Positions 1 through 64,000 of a stretch of 64,000 nucleotides of DNA are shown piece by piece. Position 1 is the stretch's first letter, and the number at the start of each line of letters is the position of its first letter. Location of the stretch: NCBI RefSeq assembly GCF_003315205.1, contig NZ_QNRR01000001.1:1-64000 (forward strand), in the 5' to 3' direction. The stretch is from Roseimicrobium gellanilyticum (GTDB lineage: Bacteria; Verrucomicrobiota; Verrucomicrobiia; Verrucomicrobiales; Verrucomicrobiaceae). The position numbers were made by a program, and so were the translations under genes. The notes below the pieces were generated by a model. That model worked only from the letters and a program-made list of their open reading frames with translations. It made no database searches and had not been told where the DNA came from.

Positions 1-165
1 CGGCCTGACACTGCCTTCCTTCGTTGAGCTTGGCTTCTCATAGCGATGACAAGCGTAACTTCGCCTGCCTTGCTTTTGAAGCACGTCACACTCCAAGACG
101 TAAAGCGCAGAGCTGAGCCGATGTGGATGATTACTGCTCCCTGGGGAGGTCGATTGCGATGTGAC

Positions 166-191
166 AGGCTTCTGGAGAAGCCTTCTACGTT
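166..191. repeat. Short hairpin repeat, copy 1
   Basis: A 26-bp sequence found again, identical, at 45270-45295. It contains a perfect 8-bp inverted repeat (AGGCTTCT, GG spacer, AGAAGCCT) followed by TCTACGTT. Both copies lie a short distance downstream of the stop codon of a minus-strand gene, in the same orientation. This suggests a REP-like extragenic element, possibly with an RNA-end role. There is no T-run, so it is not a classical terminator. Confidence 0.7.
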
Positions 192-218
192 CTCAACCGC
201 CCGTGCTCTTCTGCGCCC

Positions 219-953
219 TCAGTTCGACGTCGGCTCCACCTTCACATCCGTCACGGAGGGAAGGCCGGCGCCCTTGTCCGTGGCAGGCTTCTTGGCGGCA
301 TGAGCAGACTCTTTGCGTGCCTTCCACCATTCAAACACAATCGGCAGGATGGACACCACGATGATGAGGATGATCGTCGCTTCGAAGTTCTTTTTGATGA
401 TGGGAATGTTCCCCAAAAAGAAGCCCGCGAGCGTGAGGCTCACCACCCACACAATCGCACCCATGATGTTGAAATAGGCAAAGGAGGCATACCGCATGCG
501 GCCGATGCCAGCCACGAAGGGAGCGAACGTACGCACGATGGGCACGAAGCGCGCGAGCACGATGGCCTTGCCACCATGCTTTTCATAGAAAGCCTGTGCC
601 TTCAGCAGGTAGTCCTTACGAAGGAAGAGGCCGTTGTCCTTGGTGAACACCGCCGGGCCCATGCGCCGGCCAATGGCGTAGTTCACCGCATCGCCCAGGA
701 TGCCCGCCACGCACATGAGGGGAATCACATACCAGAGGTTCAGTTCATTGCCGATGGCTTCATTCGCAGCTACGGCGCCCACGGCGAAAAGGAGGGAGTC
801 ACCGGGCAGGAAAGGAGTCACGACCAGGCCGGTCTCGCAGAAAATGATGAGGAACAGCAGACCATAGATCCACACGCCATGCTGACGGATGAAGTCCGGC
901 AGGCTCTCATCGAGATGCATGACGAAGTGGAGGAAGTCCTTGATCATTTCCAT
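219..953 (-). CDS. DedA family integral membrane protein
   Basis: A 244-residue polytopic membrane protein of the DedA/SNARE-associated (PF09335) family, whose members act in the inner membrane in lipid-carrier or phospholipid flipping and in maintaining the proton motive force. Hydrophobic segments lie at about 28-48, 50-65, 75-95, 140-175 and 185-208. Family landmarks are visible: acidic E40 and D52 in the first hydrophobic hairpin (CETGLVVTPFLPGDSLLF) and the arginine motif ARFVPIVRTFAPF at about 134-146. Length is normal for the family. The C-terminus is a Lys/Ala-rich tail. The gene stands alone, downstream of the HAD/glycosyltransferase pair on the same strand. Family assignment is firm; the exact substrate cannot be read from sequence. 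Confidence 0.93.
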   Translation of the reverse strand: MEMIKDFLHFVMHLDESLPDFIRQHGVWIYGLLFLIIFCETGLVVTPFLPGDSLLFAVGAVAANEAIGNELNLWYVIPLMCVAGILGDAVNYAIGRRMGPAVFTKDNGLFLRKDYLLKAQAFYEKHGGKAIVLARFVPIVRTFAPFVAGIGRMRYASFAYFNIMGAIVWVVSLTLAGFFLGNIPIIKKNFEATIILIIVVSILPIVFEWWKARKESAHAAKKPATDKGAGLPSVTDVKVEPTSN

Positions 954-1008
954 AGGCGGGGCGGACTCTACACCCTGAGGGAGGGTGGGAAACTGAAAAT
1001 TGCGTCGC

Positions 1009-1611
1009 TCAAACCCTCTGGCTGAAGGCCGTCAGGACGGGCTCAAACTCCTCGTGCCGGTCCGGGTGGTACTGGTGGCACTGAAAGCCCAATTTCCTGC
1101 CCGTCTGGATGTTGTCCGGCAGGTCATCGATGTAGAGCGTGCGCTCTGGCTCCAGGCCGAAGGTCTTGATGGCCTCCTGAAAGATGGGTTCGTGAGGCTT
1201 CATGCACCGGGCCTCATGGGAATAGATGCCCCCTGCAAAAAGCCCGAACACGTCGAATTTCTCAAACAGCCATGTCTTGTGCAGGCCGCTGGTGTTGGAG
1301 AGCAGGTAGAGCGGTACCTGTCCTGTGAGCTGCTTCACCCGCGCGATCATCGGCTCATTCGCCGTGAAGATGTCGCCCCAGATTTCCACGAACTCCGCAC
1401 GCGTCCCGCGGAATCCAATGCGCTTCACGCTTTGTGCGATGAAGTCGTCATCCGCAATGCGTCCGCTCTCCAGGGCATCCTTGAAGGGAGCGAGCAGAGC
1501 CAGCACCTCCTGACTGGTTGCGTCACTCTGCGCGGCGAATTTCTGGGCGGCGTGCGTGAAGTCGAAACGTACCAGCACGTTACCGATGTCGAAGAGCAGG
1601 GCCTGCGGCAT
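1009..1611 (-). CDS. HAD-superfamily phosphatase, YihX-like
   Basis: A 200-residue HAD hydrolase of subclass IA, resembling YihX-type sugar-phosphate phosphatases. Motif I is FDIGNVLVRFD with nucleophile D8; as in YihX-like enzymes the usual second aspartate is replaced by glycine. Motif II is LLSNTSG (Ser105), the motif III lysine is in CMKPHE (about 138), and motif IV is YIDDLPDN (D162-D163). The substrate is probably a small phosphorylated sugar, by family only. The frame is open to a TTG at 1629 that overlaps the glycosyltransferase stop (TTGA). I chose the ATG at 1611 because the family N-terminus begins just before the DxG motif. The gene is probably co-transcribed with the preceding glycosyltransferase. 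Confidence 0.88.
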   Translation of the reverse strand: MPQALLFDIGNVLVRFDFTHAAQKFAAQSDATSQEVLALLAPFKDALESGRIADDDFIAQSVKRIGFRGTRAEFVEIWGDIFTANEPMIARVKQLTGQVPLYLLSNTSGLHKTWLFEKFDVFGLFAGGIYSHEARCMKPHEPIFQEAIKTFGLEPERTLYIDDLPDNIQTGRKLGFQCHQYHPDRHEEFEPVLTAFSQRV

Positions 1612-1625
1612 GTCGTTGCTAAAAT

Positions 1626-2729
1626 TCAAGCGGGTCGGGAATGGTCCAGCACCACATGCGCGATGCGCATGGCCGCGTCCGGCATGCTGTGGGCGAGCAT
1701 GTTCGCTTTCATGCGGCGGGCTTCGGCGCGGTTGTGCTCCAGCATCTTCGCCGCTTCACGGCCTGTCTCCTCGGGAGTGCGCGTGGTCACCCCGCAGCCG
1801 TGGCTGGTGAGCAGTTCCGCATTTCCCTCCTCCTGACCAGGTACTACATAGTCGATGATGGCCGGGCAGGTGGCCGCGAGTGATTCATGCAGGATGGCAC
1901 CCCCTGCCTTGCAAATCACGAAGTCATGCGTCTGCAGCAGCTTGGGAATCTGGTTCGTCCATCCCATGACTTCGATGTCCGCCTTTGGCAGGGAATCAGT
2001 GAAGCTGCGTACCACGTGGTGCAGGCGCGAGGCATGCTTGCCCACCGGCAGCGTCAGCCTCACTCCGGCAGCGACGAGCGGTCGCAGGGATTCGAGCGTT
2101 CTGGCGACGTGAGCTACTCCGGTGGAGGGCAGGTACAGCATGCGCCCGTGGGCGGAAATGCACTCTTCCGGCTTCGGTGGTGTCAGGAAATCCAGGCTGA
2201 CTGGAAAACCGGTGATGTGAACCTTCTCCGGTTCCGCGCCCAGTTTCACTGCACTGTCCTTGGAGGCCTCATCAGCCACGCAGTAGCCATCACTGGGGGC
2301 GATCAGCCACAGGGGATGGATGCTGATGGAGTCCGTGACCACCGTGTACACCGGCGGCACACGGTGCCCCATGGTCTTGATCTGCCCCAGCAGCTTCGAG
2401 TAAATGGGGTAGGTGCAGACGATGGCACGCGGCTGGTGCTTCTTCAGCAGTTCCCCGATGGCATTGCGCAGTCCGGCGGTGATGTCCGGTTTGCTGTCAA
2501 ATTTCATCCCGCCACTGTTCCGGTAGAACCACGCCCATGCCTTTGGAGCACGTGTGATCAGCATCTGGTAGTTCTGCTTCATCAGGGGCGCGAAGACTGG
2601 ATGCGCCTCATCAAAGACATCCACCACCAGGTGTTCTTCCTGGGGAGCGAGACGTTCCAGCGCGTTGCGCACATTGCGCGCCGCCGTGTTGTGTCCGTCG
2701 CCGAAGCCTGCCGTGAGTAGAAGTATCAC
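1626..2729 (-). CDS. Glycosyltransferase, MGDG synthase / UgtP-like (GT28)
   Basis: A 367-residue GT-B glycosyltransferase of the monogalactosyldiacylglycerol synthase / processive diacylglycerol glucosyltransferase type, expected to move a sugar from a UDP-sugar onto a membrane lipid. The N-terminal acceptor domain begins with the glycine-rich LLTAGFGDGHNTAARN, as in MGDG synthases. The C-terminal donor-binding domain shows CKAGGAILHESLAATCPAI and a following Q/E-rich stretch (PGQEEGNAELL), as in MurG/UgtP relatives. No membrane segment is evident, so it is probably peripheral. It overlaps the start region of the HAD phosphatase gene, so the two may be an operon. Acceptor lipid and product are unknown. 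Confidence 0.85.
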   Translation of the reverse strand: MILLLTAGFGDGHNTAARNVRNALERLAPQEEHLVVDVFDEAHPVFAPLMKQNYQMLITRAPKAWAWFYRNSGGMKFDSKPDITAGLRNAIGELLKKHQPRAIVCTYPIYSKLLGQIKTMGHRVPPVYTVVTDSISIHPLWLIAPSDGYCVADEASKDSAVKLGAEPEKVHITGFPVSLDFLTPPKPEECISAHGRMLYLPSTGVAHVARTLESLRPLVAAGVRLTLPVGKHASRLHHVVRSFTDSLPKADIEVMGWTNQIPKLLQTHDFVICKAGGAILHESLAATCPAIIDYVVPGQEEGNAELLTSHGCGVTTRTPEETGREAAKMLEHNRAEARRMKANMLAHSMPDAAMRIAHVVLDHSRPA

Positions 2730-2879
2730 CGTGAGTAAGGGAAATAGCCGTGCCGCAGAAGAGTGCGAAGGAAAAATGACAAATTAGACACGGCTCCCCA
2801 GTCCCTCCCTAAATCGGGATGAATCTTGTCATGAATCGGTTTTGGCTTGTGTCTTCCCGGTCAGAATCTTGAATCAGGC

Positions 2880-3776
2880 ATGGTCATCGGCATCACGGGA
2901 GCATCGGGATTCATTGGCAAGGCGCTGGCCCTCGCGGCGAAGGAGCGCGGGCACAAGGTCGTGGCCTTCACCAGAAAGAAGAACGGTGGCCTGCCCAATT
3001 TCGATGAGACCCGCGTGATTGTACCCACGGGGGATAAACCCGCGCTCGACCCCTCCGGTCTCGATGCCCTTGTGCACCTCGCCGGCGAGAGCGTGTACGG
3101 CTACTGGACTACCGCGAAAAAGCAGCGCATCCGTGACAGCCGTGTGGACCTCACCCGCCGCGTGGTGGATGCGCTCCAGGCTTGCAAAGAGGACGGCCCC
3201 AAGGTCTTCCTCTGCGCCAGTGGCACCGGAGCCTATGGTGACCGGGGCGATGAAATCCTCACCGAGTCTTCCAAGCGCGGCTGGGGATTTCTCGCGGATG
3301 TCTGTGCGGAATGGGAACGTGAAGCTGCCCGTGCGGCCACCTTTGGCACGCGTGTCGTGTATCTGCGCACTGGCATGGTGCTGGGGCAGGGTGGAGGTGC
3401 ATGGCCAGTCCTGCGCCGTGTCTTCAGCCTGCGCTTGGGTTCCCGGCTGGGTGATGGCCGGCAGTGGGTGCCCTGGATTCACCTTGATGATGAGGTGGGC
3501 CTCATCCTCGAGGCCATCGAAAACCTTGGCTACAGCGGCCCGGTGAACCTCGCAGCGCCCAATCCGGTGACGAATGCGGAGATGACCCGTACCATCGCGA
3601 ACCTGCTGAATACCTCCACCTTCATCCCCGTGCCCGGATTCGCCTTGAAGCTGGTGATGGGAGAGTTCGGCAGCGTGGCGCTGGAGAGTGCCCGGGCGAA
3701 GCCTGAGGTAGCCTTGAAGAATGGCTACGAGTTCAAGTACACCGACCTCGAGCACGCTCTCGCCATGTGCGTCTGA
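2880..3776 (+). CDS. TIGR01777 family NAD-binding epimerase-like protein
   Basis: A 298-residue extended SDR protein of the TIGR01777 (YfcH-like) family. The Rossmann motif GITGASGFIGKALA sits at the N-terminus. The middle shows the family signature CASGTGAYGDRGDE, with the tyrosine of the active-site region. The last 50 residues match the DUF1731 C-terminal helix region (VPGFALKLVMGEFGSVALES). Reaction and substrate are not established for this family. The ATG at 2880 was chosen because it places the Rossmann motif at the very N-terminus; an upstream in-frame start at 2847 would add eleven residues with no family counterpart. A foldback repeat begins directly after the stop codon. Confidence 0.9.
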   Translation: MVIGITGASGFIGKALALAAKERGHKVVAFTRKKNGGLPNFDETRVIVPTGDKPALDPSGLDALVHLAGESVYGYWTTAKKQRIRDSRVDLTRRVVDALQACKEDGPKVFLCASGTGAYGDRGDEILTESSKRGWGFLADVCAEWEREAARAATFGTRVVYLRTGMVLGQGGGAWPVLRRVFSLRLGSRLGDGRQWVPWIHLDDEVGLILEAIENLGYSGPVNLAAPNPVTNAEMTRTIANLLNTSTFIPVPGFALKLVMGEFGSVALESARAKPEVALKNGYEFKYTDLEHALAMCV

Positions 3777-3939
3777 GGAAGTAGTCCGCAGAGCCTCGGC
3801 GGCCGCGCGTCTCGTGAGCATACTGCCGGGAGAAGGCAGAGGCGTTGATAAAACGGACCATCCAGGTGCTGTCGTATTCTGGGTATTGCGAATGCGATAC
3901 CAGCACTCACCCACCGCCGAGGCTCGGCGGACTACTTTC
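3777..3939. repeat. Foldback (inverted-repeat) element A
   Basis: The stretch between two convergently placed 26-bp arms, 3777-3802 and 3914-3939, which are inverted copies with two mismatches (core GTAGTCCGC and GAGCCTCGGCGG). The 111 bp between the arms contain a second, smaller near-palindrome around GTATTGCGAATGCGATAC. There is no coding potential. The left arm starts at the base after the stop codon of the preceding gene. The structure looks like a MITE or large REP-type hairpin. No flanking target duplication was identified. Confidence 0.7.
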
Positions 3940-4020
3940 TTCAGGTTGCCCGCATGCACATTTTCGTGTTCGATGGAGCCGTCATCCGCCTGACCCACCC
4001 GTCAGCTTCCTTTCTCCCGC

Positions 4021-4899
4021 ATGTCCGCCGCCCAGACCACCATTGGCCTCGTCTATGATTTCGATCAGACGCTCAGCCCCGGCTACATGACGGATGACGT
4101 CGTTTTCCCGAATTACGGCATCAGCGTCGAGCAGTTCTGGAAGCGTAGCCAGGCACTCGTGGACAAAGAGGGCTACGACAATGAGCTCGCCTACCTGAAG
4201 ACCATGCTGGACCTGCTCACGCCGGACCGGCCTACCAATGCTGAGCTGCGTGCACTGGGTCCGAAGCTGCGCCTCTACCCCGGTCTCCCTGAGATGTTCA
4301 CCGAGCTGGAGGCCCTGCTTGGTCCCGACCATCGGGCTCTGGGCGTGCGCCTGGAGCATTACATCATCAGCTCAGGACTTCGCGAATTACTGGAGGGCAG
4401 TGTGCTCCGTCCGCATGTGAAGGCCGTGTTCGGTTGTGAGTTCGCGCAGGATCGCGAGGGCCGCATCAGCTTCCCGAAGCGCGTCATCGGCCATACCACG
4501 AAGACGCAATTCCTCTTCCGCATCAACAAGGGCATGCTGGAGCCGCATGAGGATGTGAATGATCACATGCCCTCAGACATGCGCCCCATCCCCTTCCAGC
4601 ACATGATCTATCTGGGAGATGGCCCCACGGATGTGCCGTGCTTCACCCTCATGCGCCGGTACGGTGGCAATGCCATCGCTGTCTACAGCCCGGGAGACAA
4701 TACCCGGAAGAGCTTCCGCAAATGCTGGCAGCTCAGCGCGCACGCGGATCGCGTGAAACACATCGCGCCTGCTGATTACCGCGCCGGGAGCCATCTGCGC
4801 CTCATGCTGGAGGAAATGATCTCCGAAATCGCCGATGGCATCGTGCGCCGGAAACGTGCGGAGGTAGACAGCTCCATGGTGAGTGCGCCGGGGTTTTAG
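4021..4899 (+). CDS. HAD-superfamily phosphatase (phosphoserine-phosphatase-like)
   Basis: A 292-residue HAD hydrolase with an early motif I, VYDFDQTLSP (nucleophile D13, acid/base D15), motif II IISSG around residue 118-122, and motif IV YLGDGPTDVPC near 201. The long segment between motifs I and II would form the cap domain. It is longer than ordinary SerB-type phosphatases, so the substrate is unclear. There is no signal peptide, so the protein is cytoplasmic. It starts at the first ATG after foldback element A, from which it is separated by about 80 bp, and probably has its own promoter in that gap. Confidence 0.85.
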   Translation: MSAAQTTIGLVYDFDQTLSPGYMTDDVVFPNYGISVEQFWKRSQALVDKEGYDNELAYLKTMLDLLTPDRPTNAELRALGPKLRLYPGLPEMFTELEALLGPDHRALGVRLEHYIISSGLRELLEGSVLRPHVKAVFGCEFAQDREGRISFPKRVIGHTTKTQFLFRINKGMLEPHEDVNDHMPSDMRPIPFQHMIYLGDGPTDVPCFTLMRRYGGNAIAVYSPGDNTRKSFRKCWQLSAHADRVKHIAPADYRAGSHLRLMLEEMISEIADGIVRRKRAEVDSSMVSAPGF

Positions 4900-5103
4900 A
4901 GCCCTGAGAGCATGCGACCCGTGCATTCAGCAACGCAGCGCCGGCTTTGTTGCAAAATGCGGTCATTCTGAAGCTAAAGCATGCCTCATGAGTTCCTCTT
5001 GCAGTGACAATCAACTTGCGAGAATCCCCCCTTCATATCATCCTGAAGGCTGGGCGTAGCTGGCGTAAGCCGCACGCTTAATCCCCCTTCCTTACAACCC
5101 CCA

Positions 5104-8100
5104 ATGCCAAGCCTTCGCAAGCTGGGCGGCTTCATGTCGCTCGCAGGATCTTTGTTGTTTTCCATAACCAGCGTTTCCACGCTGACGGCGCAGACAAATA
5201 CCTATACCGGCGCTACAAGCGCTTGGAGTGTGGGTACCAATTGGAGCTTGGGCGAGCCAACGGCAGCGCATGATGTGGTGCTTCCAGGCGTTGTTCCTGC
5301 AAGTGGAGGAACGATCACGCTTGCTGCGGGAGAGCTGGCGAACAGCCTTTCGTTTCTGAATTCTTACACGCTCACGGGCGGGAACCTCACGCTCACCACA
5401 GGAAATATCAGCGTGGATCCCACTTTCACTGGGACCATCAGTTCCGTACTGCAGGGTTCCGTGGGGCTTGCCAAGGATGGAAATGGGATCCTCGTGCTTG
5501 GGGGTGCGAATACCTTCACCGGTACGGTGAATATCAATGCCGGTACTCTCTCCATTTCAAACAACAACAACCTTGGGGCCGCCAGCAACGGCATCAATTT
5601 CACGGGAAGTGGCACCCTTGATGTCACTGCCGCAGTGACTGCCGGTCGTGCCATGTTCATCGACGCCGGCATTGTGGGCACGATGAATATCACCACGGGC
5701 GTTGTCTTCCGCATTGATGGGGTGGTCAGCGGAGGGGGCACTCTTTCGAAGAATACTTCCGGGACCCTCGTACTGGGCAATGCGGCGAACACCCTGAGCG
5801 TCATTACCAGTGCCGGTGGGAACCTCCTTCTCGAAAGCAGTGGATCGCTGGGTGATGCCTCCACCACGGTCAACATCAACGGCGGCACGATTGGTGCGGA
5901 TGACAGTGGTATCAATACCTACACGGTAGGGACCTTGAACATCGGCGGGAATGTCCAGTTCGGGATCACGGCCTCAGGATTCACGGGGTCTCAGATCTTC
6001 AGCGGCACGGCGGTGGACTTGGGTGGAGCGGCCCGCACCCTGACCACCGACGAGGACGTGGTTTTCACCGGCATCGTGTCCAATGGCAGCATCGTGAAGG
6101 CGGGTGATGACTTCCTGCAGTTCAATAACAACCAAAACAGTTTCAACGGCCTGACTTTCAGCAACAACTCGTCTGTCTACCTCGGTGGCGATGATGTGCT
6201 TGGTTCAGGCATCATCACTTGGGCGGTGAGTGACGGACGTCTTCGGTCCAATGATGGCACGGCACGCATCCTGACGAACAACCTGGTTCTCAATGCCAAT
6301 GCGATCTTCGGCGCAGCAAGCACCGGCAACCTGACGATTGGAAAGGTTGGTGGCACGGTGGACTTTGGGACAGGCACGCGCACCATCAACGTGGACTCGG
6401 TCACCACCACCTTCCTCAGCGCGGTGGTCAATGGCACGGGCATGAGCAAATCCGGCTCTGGCACGGCCGTGTTCCTTGCGAGCAATACCATCACGGGTAA
6501 CGTCTCGATTGGTACGGGCAACATCACGGTGCGTGGTTCCACGGGCAAGCTGTCCACTGGTACGGGAGTTGTCACCGTGGGTGACAATAACGGCAATGAT
6601 GAAAGCCTCACCATTGGTGATGCCGGAGACTCGCTGAGCGGCACGGTGGATCGTCTGTCGGATGGCACCACCCTCCGCTTCAATGGCAGCACTTCTGCCA
6701 CGTTCAATGGTCCGGGGAATTCCATCACGGAAGTCATCGACGTACTCGATTTCGCCGCCGGCGTGGGCATCCTCACACTCAACCCTGCCGTGGGTGGTGA
6801 AATTCAGCTGAATGTCAACAATGCGACCGCCTCGCTCACCCGGTCCAACAACAACGCGATGGGCGTGATTCGTGGCACGGGACTCGGCCAGACAGGAGCG
6901 AACAGTACGCGTGTGATCTTCGCGGTCGCTCCGACCATGCTCGGCTTGGGAGGTACGGGAGCCAACACGAGCATCATCCCGTACTTGATTGGCGGTGACA
7001 GCACGACTGATGCTCCGGACACCTTCCTGACCTACGACGCTGTGAATGGAGTCAAGCCCCTGGCGGACTCGGACTACAGTGCCACGGTGACGGGCAGCCA
7101 TGGCCAGAACGTCAGCGTGGGCGCCCTTGCAGAAACCATCACCGGAGATGCGTCCATCAACGCCCTGCGGTTGACGGCTGGAGGCTCGATTGCCATGAAT
7201 GCTGGAGCCGATGTGGTGCTTCGTAGTGGCGCGCTCTTGTCGACGACGACCACGACCATCAGCGGACCTGGCACCCTGACCCTGGGTGAGTCTCTGGTGA
7301 ATGGCACAGGACAGGGACGTCAGGGGGTGATTTTCGCCTCTGCAAATGCGACACCCATTCTCCTCACCATCAATGCCAACGTTGGTACTGCGGGTGGTTT
7401 GATCGTGGGAGACGCTGGGAGCACGGGCCACACCATCGTGCTGGGTGGAGACAACAAGATCATTGGCGGCATTGTCCTGAACGGTGGTACCCTCCGGGCA
7501 GGCAGCGCAGGAGCGCTGAATGACAACTACTTCAACGACCTGGTTCTGCGTGCCGGCAACAGCACCACGGGTGGAGCGCTTTCGACAACCCTTCAGGTGT
7601 TCGGCAACAACATCTCCGTCATCTTTGGGGGCAACGATCGTCTTCAGGGAAGCACCCGTATCCAGAACGGAGCTGCGACCGCCGGTACCATCACCATCCT
7701 GGCCAATGTGGGCAACAGCGATGGCAATGACGGGGTGCTCGAAAATGGAAGCGGTGGCGGGGTGCTGAACGTGGCGAAGCGTGGCGCCTTCCGCGTGCAA
7801 CTGGAGTCGAACAATTCCTACACCGGCAGTACCGAGATATTCTCGGGCGAGCTTCGCGTGACGGGCTCTGGAGGGCGACTCAGTGGCACCACTTCGCTCA
7901 ACATCCGTGGCGGCGGTAGCTTCTATACTTATAAGCAAAGCGACCAGAACGTGGATCGCGTCAACGATGGCGCTGCGGTGAACATGCACCAAGGCAGCTT
8001 CCTGGTGGACCAGAATCAAAGCGCATTCAACCTGGCAGAGACCTTGGGGGCGCTGAACATCCTCAACGGGGATAACACCATCCAGGTGGAAGCCTCTGTA

Positions 8101-11100
8101 GCGGCACAAACTTCGACGCTGACGTTTGCTTCGCTCAATGTTTCCTCGGGGGCCGTTGTGAACTTTACCAACGCTGCCCTGGCTGGTGACATCGGCATTG
8201 GTGAGGCGGACGACAACCGTGTGATCTTCACTGCGGACCCGGCGGTCACACTGGGCGGGATTATGGGTGGTAACGTCTACCACACGAAGAACTTCAACAC
8301 CGGTACCACGCAGGACGTGGTGAACTTTGCCGGCTACGACATCGACACGGACGGCACCGGCACCGCCGATGTGGAGACAGGCGTGTATGCCTTTGCCGCC
8401 TATAATACAGGCGAGGAAAACACGTGGACCAGCACCACGGTGGCCAACCCAACTGCGGATGTGACGCTCACGGCAAGCCGGACCATCGAGGCCATTCGTC
8501 TCGGCGGTGGCATTGATATCACCATGAGCGCAGGACAGGTGCTCAACCTCACGACCGGTGGCCTGATCCACAATGGCACTGACAGCTCGATCTCCGGAGG
8601 CACACTCACGGCGGGTGGCTCTGCCGATGGCGAACTTTTCATCCGTACCGAGGACAACCTGAACACCACCACTCTCACGATTTCATCGGTCATTGCGGAC
8701 AATGGAAGCGGCTCTGTGTCCCTTACAAAGACGGGTCCGGATAATCTGGTGCTCTCCGGGGCGAATACCTATACTGGACGTACCACCCTTTCCGGCGGCA
8801 CAGTGAGCTTCACCGCGGACAGCGCATTCGGAACGGCTCCCACTTCCGCCACCGCCGGTCACCTGAGGTTGTACGGAGTGACGCTGGCGCAAACGGCCGA
8901 CACAGGAACCATCACGATCGACGGAAACCGTGGGCTGGAGCTTGGAGGCACCACGAACATCATCAGTACTGCTGCGGGTTCAAACCTGGTGTACAACACC
9001 ATGGGCATCACCAGCAATGGTGACGCCAGCCTCACACTTCAGGGCGACATTGACATGGCCATCGGTGGCAACACCACGATTGGTGGCAGTTTCACCATTC
9101 AGGACGGCGGTTCGGTCATTTCTCTGGGCGGCACGACCAATTCGATTGGCGGCAGCCTTATCGTAGGTCAGGCGCAGGGCACAACCACGTTCAACTATGG
9201 AGTGGCGGGAGGTACTCTGATCGTGGGAGCGAACAGCCCGAACACGTCGGTGCTTGAAGTGGGCACCCGCACCTCCGGCACGCTTAACACAAGCACTGGC
9301 ATCCTGAACCTTGCAGGGTCCGATACCTTCATCGCCAATGTGGATCGTGTGCGCATTGGTGTGCTGACAGTGGATATCTTTCCAGACGCCGGTACCCGGG
9401 GTGTGGTGACATTTGGTACCAACGCGCATATCACGGCGGGTACTGAAGTGATCATGAGCGACAGCCAGAATGACGGGCTTCAGGGAACGCCCAGTACCAT
9501 GACCTTCGGCAACGGTACGAGCAGCCTGACTTCACGGACCATCACCGTCGGTGCGCGCAAGGGGAATGCGACGATCTCCATCGCTGCAGGTGGCACCTTG
9601 AACCTGGGTGGCTTTGGAGAGCGCATGCTGGATCTCTTTATCGCGCGTCAACTCGCCACACAGACCGGCGTCACGAACAGCGGCACGCTGGACTTCTCCC
9701 AGGGCACTTTAATCGCCAGCATTGACGAGTTCGTCATCGCCGACAAATCCGGCCCCACCAGTGTGGCCGGCAGTGGTGGGGCGGGTGGTGCCACAGGTAC
9801 AGTCACCTTGGGCAACAGCGCTCATAACGTGGTCGCCAATTCGCTTACCATGGCCCGCATCACGCAGGCTGCCTCGGGGGCTTTGGCTCAAGCAACGTAT
9901 AACCAGGGTGGCGGCTCGACCATCATCCTGGGCAACATCCTCCTTGGTTCGCATGACGATGCGGCCAATGGCGCTGCCCGCGGCACGCTGAATATCACGG
10001 GTGGAGTCTTCACTGTGGGTGGGAACATTTTCAAGGCCGGCGCCGCCCGCAGTTCTGCCGTCATCATTGTGAATGGAGGCACACTCGACTTGCAGAACCA
10101 GGCTCATGGAGACACCACAGCGGGCACCTTCACTGGCAGCCAGCTGATCTTCCGCGCGGGCTCGATTGTCGATGGGGCATCTGTCACTCTCGATGGTGTG
10201 CGTGTGACTACCGCCACGGACGTGGGCAGCCATGAGGACGCGTTGATCCTGCGAGATGTGACGCTGGATGTGGATGTCTTCCTCACCAATGCCACCGCAG
10301 GCCTGGGGGGCATTCTCTATGAAGCCAATGGAAACGGCGCTGGCGGTATCATCAACGGGGATGTCGATTTGGGTACCGTGAGCCGTGACATCAATGTTGG
10401 AAACAGCACGGGAGCCAACGCAGACCTTACGATGGCCGGTCGCATCACCAACAGCGGCTCCATCAACAAGCAAGGCACCGGTACCTTGGTGCTCTCGAAC
10501 GGAACCAACAACTACCAGGGCACCACCACCGTGAGCGCGGGGGTCCTGCAGGTGGGCCTCGCAGGTGTGGGCACCACGGGCACCGGGACCACGACCGTCA
10601 CCACCACGGGCACTCTGGCGGGCACCGGCACAGTCACTGGTTCGGCGGCAACGCATGTGATTCAGGGTACGCTGCGTCCGGGTGACTTGAGCGGGGCTGG
10701 CATCGGCAATCTGAAGTTCGAAGGCAACCTCACGTTGGAAAGCACGGCGACCTCCTTCTTCCAGCTCGGCAGCCCAACGACCCCGGGCACTACCTACGAC
10801 CGTATCACCGGCCTGAGCGCCAATGACACGATCATCGTGGACGGCACCATCAGTGCCGCAGAACTGAACGACAGCTTCTTTGGCGGCTACACGGGAGGAG
10901 CAGGGGATACCTGGCAGCTTCTCATGGACTGGACGACGATCAACCTCGCCGGCTTCAACGTGGGTACCAACCTGCGCACAGGCGCGGATGGCGTGAATGA
11001 GGGGGACCTGGACTTGCCGACCTTGAGTGCAGGCCTGTTCTGGGATGTCAGCAACTTCGGCAACAATGGGACGGTCAGCATTGTGCCGGAACCCGGGCGT

Positions 11101-11169
11101 GCGCTCCTGCTGCTGCTGGGTGTCGCTGGTCTGCTGATGCGCCGCCGTCGGCCCGGCCGACTGGCCTGA
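5104..11169 (+). CDS. Giant autotransporter-type beta-strand repeat protein with PEP-CTERM-like tail
   Basis: A 2,021-residue exported protein. A signal peptide is visible at residues 1-29 (hydrophobic LAGSLLFSITSVSTLTA, then QTNTYTG). The body is a long series of Gly/Thr/Asn-rich beta-helix repeats of the autotransporter-associated beta strand type (PF12951), for example LVLGGANTFTGTVNINAGTL near 120 and LVLSGANTYTGRTTLSGGTV near 1220. The C-terminus reads VPEPGRALLLLLGVAGLLMR followed by Arg-rich residues: a PEP motif, a membrane segment and a basic tail, the PEP-CTERM layout recognised by exosortase. No beta-barrel translocator domain follows, so despite the repeat name it is not a classical type V autotransporter. 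It probably ends up surface-attached or in a matrix. Very long antisense frames are composition shadows. Confidence 0.92.
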   Translation: MPSLRKLGGFMSLAGSLLFSITSVSTLTAQTNTYTGATSAWSVGTNWSLGEPTAAHDVVLPGVVPASGGTITLAAGELANSLSFLNSYTLTGGNLTLTTGNISVDPTFTGTISSVLQGSVGLAKDGNGILVLGGANTFTGTVNINAGTLSISNNNNLGAASNGINFTGSGTLDVTAAVTAGRAMFIDAGIVGTMNITTGVVFRIDGVVSGGGTLSKNTSGTLVLGNAANTLSVITSAGGNLLLESSGSLGDASTTVNINGGTIGADDSGINTYTVGTLNIGGNVQFGITASGFTGSQIFSGTAVDLGGAARTLTTDEDVVFTGIVSNGSIVKAGDDFLQFNNNQNSFNGLTFSNNSSVYLGGDDVLGSGIITWAVSDGRLRSNDGTARILTNNLVLNANAIFGAASTGNLTIGKVGGTVDFGTGTRTINVDSVTTTFLSAVVNGTGMSKSGSGTAVFLASNTITGNVSIGTGNITVRGSTGKLSTGTGVVTVGDNNGNDESLTIGDAGDSLSGTVDRLSDGTTLRFNGSTSATFNGPGNSITEVIDVLDFAAGVGILTLNPAVGGEIQLNVNNATASLTRSNNNAMGVIRGTGLGQTGANSTRVIFAVAPTMLGLGGTGANTSIIPYLIGGDSTTDAPDTFLTYDAVNGVKPLADSDYSATVTGSHGQNVSVGALAETITGDASINALRLTAGGSIAMNAGADVVLRSGALLSTTTTTISGPGTLTLGESLVNGTGQGRQGVIFASANATPILLTINANVGTAGGLIVGDAGSTGHTIVLGGDNKIIGGIVLNGGTLRAGSAGALNDNYFNDLVLRAGNSTTGGALSTTLQVFGNNISVIFGGNDRLQGSTRIQNGAATAGTITILANVGNSDGNDGVLENGSGGGVLNVAKRGAFRVQLESNNSYTGSTEIFSGELRVTGSGGRLSGTTSLNIRGGGSFYTYKQSDQNVDRVNDGAAVNMHQGSFLVDQNQSAFNLAETLGALNILNGDNTIQVEASVAAQTSTLTFASLNVSSGAVVNFTNAALAGDIGIGEADDNRVIFTADPAVTLGGIMGGNVYHTKNFNTGTTQDVVNFAGYDIDTDGTGTADVETGVYAFAAYNTGEENTWTSTTVANPTADVTLTASRTIEAIRLGGGIDITMSAGQVLNLTTGGLIHNGTDSSISGGTLTAGGSADGELFIRTEDNLNTTTLTISSVIADNGSGSVSLTKTGPDNLVLSGANTYTGRTTLSGGTVSFTADSAFGTAPTSATAGHLRLYGVTLAQTADTGTITIDGNRGLELGGTTNIISTAAGSNLVYNTMGITSNGDASLTLQGDIDMAIGGNTTIGGSFTIQDGGSVISLGGTTNSIGGSLIVGQAQGTTTFNYGVAGGTLIVGANSPNTSVLEVGTRTSGTLNTSTGILNLAGSDTFIANVDRVRIGVLTVDIFPDAGTRGVVTFGTNAHITAGTEVIMSDSQNDGLQGTPSTMTFGNGTSSLTSRTITVGARKGNATISIAAGGTLNLGGFGERMLDLFIARQLATQTGVTNSGTLDFSQGTLIASIDEFVIADKSGPTSVAGSGGAGGATGTVTLGNSAHNVVANSLTMARITQAASGALAQATYNQGGGSTIILGNILLGSHDDAANGAARGTLNITGGVFTVGGNIFKAGAARSSAVIIVNGGTLDLQNQAHGDTTAGTFTGSQLIFRAGSIVDGASVTLDGVRVTTATDVGSHEDALILRDVTLDVDVFLTNATAGLGGILYEANGNGAGGIINGDVDLGTVSRDINVGNSTGANADLTMAGRITNSGSINKQGTGTLVLSNGTNNYQGTTTVSAGVLQVGLAGVGTTGTGTTTVTTTGTLAGTGTVTGSAATHVIQGTLRPGDLSGAGIGNLKFEGNLTLESTATSFFQLGSPTTPGTTYDRITGLSANDTIIVDGTISAAELNDSFFGGYTGGAGDTWQLLMDWTTINLAGFNVGTNLRTGADGVNEGDLDLPTLSAGLFWDVSNFGNNGTVSIVPEPGRALLLLLGVAGLLMRRRRPGRLA

Positions 11170-11298
11170 GGCCCCGACCCCCAAGAATCCATGTAAGCGG
11201 GCACTTGCACTGGCTGGCAGGTGCACTTAGGGAGTCGCGCGCCCGCCTGCCTGTGCGGCGTGCATTCCCCTGATTCTGTTTTTTCCAGTCGCTCTTTG

Positions 11299-12681
11299 AT
11301 GTTCCAAGCCAAGCATTTTCATTTCCTCGGCATCTGTGGCACCGCCATGGGCTCCACGGCTGCCGCGCTACGCAAACAAGGCCACAAGATCACCGGCTCC
11401 GACAATGCGGTGTATCCTCCCATGTCCACCATGCTTGAGCAGTGTGGCATCGAGCTGATGAGTGGGTACAAGCCTGAGAATCTTCCTGCCGCCGCGGATG
11501 AGTATGTGGTGGGCAATGCCATTTCCCGGGGCAATCCGGAGGTGGAGGCGCTGCTGGAGCGCAAGCTTCCCTACACCTCCATGGCCGAGCTGCTCCGCCG
11601 TGAGGTGATGCAGGGCAAGCGCAACTTTGTAGTCACCGGCACGCACGGGAAGACCACCACCACCTCCATCCTCGCGTGGCTTCTGGAGGCGAATGGAAAA
11701 AATCCCGGCTACCTCATCGGTGGCGTGCCTGCGAATTTCGAAGTGGGCGCGCGATTCACGGATTCCGAGTACTTCGTCATCGAAGGGGACGAATACGACA
11801 CCGCCTTCTTCGACAAGCGTTCCAAGTTCCTGCACTACCTTCCGGAGGCGGTGATTGTGAACAACATCGAGTTCGATCACGCGGACATCTTCAATACGCT
11901 GGATGACATCCTGCTCTCCTTCTCCCGTCTGCTGCGCATCGTGCCGCGCAACGGGAAGGTGTTTGTGAACGGCGACGAAGCGACCTGCCGCAGTCTCATC
12001 AAGGATTGCCCCGCGCCGATTGCCACCGTGGGCACGGGAGAGGGAAATGACATCAAGCTGCGCGTGACTGCCGGCACTCCTGAGTACACCGACTTTGAAT
12101 TGAATGGTGTGCCCTTCCGCCTGCCGATGGTGGGTGAATTTAATGCACGCAATGCTGCCATGGCCGTGTGCGTGGCGAGTTTTGCAGGACTCACGGATGA
12201 AGAGATTCGCTCGGCACTCCTGACGTTCGGCGGCATCAAGAGACGCCAGACGGAGCGTGGCAAGGTGCGTGGCATCACCATCATCGATGACTTCGGGCAC
12301 CATCCCACGGCCATTCGCGAGACGCTGCGTGGCCTGCGCCAGCGTTACACCGGCGCGCGTCTCTGGGCGCTTTTTGAGCCACGGTCGAATACCAGCCGTC
12401 GCAATGCCCTGCAACCTGACCTTATCGAGGCGCTCAAGGAAGCGGACGGCAGCATCGTCGCTGCGGTGAACCAGCCTGAGAAAGTTCCCCCGGGTCAGCT
12501 TCTGGATGTGGACGCCGTGGTCGCCGCCGTCTGTGCCGCAGGCCGGCAGGCCTACCACGAGCCAAACGTGGACGCCATCATCGCGCGCCTGAAGCCGCTC
12601 GCCCAAGAGGGAGATGTGGTCATCGTCTTCTCCAATGGTGGCTTCGATGGCATTCACCAGAAGCTGCTGGACAGACTGTAA
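11299..12681 (+). CDS. mpl: UDP-N-acetylmuramate:L-alanyl-gamma-D-glutamyl-meso-diaminopimelate ligase
   Basis: A 460-residue Mur-ligase family enzyme that attaches recycled tripeptide (L-Ala-gamma-D-Glu-mDAP) to UDP-MurNAc in the cytoplasm, using ATP. The N-terminal FHFLGICGTAMGSTAAALR is the Mpl/MurC UDP-sugar-binding motif. The ATP loop is VVTGTHGKTTTTSIL at about 112-126. The central domain has NNIEFDHADIF, and the C-terminal ligase domain has DDFGHHPTAIRETLRGL and FEPRSNTSRR, which are typical of Mpl. The ATG at 11299 gives the normal family N-terminus; the frame is open further upstream to 11221. The next gene encodes an M14 peptidase, fitting a peptidoglycan-recycling context. Confidence 0.95.
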   Translation: MFQAKHFHFLGICGTAMGSTAAALRKQGHKITGSDNAVYPPMSTMLEQCGIELMSGYKPENLPAAADEYVVGNAISRGNPEVEALLERKLPYTSMAELLRREVMQGKRNFVVTGTHGKTTTTSILAWLLEANGKNPGYLIGGVPANFEVGARFTDSEYFVIEGDEYDTAFFDKRSKFLHYLPEAVIVNNIEFDHADIFNTLDDILLSFSRLLRIVPRNGKVFVNGDEATCRSLIKDCPAPIATVGTGEGNDIKLRVTAGTPEYTDFELNGVPFRLPMVGEFNARNAAMAVCVASFAGLTDEEIRSALLTFGGIKRRQTERGKVRGITIIDDFGHHPTAIRETLRGLRQRYTGARLWALFEPRSNTSRRNALQPDLIEALKEADGSIVAAVNQPEKVPPGQLLDVDAVVAAVCAAGRQAYHEPNVDAIIARLKPLAQEGDVVIVFSNGGFDGIHQKLLDRL

Positions 12682-12747
12682 CCCGCGTATTGAGAGTCCA
12701 TGGAACGCTGGCAGACGAACTAAAAGCACGCGCCTTCCGTATCCTCC

Positions 12748-13518
12748 ATGGCCTCCTCCAATCCCTACGACCATCGCTCTCACGACTACCGCCTTCTGGT
12801 GAAGCGATGGAAGGCTTTCTGCAAAGACGCGAAGCTGAAGCTGCAGCCCTTTGCGTGCTCGGCGGAGGAGCACATCTACTTCATCGAAACCGCGCGTGAG
12901 CTCGCGGCGCAGGGTGAGCCGTGGATTTACATCTCCGCCGGGGTGCATGGCGATGAGTCAGCGCCACCGTGGGGACTGCTGGAGTGGGCAGAGGCACATG
13001 TGGACCTGCTGCGCAGGCATCCCTTCCTCATCTTTCCGGTGCTGAACCCCACCGGACTCATCCTGAACACGCGGGCGGACTATGCGGGCATGGACCTCAA
13101 CCGGAACTTCAACCACCCCTCCGAGCCAGTCGTCGCCTCCTGGCGCAAGGTCATCAAGGGCCGGAAGCTTGCCATCGGACTCTGCCTGCATGAGGACTAC
13201 GATGGACAGGGATGCTATCTCTACGAACTCAACGGCAGCAAACACATTCTGGGAGAGCGCATCCTCGCGGACACCTCCGTGTTGATCCCCAAAGACTGCC
13301 GGAAGCGTATTGATGGTCGGGCGGCCAAGGCCGGGCTCATCCGGCGAAAGGTGATACCGGAAATGACTGGCCAGCCTGAGGCGATTGTGTTGCACTTACA
13401 CGGTGCCCCAATCACCCTCACGTTTGAGTCCCCCTCCGAGTTCTGCATCGTGGAGCGCATCGCGGTGCAGAAGCGGTTCATCGAATCCTCCCTGAAGCAT
13501 GCGCTTGGTCTCACGTAG
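12748..13518 (+). CDS. M14 family zinc carboxypeptidase (MpaA / desuccinylase-like)
   Basis: A 256-residue M14-type metallopeptidase of the short MpaA/AstE-like branch. Zinc ligands are visible in GVHGDES (His67, Glu70) and in LCLHEDYD (His near 148). The substrate-binding MDLNRNF motif is at about 112-118, and the catalytic glutamate is in TFESPSE near 227. No signal peptide is present, so it works in the cytoplasm. It starts 66 bp after mpl and overlaps the next gene by 20 bp. MpaA cleaves the gamma-D-Glu-mDAP bond of the same murein tripeptide that Mpl uses, so the adjacency suggests a competing or sequential step in peptide recycling. That substrate is an inference from context. Confidence 0.85.
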   Translation: MASSNPYDHRSHDYRLLVKRWKAFCKDAKLKLQPFACSAEEHIYFIETARELAAQGEPWIYISAGVHGDESAPPWGLLEWAEAHVDLLRRHPFLIFPVLNPTGLILNTRADYAGMDLNRNFNHPSEPVVASWRKVIKGRKLAIGLCLHEDYDGQGCYLYELNGSKHILGERILADTSVLIPKDCRKRIDGRAAKAGLIRRKVIPEMTGQPEAIVLHLHGAPITLTFESPSEFCIVERIAVQKRFIESSLKHALGLT

Positions 13519-14518
13519 GACAGCCGATGTCGCCCACTGCTTCCCGCGTCTCCTTGCGGCGCTGACCCTCGCCGCGTGCATGGCCCTGTGCAGTTGTGCC
13601 ATGGCCACTTCGAAAAAAACTGTGAAACCCTCTCTCGGAAAGGACACCTGGCAGAGCTACGACGGCAAGGTCATGCCGTGGAGTGACAAACCCGTCCAGG
13701 GGCAGAAGAAGCCCAAGGCCGTGGTCATTACCGTGCATGGTCTCAGCGGGGCCGCCATGGACTTCTGGATGCTGGAGGACGAGTGGCCGCGTCGCAACGT
13801 GGCTGTGTGTGGCATGCAATTGCGCGGCCAGGGGAATGACCCGGTGAAGCGCGACCGGGGAAATGTCTCCAGCGCGAAGGTGTGGCAAAAGGACCTCGTG
13901 ACCTTCCACCAACTGGTGAGGGAGCGGTATCCCGGAGTGCCCGTGTTCTGGTACTCGGAAAGTCTGGGCACGCTCATCGCCCTGCACGCCATCACCAGCC
14001 AGATGCCGGATTCAAGCCAGTGGCCCGCTGGCATTGTGATGTCCTCGCCTGCTGCTGGTCTGCGGCTGCGGCCCAAGGGGCTGCGAGCCACCATGCTGAA
14101 TACCGCCATTGCCACCATGCCGTTCATCCGCGTGAATCTGGAGAGACTCGGCGGTGTCAATGACAAGGACATTCGCGTGACGCACGACACCACGCATGGC
14201 GCGCAGATGGCCATCACCTCGCACTACGTGTCCCACTTCAGCCTGCGGCTTCTGGGGGAAGTCGATCTCATGATGCGCACCGTGCCCGCTGCCGCACCCC
14301 AGGTGCAGGTGCCCGTGCTCATGCTTGCCAGTCCGAATGACGTGATCGCGAGTGAAGAGCAGATTCGCGCCTTCTTCGAGATTCTTGGCAGCCATGACAA
14401 GACCATCCACTGGTATCTAGAGTCCTACCATCTGCTCCTGCACGACACACAGCGCCAACAGGTGCTGAAGGACGCGACAGAGTGGGTGGAGAGCCGGGCG
14501 GGGAGCGCGAGACCTTAG
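13499..14518 (+). CDS. Secreted lipoprotein alpha/beta hydrolase (monoglyceride lipase-like)
   Basis: A 339-residue alpha/beta hydrolase with a lipoprotein signal peptide. A basic N-terminus is followed by LLAALTLAACMALCSCA; the lipobox cysteine is near residue 33. The oxyanion region is VVITVHGLSGAAMDF. The nucleophile elbow is WYSESLGTL, with Ser as the presumed nucleophile and a Ser instead of Gly in the first position of GxSxG. The acid is probably Asp in ASPNDVIAS, and the histidine is in ESYHLLLHD. The fold resembles lysophospholipase / monoacylglycerol lipase (Hydrolase_4). It overlaps the M14 gene by 20 bp, so the two are translationally coupled. An ATG at 13580 would remove the signal peptide, so the first ATG is preferred. 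Confidence 0.85.
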   Translation: MRLVSRRTADVAHCFPRLLAALTLAACMALCSCAMATSKKTVKPSLGKDTWQSYDGKVMPWSDKPVQGQKKPKAVVITVHGLSGAAMDFWMLEDEWPRRNVAVCGMQLRGQGNDPVKRDRGNVSSAKVWQKDLVTFHQLVRERYPGVPVFWYSESLGTLIALHAITSQMPDSSQWPAGIVMSSPAAGLRLRPKGLRATMLNTAIATMPFIRVNLERLGGVNDKDIRVTHDTTHGAQMAITSHYVSHFSLRLLGEVDLMMRTVPAAAPQVQVPVLMLASPNDVIASEEQIRAFFEILGSHDKTIHWYLESYHLLLHDTQRQQVLKDATEWVESRAGSARP

Positions 14519-14712
14519 GGCGGTTTAAACAAAATCGTGGCCTTCGATCAGGGGTGACTTGCCGCACCGCGACCAGCAGTCGCAGCCGCAGCAGTACCAA
14601 GACTTACTGCCGTGGCGGATGGTTCAGGCCGTGGTTGTGGCTGCGAGCGCTGGTCGCGGTTGGGGTGGCGCGCCCCAAGACGAAAATGGCTACACTGTAA
14701 CTTAAACCGCTC
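14518..14712. repeat. Foldback element B (nested inverted repeats)
   Basis: About 195 bp with no coding potential. The outer ends are inverted copies built around GCGGTTTAA (14520-14528 and 14702-14710), with further similarity inward. Nested inside are near-perfect 21-bp arms at 14567-14587 and 14639-14659 (19 of 21 paired, core GCTGGTCGCGG). The whole region can fold as one long hairpin. It begins on the last base of the upstream stop codon, and an IS630 element sits next to its right end. The structure resembles a MITE. Its mobility is inferred only. Confidence 0.65.
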
Positions 14713-14714
14713 TA

Positions 14715-15867
14715 GTGTCCTGTCAGATTAGTGTTTTGAATAAGTGGCGATGGGCGTATGTTCTGGCATGGCTAGAACGGGACGTCCTGTCATCCACATC
14801 GTACTTTCGGACAGCGAGAGAGATTTTCTTGAGCTTCTTTGCCGCAAGCGGAGTGCCCCTATCACCGAGGTCAAACGTGCCAAGTCCATTTTGCTGATGG
14901 CCGAAGGGCTTGCCAACAAGGCCATCGCACGGCGTGTTGGGTTTTGTCCTGCGACTGTGGGCACCTTGCGCTCACGCTTTGACCAGGTGCGCTTGGAAGG
15001 TATCAGTGATCTGCCGCGCAGTGGACCTCCGCGCAAGATTGGGGATGATAAAGTCGAGGCGTTGATTGCAAAAACGCTCCACACCAAACCCAAGGGGGCC
15101 ACGCATTGGAGCACTCGTAAGATGGCAGGCAAGATGGGCATTTCCCATGACAGTGTCTCACGCATCTGGAGAGCTTTTGGACTCAAACCCCACCGGGCCG
15201 ATTCCTTCCAGATTTCCACCGATCCCCACTACGTTGACAAAGTCCGGGATGTGGTCGGGCTCTACATGAGCCCTCCGGAAAACGCTCTGGTGCTCTGTGT
15301 TGATGAGAAGAGCCAGATTCAAGCTCTTGAACGTTCCCAGCCTGTGTTGCCCATGCGCCCAGGCAAACCCGAAGGGCACACCCCGGAGTATTACCGCCAT
15401 GGTACCACGTCGCTATTCGCTGCACTGGATGTAAAGAGCGGCAAGGTGATTGCAAAATGCTACCCAAGACACCGGGCCAAAGAGTTTATGGCCTTCCTTA
15501 TCAACATCGAAAATCATGTCGCCGCAGAGGTCTGCGCAGGCAAGGAGGTGCACCTGATTTTGGATAACTACGCAACCCACAAATCGGCCAGTGTCATGAA
15601 GTGGCTCATCAAACGACCGCATTGGCATCTTCACTTCACGCCTACGCACGCGTCCTGGCTCAACCAAGTCGAACGCTTCTTCGCCCTGATTACCAACGAA
15701 GCGATTCGACGCGGCAACTTCCTCAGTGTGCAAAAGCTCGTTGCCGCCATCCAAAGCTACCTGGATGAACACAATGCCCAGCCTAAGCCCTTTGTTTGGA
15801 CGGCAGGGGCAGACAGAATCCTCGAAAACACGGCCAACTTCTGTAAGTCAATAGTCTGACAGGACAC
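14715..15867 (+). mobile_element. Intact IS630-family insertion sequence
   Basis: A complete element of 1,153 bp. Terminal inverted repeats of 13 bp are exact: GTGTCCTGTCAGA at 14715-14727 and its complement at 15855-15867. Both ends are flanked by TA (14713-14714 and 15868-15869), the target dinucleotide duplicated by IS630/Tc1-mariner elements. A single transposase gene fills the element, and its stop codon overlaps the right inverted repeat. The element lies between foldback element B and a degenerate palindromic repeat region. Perfect ends and an open transposase suggest recent insertion. Confidence 0.95.
14768..15859 (+). CDS. IS630 family transposase
   Basis: A 363-residue transposase of the IS630/Tc1-mariner superfamily. 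The N-terminal helix-turn-helix region (about 30-75: RAKSILLMAEGLANKAIARR) binds the element ends. The DDE catalytic core is intact: Asp in LCVDEKSQ, Asp in LILDNYATH, and Glu in SWLNQVERFF. The C-terminal part is a DDE_3-type domain. The start was placed at the ATG at 14768 (MARTGRP); an in-frame ATG at 14744 would add eight residues. No frameshift is present, in contrast to many IS630 copies that need programmed frameshifting. Confidence 0.95.
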   Translation: MARTGRPVIHIVLSDSERDFLELLCRKRSAPITEVKRAKSILLMAEGLANKAIARRVGFCPATVGTLRSRFDQVRLEGISDLPRSGPPRKIGDDKVEALIAKTLHTKPKGATHWSTRKMAGKMGISHDSVSRIWRAFGLKPHRADSFQISTDPHYVDKVRDVVGLYMSPPENALVLCVDEKSQIQALERSQPVLPMRPGKPEGHTPEYYRHGTTSLFAALDVKSGKVIAKCYPRHRAKEFMAFLINIENHVAAEVCAGKEVHLILDNYATHKSASVMKWLIKRPHWHLHFTPTHASWLNQVERFFALITNEAIRRGNFLSVQKLVAAIQSYLDEHNAQPKPFVWTAGADRILENTANFCKSIV

Positions 15868-15875
15868 TAGTATTT

Positions 15876-15954
15876 GGTAAGTAGTAGGCAGTGAGTAGTT
15901 CTGACTGTCGTCCGCACGGGCAGACCTTCTACTTACTAACTACTACTTACTTCC
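15876..15954. repeat. Degenerate palindromic repeat (GTAAGTAGTAG family)
   Basis: Two imperfect inverted arms: one at about 15876-15902 with GTAAGTAGTAGGCAGTGAG, the other at about 15923-15954 with its complement-like TACTTACTAACTACTACTTA. The unit itself is a low-complexity string of GTA/AGT words. It lies between the right end of the IS630 element and the 3' end of the response-regulator gene. No function can be assigned; it may act as an RNA 3'-end structure. Confidence 0.5.
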
Positions 15955-15986
15955 TGCTACGTGCCGGATGCAGGAGTTGGGCGGCC

Positions 15987-16679
15987 TCACATCGGCACGC
16001 CGAGCTTCTGATTCTCCACCCAGCGCACGGCGTAGCGGACCACGGCGGCACCGTTTTCCAGCTTCAGGCGGTCGCGGATGTGGGCGCGGTGCACTTCCAC
16101 GGTCTTCGGGCTGATGTTCAGTGCTTCGGCGATGCCTTCGGTGCTCTTGCCTTCACCGAGGAGTTGGAAGACTTCGAATTCGCGGTCGCTCAGGCCTTGC
16201 ACGCCATCGGCGGAGCGCCCGGAGGATTTGCCGGAGAAGGCGTCCATCACGTACTCACTCATCGCGGGGCTCAGGTAGCGGCCGCCATTGAGCACGGTGC
16301 GCATGGCGTGCAGCAGGGTGGCGCCGTCCGCATCCTTCATCACATAGCCACGGGCACCGGCCTTGAGCACGCGCTGGGCGTAGAAGCCCTCGTCATGCAT
16401 GGAGATCACGAGGATGGCCAGGTCAGGGTAGAGCGTGAGCGCGTCCTTGATGAGTTCTAAACCGTTGCGGCCGGGCATCGAGATATCCACGGCCAGCAGA
16501 TCCGGCTTGTCCTTCTCCAGCGCACGGAGGGCGTCCTGGGTATTGGAAGCGGTGCTGCAACACACGAGGTCAGGCTGGCTGTCAACGAGTTGCTGCAGGC
16601 CTTCGCGCAGCATGGTGTGGTCATCCACCATGGCGATTCGGCGTTTCTGGGTTGTCTGGTTGGCGTCTGTGGTGCTCAT
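15987..16679 (-). CDS. NarL/FixJ-type response regulator
   Basis: A 230-residue DNA-binding response regulator. The receiver domain (about 14-130) has the acidic pair MVDDHTML, the phosphoacceptor Asp in LLAVDISMPG, and the lysine in YVMKDADG. A linker leads to a LuxR-type helix-turn-helix (about 160-220) with LSDREFEVFQLLGEGKSTEG and SPKTVEVHRAHIRDRL. It is the cognate partner of the upstream histidine kinase: the kinase stop and this start overlap as ATGA. Targets are unknown; there is no obvious regulated gene directly downstream. Confidence 0.95.
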   Translation of the reverse strand: MSTTDANQTTQKRRIAMVDDHTMLREGLQQLVDSQPDLVCCSTASNTQDALRALEKDKPDLLAVDISMPGRNGLELIKDALTLYPDLAILVISMHDEGFYAQRVLKAGARGYVMKDADGATLLHAMRTVLNGGRYLSPAMSEYVMDAFSGKSSGRSADGVQGLSDREFEVFQLLGEGKSTEGIAEALNISPKTVEVHRAHIRDRLKLENGAAVVRYAVRWVENQKLGVPM

Positions 16680-18430
16680 GGCGTGGAGGGAGTGTCAGGG
16701 TTGCAACTGGAGTGGGGAGCGATGCAGGTGGCCACAGTGCCGTCAACACCATCGCTGCGGGGCTGGATCTGGATCATGGCGCCGATCGCTGCCGCCCTGT
16801 ACTTCTGAATTTTAAGGCCCATCCCCTGATTATTAGGGCCTGGCCCCTGAAAAGATTTCCCATCGTTGGTCACTTCGATGCGGACGAATTCTGCGTTCAT
16901 CTCAAGCCGGACCTCAATGCTGGTCGGATTTCCGTGTCGCACGGCATTGTTCAAAAACTCCTGGCTGATACGATAAAGATGCACGGCTGCACTCGGGCTT
17001 TCCACCATCACTGAATTCGGACAATAAAAGAAGCACGGAATATCATAAAGCGATTCTGTGGCTTTGACCAGCTTGTTCATGCCCACCATAAATCCTTCCC
17101 CAATCAGGTCCACGGGGGAAAGGCCTCGGGCAATTCCCCGACAGAGCTTGGTGGATTCACTCATCAAAAAACAGATTTCCGAGGCTTGCGCGGCCAGCGG
17201 CGACTCATTGTTCTTCAAGTGGTTGGCAATGAACTCAGACTTGAACTTGATGGCGGCGAGCCGCTGACAGAGGTCATCGTGAATGTCGTTCCCGATGCGG
17301 CGGCGCTCGCGTTCGCTGATGTTCAGAATCTCCTGCTCCAGCTCTTTGCGCTCCGTCACATCCCGTGAAAGGCCAGCCATTTTGGTGAGCCCACCGCGTT
17401 CATCTCGAACGGGAAACATACGAAGCTCTACCCAGCGGATTTTGCCATCGGCCCGCCGGATGCGGAACTCGCACTGCACCTCCGGCGCACCCTCCAGCAG
17501 GGGATCGGAGACATGCCACAGGGTATCGTGGTACTCTTCAAGTACGGAGCGCTTCCATGCCTCATACGAGTCCCGCATGAGTTCCGCCGGGTCCCTGCCA
17601 AAGAGCCGGGCGTAAGCCGGACTCACGTAGACCACCTTCTTGTCCGGCGTCGTGAGGAAAAACACGTCCTCGATGTTGTCTGCAATCTGGTCGAGGCGAT
17701 TGCCGCTTTCCTTGAGCACACGGAAGATTTCCGAGAACTCGTCTGTCTTGCTGTTGAAGGCAGGTTTTGCTCCGACCGCCTGGAGCAGGGTGGTGTCATC
17801 AGTCTGAAACAGGTGGTTCATGCGGCTCCGCAGGAATCGACTCAAGAGCCACCACAGGATGCCACAGCCCACCACCTGCACCGCGCCGGTAAGCAGGGCG
17901 TGCTCGAACACCAGGTCCCGTTCATGCTTGAGGGACGCAGTCAGATCGTGCTGCACGATAGCGGCGCGATGGTGGCCCTCTTCGTTCCCGGCAGGCACGG
18001 GCTGCACCGCCCACACATGGGAGCCATCCCCGTTGGAGTGGTGGGGATTCCCATCTTGCAGGGCTTTCTCCATCAAGGCAATCGCGCCATCTGGAAGCAC
18101 CTGGCGATAGGGCTTGTTTGTCCATTCAGGATTGGTGCTGCAGACCAGGGAGCCATTCTCGTCAACGAACACCGCCCAGCGAACGGCTTTGAAGCTGTTC
18201 GCGATTCGGCGGTTCATCTCCTGATGATCAGGAAGTTTCAGAACAGAGGCGTCCGCCAGTACGGAGGCCACGGCGGAGGCGTCGTGCATGACGCGCTCCT
18301 CGGCCTCTGCCAGCTCACTTTGAAGGTGCAGCCATGTACTGATGCCCGTCCATAGAAGACCAAACGCCAGAACGATGAGCGGGATGGCGTGGCGGAGAGG
18401 GAGTGGAGAGCGAAGCAGGGGGAGCTTCAT
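16676..18430 (-). CDS. PAS-domain sensor histidine kinase (HisKA_3 type)
   Basis: A 584-residue membrane sensor kinase. One membrane segment lies at about 14-34 and a second at about 165-185 (LLTGAVQVVGCGILWWLL), enclosing a periplasmic sensor region. A PAS/PAC domain follows (about 245-365, ending in VTERKELEQE). The dimerisation/phosphoacceptor helix is of the NarX type, ERRRIGNDIHDDLCQRLAAI, with the phosphorylated His in DIHDD. The ATPase domain has the N-box FLNNAVRHGN and the G-box NQGMGLKI. The ATG at 18430 was chosen because the frame upstream adds only a short non-conserved leader. It overlaps the response regulator by four bases. The stimulus is unknown. Confidence 0.93.
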   Translation of the reverse strand: MKLPLLRSPLPLRHAIPLIVLAFGLLWTGISTWLHLQSELAEAEERVMHDASAVASVLADASVLKLPDHQEMNRRIANSFKAVRWAVFVDENGSLVCSTNPEWTNKPYRQVLPDGAIALMEKALQDGNPHHSNGDGSHVWAVQPVPAGNEEGHHRAAIVQHDLTASLKHERDLVFEHALLTGAVQVVGCGILWWLLSRFLRSRMNHLFQTDDTTLLQAVGAKPAFNSKTDEFSEIFRVLKESGNRLDQIADNIEDVFFLTTPDKKVVYVSPAYARLFGRDPAELMRDSYEAWKRSVLEEYHDTLWHVSDPLLEGAPEVQCEFRIRRADGKIRWVELRMFPVRDERGGLTKMAGLSRDVTERKELEQEILNISERERRRIGNDIHDDLCQRLAAIKFKSEFIANHLKNNESPLAAQASEICFLMSESTKLCRGIARGLSPVDLIGEGFMVGMNKLVKATESLYDIPCFFYCPNSVMVESPSAAVHLYRISQEFLNNAVRHGNPTSIEVRLEMNAEFVRIEVTNDGKSFQGPGPNNQGMGLKIQKYRAAAIGAMIQIQPRSDGVDGTVATCIAPHSSCNPDTPSTP

Positions 18431-18499
18431 GGAACGGATAACACCACATCCCCCCCAATACGCAAGCAGGGATTTTCGCAATCGAAGCAGGGAATTCCA

Positions 18500-18670
18500 G
18501 TGCGACGGTGAGCGGTGCGATGGTAGGACGGTGCGACTGTGCCACGGTGAAAAAGTCGCGCAGGGAGAGGTGCCACTGAGCGTCCTACCTCACGAAGGCC
18601 CTATGAATTTCATTGAGCTCTTGAGCACGCCAGAGCGCCGCACTGTCCTACCGTCCCACCGTCGAACTGC
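18500..18670. repeat. Degenerate palindromic repeat (GGTAGGACGGTGCGA family)
   Basis: The 240-bp gap between the kinase start and the SMP-30-like gene end holds two inverted arms: about 18500-18548 (words such as GTGCGACGGTGAGCGGTG) and about 18635-18670 (complement-like CCGCACTGTCCTACCGTCCC). A related single arm occurs at about 30487-30525 downstream of uvrC. Low-complexity word structure and lack of coding potential point to an extragenic repeat family. The kinase promoter must lie in or next to the first arm. Confidence 0.5.
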
Positions 18671-19567
18671 TTACTGCTGCACCGGCTTCTGCCACGCGCC
18701 CTGGGTCTGCGTCTTGCGCTTGAAGATGCGATCTCCGGCGCAGACGAAGAGCCACTCATGATTGGGGCCAGCGAATTCCACGCTCACTATCTTGGCGCCC
18801 TGGAAGGGGAGGGCGACAGTTCCCGAGTGGCGCCCCGTGGCGTCGAACACCTGGATGCCCAGTTCCGAGGTCACATAGTAGCGGCCAGCTGCGTCCGTGG
18901 TGCTGCCATCGCCCAGTGCTTCACCTTTGGCGTTGTTGGGGGAGACCTGCATCGTCATGTTGGGTGCGCCACCCACGAGTTTCCCATCAGGCTGAATCTG
19001 CCAGCTCCACACGTTCTTGCCGCCGTGCTCGGAGACGGCGAGTGTGGTCTGGTCTGCTGACAAGGTGATGCCATTCGGCCGCAGCACATGGCCTTCATCT
19101 GCCACAAAGGTCTTCCCATCCGGTGCGATGCCGTGAATGCGCTTCGTGCCAGTCTCGGTGAAGTACACAAAGCCCTTCTTGGTGACGATGAGGTCATTCG
19201 GCTTCACGTCCTTCATGAGTTCCTTCACCGTGCCGTCTTTCTCAAAGACGACCACGCGCGAGGCCTTGTTCTGGCAGGCGTAGATGCGTCCATCTGGGCC
19301 GAGTGCGAGGCCGCTGATGCCGGGTTGCTCATCGATCATGAGCGTCACCTTGCCGTCGAGTCCCAGCTTGTAGATGCCCTTGCCCACACGCACATCCGTG
19401 AAGAGAAGACTGCCGTCTTCCGTGGCACAGAGACCATCGGTGAAGGTTTGGCCGGTCACGGCTTCTTTCCAATCTTCACCCTCGATGAGGATGGCATGCG
19501 TGGAGGTGTCTTGAGCGGTGACGTTCCCGACAATGGCGAGGGCGAGGAGGGCGATGATCGATCTCAT
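18671..19567 (-). CDS. Exported SMP-30/gluconolactonase/LRE-like beta-propeller protein
   Basis: A 298-residue secreted protein. The signal peptide is at residues 1-19 (MRSIIALLALAIVGNVTA, then QDTS). The rest is a six-bladed propeller of the SMP-30 / gluconolactonase / LRE family: the blades show FTDGLCATEDGSLLFTD, ISGLALGPDGRIYACQN, KPNDLIVTKKGFVYFTETG and RPNGITLSADQTTLAVSE. The metal-binding Glu/Asn/Asp pattern of lactonases is partly visible (Asn in PNDL and PNGI). It probably hydrolyses sugar lactones or similar esters in the periplasm; the substrate is unknown. The ATG at 19567 gives the signal peptide and overlaps the preceding stop as ATGA. Confidence 0.88.
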   Translation of the reverse strand: MRSIIALLALAIVGNVTAQDTSTHAILIEGEDWKEAVTGQTFTDGLCATEDGSLLFTDVRVGKGIYKLGLDGKVTLMIDEQPGISGLALGPDGRIYACQNKASRVVVFEKDGTVKELMKDVKPNDLIVTKKGFVYFTETGTKRIHGIAPDGKTFVADEGHVLRPNGITLSADQTTLAVSEHGGKNVWSWQIQPDGKLVGGAPNMTMQVSPNNAKGEALGDGSTTDAAGRYYVTSELGIQVFDATGRHSGTVALPFQGAKIVSVEFAGPNHEWLFVCAGDRIFKRKTQTQGAWQKPVQQ

Positions 19568-20022
19568 GATTTCGTGGGTTGCTTTAACATCTCTTTTCTG
19601 GCGAGCACAAAGGCATCTGTGGCCTGTTGTTCTCTGGTCTCCTGTCGGCGAATCCATGCTTCCGCTCCCCAGGTCATCAATGCCAGAAAGGAAAAGGTTG
19701 GCATCATGAGGAGAGAAAGCACGTATGCCAAATTGCTTGGAACGAGATAGAGCATCGCTCCGATGCCGGCGAAAACGAAATGCAGACCTGAAGCGGGAAA
19801 GCGAAGCTTGCTGGCAAGTGCCAGAACTACCCAGTGCAGAGGAATGAAGAGGATGAACCCGACCAAACCCAGCACGAAACAGCCCAGGGCTTCCCAGCCT
19901 TCGTCATTCATGGGCACATGATCTGGAGATGCGAACCAGGCGTCTCGCACAGAGAAGACCACCCCCAACACAAGCAGCACTGCCTGCAATGCAAACGGTG
20001 GGAAGGCGATCCTTGAGAGCAT
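19564..20022 (-). CDS. Hypothetical integral membrane protein
   Basis: A 152-residue protein with about four hydrophobic segments (FALQAVLLVLGVVFSV, FVLGLVGFILFIPLHWVVLAL, FVFAGIGAMLYLVP, LLMMPTFSFLALMTW) and a charged cytoplasmic tail rich in Arg/Gln/Glu/Lys. I do not recognise the family. The ATG at 20022 was preferred over the longest frame (20067), which would overlap the preceding gene. Its stop overlaps the start of the SMP-30-like gene (ATGA), so it is in an operon with that gene and probably with the upstream esterase. Confidence 0.7.
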   Translation of the reverse strand: MLSRIAFPPFALQAVLLVLGVVFSVRDAWFASPDHVPMNDEGWEALGCFVLGLVGFILFIPLHWVVLALASKLRFPASGLHFVFAGIGAMLYLVPSNLAYVLSLLMMPTFSFLALMTWGAEAWIRRQETREQQATDAFVLARKEMLKQPTKS

Positions 20023-20039
20023 GGAGACTTGCTGGATGT

Positions 20040-20915
20040 CTACTTCCTCGCATCTCCCCACAGCCACTTCATGGCCTCGGGAAAGATGGCGCCGCCGTGC
20101 TTTGAATTGTGCTGGCCATCGCCGAGCTCAAACTTCACGTCGTACTTCATGTACGTGAGCGCGGCATACATCATCTTGTTTGCCAGTGGCCAGTTGCCGT
20201 AGGGATTGTCGAGATCGTTCTCACCGTCCTGCAGGTAGATGCGGATGGGCTTCCGCTCATGCACGCGAATGAGGTAGGGATACGCGTGGCCACCTGCGAG
20301 ATCCACGTAGCTGCCGATGGTGGAGAAGACTTTGCGGAACTTGTCCGGCCGTTCCCACGCCACCGTGAAGGCACAGATGGCGCCGCTGCTCGCGCCGCCG
20401 ATGGCCCAGCCTTCCGGATTCTCCGTGAGCTTGTAATCCTTCTGCACCTGGGGCAGCACTTCCTCCAGCAGGAAGCGCGTGTAGGCATTCCCCAGCGTGT
20501 TGTACTCCTTGCCGCGATTACTCACGCGCCAGGCATTCTCAGGTTTGTAGCTTCCGTTGTGTCCTGGATTGATGAAGACACCAATCGTCACCGGCATGTC
20601 TCCGCTGGCGATGAGGTTGTCGAACACAACCGGCACGCGCCAGTTCCCGGTGGTCTTCACGTAGTCATGTCCGTCCTGAAACACCATGAGGTTTGCAGGT
20701 TTCTCGGGCGTGTATTGCGCGGGAACATAGATCCACCAGTCGCGCGTGGTGCCCGGGAAAACCTTCGAGTCTGCGATGGGTGTCATGGCAATCACCTTGC
20801 CCTTGGGCACAGAGGGATTTTCCTGGGAGAGGGGACCCAGCTTGTAGTCGTCCATGGCGGACGCGCTGACGCAAAGGACGAGTGCGAAAAACGAAGTGAG
20901 CAATGACGGACGCAT
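20040..20915 (-). CDS. Secreted esterase, PF00756 type (copy 1)
   Basis: A 291-residue secreted alpha/beta hydrolase of the esterase D / feruloyl esterase / enterochelin esterase family. The signal peptide is MRPSLLTSFFALVLCVSASA. The conserved front motif is [20 protein letters not shown]. The nucleophile is Ser in IGGASSGAICAF, the acid is likely Asp in YLQDGENDLDNP, and the His is in GDGQHNSKHGG. It is about 45-50 percent similar by eye to the second esterase (21527-22474), with the same motifs in the same order, so the two are paralogues. It is followed by the small membrane protein and the SMP-30-like gene, suggesting an ester/lactone-degrading operon. The start at 20915 is set by the signal peptide. 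Confidence 0.9.
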   Translation of the reverse strand: MRPSLLTSFFALVLCVSASAMDDYKLGPLSQENPSVPKGKVIAMTPIADSKVFPGTTRDWWIYVPAQYTPEKPANLMVFQDGHDYVKTTGNWRVPVVFDNLIASGDMPVTIGVFINPGHNGSYKPENAWRVSNRGKEYNTLGNAYTRFLLEEVLPQVQKDYKLTENPEGWAIGGASSGAICAFTVAWERPDKFRKVFSTIGSYVDLAGGHAYPYLIRVHERKPIRIYLQDGENDLDNPYGNWPLANKMMYAALTYMKYDVKFELGDGQHNSKHGGAIFPEAMKWLWGDARK

Positions 20916-21202
20916 GGTGGAGTGATGGGACAGGGCAACGAGTCGTGCGATGGGAATGTTTCGTAGTGGGGGACGGAATCGCCTGTTTGGGAAATGACCA
21001 GCTACCCGGATGGCGGCGCGCTTCCTTGGGGAGCCTGCGCCTGCGCCACGGCTTCCCGGCATGGGGCACCGCACGTCCTTGCTGACGCAAATGACACAAA
21101 CGTGCGCATGCAGCATACAATCCGACACGCGACGATAAGGAATGATCCGTGCGCTGGCGCGGATCGTGCAGGCTCCTTGTTTGCAAAAATCCCCCCGAAT
21201 TC

Positions 21203-21508
21203 ATGTCTCGTAAGACCCCCACCTTCAATCTACTCATCGATCGCTACCGACCACAACTGGAACGCCTGGCCACCGGCGCGCAGGGAATGCAAAAGGTCGT
21301 GCCGCAGGCGCGTGCGATGCTGTTGATTTCCCATGGACTCACCTGGAAGCAGGTGGCGCAGGCAACTGGCCTCAGTGTCTGCCGGGTGGAGCATTTCCGC
21401 CGGCGCTTCGTCTGCCTCGGACCTCCCGGCTTGATTGATGCAGAGCCGCTGAAGCGCACGGTGCCACGTCGTGGAGCTCGTGAGGATCAGCGGCAGAGAG
21501 CCGCGTAG
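21203..21508 (+). CDS. Solo helix-turn-helix protein related to the IS630 transposase N-terminus
   Basis: A 101-residue basic protein. Residues 35-75 (RAMLLISHGLTWKQVAQATG then LSVCRVEHFRRRF) align by eye with the HTH region of the IS630 transposase at 14768 (RAKSILLMAEGLANKAIARR), including the following G-L/I-x-D segment. No DDE catalytic domain follows in any frame, and no inverted repeats were seen. It could be a decayed transposase fragment or a domesticated DNA-binding protein. It sits alone on the plus strand between two minus-strand paralogous esterase genes. The ATG at 21203 was chosen over the 21149 start, which adds a non-homologous leader. Confidence 0.65.
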   Translation: MSRKTPTFNLLIDRYRPQLERLATGAQGMQKVVPQARAMLLISHGLTWKQVAQATGLSVCRVEHFRRRFVCLGPPGLIDAEPLKRTVPRRGAREDQRQRAA

Positions 21509-21526
21509 CGCCAGGAAGAGCAGAGA

Positions 21527-22474
21527 CTACTTCGCCGCATCGCGCCAGATCCAGCGCAGCGTTTCCGGCAGGAGCATCGCACCATGCTTGCCATTGTGCG
21601 TGCCTTCGCCGAGTTCGAACATGTAGTCCCAGCCTGCGAACTTCAATGCCGCAGCCATGTCCTGGTTTGCCAGCGGCCAGTTGCCAAACTGGTTGTCGAG
21701 GTCGTTCTTCCCATCCTGCAGGAACACACGGATGGCGCGGCGCTTTTCCAGCAGGGCCTTCTGCTCAGGGGTCGTGTAGGTGCCACCGGAAACCTTGAGT
21801 GCGGTTTTGCGAATGAGAGCCGGGTAGATGTATCCGCCGCGGATGTTGGTGAAGCTGCCGATGTGGCTCACCACCTTGCTGAAGGCCTCGGGCCTTTCCC
21901 ATGCCACCGTGAAGGCGCAGATGCCGCCGCTGCTGTTCCCGCAGATGGCACGCTCTTCCGCCTTGTCCGTCAGCTTGTACTTCTTCGCGACCTCGGGAAG
22001 GATCTCCTCAAGCAGGAATCTGGCGTAGGTGCCATCGGGTGTATCATACTCAAAGCTGCGATTGCTGCGCGGCTTCCCATTGTCCAGCTGCGTGGGAAAG
22101 CTTCCGGGGCTGATGAAGATGCCGATAGTCACCGGCATCTGTTTCGAATGGATGAGATTGTCGAATGCCCAGATGGCATTGTGCGGGCCGGCAAACTTGG
22201 GGTCCTCCGGCTTCGCCTTGCCACCATCTTGAAACACCATCACCGCAGCGGGATTGCTGCCATCATACTGGGCGGGCACATAGATCCACCAGTCGCGCAC
22301 CGTGCCCTCGTAGATTTTTGACTGCCACGGTTCCATGGCCACCACCTTGCCGTGGGGCACGCCTTCCTTGGGAAGGGAATCCGGCGTCAGCACATACTGG
22401 TCATCCTGCGGAGCAGCGAACAAGTGGGAGGAGGTGAGACAAAGGGCCAGTGAGGCGACGCGGATGAGGTGCAT
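21527..22474 (-). CDS. Secreted esterase, PF00756 type (copy 2)
   Basis: A 315-residue secreted esterase, paralogue of the protein at 20040-20915. The signal peptide is [20 protein letters not shown]. The front motif is [20 protein letters not shown], the nucleophile elbow [16 protein letters not shown], the acid [12 protein letters not shown], and the His in [10 protein letters not shown]. It has a short insertion ([18 protein letters not shown]) before the acid residue that copy 1 lacks. Natural substrates may be acetyl or feruloyl esters of plant polysaccharides, by family only. The frame is open far upstream to 22936, but that extension has no family similarity. Confidence 0.9.
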
Positions 22475-22773
22475 GAATGGAGATGAAAAAAATTGGAAAT
22501 CCACAACGGTCCTTTCATCGGGAGTCTTGCGCTCAACTGATTTCCCAAGATGAGCGCAGGTCAGCAGGCTCCCTTGAATCCTCGCTGAGCGTTGGCACAA
22601 GAGGAACGGAGAGTGAGGAGATGGGAACAAGGAGGGACAGGTAATGGAGAGGAGCCCGGCCATGACGCTGGTGCTCAGCAGGAGTCGCCGCGGTGCATGC
22701 GTGTAGTCTTTCGCCGTACGAAGCAGTCCGTTCTTTACTTGACCTCCATGTCGTAAAAACCTAGCCTCGCGCG
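22475..22773. other. Intergenic region between divergent genes
   Basis: About 300 bp between the esterase start and the GYF gene start, which diverge from it. It should hold both promoters. I see no strong hairpin, repeat or convincing conserved promoter pair. The open frames through it are composition shadows. Confidence 0.4.
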
Positions 22774-23628
22774 ATGCAGTACCACGTCTCGCGAAATGGC
22801 CATCAGCTGGGGAAAGTATCAGAGGCGGATCTGAGGGCTGGCTTCGCTGAGGGACATTTCCTCGCCACCGATTTGGTGTGGCGCGATGGCATGGCGCAGT
22901 GGACACCGCTGGGCGAAGTGTTGAAGACTCCCGCAACGGGGCCGTCCCTGGTGAAGTCGGGCTCGAGTTCAGGAGCGCCCGCGATCCGCGCTGCTTCTGC
23001 TACCGGCAACAATACGCTGCCGGCGGGTGCTGCGCCCGCCTCGGGGCTGGCTCTGACCTCGTTGATATCCGGCATCACGTCGATTGTGCTCTGCGGCCTT
23101 GGTGGCATTGCCACACTGACCGCCATCATCACCGGGCACATGGCCCTTTCGCGGATCAACAAGGCCGGGGGCATTTCCCCCCGCAAGGGCATGGCCGTGA
23201 CCGGACTGATTCTGGGTTATGTGTCCATTGTCACCGCCATCTTTGGCATCGCGATTACCGCTTCCATGGCTATTCCTGTGTTCGCGAAGATTCAGGAGAA
23301 GGGAATCATCACGAAGCAGATCAGCCTTGCCAGACAGGCGCAGGTGGCCTGTCAGATCTACGCTGCGGATAATGGCGGGAAGTATCCTGCGACTTTGGAG
23401 GAGCTGGTCGGGCAGGGCATTCTGACTCCGGAAATCATGAAAGAGCTGGACTCCCTCAAGCCGCCCGGCTGGGTCGGTGAGCCTGGGTTTGAATACCTTG
23501 GTGAAGGGAAGAACGACACGGCACTGGCGGAAACGGAAATCCTGGTGAGCCGCGCAGAGTCCCGGCGAGGGGAAAGAATCGTGGGTCGCCATGACGGCAG
23601 TGTCATGCTGGAGAAACGAGACGAGTAA
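22774..23628 (+). CDS. GYF-domain and DUF4190 membrane protein with pseudopilin-like C-terminus
   Basis: A 284-residue protein in three parts. Residues 1-50 are a GYF_2 domain ([19 protein letters not shown], then [16 protein letters not shown]), a peptide-binding fold. Residues about 88-175 are a DUF4190-type region with two membrane helices around a GHMALSRI loop. Residues about 178-284 resemble the soluble part of a type II secretion pseudopilin ([20 protein letters not shown] followed by [12 protein letters not shown]). No prepilin peptidase site is present at the N-terminus. The gene is followed after 20 bp by a paralogue that lacks the third part. Function unknown; a membrane scaffold is plausible. 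Confidence 0.8.
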
Positions 23629-23648
23629 GTCACCCGCGCGCGTTTTCC

Positions 23649-24218
23649 ATGCAGTACCACGTCGGCAGAGATGGCCAGCAGTTCGGCCAGTTCACGGAAG
23701 AAGAGATTCGCCAGGGACTGGAGGGCGGTCGTTTCCTGCCTTCGGACCTGGTATGGCGTGATGGCATGCCGCAGTGGAAGCCCTTGATTGAAGTCTTTGG
23801 CTTTGCAGCAGCTGCGGCGCTCAGTGCTCCGATGGTGTCATCTCATCCAGCAGGGGTGCCGGTGACGGGTGGCTATCCTCAACCGCCCAACTACCAGAAT
23901 GTCGGCGTCGGCATCATGCCCATGTCCGGCATGTGCGTTGCCAGCATGGTGCTGGGCATCATCTCCCTGATTTCTTTTCTCGGATGTCCGGTGGCGGTCA
24001 TCCTCGGCGTCCCCGGTGTCATATGCGGACACATGGGTCTGGCTGAGATTCGTCGCTCAGGCAACAACATGCAGGGCCGGGGCATGGGCATCGCCGGCCT
24101 GATCATGAACTACCTCGCGATCGCGCTTGGCGTAGCCGTCACGTTGTTCGTGGTCGTCGTGATTGGCATTGGAGCCACGAGCGCGGCAGCCGGGGGTGCG
24201 GTGCCATCTCCTCCGTGA
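23649..24218 (+). CDS. GYF-domain and DUF4190 membrane protein (short paralogue)
   Basis: A 189-residue paralogue of the preceding gene. The GYF_2 domain is at residues 1-50 (YHVGRDGQQFGQFTEEEIRQ, then [14 protein letters not shown]). A Pro/Gly-rich linker leads to a DUF4190-type pair of membrane helices (SMVLGIISLISFLGCPVAVIL; LAEIRRSGNNMQGRG; IAGLIMNYLAIALGVAVTLF). It ends in a short Ala/Gly tail with no pseudopilin-like part. It lies 20 bp downstream of the longer paralogue and is probably co-transcribed; the pair looks like a tandem duplication with domain loss or gain. Confidence 0.8.
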   Translation: MQYHVGRDGQQFGQFTEEEIRQGLEGGRFLPSDLVWRDGMPQWKPLIEVFGFAAAAALSAPMVSSHPAGVPVTGGYPQPPNYQNVGVGIMPMSGMCVASMVLGIISLISFLGCPVAVILGVPGVICGHMGLAEIRRSGNNMQGRGMGIAGLIMNYLAIALGVAVTLFVVVVIGIGATSAAAGGAVPSPP

Positions 24219-24468
24219 AGGGGACCTGCTGAGGAGCGGCCCATTCAACGAGACCGCAACGCGTTGGGTAAGTTCGCGTTCAAAGACCTGTTTCCAACTC
24301 ATCGTGGGATCACTCCACGACCCGAGCGCAGGTCAGAGCATCGGGGGCAGTGATGCTCGCTCTTGCCTGGCAAGACGCCTTTGCGCGAAGCGGTAACCTG
24401 CAACCTGTGGGCTGCGGTCGCCCTCGTGTTTCACTCTTCCACGTTCAATTCCTGCCCACCCACTCCGG

Positions 24469-26991
24469 CTACTTCGCCACGTTTTCTTTCGGCTTGTAGT
24501 CGGGGTACTTCGCCTTGAGCTGGTCGCGCAGGGCCTGGGCCTTCTCGGTCTCACCGATTTTCTCCAGCACGCGCGCGGCTTTGTAGGCGGCTTCCGGGGT
24601 GATCTCGGGGTCCACGAAGAACTGGCTGATGACGATGTAGTTTCCGGCGGAGTCCTTCCAGCTGGCCTTGGCCTTCTCCTCTTCGCCATTCTTGGAGTAG
24701 GCATCGCCCTGGGCATCTGCGATGTCGCCGCGCAGGATTTGCAGGCGGGCATTGAGCCTGCCTTCCTTCACCTTCTGCAGAGCCTCCCCCACGTGCTGCA
24801 TGGCCAGGTCGAACTGACCGAGCTGCAGCAGTGCAGAGGCCTTGTACAGCAGCGCCTCTGCCCAGCCCGCGTTGTCGGCCGCTGTTTGTGCGAGGTAGTT
24901 GTCGAAGTATTTCACGGCGTCCTCGTACTTGCCGTTGTTGAGTTCTGCCCTGCCGAGGTAGTTCCACACGGGGGCATCCGTGTTCTTGGGTTCATCCGGC
25001 GTACTGGCCTTGTACAGGTAGCGGGCGCTGGCGCGGTAGTTGCCGCGTTCGAAGTAACGCTGGCCGAGGGTGCGCAGGATGGTCGGGGAAACGGAGGCAT
25101 CCTTGCGGGATTCAAGGTAGGTATCCACTTCCTTCGCCAGACCATCGAGGTCCTCACGCGCTGCCTGGATGGCAATGAGGAGCTGGCTGGCCTTGTCCAG
25201 GTATTCATCCCGGTTGGCGGCAATCGCCTTGCGCAGTGGTTCCAGGCCCTTCTCGTAGAGGTTGCCCTCCTTCAGGTCGAAGTACCCGCGTCCGATGAAG
25301 TAGTAGGCCTCGGCTGCCGCGCCGGATTTGGGGAACTTGGCCACGAGCGCTTCGTAGTCCGCAATCATGCCCTTGATGTCGCGGGTCTGCATCTTGATGC
25401 GGGCGCTCTGGAAGAGGGCCATCTCCACCGCCGGGCTGTTGGGGTGCTGCTTGATGATGGTATTGAAATCAGCCAGCGCCCGCTCATTCGATCCCACCGC
25501 CTGGTAGGCCACGCCGCGTTGCGCGAGAGCCACCGGCACATTCGGGTCGTTCGGGTAGTCGTTGAGGAAAAGGCCCAGCGTATTGATGGCGTCATTGCTC
25601 TTCTTGGACTCCGCCTCGGCGAAGCCCTTCTTGTAGATCACGCTGCTGCGCACCTCCTTGGGCACGCGCTTCACATCCACGCCCACGAAGGCGTCTGCCG
25701 CCTTCTGGTAATCCTGGCGGGAGAACCACCAGTCGGCGCGAATCAGGCGCGCCATCATCAGGTAGTCATGCTTGGCGTACTTGGGCGCATAGCGCTCCTC
25801 GAAGCGTTCGGTGAAGAGGGGCAGGTCCTTGTCATCGAGCTGGAAGAAGCAGAGCAGCTTCTGGTATCCGGCTTCGAGGGACTCCGGCGTGTCCGGGTGA
25901 TCCTTCTCCAGCAGGAGGAAGACCTCCACCGCCTGGCGGTACATCTGCTTCTTCTTGTAGGTGGTGCCCACAATGAGCAATTGCTTGGGCCGGAGTTCAT
26001 CCGGGAGGAGCAGGGTGGAGTGCTTGGTGTAGGTCTCAATGACCGCATCCAGATTTCCGCTGACGTAGTTCGCCTGCATCGTGCCAAAGACCGCCATCGC
26101 CTTCAGTTCCGAGGGGAGGTCCTTGCTGGCCAGTGCCTTCTCAAATTGCTTGAGCGCCTCATCGCCCTTCTTCATGTCATTGAGGAGAAGTCCGTAGCGC
26201 ACCATGGTCTCGGCCTGCGCCTTCTCGTCCTTGCTGCTATCGAGGATTTGCTTGTAGGCCGCGGCGGCTTCTTCCTTGCGCCCGGCCTGCACGGCGAGGG
26301 CGGCCACCTCTTGAAGCGAGATATCAATCTCCTTCTGCAGATTGGGATTCTTGGATGCCGCGACAATCTTGAAGCTCGCGAGCGCCTTGTCCGCCTGACC
26401 GGAGTATTTCAGGCTCAGACCTTTGTTAAAAGAGGCCGCCGTGCGCACTTCCGCATTCGTGGAGAGGCGCTCGGTGATTTCGAACCAGCTCGCTGCCTTC
26501 AGAAACTCGCGGGCTTCATACGCATACATACCGAGACGATAAGCAGCAGAGGAGCCGCTCTCCGTCCTGGGATGGTTCACCATCACCTCGTTGTAGGCGG
26601 CGATGGCCTCGTTGCGCTGGTTGGTCTTGCGCAGGCACTCCGCCAGGCGGAACCGTGCCTCGGCCACGTGGCGGCCATTGGGATACTGCTTCACATAGTC
26701 CGCGTAGGGCTTCAGCGCGATCTTGAAGTCCTGCTGGGTGAAGGCAAGCGTGGCGTAGTCGAAGAGGTCTTCATCCGGGCCAGCGGGCCGGTTCGGGTCC
26801 ACGACCGGCTGGGCGCGTACGGGTGCGGGGGCCGGTGACGCACCATTTTCGTCCACCGGGACGGCTCTGGGAGCCGGAGGTTCCTCTACAGGGATGGCGC
26901 GGGGTGCCCGCTGTTGTGCCAGCGCCATGGTCGCCGGAAGGCCGAGTGCGGCCACCAGGCAAAGGGTCCATTGGCGGAGGTTGGGGTTCAT
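24469..26991 (-). CDS. Periplasmic tetratricopeptide-repeat protein
   Basis: An 840-residue exported TPR protein. The signal peptide is MNPNLRQWTLCLVAALGLPA through AQQ, followed by a Pro-rich linker. Repeated TPR-like units run through the rest (for example RFRLAECLRKTNQRNEAIAA, AYYFIGRGYFDLKEGN, WAEALLYKASALLQLGQFDL). It resembles the tol-pal YbgF-type and other TPR proteins that accompany ExbB/ExbD motors. It follows exbD by 36 bp and exbB on the same strand, so it is probably the periplasmic partner of this motor. The ATG at 26991 has an upstream AAGG; a second in-frame ATG at 27015 is possible. Confidence 0.88.
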   Translation of the reverse strand: MNPNLRQWTLCLVAALGLPATMALAQQRAPRAIPVEEPPAPRAVPVDENGASPAPAPVRAQPVVDPNRPAGPDEDLFDYATLAFTQQDFKIALKPYADYVKQYPNGRHVAEARFRLAECLRKTNQRNEAIAAYNEVMVNHPRTESGSSAAYRLGMYAYEAREFLKAASWFEITERLSTNAEVRTAASFNKGLSLKYSGQADKALASFKIVAASKNPNLQKEIDISLQEVAALAVQAGRKEEAAAAYKQILDSSKDEKAQAETMVRYGLLLNDMKKGDEALKQFEKALASKDLPSELKAMAVFGTMQANYVSGNLDAVIETYTKHSTLLLPDELRPKQLLIVGTTYKKKQMYRQAVEVFLLLEKDHPDTPESLEAGYQKLLCFFQLDDKDLPLFTERFEERYAPKYAKHDYLMMARLIRADWWFSRQDYQKAADAFVGVDVKRVPKEVRSSVIYKKGFAEAESKKSNDAINTLGLFLNDYPNDPNVPVALAQRGVAYQAVGSNERALADFNTIIKQHPNSPAVEMALFQSARIKMQTRDIKGMIADYEALVAKFPKSGAAAEAYYFIGRGYFDLKEGNLYEKGLEPLRKAIAANRDEYLDKASQLLIAIQAAREDLDGLAKEVDTYLESRKDASVSPTILRTLGQRYFERGNYRASARYLYKASTPDEPKNTDAPVWNYLGRAELNNGKYEDAVKYFDNYLAQTAADNAGWAEALLYKASALLQLGQFDLAMQHVGEALQKVKEGRLNARLQILRGDIADAQGDAYSKNGEEEKAKASWKDSAGNYIVISQFFVDPEITPEAAYKAARVLEKIGETEKAQALRDQLKAKYPDYKPKENVAK

Positions 26992-27027
26992 CACCAGCCT
27001 TGTTGAAAATTCCATGAAGCGTTCGAA

Positions 27028-27501
27028 TCAGTTCGTTGGTGCCGCAGGTACGGGCACCGATGCGGGAGCCGCGGGGGCACTCTCGTCTTCAGGTGGTCGG
27101 GTAGCAAAGGATACGTTCCAGATGCCGGCTTTTCGGCAGACATCCATGACTTTGATGGTGTGCTCGTAGGTGCTGCCCTTGTCCCCGCGGTAGATGACCG
27201 CCTGGTCCTTGTGCACGCTGGCAATGAGCTTCAGCTTGGCCAGCAGTTGCTCCTCCGTCATCGTCGCGCCTTCCACCACGATGCTGCCGTCCTTCTTCAC
27301 ATTCACCACGATTTCGCCCACCTGCTTGTCGTTGTTGATTTTGCCTTCTTCAGCAGCGGGCACCTTGATGTCCATCTCCGTCTCCCGCTGGGAGAGGTTC
27401 ATCGTGATGATGAAGAACAGCAGCAGGAGCAGGAGCACGTCAATCAGCGGCGCGAGCTGCAGCGGAATGGGCTCGATTTTGCTGACATTACGAAACTTCA
27501 T
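27028..27501 (-). CDS. exbD: ExbD/TolR family biopolymer transport protein
   Basis: A 157-residue ExbD/TolR protein. A single membrane helix at about 16-37 (LAPLIDVLLLLLLFFIITMN) carries the conserved proton-path Asp (PLIDV). The periplasmic domain (about 45-135) shows the ExbD pattern, VKKDGSIVVEGATMTEEQL, YRGDKGSTYEHTIKVMDVCR, and ends in a Pro/Ala-rich tail. Together with ExbB it forms the proton-driven motor that energises outer-membrane transport or envelope functions. It lies between exbB and the TPR gene on the minus strand. The particular outer-membrane receptor served is not in this window. Confidence 0.93.
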   Translation of the reverse strand: MKFRNVSKIEPIPLQLAPLIDVLLLLLLFFIITMNLSQRETEMDIKVPAAEEGKINNDKQVGEIVVNVKKDGSIVVEGATMTEEQLLAKLKLIASVHKDQAVIYRGDKGSTYEHTIKVMDVCRKAGIWNVSFATRPPEDESAPAAPASVPVPAAPTN

Positions 27502-27565
27502 GGGGGAGAGGAAAGGATAGCGGAAAAAGGCGGAGCTGTGAAGCCGGCTGTTGCTTCACTTTTTC

Positions 27566-28420
27566 CTACATGGCTTCTCCGTGAGAGGCGGCCGGCATGC
27601 GGGATGCCACGGCACGGGCGGCACGCTTGTACTGGGCGGCGAGCAGGGCCATGAGATGCGTGCTGGCGGATTCCAGCTCGGAGACCAGACGTTGCGCTTT
27701 GCCACGCATGAAGGCGTAGATGATGAGCGCCGGAATGCCGATGATGAGGCCTGCCGCCGTGCAGTACAGCGCCTCATACACACCCGTGGCCACCCCGGCT
27801 GCCTGACCCCCTGCAAATTGCGTACTGGAGATCTGGTTGAAGGAAGTGATGAGGCCAAACACCGTCCCCAGCAGTCCCATCATGGGAGAGATGGAGCCCA
27901 CGTCCCCGAGATAGGAGATGCGCTGGAGGATGAGGCTCGCCTGGCGGCTGCCCTCGGCCTCGGTCACCTCCCGCACTTCATCGAAGCTGGCGGTGGGATT
28001 CTTCGTGGCGAAGTCGAGCGCCTTTGCCGTCACCTTGGCCACGCACTCGTTGCGACGATTGCAGACTGCCAGCAGGCCGAGGTAGTCCTGCTTGCGGATG
28101 AGCGCGTCCGCCGAGTTCATGAAGGCATCGCTCACCACTGCATTCTGCCTGATGGTGAAGAGGTTGAAGAAGATGAGCATCAGGGTCACCAGGGACAGCA
28201 CCACCATGGGCCAGAAGAGCAGGCCCATCTTGCGCTTCACCTCGCTGATGCCGTTCGCATCCCCATGGGCATGAGCCTGGGGAGCGCTCCCCGGAGGTGC
28301 CGCGCTGATGGTGGGGGCAGCGGCGGTGCCTCCGCCCGCAGGGGCAGTCTGGGCCGGAATCATGGCCGCAGCGCCGAAGACAAGCCATGCCGCGGTAACA
28401 ATGAGAAGAAATGAGCGCAT
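27566..28420 (-). CDS. exbB: ExbB/TolQ/MotA family proton channel protein
   Basis: A 284-residue proton-channel protein. An N-terminal hydrophobic stretch resembling a signal peptide (MRSFLLIVTAAWLVFGAAA) precedes an Ala/Gly/Pro-rich linker. Three membrane helices follow, near 70-92 (LLFWPMVVLSLVTLMLIFF), 186-210 (MMGLLGTVFGLITSF) and 228-250 (TAAGLIIGIPALIIYAFM). The last two form the MotA_ExbB domain with its GLLGTVFG signature. The extra N-terminal segment is common in ExbB homologues of non-proteobacterial groups. First gene of exbB-exbD-TPR. The frame is open upstream to 28627 but the start at 28420 is set by the signal-like sequence. Confidence 0.92.
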   Translation of the reverse strand: MRSFLLIVTAAWLVFGAAAMIPAQTAPAGGGTAAAPTISAAPPGSAPQAHAHGDANGISEVKRKMGLLFWPMVVLSLVTLMLIFFNLFTIRQNAVVSDAFMNSADALIRKQDYLGLLAVCNRRNECVAKVTAKALDFATKNPTASFDEVREVTEAEGSRQASLILQRISYLGDVGSISPMMGLLGTVFGLITSFNQISSTQFAGGQAAGVATGVYEALYCTAAGLIIGIPALIIYAFMRGKAQRLVSELESASTHLMALLAAQYKRAARAVASRMPAASHGEAM

Positions 28421-28716
28421 CGGGCGGGAAAGTAGGGGTTCGTGGGGGTTTTGCAAACCTTTCGGAGGAATGTAAAAAGCCGGGGGCTTGGGGGGAAGAT
28501 GGGGAGACACGGAGGCACGGAGATAGGGCGATGCGGAGAGCTGGGCCCGCGCGCCGTCTGGCGCAGCGCAGTCAATCTCCGAGTCTCCCCCTCTCCCTAT
28601 CTCCGTGTCTTCCTCAACACGCAGCACCCGTGCCGAAATGGGCTGTCTACGCGTACATTCTGAGTGTATTCTGCGTGCCGCAGAACGCTCGCTGCCCTCC
28701 CCCGCTCACCCGCTCC

Positions 28717-30477
28717 ATGTCTCTCTCCCGGGAAAAGCCCGACCTCCAGAAGAAGCTGCACGACGTGCCGCACCAGCCCGGCGTGTACGTGATGCGCGAC
28801 CGGCTGAACCGCCCCATCTACGTGGGGAAGGCCCGCGACCTGCGGAAGCGGCTCAGTAGCTACTTCGTCCCCTCCAATGTGCGCCGGGCCGACCTGAAGA
28901 CGAAGGCGCTCATCGACAGCATCTGGGACTTCGAAATCCACCTGGTGCGCAACGAGGCGGAGTCGCTCCTGCTGGAAGGCCGCCTCATCAAGGACTTCCG
29001 CCCGCGCTACAACATCAGCTTCCGCGACGACAAGCGCTTCCTGCTGGTGAAGGTGCAGATGGCGGACCCCTTCCCCCGCTTCACCCTCACCCGGCTGAAG
29101 AAGGACGATGGCGCGCGGTACTTTGGCCCCTTCGCCCACAGCGGCGCGCTGCGCACCACGCTGAACTGGATGAACAAGCAGTTCGGCCTGCGCGTGTGCC
29201 GCCCCATGTCGCCGGATGAGAATGACTACCGGCACTGCAGCAATGACATCATCAAGAACTGCGCCGCCCCGTGCATTGGCCGCGTGAGTCCGGAGGAGTA
29301 CCGCGCCCGCGTGGAGCAGGCCTGTGACTTCCTCGGGGGGAAGTCCCGCGACCTCGTTTCTGCGCTGGAGGAGGAAATGAAGAAGGCCGCGGAGCGACTC
29401 GACTTCGAGCGTGCCGCGGAGTTGCGCGACATGATTGAGGACTTCAAGAAGACACTCAAGCCCACTCGCAGCTTCGAGCGCGGCGCACGCGCCAAGGTGG
29501 TGAGCACCCTCGACCCCATGGCGGATGTGTCCGAGCTGCAGGAGTACCTGCGCCTCGACCGACCCCCGCTCGTGATGGAGTGCTTCGACATTGCGAACAT
29601 CGGCACCGCCCACTGCGTGGCCAGCATGGTCCGCTTCAAGAACGGCGTGCCGGACAATGCGAACTACCGCCGCTACCGCATCCGCATCGTGAGCGGGCAG
29701 AACGACTTCGCCGCGATGAGCGAAGTGGTGCGCAGGCGGTATTCACGGATTCTGTTGGAAGGACGTGAGCGCATGGGCGCGGAAGAGGCGGACTTGAGTC
29801 AGGAAGACCCGCTGGAAGCGATGCGCAGGTTGGAGGAAGATGTGGCCGCGCAGGAAGAGGAAGATGCTTCCGAGGACGCAGATGCATTGACGGACAACGA
29901 AGGGGACGAGGCTTCAGACGTGTCCACCGAGTCCACTGCGTCGACTCAGTCCACGGACGCGCCCGAGAGCGCGAGCAAGCGGAGTCGCCGCAGCACCAAC
30001 GCCAAGGGCAACGCCAGCGCCAAGACCAAGTTCGTGCGCCTGCCCGACCTCGTCATCATCGACGGCGGGAAAGGCCAGCTCTCCAGCGCCATGGAGGAAC
30101 TCCAGCGCCTCGGCCTGCATGAGCTGCCCGTCGTGGGCCTCGCGAAGGAAGAAGAAGAAATCTACCGCCCCGGCGTCGACCAACCCCTGCGCATCCCCCA
30201 CGACCGCGGTGCGTTGAAACTCCTGCAACGCATCCGCGACGAAGCTCACCGCTGGGCCAACGGCTACCACCAGCTCCTGCTCCGCAGACGTGTGGAGGAA
30301 AGTATTCTCGATGACTGCCCCGGCGTCAGCCAGACCAGGAAGGCGAATATCCTGCGCGTGTTCGGCTCCGTCGCCAGACTCCGCCGCGCCACCGTGGAAG
30401 AAGTCGCCAAGGTCCCCGGCATTGGGAAGGGTCTCGCGGAGGAGATAGTGCGGTTCTTGAAGGAGCGGGAGGGGTAG
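28717..30477 (+). CDS. uvrC: Excinuclease ABC subunit C with an acidic insertion
   Basis: A 586-residue UvrC, the dual-incision nuclease of nucleotide excision repair. The N-terminal GIY-YIG nuclease is at about 12-95 (PGVYVMRDRLNRPIYVGKAR). The UvrB-interacting UVR helix pair is at about 215-245 (KAAERLDFERAAELRDMIED). The RNase H-like C-terminal nuclease has the catalytic Asp in MECFDIANIG and VIIDGGKGQL and the His in RDEAHRWA, and the tail has two helix-hairpin-helix motifs (DDCPGVSQTRK; KVPGIGKGLAEEIV). Unusually, about 80 acidic and Ser/Thr-rich residues (roughly 350-435) split the nuclease domain between RRRYSRIL and LPDLVIID. The ATG at 28717 gives the normal N-terminus. Confidence 0.95.
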   Translation: MSLSREKPDLQKKLHDVPHQPGVYVMRDRLNRPIYVGKARDLRKRLSSYFVPSNVRRADLKTKALIDSIWDFEIHLVRNEAESLLLEGRLIKDFRPRYNISFRDDKRFLLVKVQMADPFPRFTLTRLKKDDGARYFGPFAHSGALRTTLNWMNKQFGLRVCRPMSPDENDYRHCSNDIIKNCAAPCIGRVSPEEYRARVEQACDFLGGKSRDLVSALEEEMKKAAERLDFERAAELRDMIEDFKKTLKPTRSFERGARAKVVSTLDPMADVSELQEYLRLDRPPLVMECFDIANIGTAHCVASMVRFKNGVPDNANYRRYRIRIVSGQNDFAAMSEVVRRRYSRILLEGRERMGAEEADLSQEDPLEAMRRLEEDVAAQEEEDASEDADALTDNEGDEASDVSTESTASTQSTDAPESASKRSRRSTNAKGNASAKTKFVRLPDLVIIDGGKGQLSSAMEELQRLGLHELPVVGLAKEEEEIYRPGVDQPLRIPHDRGALKLLQRIRDEAHRWANGYHQLLLRRRVEESILDDCPGVSQTRKANILRVFGSVARLRRATVEEVAKVPGIGKGLAEEIVRFLKEREG

Positions 30478-30659
30478 GAGCTGCCGGTGCGACGGTGAGC
30501 GTTGAGCAGTGCGACGGTGGGAGCTGCGGGTGGTGGGTGCAGGGGTTGGGAACGGAGGGAGTGGGTGTGGTTCCGTGCAGTGAGTTCAACACAGAGCCAC
30601 AGAGCCACGGAGACGCAGAGGAACTTCGGAGACTGAGGACTGCGTGCGTGGAAACTCCA

Positions 30660-31019
30660 GGAGGTTAGGCGTCCTCGCCTGACAGTGGGCGTTAGGCGTC
30701 CCGCCTGACCATCTGTGGCGCTACCTCGCATGGCAGGATCAACCCATGCGTCAGCCCGCAGGGAACAGGTATGCCTCGTGCCCGAAAGGAGTGACATGTT
30801 TCCTGATACACCACGAACAACAACCGTCGCCCATGCCTGTGGTGGGCTCGAATCATGGCTGAGCGGGGTGTCATTCGTAGGGAGGCTTCTTTGCCCCTGC
30901 TGCCTCTGCTGCGGATGGCACGACGTCACGCAAAGGAGCGCGGCGTTTCTCTCATGCAGCACTCCATCCGTCAGGGCCGGAGGCCTGACGACCACTGTCA
31001 GGCGGGACGCCTAACCTCC
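30660..31019. repeat. Foldback element C (inverted-repeat bounded region)
   Basis: A 360-bp noncoding stretch in the 650-bp gap between uvrC and the porin gene. Its ends are inverted copies of about 28 bp: 30660-30688 and 30992-31019, identical except for one inserted base (core GTTAGGCGTCC then CGCCTGACAGTGG). A second copy of the motif, GTTAGGCGTCCCGCCTGAC, follows the left arm at 30691-30709, and the motif itself is palindromic. Internal sequence shows only short fragmentary frames. Probably a MITE-like or repeat-mediated structure. The rest of the gap (30478-30659) holds a degenerate arm of the GTGCGACGGTG family and no gene. Confidence 0.6.
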
Positions 31020-31039
31020 AGCATCTCCCAACAACAAAG

Positions 31040-31067
31040 AAGGGCGTGGTGTTGCCACCACGCCCTT
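31040..31067 (-). terminator. Transcription terminator of the porin gene
   Basis: A 12-bp perfect stem (AAGGGCGTGGTG paired with CACCACGCCCTT, loop TTGC). On the minus strand it is followed by a T-rich tail (TTCTTTGTTGTT). It lies about 60 bp beyond the porin stop codon, the expected place for an intrinsic terminator. Confidence 0.8.
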
Positions 31068-31129
31068 GTATTTGTTATTCCACCGACTGGTCCAACCAAA
31101 AACCAGCGCAGTAATTGTTGTTTTGTTCC

Positions 31130-32356
31130 TTAGAAGAACATGCGGAGACCGACCAGGCCGGTCCAACCGTCGTAATCGCCACCGTCGCCGCCGCCGTCCA
31201 TGTTGTTGTACTCGACGCCCGTCATAAGCTTGAGCTTGTGGCCGTAGAGGTAGTAGTTCAGGCCGAGGTACACGGCGTTGTACTCTTCGCCGCGTCCACC
31301 GTCCGTGAGGTCGGAGGCAAGGCGCTCATAGCGGCTCTGAAGGCGGAGGCCGTCGTTGTCGCCATGGGCGTACTGGTAGCGCAGCACGAGCTGCAGGCTG
31401 TCTGCGATGAAGACCGCAGGGGTCACCATGAAACCCCACACATCACCCACGCTGCCGCGACCGGTCGCGCCAAGAAGGTCGGTGTAGACGCTCCAGCGGC
31501 CCTGCTCGATGTTCGAGTTGAGGGAGAAGGCGTGCTCATAGGAGGCAGGGCCTTCGGTGTTCTCTTCGGAGGAGCTGTACATGTAGTCGAATTTCACCAG
31601 CGCCTTCTCGGTGCCGATGGCGGATGCGAGGTCATAGCCCACGCTGGCCTGGATCACAGCACCACCGTCGAAGCCGCCGAACTCAGGATCGTATTCACCC
31701 GCGAAGCCGGCGATGGCATACACGAAGTTGTCGATCTTGCCGTTCGCCCAGATACCGGTGAGTTCCGCAGGGCGGATTTGGTTCACCAGCAGACCGCGCT
31801 CGAATACGAGGATTTCCTTGGAGGAGGTGAAGTATTCGTGCGTGAAGAACTTGGCCTTCGTCTTACCGACGCTGAGGTTGAACTTGTCGTTCGGAGCCCA
31901 GGTGAGGAAGAGGTCGTAGATGTCGCGGTAGAAGCCGTCACCCAGCTCAGGGTTCGCGCCTTCTTCCAGTTCGAAGTTCGGGTTCACGTCGATCTGACCT
32001 TCGAGCTTGAACTGACGAAGGATCTTCGACTTGAAGCCAAGGCGCCAGCGGCGCACTTCGATGTCACCCCAGCGCAATTCTTCCGGACGGTCGCCGCTGT
32101 CGAAGTCGCCCTGGTCGGAATCACCCCAGGCGTACTGGAGCTGGATACGACCCTGCAACGCGAACTCCTGGATATAGGGATTGTCCTCGTTCTTGTAGAG
32201 GGTGGCGAGGCCCCAAATCTTGTCATAGATGGAGCGGGTGTCTTCCTTCTGCACAGCGGCTTCCAGGTTCTTACCTGAGCTGGCGACCACTTCGCCGGCC
32301 TGAACGCTGGCGCAGAGACCCGCTGAGCACAGGATCGTTGCGATATTCAATTTCAT
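31130..32356 (-). CDS. Outer-membrane porin, OprO/OprP (phosphate-selective) family
   Basis: A 408-residue outer-membrane beta-barrel protein. The signal peptide is MKLNIATILCSAGLCASVQA. The body shows alternating amphipathic strands typical of the phosphate-selective porin family (PF07396), including RWRLGFKSKILRQFKLEGQI, GFYRDIYDLFLTW, SVGKTKAKFFTHEYFTSS and VFERGLLVNQIRP. It ends in Phe-Phe, the signature for Bam-mediated insertion. The family name does not prove phosphate selectivity. It is transcribed divergently from the sulfite-dehydrogenase-like pair, and a strong terminator follows. The start at 32356 is fixed by the signal peptide. Confidence 0.88.
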   Translation of the reverse strand: MKLNIATILCSAGLCASVQAGEVVASSGKNLEAAVQKEDTRSIYDKIWGLATLYKNEDNPYIQEFALQGRIQLQYAWGDSDQGDFDSGDRPEELRWGDIEVRRWRLGFKSKILRQFKLEGQIDVNPNFELEEGANPELGDGFYRDIYDLFLTWAPNDKFNLSVGKTKAKFFTHEYFTSSKEILVFERGLLVNQIRPAELTGIWANGKIDNFVYAIAGFAGEYDPEFGGFDGGAVIQASVGYDLASAIGTEKALVKFDYMYSSSEENTEGPASYEHAFSLNSNIEQGRWSVYTDLLGATGRGSVGDVWGFMVTPAVFIADSLQLVLRYQYAHGDNDGLRLQSRYERLASDLTDGGRGEEYNAVYLGLNYYLYGHKLKLMTGVEYNNMDGGGDGGDYDGWTGLVGLRMFF

Positions 32357-32457
32357 GTGTGTGTGTGGAGTCGTTGAGTTTGTCTGTGCCAGACTGCGCA
32401 TCCGCTGATTGGCACGCGCCCATGTTGCGTATTGGCTTAGCTTGGTCGAGCCGGGGT

Positions 32458-32573
32458 GTGTAACGATTCCGACACATCCCCAACGGTGAGAGGGGTGTGT
32501 TGTCTGGTGAGGCCGCGTTTCAAAAGCTTGCCCTTGCCCTGTCCAATCCGTAAGATTGTGACGATTCTGTAAC
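32458..32573. promoter_or_regulatory. Possible paired operator sites in the divergent promoter region
   Basis: The gap between the porin and the molybdoenzyme gene contains two related sequences: GTGTAACGATTCCGACAC (32458-32475) and ATTGTGACGATTCTGTAAC (32555-32573, ending at the molybdoenzyme start codon). They share GTRACGATTC, and the first is a near palindrome. They could be binding sites for one regulator controlling both genes. This is by-eye similarity only. Confidence 0.25.
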
Positions 32574-32574
32574 T

Positions 32575-33795
32575 ATGGAACATGCATTGCGACCCTCACG
32601 GCGGGAGTTTATGCGGCAGACTGCACTGGCTGTCGGCACACTCGCTGGTGTATCACACCTTCCTGCGGAGGAAACCATCACCCTTCCGTTTGAAAACGGC
32701 GAACGCCGCCTGGTGAAGTTTCCCCAGAAGCGCCCGCTCATCCTGCTCACGCAACGTCCGCCCCAGCTTGAGACACCTTTCTCGGTGTTTCGCGAAGGGG
32801 TGCTCACGCCGAATGACGCCTTCTTCGTCCGGTACCACCTGCAGAACATCCCGCGGAAGATTGATGTGAAGACCTTCCGCCTGGAGGTGAAGGGCCTGGT
32901 GAAATCTCCACTGGCACTTTCATTGGATGAACTCAAGACGCAGTTCGAGAACACGGAAGTCGTCGCGGTGAACCAGTGCTCCGGCAACAGCCGCGGCTTC
33001 TTCAAGCCACGCGTCGGCGGTGGCCAGCTCGCCCATGGCGCCATGGGAAATGCGCGCTGGCGCGGCGTCCGGCTCAAGGACGTGCTGAACAAGGCAGGCC
33101 TGCAGGAAGGTGCGAAGCAGGTGGTGTGCAACGGACTCGATACCGCACCACTCCCGCAGACGCCTGACTTCATCAAGGCGCTCGAGGTGGATCACGCACT
33201 CGATGGCGAAATCCTGCTGGCGTGGGAGATGAATGGCGAACCGCTGCCGCTGCTGAATGGCTATCCCTTGCGTCTCGTGGTGCCGGGATACTTCGGCACC
33301 TATTGGATCAAGCACCTCAATGAACTCACCGTGGTGAAGGATGCCTTCGATGGCTTCTTCATGGCGGCAGGGTATCGCATCCCCGCCACACCGGGTGGTT
33401 GTATTGAGCCGGGCACCACACCTGCGAGCACAGTGCCCATCACGCAGTTCACCATCCGCTCCTTCATCACCAGCCATGAAACAGGCGCGAAGGTGGAGAA
33501 GGGGAGGGCCATACAGCTCAGTGGCATCGCGTTTGATGCGGGCCGTGGCATCACGGATGTCACCGTGTCTGATGATGGCGGCAAGACGTGGCGCACCGCG
33601 GTCCTGGGCAAGGATCATGGACGCTATTCCTTCCGCCCCTGGACCTTCGACTGGGCGCCCTCGCAAAACGGCGAGGTGGAACTGAAGTGCCGCGCGACGA
33701 ATCGCCTCGGCGAAACACAACCGCTGGAGCCACTCTGGAATCCTGCGGGCTACATGCGCAATGTCGTGGAGACCACCCGCGTGAGCGTGGGCTGA
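32575..33795 (+). CDS. Sulfite-dehydrogenase-like molybdoenzyme (SorA / sulfite oxidase family)
   Basis: A 406-residue periplasmic molybdopterin oxidoreductase. A twin-arginine signal is clear (SRREFMRQTALAVGTLAG). The molybdopterin domain (about 80-265, PF00174) has the Mo-ligating Cys in VAVNQCSGNSRGFF and the motif PLPLLNGYPLRLVVPGYFGT. The C-terminal part (about 285-400) is the Mo-co dimerisation domain with VTVSDDGGKTWRTA. This matches SorA-type sulfite dehydrogenases, which pass electrons from sulfite to cytochrome c. The next gene, 44 bp downstream, encodes a small c-type cytochrome, as expected for SorAB. Other substrates (YedY-like, nitrate) are less likely from the overall layout. 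Confidence 0.87.
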   Translation: MEHALRPSRREFMRQTALAVGTLAGVSHLPAEETITLPFENGERRLVKFPQKRPLILLTQRPPQLETPFSVFREGVLTPNDAFFVRYHLQNIPRKIDVKTFRLEVKGLVKSPLALSLDELKTQFENTEVVAVNQCSGNSRGFFKPRVGGGQLAHGAMGNARWRGVRLKDVLNKAGLQEGAKQVVCNGLDTAPLPQTPDFIKALEVDHALDGEILLAWEMNGEPLPLLNGYPLRLVVPGYFGTYWIKHLNELTVVKDAFDGFFMAAGYRIPATPGGCIEPGTTPASTVPITQFTIRSFITSHETGAKVEKGRAIQLSGIAFDAGRGITDVTVSDDGGKTWRTAVLGKDHGRYSFRPWTFDWAPSQNGEVELKCRATNRLGETQPLEPLWNPAGYMRNVVETTRVSVG

Positions 33796-33839
33796 GTCCA
33801 TCGCTCTGTTCCCTTGCACACCTTTTTCTATTTTTCTCT

Positions 33840-34154
33840 ATGAAGCAACTTCTACCCCTGCTCGCGGTAGCTGCGTTGATGGCATCGCCAGCGATGTCCC
33901 AGGACTCCGGCAACATCCCCGATTCGGAGTGGCCTGCAGAAACGAATGTCTACAAGCCAGGCCAGGGTGCGGAGCTGGCGCAGGCCCTGTGCATGAACTG
34001 CCACTCCACCGAGTACGTCTCCACCCAGCCACCCATGCCCCGCAAGTTCTGGGAGGCTACGGTGAAAAAGATGAAGGACAAGTACGCCGCTCCCCTGCCA
34101 GAGGACATGACCGTGCTCGTGGATTATCTCACGGCGACGTATGGGGTGAAGTGA
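33840..34154 (+). CDS. Periplasmic c-type cytochrome (SorB-like)
   Basis: A 104-residue exported monohaem cytochrome. The signal peptide is MKQLLPLLAVAALMASPAMS. One haem-binding motif, CMNCH, is at about 57-61, and the distal Met ligand is likely in QPPMPRKFW. It lies directly behind the sulfite-dehydrogenase-like gene and is most simply its electron acceptor. Small size and single haem fit the SorB subunit. The start at 33840 is chosen from the signal peptide; the frame is open further upstream in the preceding gene. Confidence 0.88.
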   Translation: MKQLLPLLAVAALMASPAMSQDSGNIPDSEWPAETNVYKPGQGAELAQALCMNCHSTEYVSTQPPMPRKFWEATVKKMKDKYAAPLPEDMTVLVDYLTATYGVK

Positions 34155-34245
34155 GCGCAGAAAGTGGCTTCGGCTTCAGGCGAATCAGGAGCGGTGTGAT
34201 GCTGTCCGTGCAGCATCACACCAAGGTGCACACCCCTTTCACCTA

Positions 34246-34277
34246 CGGGAACGAAGCGTTCCCGCTCCTTGAGCCTG
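34246..34277. repeat. Short hairpin repeat GGGAACG-ARG-CGTTCCC, copy 1
   Basis: A perfect hairpin CGGGAACG, AAG loop, CGTTCCCG (34246-34264) followed by CTCCTTGAGCCTG. The same combination recurs with small changes at 48311-48352. It lies in the gap behind the cytochrome gene, where an RNA 3'-end function is plausible. There is no T-run. Confidence 0.6.
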
Positions 34278-34373
34278 TGCCATGTCCGCGTTCCATAGAC
34301 ACCCTTGCCGGATGAACCTTTCCAGGTAGTCCGACGCCTTTATATAGAGACTCGGTTTCACCTTCTTTTGGTA

Positions 34374-34859
34374 TTACCTCGCCAGCTCGTCCTGCGACAG
34401 CACCTTGAAGCCGCACTTGCTCAGTGACTCGCTGCCCACTTCCGGGTCATCCACATGCAGCGCCAGGAGTGGCTTGCCGCTATTGGGCCGGACCATCAGT
34501 GGGTAGGAGTGGTGGATGTTGATTTCCGCCGCCAGAAGTCCGCTGAGCGCGTGGCCCAGGTCATGCACGCCCTGCTTGAGCTCCACCACCACAATGGGCT
34601 TGCTGGCACAGGAGTGCCCCGCAGCGGTGAATACCTCCTCTGCACGCGCCGGGTCCGTTACGATCACGCGCACCAGCGTGAGGTCCACACTGTCCTGCAC
34701 ACTGAGTCCGAGCACTTCGATCTGATGTTCGTTGAGCAGCTTCACCAGGGAGAGCAGTGCGCCCACGCGGTTGTGGAGGAAGACGGAGAGCTGCCGCACC
34801 GGCGACTTCGCATGGGTCGTCTCGGCGGAAAAAGGAGGCACGTCTAGGGAGGAACTCAT
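34374..34859 (-). CDS. ACT-domain protein
   Basis: A 161-residue cytoplasmic protein. Residues about 22-75 form an ACT-type ligand-binding domain (RQLSVFLHNRVGALLSLVKL followed by LNEHQIEVLGLSVQDSVD). A second, weaker repeat covers about 80-150 (IVVVELKQGVHDLGHALSGL, INIHHSYPLM). Tandem ACT domains usually sense amino acids and regulate enzymes or transcription. No catalytic domain is attached. The longer frame to 35072 was rejected because the added 71 residues look non-coding. Function cannot be narrowed further. Confidence 0.78.
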   Translation of the reverse strand: MSSSLDVPPFSAETTHAKSPVRQLSVFLHNRVGALLSLVKLLNEHQIEVLGLSVQDSVDLTLVRVIVTDPARAEEVFTAAGHSCASKPIVVVELKQGVHDLGHALSGLLAAEINIHHSYPLMVRPNSGKPLLALHVDDPEVGSESLSKCGFKVLSQDELAR

Positions 34860-35022
34860 AGAGCCGGAGGATGGTGTTGAGGTGAGGTGGTCTGGTCGCG
34901 GAGGTGACGTGCCGGTGAAGAAGCTCCATCCGCAGGAGTGAGCGCCGGGATATCGTATGGGAAGCAGCCGACGCGTTCCATGCTTGGTAAATTTATTGTG
35001 ACCGTGTGTCCGGGAGAAAGGG

Positions 35023-35448
35023 TCAACCCGCGGGTCCCATGGTGGGACGCATCTCTTCCATGCGGGCGACACGCAGCGGCAGGGAGATCATGGGTTTGCC
35101 GTTCCGCTTGATTTCAAAGCGGTACACCCCGGGTTCCTCAAAACGCAGGCGCTGCAGGTTGAGCACCAGATTGCGGGTGACAAAGGGCACCGAGTTGGGT
35201 GGCAGCACCACATCCATGGTCGCGGAGAAAGGAGGCATCACCGCCTGGCCCACTTCATCCTCGAGCTGGATGCTCAGGTTGTGGCGGCCCACATCATCCG
35301 GGTAGAACATGAGGCGCACGGCCAGGGAACACTGGGGATGCTCCACGGGAAACTCCTGCGCGCACAGCGTGTCGAATGCTCCCAGCACGCACAACTTGCC
35401 CTGGTAGTCAGCGGCTGAGTCGCAAAGGGTCGCGAGAAGGAGTTGCAT
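35023..35448 (-). CDS. DUF6941-like hypothetical protein
   Basis: A 141-residue protein beginning MQLLLATLCDSAADYQGKLC then VLGAFDTL. It is a compact beta-rich domain with no signal peptide or membrane helix (GRHNLSIQLEDEVGQAVMPP, YRFEIKRNGKPM). The N-terminal pattern matches, from memory, a family of unknown function named DUF6941 that is common in planctomycetes and verrucomicrobia. It lies 49 bp downstream of the penicillin-binding protein 2 gene on the same strand. No function is assigned. The frame extends to 35730 inside the PBP2 gene, but the ATG at 35448 is the natural start. Confidence 0.75.
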   Translation of the reverse strand: MQLLLATLCDSAADYQGKLCVLGAFDTLCAQEFPVEHPQCSLAVRLMFYPDDVGRHNLSIQLEDEVGQAVMPPFSATMDVVLPPNSVPFVTRNLVLNLQRLRFEEPGVYRFEIKRNGKPMISLPLRVARMEEMRPTMGPAG

Positions 35449-35497
35449 GAATCTGGCAACCGATACGCTGGTGGGCCGCTGGGCGCGAAGCAAATCT

Positions 35498-37600
35498 CTA
35501 CTCTCTTCCGAAGAGCTTGCGGAAAAACCCGCCGACCGTGCGCCTTTCTTGCTGGGGAGGCGGCGGTGGTTGGAACTCCTGCCTCGGCACGTCCACTCCA
35601 TCCGGCCTGGAAGCTTCGCCATCCGTCTGCTCGTCTTCGTCAGAGATGGCAATGGCCTTGGGAGCATCCTTCGAATGAGCCAGCAGCACCAGCGGATCGT
35701 CAGGCGGAGCGTTGTTGTAAACGTTCTCAAATACTTCGCTCACGATGGGAGCTGCGATGCGCCCACCGCCCACCGTTTCTCCGGGAGCACCCTCGTACAC
35801 CACCGCGAAGGCGTACATCGGATCGTTCGCCGGGAGGAATCCGGTGAACCAAGCCAGTTGCCGCTCATCGTTCTCATCGGTTCTGGGATTGTCCGCCACC
35901 CACTGGGCAGTTCCGGTCTTGCCCGCCACCTGGATGTTGATTTTGCTGTCGAGCTGGGCATTCCGACCCGTGCCACCCGACGCGTTGACCACCGCAATCA
36001 TGCCCTTCACCACCGTTTCACGAGCCGCAGGGTCGAGCGCGATGCGGCGCCTCACCGTGACGGGGAAGGGCTGAAGCACGCGGTCCTGCGGGTCCTGCAC
36101 CTGCTTCACCAGACGCGCCTGGGGCATCACATTGCCGTCCGCGATGCCGCACATGGACTGCGCCACCTGCAGCGGGGTCACCAGCGTGCGTCCCTGGCCG
36201 ATGGACAGGTTGGCAATGTCGCCGCCCTGCATGCGGTGGCCGTACTTCTGCATCATCCACGCATCCGTGGGGACAAAGCCCGTAGGCTCACCTTCCAGAG
36301 GGATGCCGGTCTTTTCTCCAAAGCCGAACCGCTGGGCCATGTCCGTGATGGGCTGGGCGCCGATTTGAAGTGCTGCCTGGTAGAACCACGTGTTGGTCGA
36401 GCGCTTGATGGCGGTCACCACATTGATGGAACCTTCGGGCTCCTTGCTCCAGTTGCGAAACTCCTGATTGCCAATCCAGAGGCTGGTTCCCGAATAATAG
36501 GCGGTACGAGGCGTGATTTCCCCAGTTTCCAGCGCTGCCTGGGACACGATGATTTTGAAGGTCGACGCTGGAGGAAGGGTCGACTGGTAGGCGCGGGCGA
36601 ACAGCGGTTCGCGCTTGTCCATCTTCAGGCGGGCGTAGTTCACATCCGTGATGCCCGGGCAGAAGAGATTCGGGTCATACATGGGGAAGGAACCCATGGC
36701 GAGCACGTCGCCGGTCTTCACGTCCATGATGACCATCGCGCCGCTGCGGGTGTGCTTGGCCAGCGCATTCTCCACGTACTTCTGGAAGTTGAAGTCGAGG
36801 GAGGTCACCACGTTGTTACCCGGCATGGGGCGGCGCTGCACTTCCTCCGCATCCTTCGAGCCATCCGGATTGAAGAGCACCGAGGTCACGCCCGGGCGGC
36901 CCTGCAAGTCCTTGTCGAACGTCTTCTCCAGGCCGCTGCGACCTTCGATTTCTTCAAAGAGCGGGTCACCATCCTGAATGGGGCCGGTGGGAAGCTGCCG
37001 CACACGGCCGGTGTATCCAATGATGTGAGGAGCACAGGCACCCTTCGGGTAGTAGCGCATGTACGCTGCCTGGAGCACCACGCCGCTGCCGGGGCGCAGC
37101 AGGTCGAAGAGGCGGAGCTGCTGGTCCCCATTGACCTCCTCCAGGATGTTGTCCTGGTAGGTGAAGACCAGAGGCAGCCAGCGGCGGTTCTTGTAGTGGC
37201 TGAGCAGCCGGTCATCCGGCATCGTCCATGCCTTGCCGAGCGCGGCATTCACCTTGCGCAGGCGGGTGTGGGCAAACTCAAGAATCTCGCGGTCCGCTGC
37301 CTTCTCTCCAAGGAAGGGGAAGCTCAGCGCCAGGTACTGCACCACCCGCGTCTGGGCGAGGGGCACGCCGTTGCGGTCCACAATCTGGCCGCGCGGTGCG
37401 GGCACGTTCAGCATGAGCGTGCGGGCCTCCTTATCGGTGCGCCAGGTCGCCTTCAGCTCCTTCTTGGCGCTGGATTCCGCAGGGGGTGGTTCGGCGGGCA
37501 GTGCCTTTAGCGTGAGCTGCTGCTGGGCGACCACTTGGGAAACTGGACCCGAAATCAGGGCCAGCAGGGCAAGGGGAAATTTGAGACGGGGGCCACGCAT
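35498..37600 (-). CDS. mrdA: Penicillin-binding protein 2 (peptidoglycan transpeptidase)
   Basis: A 700-residue class B penicillin-binding protein that cross-links peptidoglycan for cell elongation. The dimerisation/pedestal region starts near VPAPRGQIVDRNGVPLAQT and includes GRSGLEKTFDKDLQG. The transpeptidase domain has the SxxK nucleophile in LPPASTFKI, the SxN motif in KRSTNTWF and KTG in VAGKTGTAQW. The tail is a Pro/Gln-rich stretch with a basic end. The N-terminus (LKFPLALLALISGPVSQVVA, then QQQ) looks more like a cleavable signal peptide than the usual uncleaved anchor. The neighbours rodA and mreBCD are absent from this window. Confidence 0.92.
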   Translation of the reverse strand: MRGPRLKFPLALLALISGPVSQVVAQQQLTLKALPAEPPPAESSAKKELKATWRTDKEARTLMLNVPAPRGQIVDRNGVPLAQTRVVQYLALSFPFLGEKAADREILEFAHTRLRKVNAALGKAWTMPDDRLLSHYKNRRWLPLVFTYQDNILEEVNGDQQLRLFDLLRPGSGVVLQAAYMRYYPKGACAPHIIGYTGRVRQLPTGPIQDGDPLFEEIEGRSGLEKTFDKDLQGRPGVTSVLFNPDGSKDAEEVQRRPMPGNNVVTSLDFNFQKYVENALAKHTRSGAMVIMDVKTGDVLAMGSFPMYDPNLFCPGITDVNYARLKMDKREPLFARAYQSTLPPASTFKIIVSQAALETGEITPRTAYYSGTSLWIGNQEFRNWSKEPEGSINVVTAIKRSTNTWFYQAALQIGAQPITDMAQRFGFGEKTGIPLEGEPTGFVPTDAWMMQKYGHRMQGGDIANLSIGQGRTLVTPLQVAQSMCGIADGNVMPQARLVKQVQDPQDRVLQPFPVTVRRRIALDPAARETVVKGMIAVVNASGGTGRNAQLDSKINIQVAGKTGTAQWVADNPRTDENDERQLAWFTGFLPANDPMYAFAVVYEGAPGETVGGGRIAAPIVSEVFENVYNNAPPDDPLVLLAHSKDAPKAIAISDEDEQTDGEASRPDGVDVPRQEFQPPPPPQQERRTVGGFFRKLFGRE

Positions 37601-37732
37601 GGACTGGACAAGGGCAGAGGGATAGCTTGCGGTGAAAGAACCGCTTCGTCAAGAAGTGGCACGTCTCTCACACCGTCGCTGGATGGGCCTTCAGGGTCAA
37701 ATCGGACGAAAGTCCCACCAGGCACCCCGGCC

Positions 37733-37951
37733 TCAATTCCGCACCCGGCGGCGGCGGCGCGTCATGTACATGAGACCGGCAGTGCCTATCAGCAGGGCGC
37801 TGCTCTGGTCGTAGCCGGGGGCATTGCCCAGGCTGGCAAAGCTAGCCTGGGAGAGGATCCACACACTGGAAACCACGAACCCAATCACGAGGGGGAAACC
37901 CCAGCCGGATTTTCCAGAGTCTTGAGAATGCTTGGCGGTGGACGTGCTCAT
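37733..37951 (-). CDS. Small two-helix membrane protein
   Basis: A 72-residue protein with two hydrophobic segments (about 18-36 GFPLVIGFVVSSVWILSQA and 50-62 SALLIGTAGLMYM) and a strongly basic Arg-rich C-terminus. The hydrophobic-plus-Arg ending recalls sorting tails, but no PEP-type motif precedes it. I do not recognise the family. The ATG at 37951 has an upstream AAGAGAG; an in-frame ATG at 37981 is also possible. It is divergent from pstS. Confidence 0.6.
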   Translation of the reverse strand: MSTSTAKHSQDSGKSGWGFPLVIGFVVSSVWILSQASFASLGNAPGYDQSSALLIGTAGLMYMTRRRRRVRN

Positions 37952-38291
37952 ACTCTCTTGCGGTTGAGAGTAAATATTCATTCAAATTCTCACAAGTGCA
38001 AATCCAAATTGTGAAAATTAGATTATCACCCGTTAAATTAGTGCAAATATGAAACGTTTTCTGGTTAAATGTCTCATATTTGAGAGTGCCCCGGTGATTC
38101 TCCATGGTGCTAAGGAATAATTTATCCTGAAATCCGGGAGAGGGTACCAAAAAGAGACCTGAAGCGTTGCTTCAAAAGGCAATGTGACATTTTGTTCACC
38201 CTCGGTGGGTTGCCCCTGCGAAGCCTTCCCGCATTGGTGATTGCATGCTGGCCTGTGGCCAGTTTGCCAACACAACACCAGATACCAAAGC
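37952..38291. other. AT-richer divergent promoter region before pstS
   Basis: A 340-bp gap, noticeably richer in A and T than the flanking genes, between the small membrane protein and pstS. It must hold the pst promoter. A symmetric sequence GTGACATTTTGTTCAC lies at about 38185-38200, roughly 95 bp before the pstS start, and could be a regulator site. It does not match a clear Pho box (direct CTGTCAT repeats). No gene is seen here. Confidence 0.4.
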
Positions 38292-39107
38292 ATGAAATCC
38301 ACTATCATCACTTCGCTGCTCGCCATCGCCATGACGGCGGGTCTCCAGGCCCAGAGCGTCCTGCGCATTCGCGGCTCGGACACCTTGGGCGCCAAGCTTG
38401 TTCCGCAGTGGGCGGAAGGCTTCAAGAAGCAGGGCGGCAGTGTCAGCTTCGACATCGCGGCGGAAGGTTCCACGACTGCTTTCACCAACCTCTCGGCTGG
38501 CACCGCCGAAATCGGCATGTCCTCCCGCAAGGTGAAGGACGACGAGCGCACCTTCGCCAAGACCAAGGGCGTGTTCCTCCAGGAGTACAATGTGGCTTGG
38601 GACATGATCGCGGTCGTGGTGAACAAGAGCAATCCTGTACAGACCCTGACCAAGAAGCAGGTCGCTGGCATCTTCACCGGCGCCATCAAGGACTGGAGCG
38701 AAGTCGGCGGCACCCCCGGCCCCATCTCCGTGTACACCCGCAACACCTCCTCCGGCACCTACAAGGACTGGCAGACCCTCGCCATGGGTGGCAAGGACTA
38801 CGCTTCCAGCAGCCAGAAGATGGCCGGCAACGAGCAGATCGCCCAGGAAGTGGCCAGCAACAAGAACGGCATCGGCTACGTGGGCTACGCCTACATCAAG
38901 GCCAAGGGCATCAAGGTGGCTGAAGTGGACGGCCACGCTCCCTCCGTGGAGTCCGTGAAGAAGTATCCCTACAGCCGCCCCACGTTCCTCTACGTGAACG
39001 GCAAGCCGGACGGCAACATCAAGGCCTTCATCGACTTCGTGCAGAGCCCCGCCGGTGACAAGATCTCCGAGGTGGTCGGATTCATCCCGGTCTCCCAGGT
39101 GAAGTAA
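38292..39107 (+). CDS. pstS: Periplasmic phosphate-binding protein
   Basis: A 271-residue exported solute-binding protein for the high-affinity phosphate ABC transporter. The signal peptide is MKSTIITSLLAIAMTAGLQA. Phosphate-contact motifs of the PBP-like family are visible: RIRGSDTLG near the N-terminus, AAEGSTTAF at about 57-65, EIGMSSRKV, and YTRNTSSGTYKDW at about 155-167. It is the first gene of pstS-pstC-pstA-pstB-pstB. A strong hairpin terminator lies between it and pstC, which would keep PstS in excess of the membrane parts. The frame is open to 38241 but the signal peptide fixes the ATG at 38292. Confidence 0.94.
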   Translation: MKSTIITSLLAIAMTAGLQAQSVLRIRGSDTLGAKLVPQWAEGFKKQGGSVSFDIAAEGSTTAFTNLSAGTAEIGMSSRKVKDDERTFAKTKGVFLQEYNVAWDMIAVVVNKSNPVQTLTKKQVAGIFTGAIKDWSEVGGTPGPISVYTRNTSSGTYKDWQTLAMGGKDYASSSQKMAGNEQIAQEVASNKNGIGYVGYAYIKAKGIKVAEVDGHAPSVESVKKYPYSRPTFLYVNGKPDGNIKAFIDFVQSPAGDKISEVVGFIPVSQVK

Positions 39108-39140
39108 TTCACTGGGTTATCTGACAAACGTTTCACCCGC

Positions 39141-39186
39141 AACCCGACGGGAGACAGTGGACAACACTTCTTCCGTCGGGTTTTCT
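39141..39186 (+). terminator. Partial terminator/attenuator between pstS and pstC
   Basis: A 10-bp perfect stem (AACCCGACGG at 39141-39150 and CCGTCGGGTT at 39173-39182) followed by TTCT in the 111-bp gap after pstS. It is oriented with the operon. It would end part of the transcripts after pstS or protect the pstS mRNA 3' end. Confidence 0.7.
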
Positions 39187-39218
39187 GTCCCGCCTAAACG
39201 CCGCAGCAACTCCCCTGC

Positions 39219-41207
39219 ATGAGCACCGAAAAAAGCGTCAGCCGCGAGATTGAATCCGACCTCATCAAGCCGCCCGGTTTCCTGGGGCTGCGCATGGATC
39301 GCCAGAAGGTCATCCGGGCCTTCTTCAGCACCTGCGCGACGGTCACCATCATCACCCTGGTGCTCATCATGTGGTCCCTCATTTCGGAGGGGCCCATCAA
39401 AGTGGGCAAGGCATTCGGCTTCCTGCCCTATCCCACGCTCAAGGGCGGCTTCCTTGATACCTACCGCCACGAGCTCTCAGTGTATCGCAAGGCGGGTCTT
39501 GAGTTCTGCGACCATGTCCAGAAGCCACTCACGGAACACGAGGAACTCCTCAGCCGTTTGAAGCGCGCACTTGGCGCCGACCTCAACACCGTTTCCAAAC
39601 CTTCCCGCGACCGCCGCGATGCCGCTCTGCTCGCGAAGACCCACGTGGAAGAGAAGGCCGCCCTCCAGCGCGAGGCCCTCGAAGAAGCGCTGGAAAAAAC
39701 CGAGCCCGCCACGCCGCCGGAGAAAATCGCTGAGCTGCGCAAGAGCGTGACGGATGCCACGCACATCGCCGTGGCCACGGAGACCATCTCCGATATCTTC
39801 AACAAGGAGGAGAAGGAAAAGCTCATCGCCGAGCTGAACTCCCTCCAGCCTGACCAGGAGGATTTCCCTCCCTTCATCCAGTCCCTGCTCGCCGAATCCG
39901 CCAAGAAGGACGCCGAGGCGAAGGAGAAGTTCGCCGCCTTTGTGAGCGCGGTGGATGAATTCGAAGCTGCTTCCGAACCCGTCGTGGAAGTGCATGACTC
40001 CATGAAGGAGCTTGCACTGGCCACCAAGGAAAAGGCCGTGCAGCAGCACATGGCGGAAGATGCAAGGACCCAGCTCCTGGAGGCCGCCGCCACCGCGAAG
40101 ACTCCCGAGCAGAAGGCTGCCTTCGAGAAGGATGCCGCGGAAACGGACACCACGGAAATCGATTACAAGTCCGCCATCGAGCCGATTGTGGCCAAACTGC
40201 CTGACTATGAGAAGCTGGTGCAGCCATACATCGAGGCCATCAAGAAAGCTTCCGCCGCACTTCCCGCCAAGCCGGAAACGAAAGAGGCCCACGACCTGAT
40301 GGAGCACTTCCGCAAGGACTTCCCCAAGCACCTCAAGACCGTGGAGGCCTCCGTGCCGCGCATGAAGGAGTGGAGCTGGGAAAAGCCCGTGCCCATGACG
40401 CAGGCGCTCACGTCCTTCCTCTTCGGAGGTGACTGGATTACGAACAGCTCCTGGCAGGACTTCTACGGCGTGCTGCCCCTCCTCACGGGTTCGCTGGTGA
40501 TTGCTCTCACCGCATTGGTCATCGCCCTGCCCTTCAGCGTGGGTGCGGCCATCTATGTGAATCAGTTCGCCTCGCTGCGTGAGCAGGAGATTGTGAAGCC
40601 GCTCATCGAGTTCATCCAGGCCATCCCATCCGTGGTGCTGGGTTTCATCGGTATCTCGGTGCTGGGTGACTTGATCAAATCCACCAGCGGCATTCCCTGG
40701 CTTTCCTGGATTCCCGGCTTCCCCGTGCAGGAACGCCTGAACATGTTCAATGCCGGTGTGCTGCTCGCGCTCATGGCCATTCCCACAATGTTCTCCCTCG
40801 CCGAGGACGCCATAAACAACGTGCCACGTGCCTTCAGTGAAGCCAGTGAAGCGCTCGGCGCCACGAAGCTGCAGACCGTCTTCCGGGTCATCGTACCGGC
40901 TTCCATCTCCGGCATTCTCGCAGCGATGCTGTTGGGCCTTGGCCGTATCGTCGGCGAGACCATGGTGGTGCTGCTGGTCGCGGGTAACCGCATCGCGATT
41001 CCCGACTTCTCAGATGGCATCGGCACCGTCTTCCAACCTGCACACACGCTCACGGGCATCATTGCGCAGGAACTGGGTGAAGTCTCCCGCGGCAGCTCCC
41101 ACTGGCAGGCCCTCTTCATGGTGGGCATCCTGCTCTTCATCATCTCCCTTTTCATCAACTGGGCTTCCCGCCTCGTCGTGAAGAAATTCCAGCTCCCCAA
41201 GATCTAG
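39219..41207 (+). CDS. pstC: Phosphate ABC transporter permease PstC with a large coiled-coil insertion
   Basis: A 662-residue permease, about twice the usual length of PstC (about 300-340). Helix 1 is at about 34-55 (TCATVTIITLVLIMWSLI). A Glu/Lys/Ala-rich, mostly charged region of roughly 340 residues follows (about 65-405), with strong coiled-coil character (for example EEKAALQREALEEALEKTEP). The normal permease core resumes at about 415 with DFYGVLPLLTGSLVIALTAL and contains the EAA-type loop EASEALGATKLQTVFRVIVP before the last helices. The insertion should lie on the periplasmic side, given the membrane topology. The downstream pstA starts four bases after the stop. Confidence 0.9.
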   Translation: MSTEKSVSREIESDLIKPPGFLGLRMDRQKVIRAFFSTCATVTIITLVLIMWSLISEGPIKVGKAFGFLPYPTLKGGFLDTYRHELSVYRKAGLEFCDHVQKPLTEHEELLSRLKRALGADLNTVSKPSRDRRDAALLAKTHVEEKAALQREALEEALEKTEPATPPEKIAELRKSVTDATHIAVATETISDIFNKEEKEKLIAELNSLQPDQEDFPPFIQSLLAESAKKDAEAKEKFAAFVSAVDEFEAASEPVVEVHDSMKELALATKEKAVQQHMAEDARTQLLEAAATAKTPEQKAAFEKDAAETDTTEIDYKSAIEPIVAKLPDYEKLVQPYIEAIKKASAALPAKPETKEAHDLMEHFRKDFPKHLKTVEASVPRMKEWSWEKPVPMTQALTSFLFGGDWITNSSWQDFYGVLPLLTGSLVIALTALVIALPFSVGAAIYVNQFASLREQEIVKPLIEFIQAIPSVVLGFIGISVLGDLIKSTSGIPWLSWIPGFPVQERLNMFNAGVLLALMAIPTMFSLAEDAINNVPRAFSEASEALGATKLQTVFRVIVPASISGILAAMLLGLGRIVGETMVVLLVAGNRIAIPDFSDGIGTVFQPAHTLTGIIAQELGEVSRGSSHWQALFMVGILLFIISLFINWASRLVVKKFQLPKI

Positions 41208-41211
41208 TCTC

Positions 41212-42429
41212 ATGCACGCCCCCGCGAATCCATCGACCTCCGGCGTCATTCCAAATCCGTTCGCCAGGCCCAAGACCAACAAGGAGCTCTATGAGTTCCT
41301 GTGGAAGCAGGTCCTGCGCGCGGCCACGTATGCCATCCTCGTGGCGGTGTTCTTCATCTTCGGGCACATCCTGATCAAGGGTGCGCCGGTGGTGTTTGGA
41401 CAGTTCCGCACCACATCGAGCTTCCCTTATGTGGCAAATGACTTCCTGACCAAGCTGCCCGAGACGCTTCACGTCCTCGAAGACAAGCAAGGCAACAAGT
41501 ACGAGACGGACCCCAAGGGCTCTGACGTCATCAAGGCCAAGCTCGGTGACAACCTGCGCTCGGAGAAGACCATCTCCTACTCCGGCGGTGGTATTCTCGG
41601 TCCGATTGTCGGCACTGTGCTGCTGGTCGCGGTCTGCATCGTGGTGGCCCTGTTCCTCGGCATCTCCTCAGCGGTGTACCTGAGTGAGTATGCCAAGCAT
41701 GGCCGGTTCATCGAGATAGTTCGTTTGGCCATCCTGAATCTTTCCGGCGTGCCTTCCGTGGTGTTCGGTCTCTTCGGCCTCGGCATCTTTGTCTTGAGTG
41801 CGCCTGTCTTTACGGATGTGCCCCTGGATCGCTCGCTGCTGGTCATACCGCTCGGCTTCACGAAGCTCAGCTTCCAGGGCTGGGATGCCTGTGTGATGAG
41901 CGGCGCCTTCACGCTAGCCTTTGTCATTCTCCCGGTGATTATCACCGCCAGCGAGGAGTGCCTCCGCGCGGTGCCGCAAGGTTTCCGTGAGACCTCCCTC
42001 GCGCTGGGCGCCACACGCTGGCAGACCATTTGGAAGAGCGTGCTGCCCTTTGCCATGCCGGGCATCCTCACTTCCAGCATCCTCGGCATCGCCCGTGCCG
42101 CTGGCGAGACCGCGCCCATCATGTTCACCGCCGCTCTGGCCTTCAAGGACAAGCTGCCCTGGCAGAATGACGGCGCCTGGCCCCTGGTCGAGAATCCGGG
42201 CTGGATGGGGGAAGTCGTCAATGGCTCGAGTCAGGGCGTTGCCTCCCTCACGGAGTCCGTGCAGGCCTTGCCCTATCACATCTACACCATCGCCGCGCGC
42301 ATCCCGCAGAGTGAGTACTCAGAGCGCGCCCAATATGGGTCGGTGTTCGTCTTTCTGGTGATCGTGCTCGCATTTGCCACTGCGAGCGTGTTGCTCCGTC
42401 GCAAACTCCGCGCCAAATACAAATGGTAG
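41212..42429 (+). CDS. pstA: Phosphate ABC transporter permease PstA
   Basis: A 405-residue permease, the second membrane subunit of the phosphate importer. Helix 1 is at about 36-58. A soluble segment of about 65 residues follows (to about 120), longer than usual. The permease core has helices at about 125-150 and 180-205, and the EAA loop [20 protein letters not shown] (about 260-279), which contacts the ATPase. The last helix ends at about 395 ([16 protein letters not shown]). It starts four bases after pstC and overlaps pstB by seven bases, so the genes are tightly coupled. Confidence 0.93.
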
Positions 42430-43280
42430 CCGCCCCCCCACAACCCCGTACCTCCTCTGTGGATCTGCCCCCCGCGCCCAGCGAGCCCCAGGAACACGCC
42501 GAAGCTGTGTCGACCACACAGCAGGAAGGCATCATCTCCGTGCGTGGCATGGACTTCATGTATGGCGCCAAGCAAGCGCTCTTCGGCGTCAACATGGAGA
42601 TTCCTGCGAACCAGGTGACCGCCTTCATCGGACCTTCCGGTTGCGGCAAGTCCACCCTCCTGCGTTGCTTCAATCGCATCAATGACCGCATCCCCGGCGC
42701 CCACATCGGCAAGGGCAAGGTCATCATCAAGGGCAAGAACATCTATGATGCGGATGTGGATACCACCCAACTCCGCCGCCAGGTGGGCATGGTCTTCCAG
42801 AAGTACAATCCCTTCCCCAAGAGCATCTACGAGAACGTGGTCTACGGACTCCGCATCGCCGGGGAAAAGCGGAAGAAGGTGCTCGATGAGGCCTGCGAAC
42901 GCGCCCTGCGTGAAGCTGCCCTCTGGGACGAAACCAAGGACCGTCTGAAGACCAATGCCTTCGGCATGTCCGGTGGCCAGATGCAGCGCCTCTGCATCGC
43001 CCGCGCCGTGGCCGTGAAGCCGGACATCCTCCTCATGGATGAGCCCTGCTCCGCGCTCGACCCCATCGCCACCCTGAAGGTGGAGGAACTCATCGTCGCC
43101 CTGCGCAAGGAATACACCGTGGTCATCGTCACGCACAACATGCAGCAGGCCCGCCGCGTGGCTGACCTCACCGCCTTCATGTACCTCGGCCAGCTCATCG
43201 AGTTCGCCGACACCACCACCATCTTCAGCAACCCGCAGCAGAAGAAGACCGAGGACTACATCCGCGGCCAGTTCAGCTGA
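42423..43280 (+). CDS. pstB: Phosphate ABC transporter ATPase PstB (copy 1)
   Basis: A 285-residue ABC ATPase that powers phosphate import. The Walker A motif is [15 protein letters not shown] (about 70-84), the Q-loop is in [14 protein letters not shown] (the PstB-typical QKxNPFPxSI), the signature is [14 protein letters not shown] and Walker B is [12 protein letters not shown]. The first 45 residues are a Pro/Glu-rich extension absent from standard PstB. The signature loop has Met where most PstB proteins have Gln (GGQQQR). It overlaps pstA by seven bases. Confidence 0.94.
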
Positions 43281-43285
43281 GGAAG

Positions 43286-43323
43286 GGTCGATGGTTGAGA
43301 GTTGATAGTCGATAGCCTGAGAA
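43286..43323. repeat. 38-bp extragenic repeat, copy 1
   Basis: A 38-bp sequence in the gap between the two pstB genes that recurs in inverted orientation at 48402-48439 (33 of 38 bases the same, including GATAGCCTGAGAA). It is made of repeated TTGATAGT-like words. It lies a few bases after the first pstB stop codon. No function is known. Confidence 0.6.
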
Positions 43324-43415
43324 CTGAAGCTCGAAGCCTCCCACAATCGCGCTCATCAGCGAACACCTCCGGGTCACGGCCCTTGTCCCATTTCCCCTGT
43401 CCTTATCCCTTCCCC

Positions 43416-44234
43416 ATGTCCACCGCTACTGCCCCAGCCCTCAATCTCGCCAAAGGCACGCAAGCGTCCACCACGGGAGGACCGCAGGTGAAGATCAACG
43501 GAGTCGACTTCTGCTACGGCTCGAAGCAGACTCTCTTCGATATCTCCCTGGATATTGCCAACAAGGAGGTGACCGCCTTCATCGGGCCTTCCGGTTGCGG
43601 CAAGTCCACCCTGCTGCGTTGCATCAACCGCATCAACGACCTGATTGATGGCGCTCGCATCACGAAGGGAAACATCACCCTCGGTGGCCTGGACATCAAT
43701 CACCCGCATCTCGATGTCATCGCCCTGCGCCGCAAGGTGGGCATGGTCTTCCAGAAGTACAATCCCTTCCCCCGCAGCATCTACGAGAACGTCGCCTATG
43801 GACTCCAGGTGGCTGGTGAGAAGGACAAGAAGGTCATCGCCGAAACCGTCGAGCGCAGCCTCCGCTCTGCCACGCTCTGGGATGAAGTGAAGGACCGCCT
43901 GCATGAAAGCGCCCTCGGCCTCTCCGGTGGTCAGCAGCAGCGCCTCTGCATCGCCCGCACCCTTTCCGTGAAGCCGCAAGTCGTCCTCATGGACGAGCCC
44001 TGCGCCGCTCTGGATCCCATCGCCACCGCGAAGATTGAGGAACTCATCACCCAGCTCAAGGAGCAGTACACGATTGTCATCGTGACGCACAACATGGAGC
44101 AGGCCGTCCGCGTCAGCGACCGCACCGCCTTCTTCTACCTCGGCAAGCTGATTGAGTTCAACGACACCATGAAACTCTTCACCGCCCCTGAGAAGGAAGA
44201 GACGGAGCGGTATTTGAGCGGACGGATGGGGTAG
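43416..44234 (+). CDS. pstB: Phosphate ABC transporter ATPase PstB (copy 2)
   Basis: A 272-residue second PstB, closely similar to the preceding one: Walker [17 protein letters not shown]-loop [14 protein letters not shown], signature [15 protein letters not shown] (the standard form) and Walker [13 protein letters not shown]. Tandem pstB genes occur in some bacteria; whether the subunits form mixed dimers or serve alternative conditions is unknown. The gap of 135 bp from copy 1 may contain an additional promoter. No phoU follows; the next gene is scpB on the opposite strand. The ATG at 43416 starts the conserved N-terminus. Confidence 0.93.
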
Positions 44235-44261
44235 GTGGGAAGAGAGGTGAATTGTCCATAA

Positions 44262-44309
44262 GGAAGCTCCGAGGCGGAGCCTCGGAAGTACAGAACGCTT
44301 CGAAGCGTT
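44262..44309. repeat. Double hairpin between convergent pstB and scpB
   Basis: Two adjacent palindromes in the 88-bp gap between convergent genes: GCTCCGAGGCGGAGC (44266-44280, which can also pair as CGAGGCGGAGCCTCG) and AACGCTTCGAAGCGTT (44294-44309). They can fold on either strand and may end transcripts of both genes, although neither has a good T-run. Confidence 0.55.
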
Positions 44310-44322
44310 TGTGAGAACTCTT

Positions 44323-45075
44323 TCACTCCCCCGCCAGCAACAGCTCCGGCGTGTCATCTCCCGCTGCTTTCCCCTTCGCGACTTTCGTCTCTTCTTCACC
44401 CACCGCACCCGCTTCGGTGCCAGCATTCTCATTAGCCACGGCGACGTCTTCCGGCGTCGGAAGTTTCACGCGGCGCAATTCGGCGGCATTCGGAAGGTCA
44501 TCCAGGGTGCGGATGCCGAAGTGGTCGAGGAAGAGGTCGGTGGTGCAATACAGCAGCGGGCGACCGGGGAGGTCGGCGCGGCCTTCGATTTTCAGAAGGT
44601 TGCGGTCAAGGAGCTGCTGCACCATGGCGTCCACAGAGACACCGCGCACGGCTTCAATCGCGGACTTCGTAATCGGTTGGCGGTAGGCCACGATGGCCAG
44701 GGTCTCCAGGGCGGGACCGCTGAGACGCTGGGGTTTCTTGCCGGGATACAGCGCGCGGCACCATTCGCCGAAGCTGCCCAAGGCGCACAATCTCCAGCCA
44801 GCGCTGCGTTCCACGATGGTGAAGCTGCGCTCGTCCTTCTCGTAGTGGTCCGCCAGGGCATCCAGCGCGGCGCGGACGTCTTCGTCCTTCACGGATTCCA
44901 GAGCGGCCTTTTCCTCGTCGAGCTCGGGGACATTTTCCTTGCCGGCATCCTTCGCCTCTTTGATCTCTTCCTTGGCCTCGCGCACGGTGCTCTGGATGGC
45001 GCGTACGATGTCCGTCACCGTCAGGGGCTCCTGACTGGCGAAAAGGAGAGCTTCAACGATGCGGCTGAGTTCCAT
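44323..45075 (-). CDS. scpB: Segregation and condensation protein B
   Basis: A 250-residue ScpB, a winged-helix kleisin-associated subunit of the SMC condensin complex. The N-terminus MELSRIVEALLFASQEPLTV and the conserved second winged helix LSGPALETLAIVAYRQPITK then IEAVRGVSVDAMVQQLLDR and GRADLPGRPLLYCTTD are typical. The C-terminus is a Glu/Ala-rich tail. A Lys/Glu-rich insertion lies at about 33-55. It is separated from scpA (48442-49299) by three unrelated genes on the same strand. The ATG at 45075 is the family start; the open frame reaches 45213. Confidence 0.93.
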   Translation of the reverse strand: MELSRIVEALLFASQEPLTVTDIVRAIQSTVREAKEEIKEAKDAGKENVPELDEEKAALESVKDEDVRAALDALADHYEKDERSFTIVERSAGWRLCALGSFGEWCRALYPGKKPQRLSGPALETLAIVAYRQPITKSAIEAVRGVSVDAMVQQLLDRNLLKIEGRADLPGRPLLYCTTDLFLDHFGIRTLDDLPNAAELRRVKLPTPEDVAVANENAGTEAGAVGEEETKVAKGKAAGDDTPELLLAGE

Positions 45076-45210
45076 GGCGATGCGATGCGGATGGGCACTT
45101 TGAGGGAAAAGCCAGAAGGGGCAAGGAAAAAGGGGAGTAGCGCGTTTGCGATTGCTGAGCGGTGGCTGAGCAGTTGTTGAGCGATGGTTCTTGAGAATCG
45201 CGGAGCGTGG

Positions 45211-45246
45211 CACGAAAAAGCGGCAGGAGGTGAGTCCTGCCGCTTT
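45211..45246 (-). terminator. Transcription terminator behind the L,D-transpeptidase gene
   Basis: A 12-bp perfect stem (AAAGCGGCAGGA paired with TCCTGCCGCTTT, 45217-45246). On the minus strand the stem ends in TTTTT. It lies about 65 bp beyond the L,D-transpeptidase stop. It implies that scpB, further downstream, needs its own promoter. Confidence 0.8.
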
Positions 45247-45269
45247 GGAGAGATGGGGCTGAGGCTGAA

Positions 45270-45295
45270 AGGCTTCTGGAGAAGCCTTCTACGTT
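45270..45295. repeat. Short hairpin repeat, copy 2
   Basis: The same 26 bases as at 166-191, in the same orientation, again directly downstream of a minus-strand gene (the L,D-transpeptidase stop is at 45309). It lies just ahead of the terminator at 45211-45246 in the direction of transcription. Confidence 0.7.
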
Positions 45296-45308
45296 GGGCC
45301 AGTCGTCC

Positions 45309-46550
45309 TTAGTTCGAGGCGATGACCGTACCGGCGTTCGCAGTCGGGGGAGTCCAGTTATCCACAATCTGGACGGTGGTACCTCTCGGCGCGTTGTCGA
45401 AGATGAAGTGGGCGCTCTCAATCGGCATGCGCACGCAGCCGTGGGAGGCGGGGTAGCCGGGGAGCTCACCCTCGTGCATGCCGATGGGCAGGTCGCCGAT
45501 GCGCATCCAGCCGGGCAGGGGGCACTTGTAGATGGTGGAAATCTTCCCGCTGCGAATCTTCTCCGTGATGGTGAAGGTGCCGCGCTTCGTCATGCGAGGG
45601 CCGCGACCGCTGGAAATGGGAGTTTCGAAGGCGATGGCACCGTCCTTCAGCATGTAAGCGCGCTGCTGGCCGATGACGATCACGATGCGCAGGTCGCTGT
45701 GCTGGCGGGCCATCACTTCCTTGTACACACGGGGGGCGTCCTGCACCAGTTTCTGGGACTTCACCGGCAGGGCATCACCGGGCCGGGTGTCGCCACCGAA
45801 GAAGGAGGCAAGGCGGGAATTCGTGGGGCGGGTGATGGGGTCGGCGGCTTGGGCGGAGGTGGCGGTGCCGAAGACCATGGCGAGCATGGCGGCGCTGAGC
45901 ACGGCTTCCTTCAGTCCGCGGCCCTCGACTTCGGCGGCGTCCAGCAGGATGCAACTGCTCTGGCCAAGGCCGGTGCTTTCCTGCCAGGAGGCTCCGGGGA
46001 TGGTGCGGCGCACTTCTTCAATGCTGGGACCATCGGCCAGCCAGATGCCCAGGAAGGAAATCTTCGCGACGCCCTCTTCCAGCTTCACGGTCAGGAGAGG
46101 CACGGCCTCACCCTTGAACCCAGCGGCAGCGATGGTGCTGACCTCGCGCACAGCCTCCGAGAAGATGCGGGCCAGTTCCTCCGGCGTGCCGAGGAAGTGC
46201 TCATGGAGCATGGCGTGGCCGACTTCACGAATCACCCCAGCCCAGTCGAAGTAGCTCATGGCCGGACGGGCCTCGATGAGGGGCAGGTGGCTCTCCGGCT
46301 CAGGGGAGATGCTCAGGAGCTGCAGGGTGCTGTCGTCGTCCAGGTCGCCGTCATAGGAGACGTCGTTGTTGTGCATCACGAAGGTCGCGGCACGGGTGGC
46401 GGCGAGCTCCTGGAAGACATTGAAGAGCTCCGTGGTATTGCCGACGCGCTGTTCTTGGCTGGCGAGGACCAGCTCGTCACCCTCCGTAGGCAGAAGGGTG
46501 CGGGGCACCAGGATGGAAAGAGATGCGGTAGGAGTGGCGACGGCATGCAT
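45309..46550 (-). CDS. L,D-transpeptidase (YkuD) with an unusual N-terminal half
   Basis: A 413-residue frame in two parts. The C-terminal part (about 275-405) is a YkuD L,D-transpeptidase that makes 3-3 cross-links or attaches proteins to peptidoglycan, with the catalytic motif YPASHGCVRMP (Cys near 369). Ahead of it, at about 214-237, is a typical signal peptide (VLSAAMLAMVFGTATSAQA, then ADP). The first 210 residues lack an export signal, look cytoplasmic and match no family I recognise. An internal GTG at 45902 is preceded by GAAGGAAG, so a shorter exported enzyme could start there. Either a fusion with an internal signal anchor, or two in-frame products. Confidence 0.82.
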   Translation of the reverse strand: MHAVATPTASLSILVPRTLLPTEGDELVLASQEQRVGNTTELFNVFQELAATRAATFVMHNNDVSYDGDLDDDSTLQLLSISPEPESHLPLIEARPAMSYFDWAGVIREVGHAMLHEHFLGTPEELARIFSEAVREVSTIAAAGFKGEAVPLLTVKLEEGVAKISFLGIWLADGPSIEEVRRTIPGASWQESTGLGQSSCILLDAAEVEGRGLKEAVLSAAMLAMVFGTATSAQAADPITRPTNSRLASFFGGDTRPGDALPVKSQKLVQDAPRVYKEVMARQHSDLRIVIVIGQQRAYMLKDGAIAFETPISSGRGPRMTKRGTFTITEKIRSGKISTIYKCPLPGWMRIGDLPIGMHEGELPGYPASHGCVRMPIESAHFIFDNAPRGTTVQIVDNWTPPTANAGTVIASN

Positions 46551-46669
46551 GGCGATGGCGGGAGTGGAATTTTTAAGAAATGCTGATGATAGTCAGGCTG
46601 AAACGGAAACGGGGAAGGGTTGGGGTTGCGGCGGAGAAAATGAGATTTGATATGCTTGGAGAGTGCATG

Positions 46670-47494
46670 TCAGGCCGGAGCCGGTTGTGACGCGAGCGTG
46701 GGCAGGCGCAGGCGTTTCCGGTCCGGGAGGCCGCTGGCTATCTGTTGCAGCAGGGACTTGGCCTGCAAGGGGGAAGTGTGCGGAAAAACGGAGAGAATCC
46801 TCGCCAGAAGTCCGGCGGCACGCGGCGCGGCGAAGCTGCTCCCGGTGGCCTCACGGCGGATGCCCCCCTTCCACGGCACATTCACCTGCACCCCCAGCGC
46901 GGCGAATTCCACCAGGGTGCCGGGAGGATTCCGGAAAATCATGTCCCGCTGCGGGGTATCCAGCATGTTCACCGTGATCACGCTGGTGAAATCCCCGGGC
47001 CACTCGGGCTTGCGGAAGTCATCGTTATTGCACGCGGCCACCACGTGGATGCCCGCCAGATAGGCATCGTCCACCCAGTCCTTGAACATGAGGATTTGCG
47101 ACTTCAGCCGTGCGCCGAAGCTGCAGTTCAGGATGTGATAGCCACGCTCCAGGGCGAGCCGTGCGCCGAAGCAGATCATTTCGCTCTGCGACTGGTTCTT
47201 CGCATCCAGCACGCGGAAGCTGCCAATCTCCGCCTCCGGAGCCATCTCATGAATGATGCTGGCGACCGCCGTGCCGTGGCCGAAGAGGTCCGTGCGATTT
47301 CCCGGCTGTGCTTCGAGGATGCCCATGCTCTCCTCCATGCACAGGTCATCGGCGATTTTTACATCCTTCAGGTCGGGATGGTCCCACTCCACACCCGAGT
47401 CCAGCACAGCCACGCGGATGCCTCGCCCGCGTCCGTTGCGCATGGCGGCGGCAGCTTGCTCAGGCGTGATCCATCTGGAAGAGGGGCCGGACAT
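46670..47494 (-). CDS. Cytoplasmic subtilisin-like (S8) serine peptidase
   Basis: A 274-residue S8 peptidase without signal peptide or propeptide. The triad is complete: Asp32 in AVLDSGVEWDHPDL, His73 in FGHGTAVASII, Ser220 in ATGSSFAAPRAAG; an oxyanion Asn is in AACNNDD (about 156). The catalytic domain fills the whole protein, so it is a minimal subtilase. It follows the GAF-domain gene by ten bases on the same strand, so the two are co-transcribed and the GAF protein may control or recruit it. Substrate unknown. Confidence 0.88.
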   Translation of the reverse strand: MSGPSSRWITPEQAAAAMRNGRGRGIRVAVLDSGVEWDHPDLKDVKIADDLCMEESMGILEAQPGNRTDLFGHGTAVASIIHEMAPEAEIGSFRVLDAKNQSQSEMICFGARLALERGYHILNCSFGARLKSQILMFKDWVDDAYLAGIHVVAACNNDDFRKPEWPGDFTSVITVNMLDTPQRDMIFRNPPGTLVEFAALGVQVNVPWKGGIRREATGSSFAAPRAAGLLARILSVFPHTSPLQAKSLLQQIASGLPDRKRLRLPTLASQPAPA

Positions 47495-47504
47495 GCTCGG
47501 TCAA

Positions 47505-48125
47505 TCAATCCTCTTCCAGGCCGATGGCGGCACAGAGCAGTTTGTGGTCGAGCAGGCGCCCCATGAGACGTGAAAGCAGGTTCAGCTCCTCCACCGCCTC
47601 GGGGGTGAAACCACCGGGCTCAGGGCAGCCGAGGGTGTCCTTGAACTGATAGGCCGCGAGCACGCCGCGCATCTTCCCCGCGATGAAGAAGGGCACAAGC
47701 ACGCGGCTGCACATGATGACACCCAGCCGCTCCTCCAGCGTGCTGGCCCCGGCGCGATTCTGCGAGAGGTTGTTCTCACAAAACGGCTGCTGCGTGGCGA
47801 GAATCATGCCGGAGAGTCCGGTATCCACGGGCACCTTGAGATTGTTCAGCCGATCTGAGTGCGGGCCCTGGTTGTAGGCGCAGAGGAGGAACTTCTGCTC
47901 CTTGTCGGCGAGCCAGACCACGCCTTCATGCGCCCCGGCATCGCGGAGGCAATCGGCGAAGAGCCGCACCATGAGTGGGTCCAGGAATTCCGAGAACGTC
48001 GCAGGACGGATGTGTGCAGCAAAGTTCCCCACCCGCTCCTCGATGGCCTGCGCATGCGGCGCGACTCGCGGGTCCGGCAGCCAGCGCATGGACGTGGTGT
48101 TTCCCAAATCAGCGTAGGAAGACAT
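47505..48125 (-). CDS. GAF-domain protein
   Basis: A 206-residue soluble protein with one GAF domain (about 45-200): GVVWLADKEQKFLLCAYNQG, VPVDTGLSGMILATQQPFCE, SRVLVPFFIAGKMRGVLAAY. GAF domains bind small molecules such as cyclic nucleotides or haem, or sense redox state; two cysteines (FCENN and VIMCSR) lie in the pocket region. No output domain is attached, so it probably acts through a partner, most simply the S8 peptidase encoded ten bases downstream. Upstream is a 316-bp gap that should contain the promoter. Confidence 0.85.
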   Translation of the reverse strand: MSSYADLGNTTSMRWLPDPRVAPHAQAIEERVGNFAAHIRPATFSEFLDPLMVRLFADCLRDAGAHEGVVWLADKEQKFLLCAYNQGPHSDRLNNLKVPVDTGLSGMILATQQPFCENNLSQNRAGASTLEERLGVIMCSRVLVPFFIAGKMRGVLAAYQFKDTLGCPEPGGFTPEAVEELNLLSRLMGRLLDHKLLCAAIGLEED

Positions 48126-48310
48126 GGCGCGAGTTTAGCGCGAGCAACCCCATGCCGCAACAAGTGCGACGTCACATCGTGAATGGTCACACTTGAGGAA
48201 TGGCCGCAAAAGAACGCAAAAAACGCAAAGAGGGACGCTGAGGTCTGCAAGCCCTGGGAGCGCTGGACTCTGGTCGGCGGAGGTGCGTGAACGCTCCATG
48301 ACATCGCCAT

Positions 48311-48352
48311 AGGCCCAAGGGGGGGAACGAGGCGTTCCCCCTCCTTGGGCCT
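48311..48352. repeat. Long hairpin repeat GGGAACG-ARG-CGTTCCC, copy 2
   Basis: A 42-bp hairpin: arms 48311-48329 and 48333-48352 pair almost perfectly (one bulge), loop AGG. The core and the following CTCCTTGRGCCTG match the repeat at 34246-34277. This copy is extended by AGGCCCAAGG pairing with CCTTGGGCCT. Confidence 0.65.
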
Positions 48353-48401
48353 GCGGTCGCACGCACAAAAGGGCTACTACCCCTCCTGTGTTTGTCGGCT
48401 C

Positions 48402-48439
48402 TTCTCAGGCTATCAACTATCAACCCAAAACCATCAACC
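48402..48439. repeat. 38-bp extragenic repeat, copy 2 (inverted)
   Basis: The complement of this 38-bp sequence matches 43286-43323 at 33 positions. It lies immediately after the scpA stop codon (minus strand), just as copy 1 lies after a pstB stop. Confidence 0.6.
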
Positions 48440-48441
48440 AA

Positions 48442-49299
48442 TCACGACTCCAGCGCGAGGTCCTTGGGTGTCTCGTCGCCCTCCTCCTCCGCATCATCTG
48501 ACTTCTGCTTCATCCCCGCGGCGAGCTGCATGTGCGGGGGAATCGTCGCGGCGAGCTCATCAATCTTGTCCGAGGGACGCACCACCACGATCTCACCGAG
48601 CACGCGCTCCTGCTCCACTTCCAGGAAGTGCAGCTTCATGAGCTCCAGCATGGCGAGGAAGGTCACAATCACCTCGCTGCGGCTCGTGGCGGCGCTGAAG
48701 AGTTCATCAAAACGCACGCGCCCACCCACGGGCACGATTTCCAGGAGGTGATCAATCTTGTCGCTGACGGTCCACCGGTCATCCACGATCTCTCGCAGCG
48801 TGTGCGTATCCTCAAACTTCCGCAGCACCTTCTGGAAGGCCCGGATGAGGTCGAAGATGCCCACCTCGGCGATGCTTTCCTCGGGCGTGGTGAGGTCGGG
48901 GATTTCTGGCGTGGCGGTGAAGAGTTCGGCACCCTTGCTCTCGCGCTGGCCAAGGAATTGGGCGGCGTCCTTGAACTTCTTGTACTCCACCAGCTGGCGG
49001 ATGAGCTCCCAGCGCGGGTCGTCTTCCTCCGCCTGTTCATCCGGCGGCTGCAGGTCCTTGGGCAGGAGCTCGCGGCTCTTCAGGTACATGAGGTTGGCCG
49101 CCATCACGATGAACTCACTGGCCAGCTCGATGTTCAGGGCCTTGAAGGTATCGATGTAATTCAGGTACTGGCTGGTGATGCGCTCGATGGAGACGTCATA
49201 GATGTCGATCTCATCCTTCTTGATGAGGTACAGCAGCAGGTCGAGGGGGCCTTCAAAGACCTCCAGCTTCACCTTGTAATCATTGTCCGTGGGTTCCAC
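48442..49299 (-). CDS. scpA: Segregation and condensation protein A (kleisin)
   Basis: A 285-residue ScpA, the kleisin that bridges the SMC heads in bacterial condensin. The N-terminal signature KLEVFEGPLDLLLYLIKKDE with IDIYDVSIERITSQYLNYI and LASEFIVMAANLMYLKSREL is textbook. The C-terminal winged helix is at about 190-245 (VIVTFLAMLELMKLHFLEVE). A Glu/Asp-rich tail follows. Its partner scpB lies about 3.4 kb downstream on the same strand, behind three inserted genes. The smc gene is not in this window. Confidence 0.95.
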   Translation of the reverse strand: MEPTDNDYKVKLEVFEGPLDLLLYLIKKDEIDIYDVSIERITSQYLNYIDTFKALNIELASEFIVMAANLMYLKSRELLPKDLQPPDEQAEEDDPRWELIRQLVEYKKFKDAAQFLGQRESKGAELFTATPEIPDLTTPEESIAEVGIFDLIRAFQKVLRKFEDTHTLREIVDDRWTVSDKIDHLLEIVPVGGRVRFDELFSAATSRSEVIVTFLAMLELMKLHFLEVEQERVLGEIVVVRPSDKIDELAATIPPHMQLAAGMKQKSDDAEEEGDETPKDLALES

Positions 49300-49399
49300 C
49301 GGGGGAGATAGCGGGCTGGGGGAGGGACTGCAAGCGGGAAAGGGGGAGGGGTGGGGCGGGCACTGATGGGGTAGAGTCGAAATGTTGGGCCATCCTGTA

Positions 49400-49669
49400 T
49401 TGCTCCCGGAGGGAGCGCGGAATGGTAGCCCGTGGTGCCGGGAGCCTCAGCGACCACAACCACCGGATCTAGGGATGGAGTTTCCCAGCGTCCCGGAGGG
49501 CACGCCGGAAGAGGCTGACATGGTGACAGTACCCTTAAACAACCGCGCCACATCCTTCCGCCGTCACCTCCGGGACGGAACATCTTTGGTCTACGTGATC
49601 CGGTGGTTCCCGACCTGATTACAGGTCTCCACCACCGGCTGCCGTTCCACGCTCCCTCCGGGAGCAAGG
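49400..49669. repeat. Foldback element D (GCTCCCGGAGGGAGC ends)
   Basis: A 270-bp noncoding element that fills most of the 398-bp gap between scpA and the next gene. The ends are inverted copies of about 27 bp, 49400-49425 and 49642-49669, with few mismatches; each contains the palindrome GCTCCCGGAGGGAGC. Further inward GGTAGCC/GTGGTG pairs with CACCACCGGCTGCC, so the element folds back along much of its length. It could be a MITE or a structured repeat. The 99 bp between scpA and the element (49300-49399) show nothing else. Confidence 0.65.
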
Positions 49670-49697
49670 GCCTCTCTGTGGATGTTCGCTACGCGTT

Positions 49698-50036
49698 CTA
49701 CTTCCAGTGTACCCACCAATTGCCTCCAGATTCGCGGTCGACGGTCTCGTGGGATTCGAAGCCAATATGAACTTCCTCGCGCCCTTCGACAGGGTAGTTG
49801 TGAATGGTGAGAAGCTCCCTTAGTCGCGTATTCAGCAGGACGTCCCGCTGCAGCCGGTCCTTTTCATGGTCCGAACGGACGCAGATCCAATACACGAGAT
49901 GCCTCGGATGAATGTCGTTTGCACCATAGTGAGTAACCCAGACTTTCTCCTTGGACGCCTCACTGGCAATCTTCTCAATCTCACGCTCAATCCGATTTGT
50001 GACCTGCGCGATGGGGGAGAGGCGGCCAAAAGGCAT
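49698..50036 (-). CDS. Hypothetical protein
   Basis: A 112-residue soluble protein beginning MPFGRLSPIAQVTNRIEREI. It contains WVTHYGANDIHPRHLVYWIC, LLNTRLRELLTIHNYPVEG and a His/Glu-rich end (HIGFESHETVDRES). I do not recognise the family; no signal peptide or membrane segment. It starts 22 bases after the stop of the YiiX-like gene on the same strand and is probably co-transcribed. The longest frame (to 50129) would overlap that gene, so the ATG at 50036 was chosen. Confidence 0.6.
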   Translation of the reverse strand: MPFGRLSPIAQVTNRIEREIEKIASEASKEKVWVTHYGANDIHPRHLVYWICVRSDHEKDRLQRDVLLNTRLRELLTIHNYPVEGREEVHIGFESHETVDRESGGNWWVHWK

Positions 50037-50058
50037 GAGGGCGAACAAGCGAGGCAAC

Positions 50059-50691
50059 CTATTTAGTCTCCACCGTCTCCAGCAGTGGCGAGCTGAAGAC
50101 GTCGCACGGGCAGATGACCTCCATCGCATAGGGCACCTTGTCCCCGTAGCGCTCCTTCAGAATCTTCTGCACGGCGGCGTGGGAGAGGTCGAGTTCCTTC
50201 AAGGTGCGGAGCTCTCCCAGCTTGATACCGGAGGCGCGGTCGTAACCTTTCCAGACGAGTTCCGAGCAGTAGATGCTTTCGTCCGACCACTCAAAGAGCC
50301 AGTCATAGTTCTTGCCCAGCATGGTGGTGACTTCCTTCTTGAGCGCCACCGTGTCCAGCTTGGACGGGTCCTTCAGCCGCTTGATAACATAGTGCTCTTT
50401 GTCCCCGCGCTTGATCCACTCGTCGAGCGGTGCCTTGCCCACGGGTTGCACCGCCTCGTACACGACCGGCTTCCCATCCTCGATGAAGATGACGCCCATG
50501 TGGGTGAACTCCGAGTGCGTCGCCGCTGCAATGGCGGCCGCCTGGCTCGTCAGCGAACGGTGGAAAATGATGTCGCCGTCGCGGACTGGGATGTCCGGGG
50601 AGTGAGGTGGCGTTTCCGCGAATGCGGCTGTGGACAGCGCGACTGCCAGTCCCAAGATGGTGGTGAAGAAAGTCACAGGTCTCCGGCCCAT
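50059..50691 (-). CDS. Secreted YiiX-like NlpC/P60-superfamily hydrolase
   Basis: A 210-residue exported protein. The signal peptide is MGRRPVTFFTTILGLAVALS through TAAFA. The domain is the permuted papain-like YiiX/YebB type: DGDIIFHRSLTSQAAAIAAA, the His in SEFTHMGVIFIEDGKP, and the probable catalytic Cys in ESIYCSELVWKGY. Such enzymes are thought to cleave amides in peptidoglycan or lipids, but the substrate is not established. Length and motif order fit the family. The ATG at 50691 gives the signal peptide; the open frame runs to 50742. Confidence 0.87.
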   Translation of the reverse strand: MGRRPVTFFTTILGLAVALSTAAFAETPPHSPDIPVRDGDIIFHRSLTSQAAAIAAATHSEFTHMGVIFIEDGKPVVYEAVQPVGKAPLDEWIKRGDKEHYVIKRLKDPSKLDTVALKKEVTTMLGKNYDWLFEWSDESIYCSELVWKGYDRASGIKLGELRTLKELDLSHAAVQKILKERYGDKVPYAMEVICPCDVFSSPLLETVETK

Positions 50692-50931
50692 GGGAATTTC
50701 TACTCCTGATTGTGATTGGTGGCAACTGGGAGCGGAAGGCAATTGTGGAGGGGCGCTCAGGTGCAGAGTGGATGGTGCTTCGGGGGCTTGGGTGCGTGTT
50801 CGTTTCGCGGCGATTCATACACGTATCCCATGGTACTTAAGTGCCCGCCTGCCGTATTCTTCTTCCAAGGTGCCGAGGTTGAACGAGCGCGTTGAAATAT
50901 GCGTGGGACGTCGCGGGTAGATGTTGCCCGC

Positions 50932-53900
50932 ATGACACGCGCTGCCTTTCTCCTTTGCACCCTCGCGCTTCTGGTTGTCGGAGCTCGCCCTTCATCTGCG
51001 CAGGAAGCGGCACCCGCCTTCCGCGCTGGCGTTGCCGCGATCGACATCACCCCGCAGAAGTTCCCCGTCATCGTGAATGGAAACTTCACCGAACGACTCG
51101 CGCAGCAGGCCAATGACAAGCTGCATGCACGCGCCATCGCGATGGATGATGGCCGCACCAGGCTAGTGCTCTGCGTGGTGGACACATGCATGATGCCGCG
51201 CGAGGTCATCGATCAGGCGAAAGCTATCGTGGCGAAGGAGACCGGGTTGGCCATGTCCCACATGACTGTGTCTGCCACGCACACGCACAGTGCACCTGCG
51301 GCCATGGGCTGCCTCGGCAGCCGTGCGGACCCCGAGTACACAAAGTGGCTGCCGGGTAAGGTCGCGGAGGCGATGATGACGGCGCTCAAGAACTTGCAAC
51401 CCGCGAAGGTCGGCTGGGCCTCGGTGGACGACTGGGAGCACACGCACAACCGCCGCTGGATCTACCGACCGGACCGCATCCAGAGCGACCCCTTCGGAAA
51501 TCCCACGGTGCGTGCCATGATGCATCCGGGGTATGAAAGCCCCAATCATGTGGGCCCCTCCGGACCAGTGGATCCAGGACTCAGCGTGCTGGCCTTGCAA
51601 ACGAAGGACGGCAAACCCCTCGCGCTCTTCGCGAACTATTCGCAGCACTACTTCGGCGCCTCGGCGGTGTCGGCGGATTACTACGGCGCCTTCTGCAAGC
51701 ATGTGGCGAAGCTGCTGGGTCAGTCGTCCAGCGAAGGCCCCTTCGTTGCCATGATGTCGCAGGGCACCAGCGGCGACCTCATGTGGATGGACTACGGCAA
51801 GCCCAAGCAGAACATCTCCATGGATGCCTATGCAGAAGCGGTGGCGAAGCGGGCACTGGAGGCGTGGGGGAAGGTGGAGTTCCGCGACAGCGTGCCGCTC
51901 GGCATCGTGGAGAAGAAGATTCCGCTCACGTATCGTGTGCCGGATGAGGCCCGCCTGAAGTGGGCGCGTGAAACCATGGCAGTAGTGAAGGACCGGCTCC
52001 CCACGAGCAAGCCGGAGATCTATGCGAACGAGGCCATCCTGCTGCACGAGAAGCAGAAGACAGAACTCGTGCTGCAGGCGCTGCGCATCGGTGATCTCGG
52101 CATCACCACGCTGCCGAATGAAGTCTTCGCCCTCACCGGATTGAAGCTGAAGGCGCAGTCTCCTTTCACGTCGCATTTCAATATTGAGCTGGCCAATGGC
52201 GCGGAGGGATACATCCCACCGCCGGAGCAGCACAAGCTCGGTGGCTACACCACGTGGCCTGCGCGTACGGCGGGCCTGGAGGTGCAGGCGGAGCCGGTGA
52301 TTGTGGAGACACTGCTGAAGGCTGCGGAGGAAGTGTCCGGCTTGAACCGGCGCGTCATGACGCAGGGCAGGGGAGCGTATGCGGAAGCGGTCCTTGCAGC
52401 GAACCCACTGGCATATTGGAGGCTGGATGAAGCGGTGATCCCGAAGGCCAGTGATGCCACAGGCTCGAAGGAACATGCCGCCGATATCGAAGATGGCGTG
52501 GCGCTCTATCTCGAAGGTCCCGAAGGTGAGGCCTTCTCAGGAAAAGACATCAATCGCGCCATGCACTTCGCTGGCGGCCGTGTGCATGGTGCAGTGAAGG
52601 AACTGGGAGATACCTACAGCGTGGAGTTCTGGTTCTGGAATGGACTACCGGAAGATGCCCGTCCAGTGACAGGCTACCTCTTCTCGCGCGGGCCGAATAA
52701 AGACCGCTCCTGTCCCGGTGATCACCTCGGCATCGGCGGCACGCATGCGGACGGGTCTCCGGGAAGGCTCATGTTCTACAACGGCGATGGCAAGCGCAAA
52801 CTCCTTGCGGGTTCCACGCTTCTTTCCCAGAAGACCTGGCATCATGTAGTGCTCACGCGCTCGAAGAATCAGGTGCGTGTGTATCTCGATGGGAAGACCA
52901 AGCCCGAGATTGAAGGTGAGCTGGAATACACGCTGCCGCAGGGCGTGAAGGATGTCTTCCTCGGCGGACGCAGCGATGGCTTCGCGGGGTTGGAGGGCAA
53001 GATGGATGAAGTCGCTCTCTATAGCAGGGTGCTCACCGCCGATGAGGCGGCAGCGCACTACCGTGCCTCTGGACTCACACCGCCTCGTGCTCGCACGGAG
53101 ACCTCAGCGCTTTCTCCAGAGGAATCCCTCAAGCGCATCCATGTGCCGAAGGGATTCGCTGTCGAGCTCGTCGCTGCGGAACCACTCGTATTGGACCCTG
53201 TGGCCTTCGATTGGGATGACCGTGGCCGCCTCTGGGTAGTGGAGATGGCGGACTATCCCCTCGGCATGGATGGCAATGGCAAGCCGGGCGGTCGTGTTTC
53301 CATCCTCGAAGACACCAACCAGGACGGCAAATACGACAAGCGCACACTCTTCGCGGAAGGACTGCGTTTCCCCACCGGCATCCTCACGTGGCGCGATGGC
53401 TGCCTCATCACGGCCGCACCGGAAGTGCTGCTGCTGCGCGACAAGGATGACGACGGCAAGATGGATGAGAGCAAGGCGCTGCTCACTGGATTCATGGAAG
53501 GCAATCAGCAACTTCGCGTGAATGGTCTCCGCTGGGGACTCGATGGCTGGGTGTACTGCGCGAATGGTGGACACACGGCGAACTATGGCAAGGACGTGAA
53601 TGTCACCTCCACGCTCACGGGTGAGAAGGTGGCACTGGGCAGCCGCGACTTCCGCTTCAAGCCGGACACAGGTGAAATCGATCCGCTGAGTGGCCCCGCG
53701 CAGTTTGGTCGCACGCGGGATGCCTGGGGGCACTGGTTTGGTGTGCAGAACAGTTATCCCCTCTGGCACTATGCGTTGGAGGACCGTTACCTGCGGCGCA
53801 ACCCTCACGTGGCACCGCCTTCGCCGAAGGTGATGCTCACGGAGCCCAATGCTCGTGTGTTTCCCGCCAGTGCGCAGGAGAAGCGCTTCCACAGCTTTGA

Positions 53901-55929
53901 CCAGGCAGGTCGCTTCACTTCTGCGTGCGGCCCCACCATCTATGGAGACGATGCCTTGTTTGGCCGGCGTGGGGTGACGGATGCGTTTGTCTGCGAGCCC
54001 TTCCACAATGTAGTGCAGCATCTCGTGCTGGAGGACGACGGCGCGACCTTCAAGGCATCGCGCGATGCTTCCGAGAAGCTCGACTTCTTCGCCAGTGAGG
54101 ATCGCTGGTGTCGTCCCGTGATGGTGCGCACAGGTCCGGATGGTTCGCTGTGGGTGGCGGACATGTATCGCTACATGATTGAGCATCCGCAGTGGCTGCC
54201 CACGCAGGGCAAGGAGGAACTGTTGGCGCATTACCGCGAAGGCGATGATCGCGGGCGCATGTATCGGGTGTTCGCGGGAACGAAGGCGCCGTCAGCCAAT
54301 GCGGACCTGAGCAGGCTGGATGGTGCAGGTCTCATCTCCTTGCTAGCCAGTTCGAACAGCTGGCTGCGCGACAAGGCCCACATGATGTTGCTGTGGCGTG
54401 CGGACAAATCCGTGGTGCCGCAGCTCATTGGTTTCCTGCAAAATCATCCCAGCCCCTCCGCCCGTCTTCATGCGCTCTGGCTGCTGCACGGATTCGGTGC
54501 CTTGCAAAGCGCTCAGCTCATCGCTGCCCTGTCCGACCCAGTGCCAGGGATTCGTGAGAGTGCCTTGAGGCTCGCAGAGAAGACTCAAGACGCCGCGGTG
54601 ATTCAAAAGGCCGCAGCCCTCGCGGGTGATTCCGACGCGAAGGTGCGCCTGCAACTGCTCAGCTCCCTCGGCGAGTGGAAACATCCTGCGGCCAGCGCTG
54701 CCTTGGTGAAACTGGCTCTGGCGAAGTCCGATGCCACACTGGAGCGCGCCGCACTGGCGGGCTCCGCCACCGCGCATCTGCCTGCGCTGGCAGATGCGGC
54801 ATCGTCGAATCCCACCCTCATGGAGACGGTGGTGCGCACGGCGCTCGGAGCGGGAGATGCAGGCATCGTGCGCGACCTTGCGGCTCCCGTACTCGCGAAG
54901 GCAAAAACCAGCGACGAGCCCTCCCTTCGCAATGTGAGCACCCTTTTGCGAGCCTTGCGTGATGCGGGTAGTTCCCTGGACACACTGGCTGCAAAGCATC
55001 CTGAAGACGCTGCATGGCAAAGGCTGAAGGAGTCGAAGGGTGCGCTATTGCAGAAGGTGCGCGAGTTTGCGGCCAGTGGAGACGCAAGTCCTTCGGCTGC
55101 TCGTCTCATCGCGGCTTCCATCCTGTTGGCGGATGCCGGCGAAGGTAGTGGAGCCATTGAGTTGGTGGGGCGTTGGATGCAGATGCCTGCATCAGCAGAA
55201 ACCTTCGGCGAGTGCGTCGCGTTGCTGGCCTCATCATCAGACCCGCGCATCCCAACGCTGTTGCTTGCGCAATGGAACGAACGCACACCGCGCCAGCGCG
55301 AAGCCGTACTGGATGCGTTGCTTGGCAGGGAAGGCTGGGCGCTGACGTTGTTAAAGGAGATCCAAGAAGGCCGCATCACCAGCAGCAGCCTCGATGCGCA
55401 GCGGCAGACGCGCCTTTTCAAGCATCCCGCGAAAGCGGTGAGCAAGCTCGCAGGTGAAGTCATCAAGGCACGCGATTCACGCCAGCAGGTGCTGGACAAG
55501 TTCCGCCCGGCGCTCTCGCTTACCGGTGACCCGGCAAAAGGAAAGCAGACATTCTCTCAAGCCTGCATCGCCTGTCATCAGCTCGAAGGCGTGGGCCTCG
55601 CCGTGGGACCGGACCTGCGCTCCGTGGTGCAGCATCCACCGGACAAGCTCTTCACTTCCATCCTGGATCCCAGCGCTATCATCGAGCCCGGCTTCACCGC
55701 TTATTTCTGCGACCTCAAGAGCGGCAGCCAGGTGTATGGTGCCATCGCCAGCGAGACCGGCAGCAGCGTTACCCTGCGCCTCGCGGACGGCAGCCTCAAA
55801 CCCGTGCTGCGCTCGGAAATCAACAAACTGCAAAGCTCCAACCTGTCCCTCATGCCCGATGGCTTGGAGGCGTTGCTCACCCCGCAGTCGCTGGCGGATT
55901 TGATTGCGTATCTGCGGTTGCCGAAGTGA
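50932..55929 (+). CDS. Giant exported ceramidase-like / LamG / PVC-dehydrogenase / HEAT / cytochrome c fusion
   Basis: A 1,665-residue exported multidomain protein (1,676 if the ATG at 50899 is used). After a signal peptide (MTRAAFLLCTLALLVVGARP) come: a neutral/alkaline ceramidase-like hydrolase domain (about 25-455) with zinc-type His in SATHTHSAPAAMG and QGTSGDLMW; a LamG/concanavalin-like domain (about 482-715, LAYWRLDEA to VALYSRVLTADEAAAHY); a PVC-type dehydrogenase propeller (about 730-1120, GFAVELVAAEPLVLDPVAFD); a HEAT-repeat stretch (about 1130-1500); and a C-terminal cytochrome c domain with one haem motif CIACH (about 1545). Propeller, HEAT and haem together are a known planctomycete-verrucomicrobial layout; the ceramidase-like and LamG parts in front are an unusual addition. 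Function unknown; extracellular oxidative degradation is a guess. Confidence 0.9.
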   Translation: MTRAAFLLCTLALLVVGARPSSAQEAAPAFRAGVAAIDITPQKFPVIVNGNFTERLAQQANDKLHARAIAMDDGRTRLVLCVVDTCMMPREVIDQAKAIVAKETGLAMSHMTVSATHTHSAPAAMGCLGSRADPEYTKWLPGKVAEAMMTALKNLQPAKVGWASVDDWEHTHNRRWIYRPDRIQSDPFGNPTVRAMMHPGYESPNHVGPSGPVDPGLSVLALQTKDGKPLALFANYSQHYFGASAVSADYYGAFCKHVAKLLGQSSSEGPFVAMMSQGTSGDLMWMDYGKPKQNISMDAYAEAVAKRALEAWGKVEFRDSVPLGIVEKKIPLTYRVPDEARLKWARETMAVVKDRLPTSKPEIYANEAILLHEKQKTELVLQALRIGDLGITTLPNEVFALTGLKLKAQSPFTSHFNIELANGAEGYIPPPEQHKLGGYTTWPARTAGLEVQAEPVIVETLLKAAEEVSGLNRRVMTQGRGAYAEAVLAANPLAYWRLDEAVIPKASDATGSKEHAADIEDGVALYLEGPEGEAFSGKDINRAMHFAGGRVHGAVKELGDTYSVEFWFWNGLPEDARPVTGYLFSRGPNKDRSCPGDHLGIGGTHADGSPGRLMFYNGDGKRKLLAGSTLLSQKTWHHVVLTRSKNQVRVYLDGKTKPEIEGELEYTLPQGVKDVFLGGRSDGFAGLEGKMDEVALYSRVLTADEAAAHYRASGLTPPRARTETSALSPEESLKRIHVPKGFAVELVAAEPLVLDPVAFDWDDRGRLWVVEMADYPLGMDGNGKPGGRVSILEDTNQDGKYDKRTLFAEGLRFPTGILTWRDGCLITAAPEVLLLRDKDDDGKMDESKALLTGFMEGNQQLRVNGLRWGLDGWVYCANGGHTANYGKDVNVTSTLTGEKVALGSRDFRFKPDTGEIDPLSGPAQFGRTRDAWGHWFGVQNSYPLWHYALEDRYLRRNPHVAPPSPKVMLTEPNARVFPASAQEKRFHSFDQAGRFTSACGPTIYGDDALFGRRGVTDAFVCEPFHNVVQHLVLEDDGATFKASRDASEKLDFFASEDRWCRPVMVRTGPDGSLWVADMYRYMIEHPQWLPTQGKEELLAHYREGDDRGRMYRVFAGTKAPSANADLSRLDGAGLISLLASSNSWLRDKAHMMLLWRADKSVVPQLIGFLQNHPSPSARLHALWLLHGFGALQSAQLIAALSDPVPGIRESALRLAEKTQDAAVIQKAAALAGDSDAKVRLQLLSSLGEWKHPAASAALVKLALAKSDATLERAALAGSATAHLPALADAASSNPTLMETVVRTALGAGDAGIVRDLAAPVLAKAKTSDEPSLRNVSTLLRALRDAGSSLDTLAAKHPEDAAWQRLKESKGALLQKVREFAASGDASPSAARLIAASILLADAGEGSGAIELVGRWMQMPASAETFGECVALLASSSDPRIPTLLLAQWNERTPRQREAVLDALLGREGWALTLLKEIQEGRITSSSLDAQRQTRLFKHPAKAVSKLAGEVIKARDSRQQVLDKFRPALSLTGDPAKGKQTFSQACIACHQLEGVGLAVGPDLRSVVQHPPDKLFTSILDPSAIIEPGFTAYFCDLKSGSQVYGAIASETGSSVTLRLADGSLKPVLRSEINKLQSSNLSLMPDGLEALLTPQSLADLIAYLRLPK

Positions 55930-55974
55930 AGTAGCCACCACGCATCTTCCATCAATGCCCCTCTTCATCATCTC

Positions 55975-56268
55975 ATGATCCGCCACACCGTCGTCTTCCG
56001 TTTGAAACACGCCACAGGCTCCGCCGAGGAGCGCGACTTCCTTGAGGCCGGACTGAAGCTCGCAGCCATTCCCGGTGTGGAGAAGTTTGAGGCGCTGAGG
56101 CAGGTCAGCGTGAAGAATCCCTACACCTTCGGCTTCTCCATGGAGTTCGCCTCGCAGGAAGCCTACAACTTCTACAGCAGCCACCCCGACCACGACCGCT
56201 TTGTGCAGGAGCGGTGGATTCCGGAGGTGGCGGAGTTCATGGAGATTGATTATGTGGCGGTTTCTTGA
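55975..56268 (+). CDS. Dabb (stress-responsive alpha/beta barrel) domain protein
   Basis: A 97-residue Dabb-domain protein. It starts MIRHTVVFRLKHATGSAEER and has the core GVEKFEALRQVSVKNPYTF, then FSMEFASQEAYNFYSSHPDH and a conserved end (ERWIPEVAEFMEIDYV). These small dimeric barrels lack a common reaction. It begins 45 bp after the giant fusion gene on the same strand and could be transcribed with it. It ends three bases from the convergent SUFU gene. Confidence 0.9.
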   Translation: MIRHTVVFRLKHATGSAEERDFLEAGLKLAAIPGVEKFEALRQVSVKNPYTFGFSMEFASQEAYNFYSSHPDHDRFVQERWIPEVAEFMEIDYVAVS

Positions 56269-56271
56269 GTC

Positions 56272-56961
56272 TTACGCACAGACATTCTCGCGATCTTTTA
56301 CTATCACCTCGACAACACCTGCCTCATCCAGCTTCTCAAGGAGTGCCATGGAACCTGACTTCATGGCAAATTGCCATTCCTCCCGGTAGATGGGTAGGAT
56401 GGTGAGGAAATGAATTCGTTTTTCCGGGCTAATTTTGAGAGAACACCCTTCTTCATCACACAACAAGGGCACCGAGACGATGTTTGCGCAGAAGCCAACG
56501 TCAGGCGCAAACGCTTCAGGTTCTTCTCCGTCCGCAATGGTGTGTGCGTACCAAAGGTCGTATTGGTGTGCATGCGGAGCTCGGGCGGCGCGCGTTAGCT
56601 GCCGGATGGGCCAGTAGTTCCGTTCATCGGAGAAGCTCGCGTGGTTAATCGGCCAAGTGTCCGGCACCGCGAGTATTAATTCGACGTACCCGAAGTCCTC
56701 GCCGCCTTCCCGCACTTTCATAGGGCGGTCACTCATGCCGGAGGTGATGAGCACACGATAGGGACGCTCAGGAGTTGGAGCCACCACGTGGATATCAATG
56801 TGCACGAAGGACGACTTCTTCTCATGAAGAACGAATTCGATGGATCCCCAATAGCGTTTGATGTGAGCACTGATTGCTTCCAGATCGCGGGCAGATTCGA
56901 ACCCGAGATGGGAATCCGGCACTGAATCAAGGGAATCTGGCTTGTCTGGAGCTTGGGACAT
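56272..56961 (-). CDS. Suppressor-of-fused (SUFU) domain protein
   Basis: A 229-residue soluble protein of the bacterial SUFU family. The pattern VLHEKKSSFVHIDIHVVAPT, PYRVLITSGMSDRPMKV, YVELILAVPDTWPI and IREEWQF-type end (ILPIYREEWQFAMKSG) is characteristic. Bacterial SUFU proteins are often immunity proteins of polymorphic toxin systems, but no toxin gene is visible next to this one. It is convergent with the Dabb gene and divergent from parB. No signal peptide. Confidence 0.88.
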   Translation of the reverse strand: MSQAPDKPDSLDSVPDSHLGFESARDLEAISAHIKRYWGSIEFVLHEKKSSFVHIDIHVVAPTPERPYRVLITSGMSDRPMKVREGGEDFGYVELILAVPDTWPINHASFSDERNYWPIRQLTRAARAPHAHQYDLWYAHTIADGEEPEAFAPDVGFCANIVSVPLLCDEEGCSLKISPEKRIHFLTILPIYREEWQFAMKSGSMALLEKLDEAGVVEVIVKDRENVCA

Positions 56962-57088
56962 CGCGGCCTGGTTGGGGCCACTTTCAAGGAGGACAGCGGC
57001 AAAGGCAAGGACCCCTGACGAGACAGGCTCCTAGCCCCCTCGCCACCGAGCTTGAGATTTCCCCAAAGGGTACTACTCTCCGCCTCCC

Positions 57089-57997
57089 ATGGCTAAACCA
57101 GCACTCGGCAAAGGACTCGGAGCATTGATCGGCAAGGCTGCCGCTCAACCGCCTGCGTCTGCGCCCGCCTCCTTCACTCCGCAGCCCGCGCCGGGCGAGA
57201 TCGTTCGCAAAGTTCCCCTCAGCGAGGTGGTGCCCAGTCCGCTGCAGCCGCGCAAGGAGTTCGCGCCCGAGCATCTCACGGAGCTGATGGATTCCATCCG
57301 CGAGCACGGCATCATCCAGCCGCTCATCGTGCGCCTCGTCCATGGCAAGCATGAACTCATCGCCGGTGAGCGCCGTTTCCGTGCGAGTCGGGAGCTGGGT
57401 CTGAGCGAAGTGCCCGTCATCGTGCGCACTGCGTCGGACAAGGATGTGCTGGAGATGGCGCTCATTGAGAACCTCCAGCGTGAGAACCTCAATCCCCTCG
57501 AAGAAGCACAGGCCTATGTGCGTCTCGCGAAGGAGTTCGGCCTCAAGCAGGAAGACATTGCCCAGCGCGTCGGCAAGAATCGCGCCACCGTGGCGAATGC
57601 CATCCGCCTTCTGGAATTGCCGGGTGGTGTGCAGAACTACCTCCGTGATGGCAAGCTGAGCACCGGTCATGCAAAGGTGCTGCTCTCGCTGAAGAAGGCC
57701 GAGGACATTGAGGTTGCCGCGGAGGAAGTCATTCGCAAGTCGCTCACCGTGCGTGCCACGGAGAAGCTCGTGGAGGGCATCCTCAATCCTCCCGCGCCGA
57801 AGCCGAAGCCATCCGCACCGGATGCCGAGCTGAAGGTGGCTCTCGATTCCATCCAGACACGCCTCACGCGCCATCTCTCCACTGGCATCGCCATTCATCA
57901 CGGCGAGAAGAAGGGCAAGGTCGAGATCGAATACTACAGCGTGGATGATCTCAATCGCCTGCTTTCGGCGATGGGCTTGCCGGATGAGGTGTCGTAG
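57089..57997 (+). CDS. parB: Chromosome-partitioning protein ParB
   Basis: A 302-residue ParB/Spo0J protein. It starts with KPALGKGLGALIGKAA, a motif typical of chromosomal ParB and linked to ParA interaction. The CTPase/N-domain motifs are LQPRKEF, IIQPLIVRL and GERRFRASREL; the helix-turn-helix that binds parS is LKQEDIAQRVGKNRATVANA. The C-terminal dimerisation region follows a Pro/Lys linker. No parA lies directly upstream: the neighbouring gene is divergent. No parS sequence was identified in the window by eye. Confidence 0.93.
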   Translation: MAKPALGKGLGALIGKAAAQPPASAPASFTPQPAPGEIVRKVPLSEVVPSPLQPRKEFAPEHLTELMDSIREHGIIQPLIVRLVHGKHELIAGERRFRASRELGLSEVPVIVRTASDKDVLEMALIENLQRENLNPLEEAQAYVRLAKEFGLKQEDIAQRVGKNRATVANAIRLLELPGGVQNYLRDGKLSTGHAKVLLSLKKAEDIEVAAEEVIRKSLTVRATEKLVEGILNPPAPKPKPSAPDAELKVALDSIQTRLTRHLSTGIAIHHGEKKGKVEIEYYSVDDLNRLLSAMGLPDEVS

Positions 57998-58150
57998 CGA
58001 AGATGACTGCACCTGTGGGTGCTGCATGGAGATGCGCACATTTGGACTGCTGCCATCCATTGCCACACGCCAATCCAGATTGGGCGATGGACGCGTCGCT
58101 TGCATTCCGCCCGGAAAGGGCGACGACTCCGCGAGCCTTTCCAGAGCGTG

Positions 58151-58660
58151 ATGAATACGAAATTGAAGACGACAGCAGACCGGGTGGGGAAGTGGACCTC
58201 GCCCTTCGTGTGCATGGTGGTGGCCTGCCTCGTCCTTGCCTCGTGTGGAGGCACCAATGCCGGAGGCAAGACGCCCTCCGGCCCGCATCCTGATGAAGCG
58301 AACATTCGCGCGTTTCTGAATACCTATTTCTCCACCTGGTCCGCCAAGGACATGGATGGCTACGGTGCCTGCTTCCATCCCCAGGCGCGCATCCTCATGC
58401 TGGATGCGGATGACAAGGTGAGCAGCCAGGGGCTCACGGATTTCCTGCATGGGCAGAAGATGGCGCATCAGCTCTCCAAGGAACCCATGGTGGAGAAGCC
58501 TCTGGAAATGCGCTTTCAGGGAGATATGCGGGGCGTGCAGGCGGAAGTCACCTGGGTGCTGACGAAGGGCAGTTCCGAAGTGCGTGGCACGGACCTTTTC
58601 ACACTGAAGCGCGAGGGGAACGGCTGGAAGATCGTCGCGCTCGTGTTTTACGGAGAGTAG
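58151..58660 (+). CDS. Small lipoprotein with SnoaL/NTF2-like domain
   Basis: A 169-residue putative lipoprotein. The signal is long, with CMVVACLVLASCGG; the lipobox is LASC (Cys near 35). The mature part (about 52-165) fits a SnoaL/NTF2-like fold: IRAFLNTYFSTWSAKDMDGY, FHPQARILMLDADDK, EVTWVLTKGSSEVRGTDLFT and GWKIVALVFYGE. Ligand or activity is unknown. The ATG at 58151 was chosen to place the signal peptide near the N-terminus; the frame is open upstream. It lies 153 bp after parB and 114 bp before the DUF2868 gene. Confidence 0.75.
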   Translation: MNTKLKTTADRVGKWTSPFVCMVVACLVLASCGGTNAGGKTPSGPHPDEANIRAFLNTYFSTWSAKDMDGYGACFHPQARILMLDADDKVSSQGLTDFLHGQKMAHQLSKEPMVEKPLEMRFQGDMRGVQAEVTWVLTKGSSEVRGTDLFTLKREGNGWKIVALVFYGE

Positions 58661-58774
58661 GTGTCGCGGCCGCCGCGGGGAGGGAGCGTTCGCCCCAGCC
58701 TTCAACTGCGGTGGTACCTAGGGCGTATTTCTTAGCGCTTGGCTTGCAGCTCATTCCAGCGCAAGTTCCCGCCA

Positions 58775-60187
58775 GTGAACTGGGATGACTTTCAGCAGGT
58801 CGCACGCGCCCGCGCTGTCGAGGAGACAGATGCGGAGGCTCGCATCTGGGATGGTGGCGCCCGGCGGGCGGCCACCGAAGAAGCGAAACGCGTTGCCGGC
58901 TCGAATGTACTGGCCTTTCTCATCCGACGCTCCGCTGCATTGATCGGGCGCACGAAGGAGCCCGTGGAGTCAGTGCTTGGCGTGCCTGCGATTCCTGGCT
59001 GGTTGGTCAGCACAGGATGGATCGCGGCGTTTGGCATCGGATGGGTTCTTTCCGCCGTGGGGCAGGAGAGGGAGATCAATCTTCTCGCGCTGCCGCTCAT
59101 GGGCATCCTCGCGTGGAATGCCGTCGTCGTGGTCCTCAGTCTCGTGGCATTGCTGCGTCCTTCGAATGAAAGCGCCAGGGGTGAGCGCGTGGAGCAGTTC
59201 TTCCGTCGCATCTCCGCGTGGAAGTCTCCCTCGACGCAGGATGCCGTGGCACGCCTTCCGCAGAAGGCGCCGGCGAAATTCCAGGAACTCACGAGTGGGA
59301 CATGGCGGGCACGCCTCGCTTCGCGTTTCCGTGCGTGGCTGCATCTCGGCGCTGCGCTCATTGCCATCGGCAGCATTGCGGGGATGTTTGCGCGGGGCTG
59401 GTCGCGGGATTACCACGCCGTTTGGGAGAGCACACTGCTGGAGTCGAATGGCGCCTCGCGATTTCTCGGGGGGTTGTTTGCACCCGCGTCCAAGGTGACC
59501 GGCATCCCGGTGCCGCTGGAGAAGATTCCCGGCATGCAGCGCGTGGATGGGAAGGATGCCCTGGCGCCCGTTTCTGCACGCGACTGGATCTGCCTGTATG
59601 GCGCGACCCTCGGACTGCTGGTCGTGCTCCCGCGGTTCCTGCTCCTGTTGATGGAGCTGGCGCATGCGCGAAAGATTTCGCGGCGTGCATTGCAGGGCGC
59701 GGAGTGGCAGGCGTACGCACGGCGCGTGCTTTCCCTGGTGGAGGGAGCGGGTGCACCGGCGCATGTGTTGACCCATGGCCTGCCGACGGATGCCGCTTCG
59801 CAGGATCGTTGGCGGCAATGGGCGCACCAGCACTGGCGTGATGTGGGGCATGTGGATTTCCAGAGCGTGCCCGTCGCGGAAGAGACGGAGTACCTCGAAA
59901 GCTGGCAGCCCGCCGCGCCTCGTGTGTTGCTGGTATTTAATATGTCCAACGTGCCGGAGTCAGAAATCCAGCGCGAACTGGCGGAAGGGATTGCGGCGAA
60001 GCTGCACGCCAGCCTTTCTTCCGCGCCGCTGGTGGTGGCGCTGGAGGATCGAGAACTGCGCCAGCGCTGGGCTGGATTTGCGGATGGTGAAAAGCGACTG
60101 GCAGAGCGGCTCGCCTCGTGGCGCGAAACCCTGAATGGTTTGCCAGTGGAATGGCTGAAGATGGAGGCGGGGATGGGATCGCGATGA
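58775..60187 (+). CDS. DUF2868 membrane protein
   Basis: A 470-residue protein of the DUF2868 family. After a soluble N-terminal region there are hydrophobic segments near 75-95 (GWIAAFGIGWVLSAV), 105-130, 195-215 (LHLGAALIAIGSIAGMFA) and 275-295 (LYGATLGLLVVLPRFLLLLM). The C-terminal third is soluble (RVLLVFNMSNVPESEIQREL). It forms a two-gene unit with the downstream DUF3482 GTPase. The start is uncertain: GTG at 58775 is used here, but TTG at 58739 is in frame; no ATG is available nearby. Confidence 0.8.
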   Translation: MNWDDFQQVARARAVEETDAEARIWDGGARRAATEEAKRVAGSNVLAFLIRRSAALIGRTKEPVESVLGVPAIPGWLVSTGWIAAFGIGWVLSAVGQEREINLLALPLMGILAWNAVVVVLSLVALLRPSNESARGERVEQFFRRISAWKSPSTQDAVARLPQKAPAKFQELTSGTWRARLASRFRAWLHLGAALIAIGSIAGMFARGWSRDYHAVWESTLLESNGASRFLGGLFAPASKVTGIPVPLEKIPGMQRVDGKDALAPVSARDWICLYGATLGLLVVLPRFLLLLMELAHARKISRRALQGAEWQAYARRVLSLVEGAGAPAHVLTHGLPTDAASQDRWRQWAHQHWRDVGHVDFQSVPVAEETEYLESWQPAAPRVLLVFNMSNVPESEIQRELAEGIAAKLHASLSSAPLVVALEDRELRQRWAGFADGEKRLAERLASWRETLNGLPVEWLKMEAGMGSR

Positions 60188-60286
60188 CGTACCGCCACCG
60201 CAACCTACCAGCCGCGATGCCTTTGCGTGTTCCCATACAACCTTTGGGCATCTCATGGCGCATTGACGAAGCCGCGCCCTGTGGCA

Positions 60287-61771
60287 ATGCATGGGGTTCA
60301 ACCATTTGACCGATTCCGCCCTCACGTGGCCGCCATCACTCTCAGCCTCATCTCCCATACCAACGCGGGCAAGACCACGCTCGCGCGCACATTGTTGCGC
60401 CGCGATGTGGGCGAGGTGCGGGATGCGGCTCACGTCACGCTCTTCAATACCTCCTACACCCTCATGGAGGCGGATGAGGCGTCTCTGGTGTTGTGGGACA
60501 CGCCGGGGTTCGGTGACTCCGCCCGCTTGCTGAAGCGACTGAAGCGGATGGATCGTCCGCTCGTCTGGTTCTTCAGCCAGATGTGGGACCGCATCACGGA
60601 CAAACCTTTTTGGTGCAGCCAGCAGGCGTTGGGGAATGTGCGCGAAGAGGCCGATGTGGTTCTCTACCTGGTGAACGCCAGTGAGTCCCTCGCGGGTGGC
60701 ACGTTCGTGGAAGCGGAGATGGAAATCCTCGGCTGGCTTGGCAAACCCGTGCTGGTGCTGCTGAATCAAACCGGCGTACCACGGCCGGTGGAAGAGGAAG
60801 CCGCGGAAGAACGTCTGTGGCGCAACCACCTCACGAAGTTTCCCATCGTGAAAGCCGTGCTGAACATGGATGCCTTCTCCCGCTGCTGGGTGCAGGAGGG
60901 CGAACTCATGCGCGCCATCGAGGAGGTGCTTCCCGCGGAGAAGAAGGATGACTTCATCATCGTGGAGAAGGCCTGGAACGCACGGAATGAGGAAGTGTTC
61001 CGCAAGTCCATGCGTGCACTCTCCCATCAGCTCACGGCCAATGCACTGGATGGTGTGCCGGTGAAGCCCGTGGGTTTCCTGGAGAAGTCCCTGCGCAGCG
61101 TGGCGGACGCCCTGCACGTGCCCATGCCCGAGGCGGATGCCGAGCGCGCGGCAGCGCGGCAGAAGTTGTGCGAGTCCCTCTCTGCTCGCATGGAGCAGAC
61201 GGTGAATGAGCTGCTTGCTTTGCATGGCTTGGAAGGTGATGCTGGCAAGGAACTGCTGGAAGCGGCGCAGACCGATTTCTCCGAGCCGCAGAAGATGGAT
61301 GTCGCGGCCACAAGTCTGGTGAGCGGCGCGGTGAGTGGTGGTCTTGCCGGATTGATTGCCGACCTCAAGGCCGGTGGGCTCACCTTTGGTGGTGGTGCGC
61401 TGGTTGGTGCGGTGATTGGCGTGTTCGGCAGCTATCGGCTCATCAAGGCCTTCAATCTCGATCGCGGTGAGGACAACAAGCTGCACTGGAGCCGTGAACA
61501 CTTCCGTGAGCAGGTGAAGCTCGCGCTGCTCAGCTATCTGGCAGTGGCGCACTTCGGCCGCGGCCGAGGTGCCTGGAAGCGCGATCCACGCCCCGCACAC
61601 TGGCAGATGGAAGTCAGCCAGCTCGTCGACAACGCCAAAGCGCGCGTCGATGCCATCTGGAAACATTCCTCACGCTCGAATGTGGGCGTGGCGAGTGTGA
61701 ATGAGGAGGTGGAGCTGATGATGCGCGAGCTCGGTGATGAAACGCTGAAGAAGCTGTATCCGGTTCACTGA
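60287..61771 (+). CDS. Dynamin-like/Era-type GTPase with DUF3482
   Basis: A 494-residue GTPase. The P-loop is SHTNAGKTTLARTLL (G1), the switch II motif is LVLWDTPGFGD (G3), and G4 is NQTG (LLNQTGVP) in place of the usual NKxD. The C-terminal half is DUF3482, with a glycine-rich hydrophobic segment (GAVSGGLAGLIADL to LVGAVIGVFGSYRL) that could insert in the membrane. It lies 100-140 bp behind the DUF2868 gene; the two families are commonly paired. The start may be ATG at 60287 or GTG at 60326, the latter placing the P-loop closer to the N-terminus. Cellular role unknown. Confidence 0.82.
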   Translation: MHGVQPFDRFRPHVAAITLSLISHTNAGKTTLARTLLRRDVGEVRDAAHVTLFNTSYTLMEADEASLVLWDTPGFGDSARLLKRLKRMDRPLVWFFSQMWDRITDKPFWCSQQALGNVREEADVVLYLVNASESLAGGTFVEAEMEILGWLGKPVLVLLNQTGVPRPVEEEAAEERLWRNHLTKFPIVKAVLNMDAFSRCWVQEGELMRAIEEVLPAEKKDDFIIVEKAWNARNEEVFRKSMRALSHQLTANALDGVPVKPVGFLEKSLRSVADALHVPMPEADAERAAARQKLCESLSARMEQTVNELLALHGLEGDAGKELLEAAQTDFSEPQKMDVAATSLVSGAVSGGLAGLIADLKAGGLTFGGGALVGAVIGVFGSYRLIKAFNLDRGEDNKLHWSREHFREQVKLALLSYLAVAHFGRGRGAWKRDPRPAHWQMEVSQLVDNAKARVDAIWKHSSRSNVGVASVNEEVELMMRELGDETLKKLYPVH

Positions 61772-61885
61772 TTCAAACCATTCATCACACGCTGCCATCG
61801 CGCGTTGTGCATGGTGCGCAGCACAAGTTTGATTCTCATGCCATGATCGCGGGGCCTCACGCGGGAGCATCGACGCGTCATCACA

Positions 61886-61920
61886 TAAAAAAAGCTCTCC
61901 GGTCTTTCGACCGGAGAGCT
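61886..61920 (-). terminator. Strong intrinsic terminator on the minus strand
   Basis: A 12-bp perfect stem (AGCTCTCCGGTC with GACCGGAGAGCT, 61893-61920). Read on the minus strand it is followed by seven T residues. The SBBP gene already has a terminator at 62201-62241, so this one should serve a separate minus-strand transcript starting in between. Confidence 0.85.
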
Positions 61921-62011
61921 AGCGATCCAGCAACCAATACGAGGATCGGAACGAAAGGGAACAACAAACGGGTTGGTACCAATCGGCCTGCCAAACGTGA
62001 GTCCGCACAGA
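61886..62011 (-). ncRNA. Candidate small RNA
   Basis: A hypothetical RNA of about 125 nt on the minus strand, ending at the strong terminator 61886-61920. A possible promoter lies upstream: TTGACG (plus positions 62041-62046) and AAGATT (62018-62023) with 17-bp spacing. No coding frame with family similarity is present. It matches no RNA family I recognise. The promoter is weak on the -10 side. Confidence 0.35.
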
Positions 62012-62200
62012 CAGTCGAATCTTAAAATCTTTTGGGGAGGCGTCAATTGCGGGGGGGCACTTTTTCAAAAACAGACCCTCATTCTCACTTTTGAGAGGGT
62101 GTTTCGGGCCCCTTTTACGAAAATTTTAGGATTATTCCGTTTGACAGGGGGTGAAGCCGCTCCGGCTGCAATTTTATTTACCGAGAAATTTCACATTTCT

Positions 62201-62241
62201 CAAAAGAAAGGGCTTGCCACCTCCGTGGAGGCGGCAAACCC
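62201..62241 (-). terminator. Terminator of the SBBP-repeat gene
   Basis: A 15-bp stem with minor mismatches (GGGCTTGCCACCTCC at 62210-62224 and GGAGGCGGCAAACCC at 62227-62241). On the minus strand it is followed by TTTCTTTTG. It lies 28 bp downstream of the gene's stop codon. Confidence 0.8.
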
Positions 62242-62268
62242 GGCGTGGAAAATCCGTAGGTTATTCGC

Positions 62269-64000
62269 TCAGCGGCAGAAGGTTTTTACCGTCCATCCTT
62301 CGGCACTTTGGAACTCCGTAGCGCACACCAGCTTGCCGACGAAGTCCACCGTCCAGAACTGCTTTGCGCCGTCTGTGTGTTCCCACAAAATCTTACCAGT
62401 ACCGTCCGTGCCAATGCGGTAGCTGACCGCTTTCCATCCTGGCTTGTTTTCGATCTGCGTCTCGATTTTGATCTCGTCCGAAGTGTTGAGCGTCCAGACC
62501 AGCGCTTTGCCGCTGTTGGGATCAGACCACAACATTCTGCCCACGGCACCTTCGCCGGTACGGTCATAGCTGGTGGCGATGAAGCCGGGAACTGAGTAGG
62601 ATTTCGAGTCCACCTTGTCGCCGCAGCCATCCACCGTGAGCAGGGTGGCATTGCCTGACTCGTCGCTCCAGAGAACTTTCGAGTGGGTGGTGAGGCGCAC
62701 AACGAACGCGTCGAAAACGCCGTCAGGTCCTGCGTTGGTAAGGTTGAGCACTCCATCTCCGGGGTCGTAGTCTCCTGTGCCGTCGTGGTGACCGCAGCAC
62801 CAGACATTGGCCGAGACCGCATCTGTCGTGATGGCATTGCCGAACTCACTCTCGGCGCCGCCCATGCGGATGGCCCACTCCAGATTACCCAGTACGTTGA
62901 GTTTGCTGACGAACACATCCGGGTTCGCGGAAGTGGTTGAGGTCAGAAGGAGCGCAGCTGGACCGGTATCGAAGTCCACCGTGCCGCTGAATTTTCCGGT
63001 GAGCAGGATGTTTCCCAGAGAGTCCACCGCCAGGGCGTCGCTCGATCCTGCGGTATTCTTCGCCCAGAGGAGAGCGCCATTGCTGTTCAGCACGCTCACG
63101 AAGCTCGTGCCATGGGCGCTGCTGAGTTGGAACACACCACCATTCGGGTCGAAGTCCACAGTGCCGAAGAAGCTGCCGATGAGATGGATGTTCCCCGCAG
63201 CGTCCAGAGCGAGATCATGGGCACGTTCCTCCGCAGTGCTACCGACACGTTTCACCCACTGAAAGATGCCGGCACTGCTCAACTTGTGGATGAAGAGGTC
63301 CGTCTGATCTGCCGTGGTGGCGGTTACGGCAGTGATGCCGGGACCGGGGTCGAAGTCATTCGTGCCGGAAAACCAGCCCGTGGTGTACACATGGCCGGCG
63401 GCGTCCACGGCAACGGCAGAGGCATTGTCGTCATCTCCTGAGCCACCCAAGGTCTTGGCCCAGATGAAGAGACCATTCGCACTGAGCTTGCTGATATAGA
63501 TGTCCTGGAATGCTACGGCGGTGAGGTTGGTGGTCAGGAGGCCGGGGTCGAAGTCGGCGGTGCCACTGAAGCGTCCCACGGTGATGACGTTTCCACTGGC
63601 ATCGATGGCAATGTCGTTGGCCGTCTCTCGGCTTGTGCCTCCAAGACGTTTTGCCCAGACGAAGTTGCCGTCCGTGTCCAGCTTGCACACGAAGCTGTCG
63701 TCCTGTCCGGCGCTGATGAGGTTGAACGTGGCCGGGCCCGGATTGAAATCGCTCGTGCCTTCGAAGCTGCCGGTGCACACCACATTGCCGGAGGGATCCA
63801 GTGCCAGGGCTTGGGAGAATTCCGTTCCGGTTCCCCCGACCCGCCTGGCCCAGATGAGTTGGTTGTCGTGGTCGTACTTCGCCACAAAGGCATCATACCC
63901 GCCCGCGCTGGAGAGTTTGGCGAGGCCCGGACCCGGGTCGAAGTCCACGGTCTCCATGAAGAAGCCGGTCACGTAGAGGTTGCCTTCTTTGTCGCGGACG
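62269..64000 (-). CDS. SBBP-repeat beta-propeller protein (5' end beyond the window)
   Basis: The C-terminal 577 residues of a protein that continues past the window edge; the frame is open to 64000. At least seven SBBP-type repeats of about 65 residues are visible, each with a GNVxxTGxFxGTxDFDPGP-like core (such as FSGTADFDPG, FSGTNDFDPGPG, FFGTVDFDPNGG). The last 135 residues are different: three short repeats beginning LWSDESG, LWSDPNSG and LWEHTDG, which may form a C-terminal attachment or binding domain. Probably secreted, as is usual for SBBP proteins; the signal peptide would lie outside the window. A terminator follows at 62201-62241. Confidence 0.85.
   Translation of the reverse strand, partial: VRDKEGNLYVTGFFMETVDFDPGPGLAKLSSAGGYDAFVAKYDHDNQLIWARRVGGTGTEFSQALALDPSGNVVCTGSFEGTSDFNPGPATFNLISAGQDDSFVCKLDTDGNFVWAKRLGGTSRETANDIAIDASGNVITVGRFSGTADFDPGLLTTNLTAVAFQDIYISKLSANGLFIWAKTLGGSGDDDNASAVAVDAAGHVYTTGWFSGTNDFDPGPGITAVTATTADQTDLFIHKLSSAGIFQWVKRVGSTAEERAHDLALDAAGNIHLIGSFFGTVDFDPNGGVFQLSSAHGTSFVSVLNSNGALLWAKNTAGSSDALAVDSLGNILLTGKFSGTVDFDTGPAALLLTSTTSANPDVFVSKLNVLGNLEWAIRMGGAESEFGNAITTDAVSANVWCCGHHDGTGDYDPGDGVLNLTNAGPDGVFDAFVVRLTTHSKVLWSDESGNATLLTVDGCGDKVDSKSYSVPGFIATSYDRTGEGAVGRMLWSDPNSGKALVWTLNTSDEIKIETQIENKPGWKAVSYRIGTDGTGKILWEHTDGAKQFWTVDFVGKLVCATEFQSAEGWTVKTFCR

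Follow-up and report, generated by a model that had tools for sequence, protein, structure and literature searches.

The window analysed here is a stretch of 64,000 nucleotides of the Roseimicrobium gellanilyticum genome (contig NZ_QNRR01000001.1). It contains a large gene at positions 50932..55929, which encodes a protein of 1665 amino acids and has an orthologue in the same genus with 91% identity over residues 1-1665; all features described below lie on the plus strand. The open reading frame 50899-55929 is uninterrupted. Translation from the upstream in-frame ATG at 50899 would yield 1676 amino acids, and the internal ATG at 50932 opens on a likely Sec-type signal peptide (residues 1-23, 50932..51000), as judged by eye; residue numbers refer to the 1665-residue form. 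Judging from its sequence, the protein is apparently secreted, to the periplasm or the cell surface. Pfam and NCBIfam scans give the domain order ceramidase fold, LamG, DUF7133/TIGR02604 propeller, HEAT repeats and TIGR02603 haem c domain. The original prediction that these five parts reside in one protein is borne out by the domain matches and by structural models (pLDDT 93.8 for the AlphaFold2 model of the ceramidase-fold part; pLDDT 89.4 and pTM 0.87 for the propeller-HEAT-haem part). The next gene on the same strand starts 45 bp downstream and encodes, as predicted, a Dabb protein of 97 residues (55975..56268; PF07876, E 1.3e-18), a possible co-transcribed neighbour. A scan for promoters and terminators gave counts no different from the range of shuffled sequences.

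The N-terminal domain, named here CER1 (approximately residues 30-472, 51019..52347), has a match to the alkaline ceramidase family PF04734 at residues 30-125 that is just below the curated cut-off (E 8.1e-8, 31.8 bits versus 32.1). This borderline match is settled by two further comparisons. The profile of 28 homologues matches the neutral ceramidase structures 2zws (E 1.2e-12) and 4wgk (E 1.6e-9), and the model superposes on 2zws with Z 38.9 and rmsd 3.5 over 396 residues. A chance match is thus rejected, and profile and model both indicate that the ceramidase fold is real. His117 (in His117-Thr-His119, 51280..51288), His239 (51646..51648; His204 of 2zws), Glu397 (52120..52122; Glu411) and Tyr427 (52210..52212; Tyr448), mapped through the profile alignment to 2zws, are presumably the zinc ligands, and His119 is a candidate pocket residue. 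All seven zinc-site and pocket positions (His117, His119, Arg174, His239, Glu397, Tyr427 and Tyr439) are retained in 100 of 100 CER1 sequences, that is, in the 102 collected less two interrupted by contig ends; the conservation of Tyr427 and Tyr439 is partly built in, since both fall within the patterns by which 80 of the loci were found in named genomes, and the other five positions lie outside these patterns. The metal site on which the original prediction hinged is therefore present. The residues described as critical in human ASAH2 map to His119, Arg174, Tyr427 and Tyr439 (PMC6952831).

However, CER1 is probably not a ceramidase. The same source describes an amidase motif GDVSPN in neutral ceramidase, with Ser354 in the human enzyme, and this serine is said to steady the arginine (PMC6952831). 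The corresponding position in the window is Met284 (51781..51783). In the 100 homologues it is occupied by methionine in 67, histidine in 18 and other residues in 15 sequences, and never by serine. The neutral ceramidase equivalog NF041649 scores 16.5 bits, far below its cut-off of 1200. The alignment to 2zws stops at chain residue 490 and is followed by the LamG domain, the C-terminal domain of ceramidases being absent. We reject a plain ceramidase identity, and the loss of the amidase-motif serine from a domain with a retained zinc site suggests a zinc hydrolase that is probably not a ceramidase; ceramide as the substrate lacks support. The CER1 copies of three further loci (L251, L253 and L254) also retain the zinc-site residues. 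Two of these, L251 and L253, which do not belong to the set of 100, have a serine one residue before the amidase-motif position.

The LamG (concanavalin-A-like) domain occupies residues 559-706 (52606..53049; Laminin_G_3, E 4.5e-16). The model containing it matches AbnA with Z 22.8, and domain 4 of AbnA alone gives 22.2. Matches to sialidases and to lectin domains of clostridial toxins were read as a common fold only.

The propeller (residues 728-1114, 53113..54273) matches DUF7133 with E 4.2e-152 and TIGR02604 with E 6.1e-82, the latter well above the cut-off (275.9 bits versus 122.2). The best structural matches of the model are soluble PQQ sugar dehydrogenases and AA12 enzymes with Z 22-26 (3a9g, 26.3; 6i1q, 26.0); other propellers, such as DFPase, come next at Z about 22. 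The Pfam family of sugar dehydrogenases, GSDH (PF07995), is absent among the 11 families listed as matching at E <= 1. The search of the propeller profile against PDB sequences gave no match, no useful alignment came from comparing it with the GSDH profile, and the alignments listed for the GSDH profile were to Hedgehog-interacting-protein only. Fifteen of 20 GSDH loci were taken into the set A6.

Nine polar, aromatic and other signature positions of the propeller (E771, D774, Y775, N858, Q860, L861, R862, R927 and W935) do not vary among 68 near relatives, a set that includes the window. Gln860, in the motif NQQLR (53509..53511), lies where many paralogues have histidine: of 35 propeller proteins of the same genome, 16 have His here, five have Gln and 14 another residue, the distant ones being aligned uncertainly. 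This histidine is a presumed counterpart of the catalytic one of GSDH, at an offset of one residue. Of the 35 proteins, 33 are assigned to DUF7133 by Pfam; eight further frames of the genome with weak or partial TIGR02604 matches are left out of this set. One of the five Gln-type proteins (L200) bears a 3keto-disac_hyd domain.

The genes for PQQ synthesis were sought as well. PqqE is above its cut-off in none of 57 genomes (the host and 56 relatives) and matches weakly in all 57, in a search without a positive control. For PqqC, no match was found in the host genome; the positive control was provided by six of 288 genomes of the phylum above the cut-off, all from one other family, with two weak matches in one further family. 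These gene searches suggest that the bacteria probably do not make PQQ, and uptake of PQQ from outside by the host is possible. The original assignment as a PVC-type dehydrogenase thus stands as far as the family (TIGR02604 and TIGR02603 above cut-off) and the fold of PQQ dehydrogenases are concerned, but lacks support in the usual PQQ-dependent sense.

The propeller is followed by a HEAT-repeat linker (54274..55521; HEAT_2, E 1.5e-8), helical in the model, and by the TIGR02603 c-type cytochrome domain (residues 1532-1662, 55525..55917; E 7e-36, 123.2 bits versus a cut-off of 68.15). The predicted haem attachment motif C1545-x-x-C1548-H1549 (55564..55578) and Met1641 within SLMPxG (55852..55854) are conserved in 60 of 60 sequences, window included, and the haem site claimed originally is therefore intact. 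The best Foldseek matches of the propeller-HEAT-haem model are to Kustd1711; the matched range is not given in the output and is taken to be the haem domain. Kustd1711 is described as a diheme cytochrome with His/Met ligation and potentials of about +350 mV, and by analogy with its haems Met1641 is likely the distal ligand.

We then considered how widely the fusion occurs. CER1 and the propeller share one frame in at least 29 of the 57 genomes, as established by ORF mapping (the window, L029-L055 and L065, the latter cut by a contig end), and are separate genes in two (G005 and G041) among the candidates scored. At most nine candidates per genome were scored, so absence of the fusion from the remaining genomes is unproven. 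At least 569 relatives turned up when named genomes were scanned by pattern, and 80 of them were kept. In the pooled set of 102 unique CER1 loci, 69 are fused to the propeller, 31 are unfused and two are interrupted by contig ends. The fused loci carry the labels Verrucomicrobiota, Planctomycetota and, in one case, Hydrogenedentota; the CER1 loci as a whole are labelled Verrucomicrobiota, Planctomycetota and Acidobacteriota, with single bins of Hydrogenedentota, Bacteroidales and Burkholderiales, bin titles being unreliable. These counts refute the possibility that an assembly or gene-calling error has joined two genes, for which only the two genomes with separate genes could be cited and which can be practically dismissed. 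In a sample of 288 genomes of the phylum, CER1 was found in nine and a close propeller in six; in either case five of them lay in frames as long as the fusion. A tblastn search of plasmids with CER1 gave no match at 1e-20. The E-value thresholds were set by us and differ between the genome searches (e.g. 1e-100 and 1e-130).

Fusion and splitting have occurred repeatedly. According to a quick maximum-likelihood tree built from 103 CER1 domains, 15 changes between the fused and the split state are needed, compared with a mean of 26.7 after shuffling, and at least eight of the 15 are forced by well-supported branches. Some of the splits may be frameshifts. Only one of the 31 split loci (L140) has the two halves side by side, and there the propeller frame reaches without a stop codon into the end of the preceding gene, which may reflect a frameshift; adjacency of the split genes was therefore dropped as an argument. 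No close propeller is present in the flanks fetched for the other 30 split loci, one of which (L085) has only a distant propeller with 34% identity. A search of 27 genomes, which account for 27 of the 31 split loci, found no propeller at E <= 1e-100 in 15 of them and one with at least 60% identity in five. Conversely, four propeller loci (L248, L249, L256 and L259) show no ceramidase-like gene in the sequence fetched around them. CER1 and the propeller are thus not an obligate pair. The stronger claim that CER1 must act first because the propeller depends on it was abandoned, as both occur alone.

A dedicated search found same-strand Dabb genes no more than 3.3 kb away from eight of the 102 CER1 loci. 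The host genome contains five Dabb genes in 7.93 Mb, and about 0.9 would be expected in the 1.43 Mb covered by the 102 loci. Chance neighbourhood is thus rejected, with the reservation that the loci are related and the rate of one genome was applied to all. The 117 close same-strand neighbours of these loci, as classified by Pfam, include DUF1501 (eight), histidyl-tRNA synthetase HisRS (eight), amine oxidase, sulfatase, 3keto-disac_hyd, GntR/FCD and ceramidase (four each), SASA and Dabb (three each), and at least one ThuA. The neighbour counts are small, and the eight HisRS genes show that many neighbours are incidental.

The survey of partner hydrolases that the original prediction suggested found three kinds of ceramidase-like domain in fusions with near relatives of the propeller: CER1 itself, in the 69 loci above, a second type (L252) and a third type (L260). 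Divergent ceramidase-like domains are fused C-terminally in L037 and L039 and N-terminally in L082 and L092, and are encoded by a neighbouring gene in nine further loci (L030-L032, L041, L059, L119, L122, L127 and L129); one divergent type retains the zinc residues. The second type, as seen in L066 and L067, has proline at the second histidine and keeps the amidase motif as GDQSP, with about 24% identity, at which the alignment could be off; proline also replaces one histidine in L252. In L066, L067 and L258, genes of this type have a propeller, fused or unfused, as their neighbour. In L258 the gene adjoins an unfused propeller (73% identical), and its relative (46%) is the one fused in L252. 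The third type is fused in L260 and in L257 is encoded by a gene that adjoins and overlaps an unfused propeller gene, 51% identical to the propeller of the window; the two third-type domains are 42% identical to each other and both retain the zinc-site residues. L257 and L258 are better cases than L140 of a ceramidase-like gene adjoining an unfused propeller.

In the phylum of G341, which is the genome of L110 and is labelled Rhodopirellula, close relatives of the propeller were observed in 17 of 392 genomes (18 matches at E <= 1e-130). Eleven of the 18 were fetched, and the partner counts refer to these. The partners are CER1-LamG (L251, L253 and L254), a divergent ceramidase with 3keto-disac_hyd (L252), another ceramidase domain (L260), 3keto-disac_hyd alone (L250) and a polysaccharide deacetylase just above its cut-off (L255; 24.6 bits versus 23.1); three proteins have no N-terminal partner (L248, L249 and L256), and in L261 the N-terminal region lies outside the domain scan. 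Propeller relatives with other partners are 52-62% identical to the propeller of the window. By Pfam, the partners in the 35 propeller proteins of the same genome are ThuA (six), GDSL (five), copper-binding and F5/8 type C domains (four each), 3keto-disac_hyd (three), NPCBM and LamG (two each) and ceramidase (one). Of the two kinds of substrate offered originally, lipid and glycan, the partner domains taken together favour the glycan.

Based on these observations, we tentatively propose, at somewhat less than an even chance, that the fusion is a secreted glycan-processing enzyme that deacylates its substrate and then oxidises the ring, passing electrons to the haem. A glycan or glycoconjugate would be held by LamG. 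At the zinc centre of the ceramidase fold, an acyl group bound as an amide or ester would be removed from it through attack by zinc-bound water; deacylation is favoured by the polysaccharide deacetylase that occurs as an alternative partner. The propeller would next oxidise a hydroxyl group of the ring; a keto sugar would be the most likely product and is favoured by the 3keto-disac_hyd and ThuA partners. Electrons would pass singly to the covalent haem c and onward to the respiratory chain, and 3-keto-glycoside hydrolases at other sites in the cell might cleave the keto sugar; some relatives have 3keto-disac_hyd domains in fusion with this type of propeller. The original suggestion that hydrolysis leads directly to oxidation is plausible, the order of the two steps being conjectural. 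Of the rest of the original interpretation, the domain order, the zinc and haem sites, the Dabb neighbour and the link of ceramidase-like hydrolases to such propellers are supported; the ceramide substrate and a PQQ-type dehydrogenase are unsupported or unproven. The conserved zinc and haem sites, the folds, the partner domains and, among the neighbours, sulfatase, 3keto-disac_hyd, SASA and ThuA were counted in favour of deacylation followed by oxidation. The Gln at the presumed catalytic histidine and the results for PqqE and PqqC, which point to no cofactor for the oxidation, speak against it. The non-obligate pairing and the small neighbour counts were also counted against it.

The order of the steps could be reversed: oxidation at the propeller would yield a keto-glycoside, and the bond activated in this way would then be cleaved at the zinc site of the ceramidase fold. 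The 3keto-disac_hyd domains on the close relatives L250 and L252, together with those and ThuA on sister proteins of the host, would fit this order, and the loss of the amidase-motif serine leaves room for a changed chemistry. However, the remaining residues of the ceramidase pocket are all kept, a deacetylase replaces CER1 in L255, and in 15 of 27 genomes with a split CER1 there is no close propeller; we regard oxidation before hydrolysis as unlikely. True ceramidase activity, with sphingolipids hydrolysed and the released part oxidised by the propeller, is more doubtful still. It would explain the fold of the model and the conservation of the four residues described as critical in the human enzyme ASAH2 (PMC6952831), but not the absence of the amidase-motif serine from all 100 homologues, the very low NF041649 score or the end of the 2zws alignment at residue 490, after which LamG follows.

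Another possibility is that the fusion merely co-localises separate activities, or that the propeller is a non-catalytic scaffold for binding or electron relay, in which case "dehydrogenase" would be a misnomer. The identity of nine signature residues in all 68 near relatives and of the haem motif in all 60 sequences speaks against this explanation, as does the joining of several different hydrolases to such propellers. On the other hand, the explanation is consistent with the glutamine at the presumed catalytic position, the lack of PqqE above its cut-off in the 57 genomes and of a PqqC match in the host, the similarity of the propeller to DFPase-type hydrolases and the non-obligate pairing. 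We consider this explanation improbable, though not negligible.

Returning to deacylation followed by oxidation, one may speculate that the propeller-HEAT-haem proteins of the superphylum form a PQQ-independent modular platform for glycan oxidation. Each type of propeller would be coupled in cis to exchangeable partners, either metal-dependent deacylases or hydrolases of keto-glycosides, the Gln-type ones would have a novel redox chemistry, and deacylation, ring oxidation and cleavage could proceed on one chain. We offer this generalisation with considerable doubt. The haem-propeller proteins are abundant, as the 35 taken from one genome demonstrate, and the covalent partner described here, which is conserved and has an intact zinc site that can be assayed, provides a handle on the substrate. 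Once the target cut by the hydrolase is known, the oxidised molecule would probably be its product or neighbour. In the absence of recognisable PQQ genes, the question of the cofactor becomes testable.

Among known systems, neutral ceramidases (2zws and 4wgk, PF04734) share with CER1 the fold of the catalytic domain, the zinc-site residues and the four pocket residues (His, Arg, two Tyr), at 18-19% identity in the structural alignment; the fusion protein lacks the amidase-motif serine and the C-terminal ceramidase domain, and adds LamG and the propeller. With the PVC-type haem-binding CxxCH proteins it shares the propeller-HEAT-CxxCH order and scores above both the TIGR02604 and TIGR02603 cut-offs, but it has an additional N-terminal ceramidase-fold hydrolase and Gln instead of the His of 16 of 35 paralogues. 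The PSCyt ("Planctomycete-specific" cytochrome) proteins of the same superphylum are described as haem proteins, some with carbohydrate-binding domains including Laminin_G_3, and nothing was known of the functions of their genes according to a 2017 paper (PMC5615132). They are defined by other domain models and may be related to the family of the fusion. Soluble PQQ sugar dehydrogenases and the CAZy family AA12 have the propeller fold in common with it (Z 22-26), whereas here the GSDH Pfam match and the presumed catalytic histidine are missing and the host has no PqqC match. Kustd1711 (7zs0) has the same CxxCH motif and conserved methionine, but two haems instead of one.

The LacABC system of Caulobacter with DUF1080 proteins may work similarly: sugars are oxidised in the periplasm, and the DUF1080 proteins are proposed to act there as 3-keto-glycoside hydrolases on the products (PMC9007349). 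This is an analogy in the mode of action; the passages of that paper concerned with the system mention neither a ceramidase fold nor such a fusion. Members of DUF1080, such as THTE_1561, are also reported as glycosidases, and partners of this type are thus no proof of a keto sugar. In the titles and abstract openings of the openly searchable literature, to which subscription journals do not belong, no ceramidase fused to such a haem protein was found; we do not claim its absence from print. The fusion represents a conserved and apparently undescribed domain partnership within a known, uncharacterised family.

Upstream of the fusion gene, in divergent orientation, lies a gene for a YiiX-family permuted papain-like amidase (window 50062-50742, reverse strand), whose score is above the NCBIfam equivalog cut-off. 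On the other side, the Dabb gene is adjoined by a gene encoding a SUFU-domain protein (56272-56961, reverse strand), followed by a parB-like gene (57089-57997). At locus L034, the fusion gene is followed downstream by genes for a 3-keto-disaccharide hydrolase (2552-3592) and a DUF1501 protein (4734-6131), both on the reverse strand. DUF1501 accounts for 8 of the 117 neighbours of such genes.

The genome of R. gellanilyticum encodes at least 35 propeller "dehydrogenases". Despite this, PqqC has no match in it, and no PqqE match exceeds the cut-off in this genome and its relatives (57 genomes, all with weak matches).

Genes for the ceramidase-fold domain (CER1) are also present in bins whose titles name Akkermansia muciniphila or Candidatus Kuenenia stuttgartiensis as the source (loci L096, L119, L129, L142 and others). 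These genes cluster with Prosthecobacter or other lineages; the bin titles appear unreliable.

Second ceramidase-like genes adjoin propellers of this kind at L066 (12530-14095, forward), L067 (12498-14066, forward) and L258 (8949-10415, reverse). In the first two, proline replaces a zinc-ligand histidine in an alignment of about 24% identity, and the amidase-like motif GDQSP is kept. R. gellanilyticum itself has a ceramidase-LamG paralogue without the propeller (L060, contig C11, 36565-38571; 755 aa, 48% identical).

Close relatives of the propeller are joined in one protein to a polysaccharide deacetylase (L255, 6539-11896), to a 3-keto-disaccharide hydrolase (L250, 6025-9810), or to both a divergent ceramidase and a 3-keto-disaccharide hydrolase (L252, 7163-12325), all on the reverse strand.
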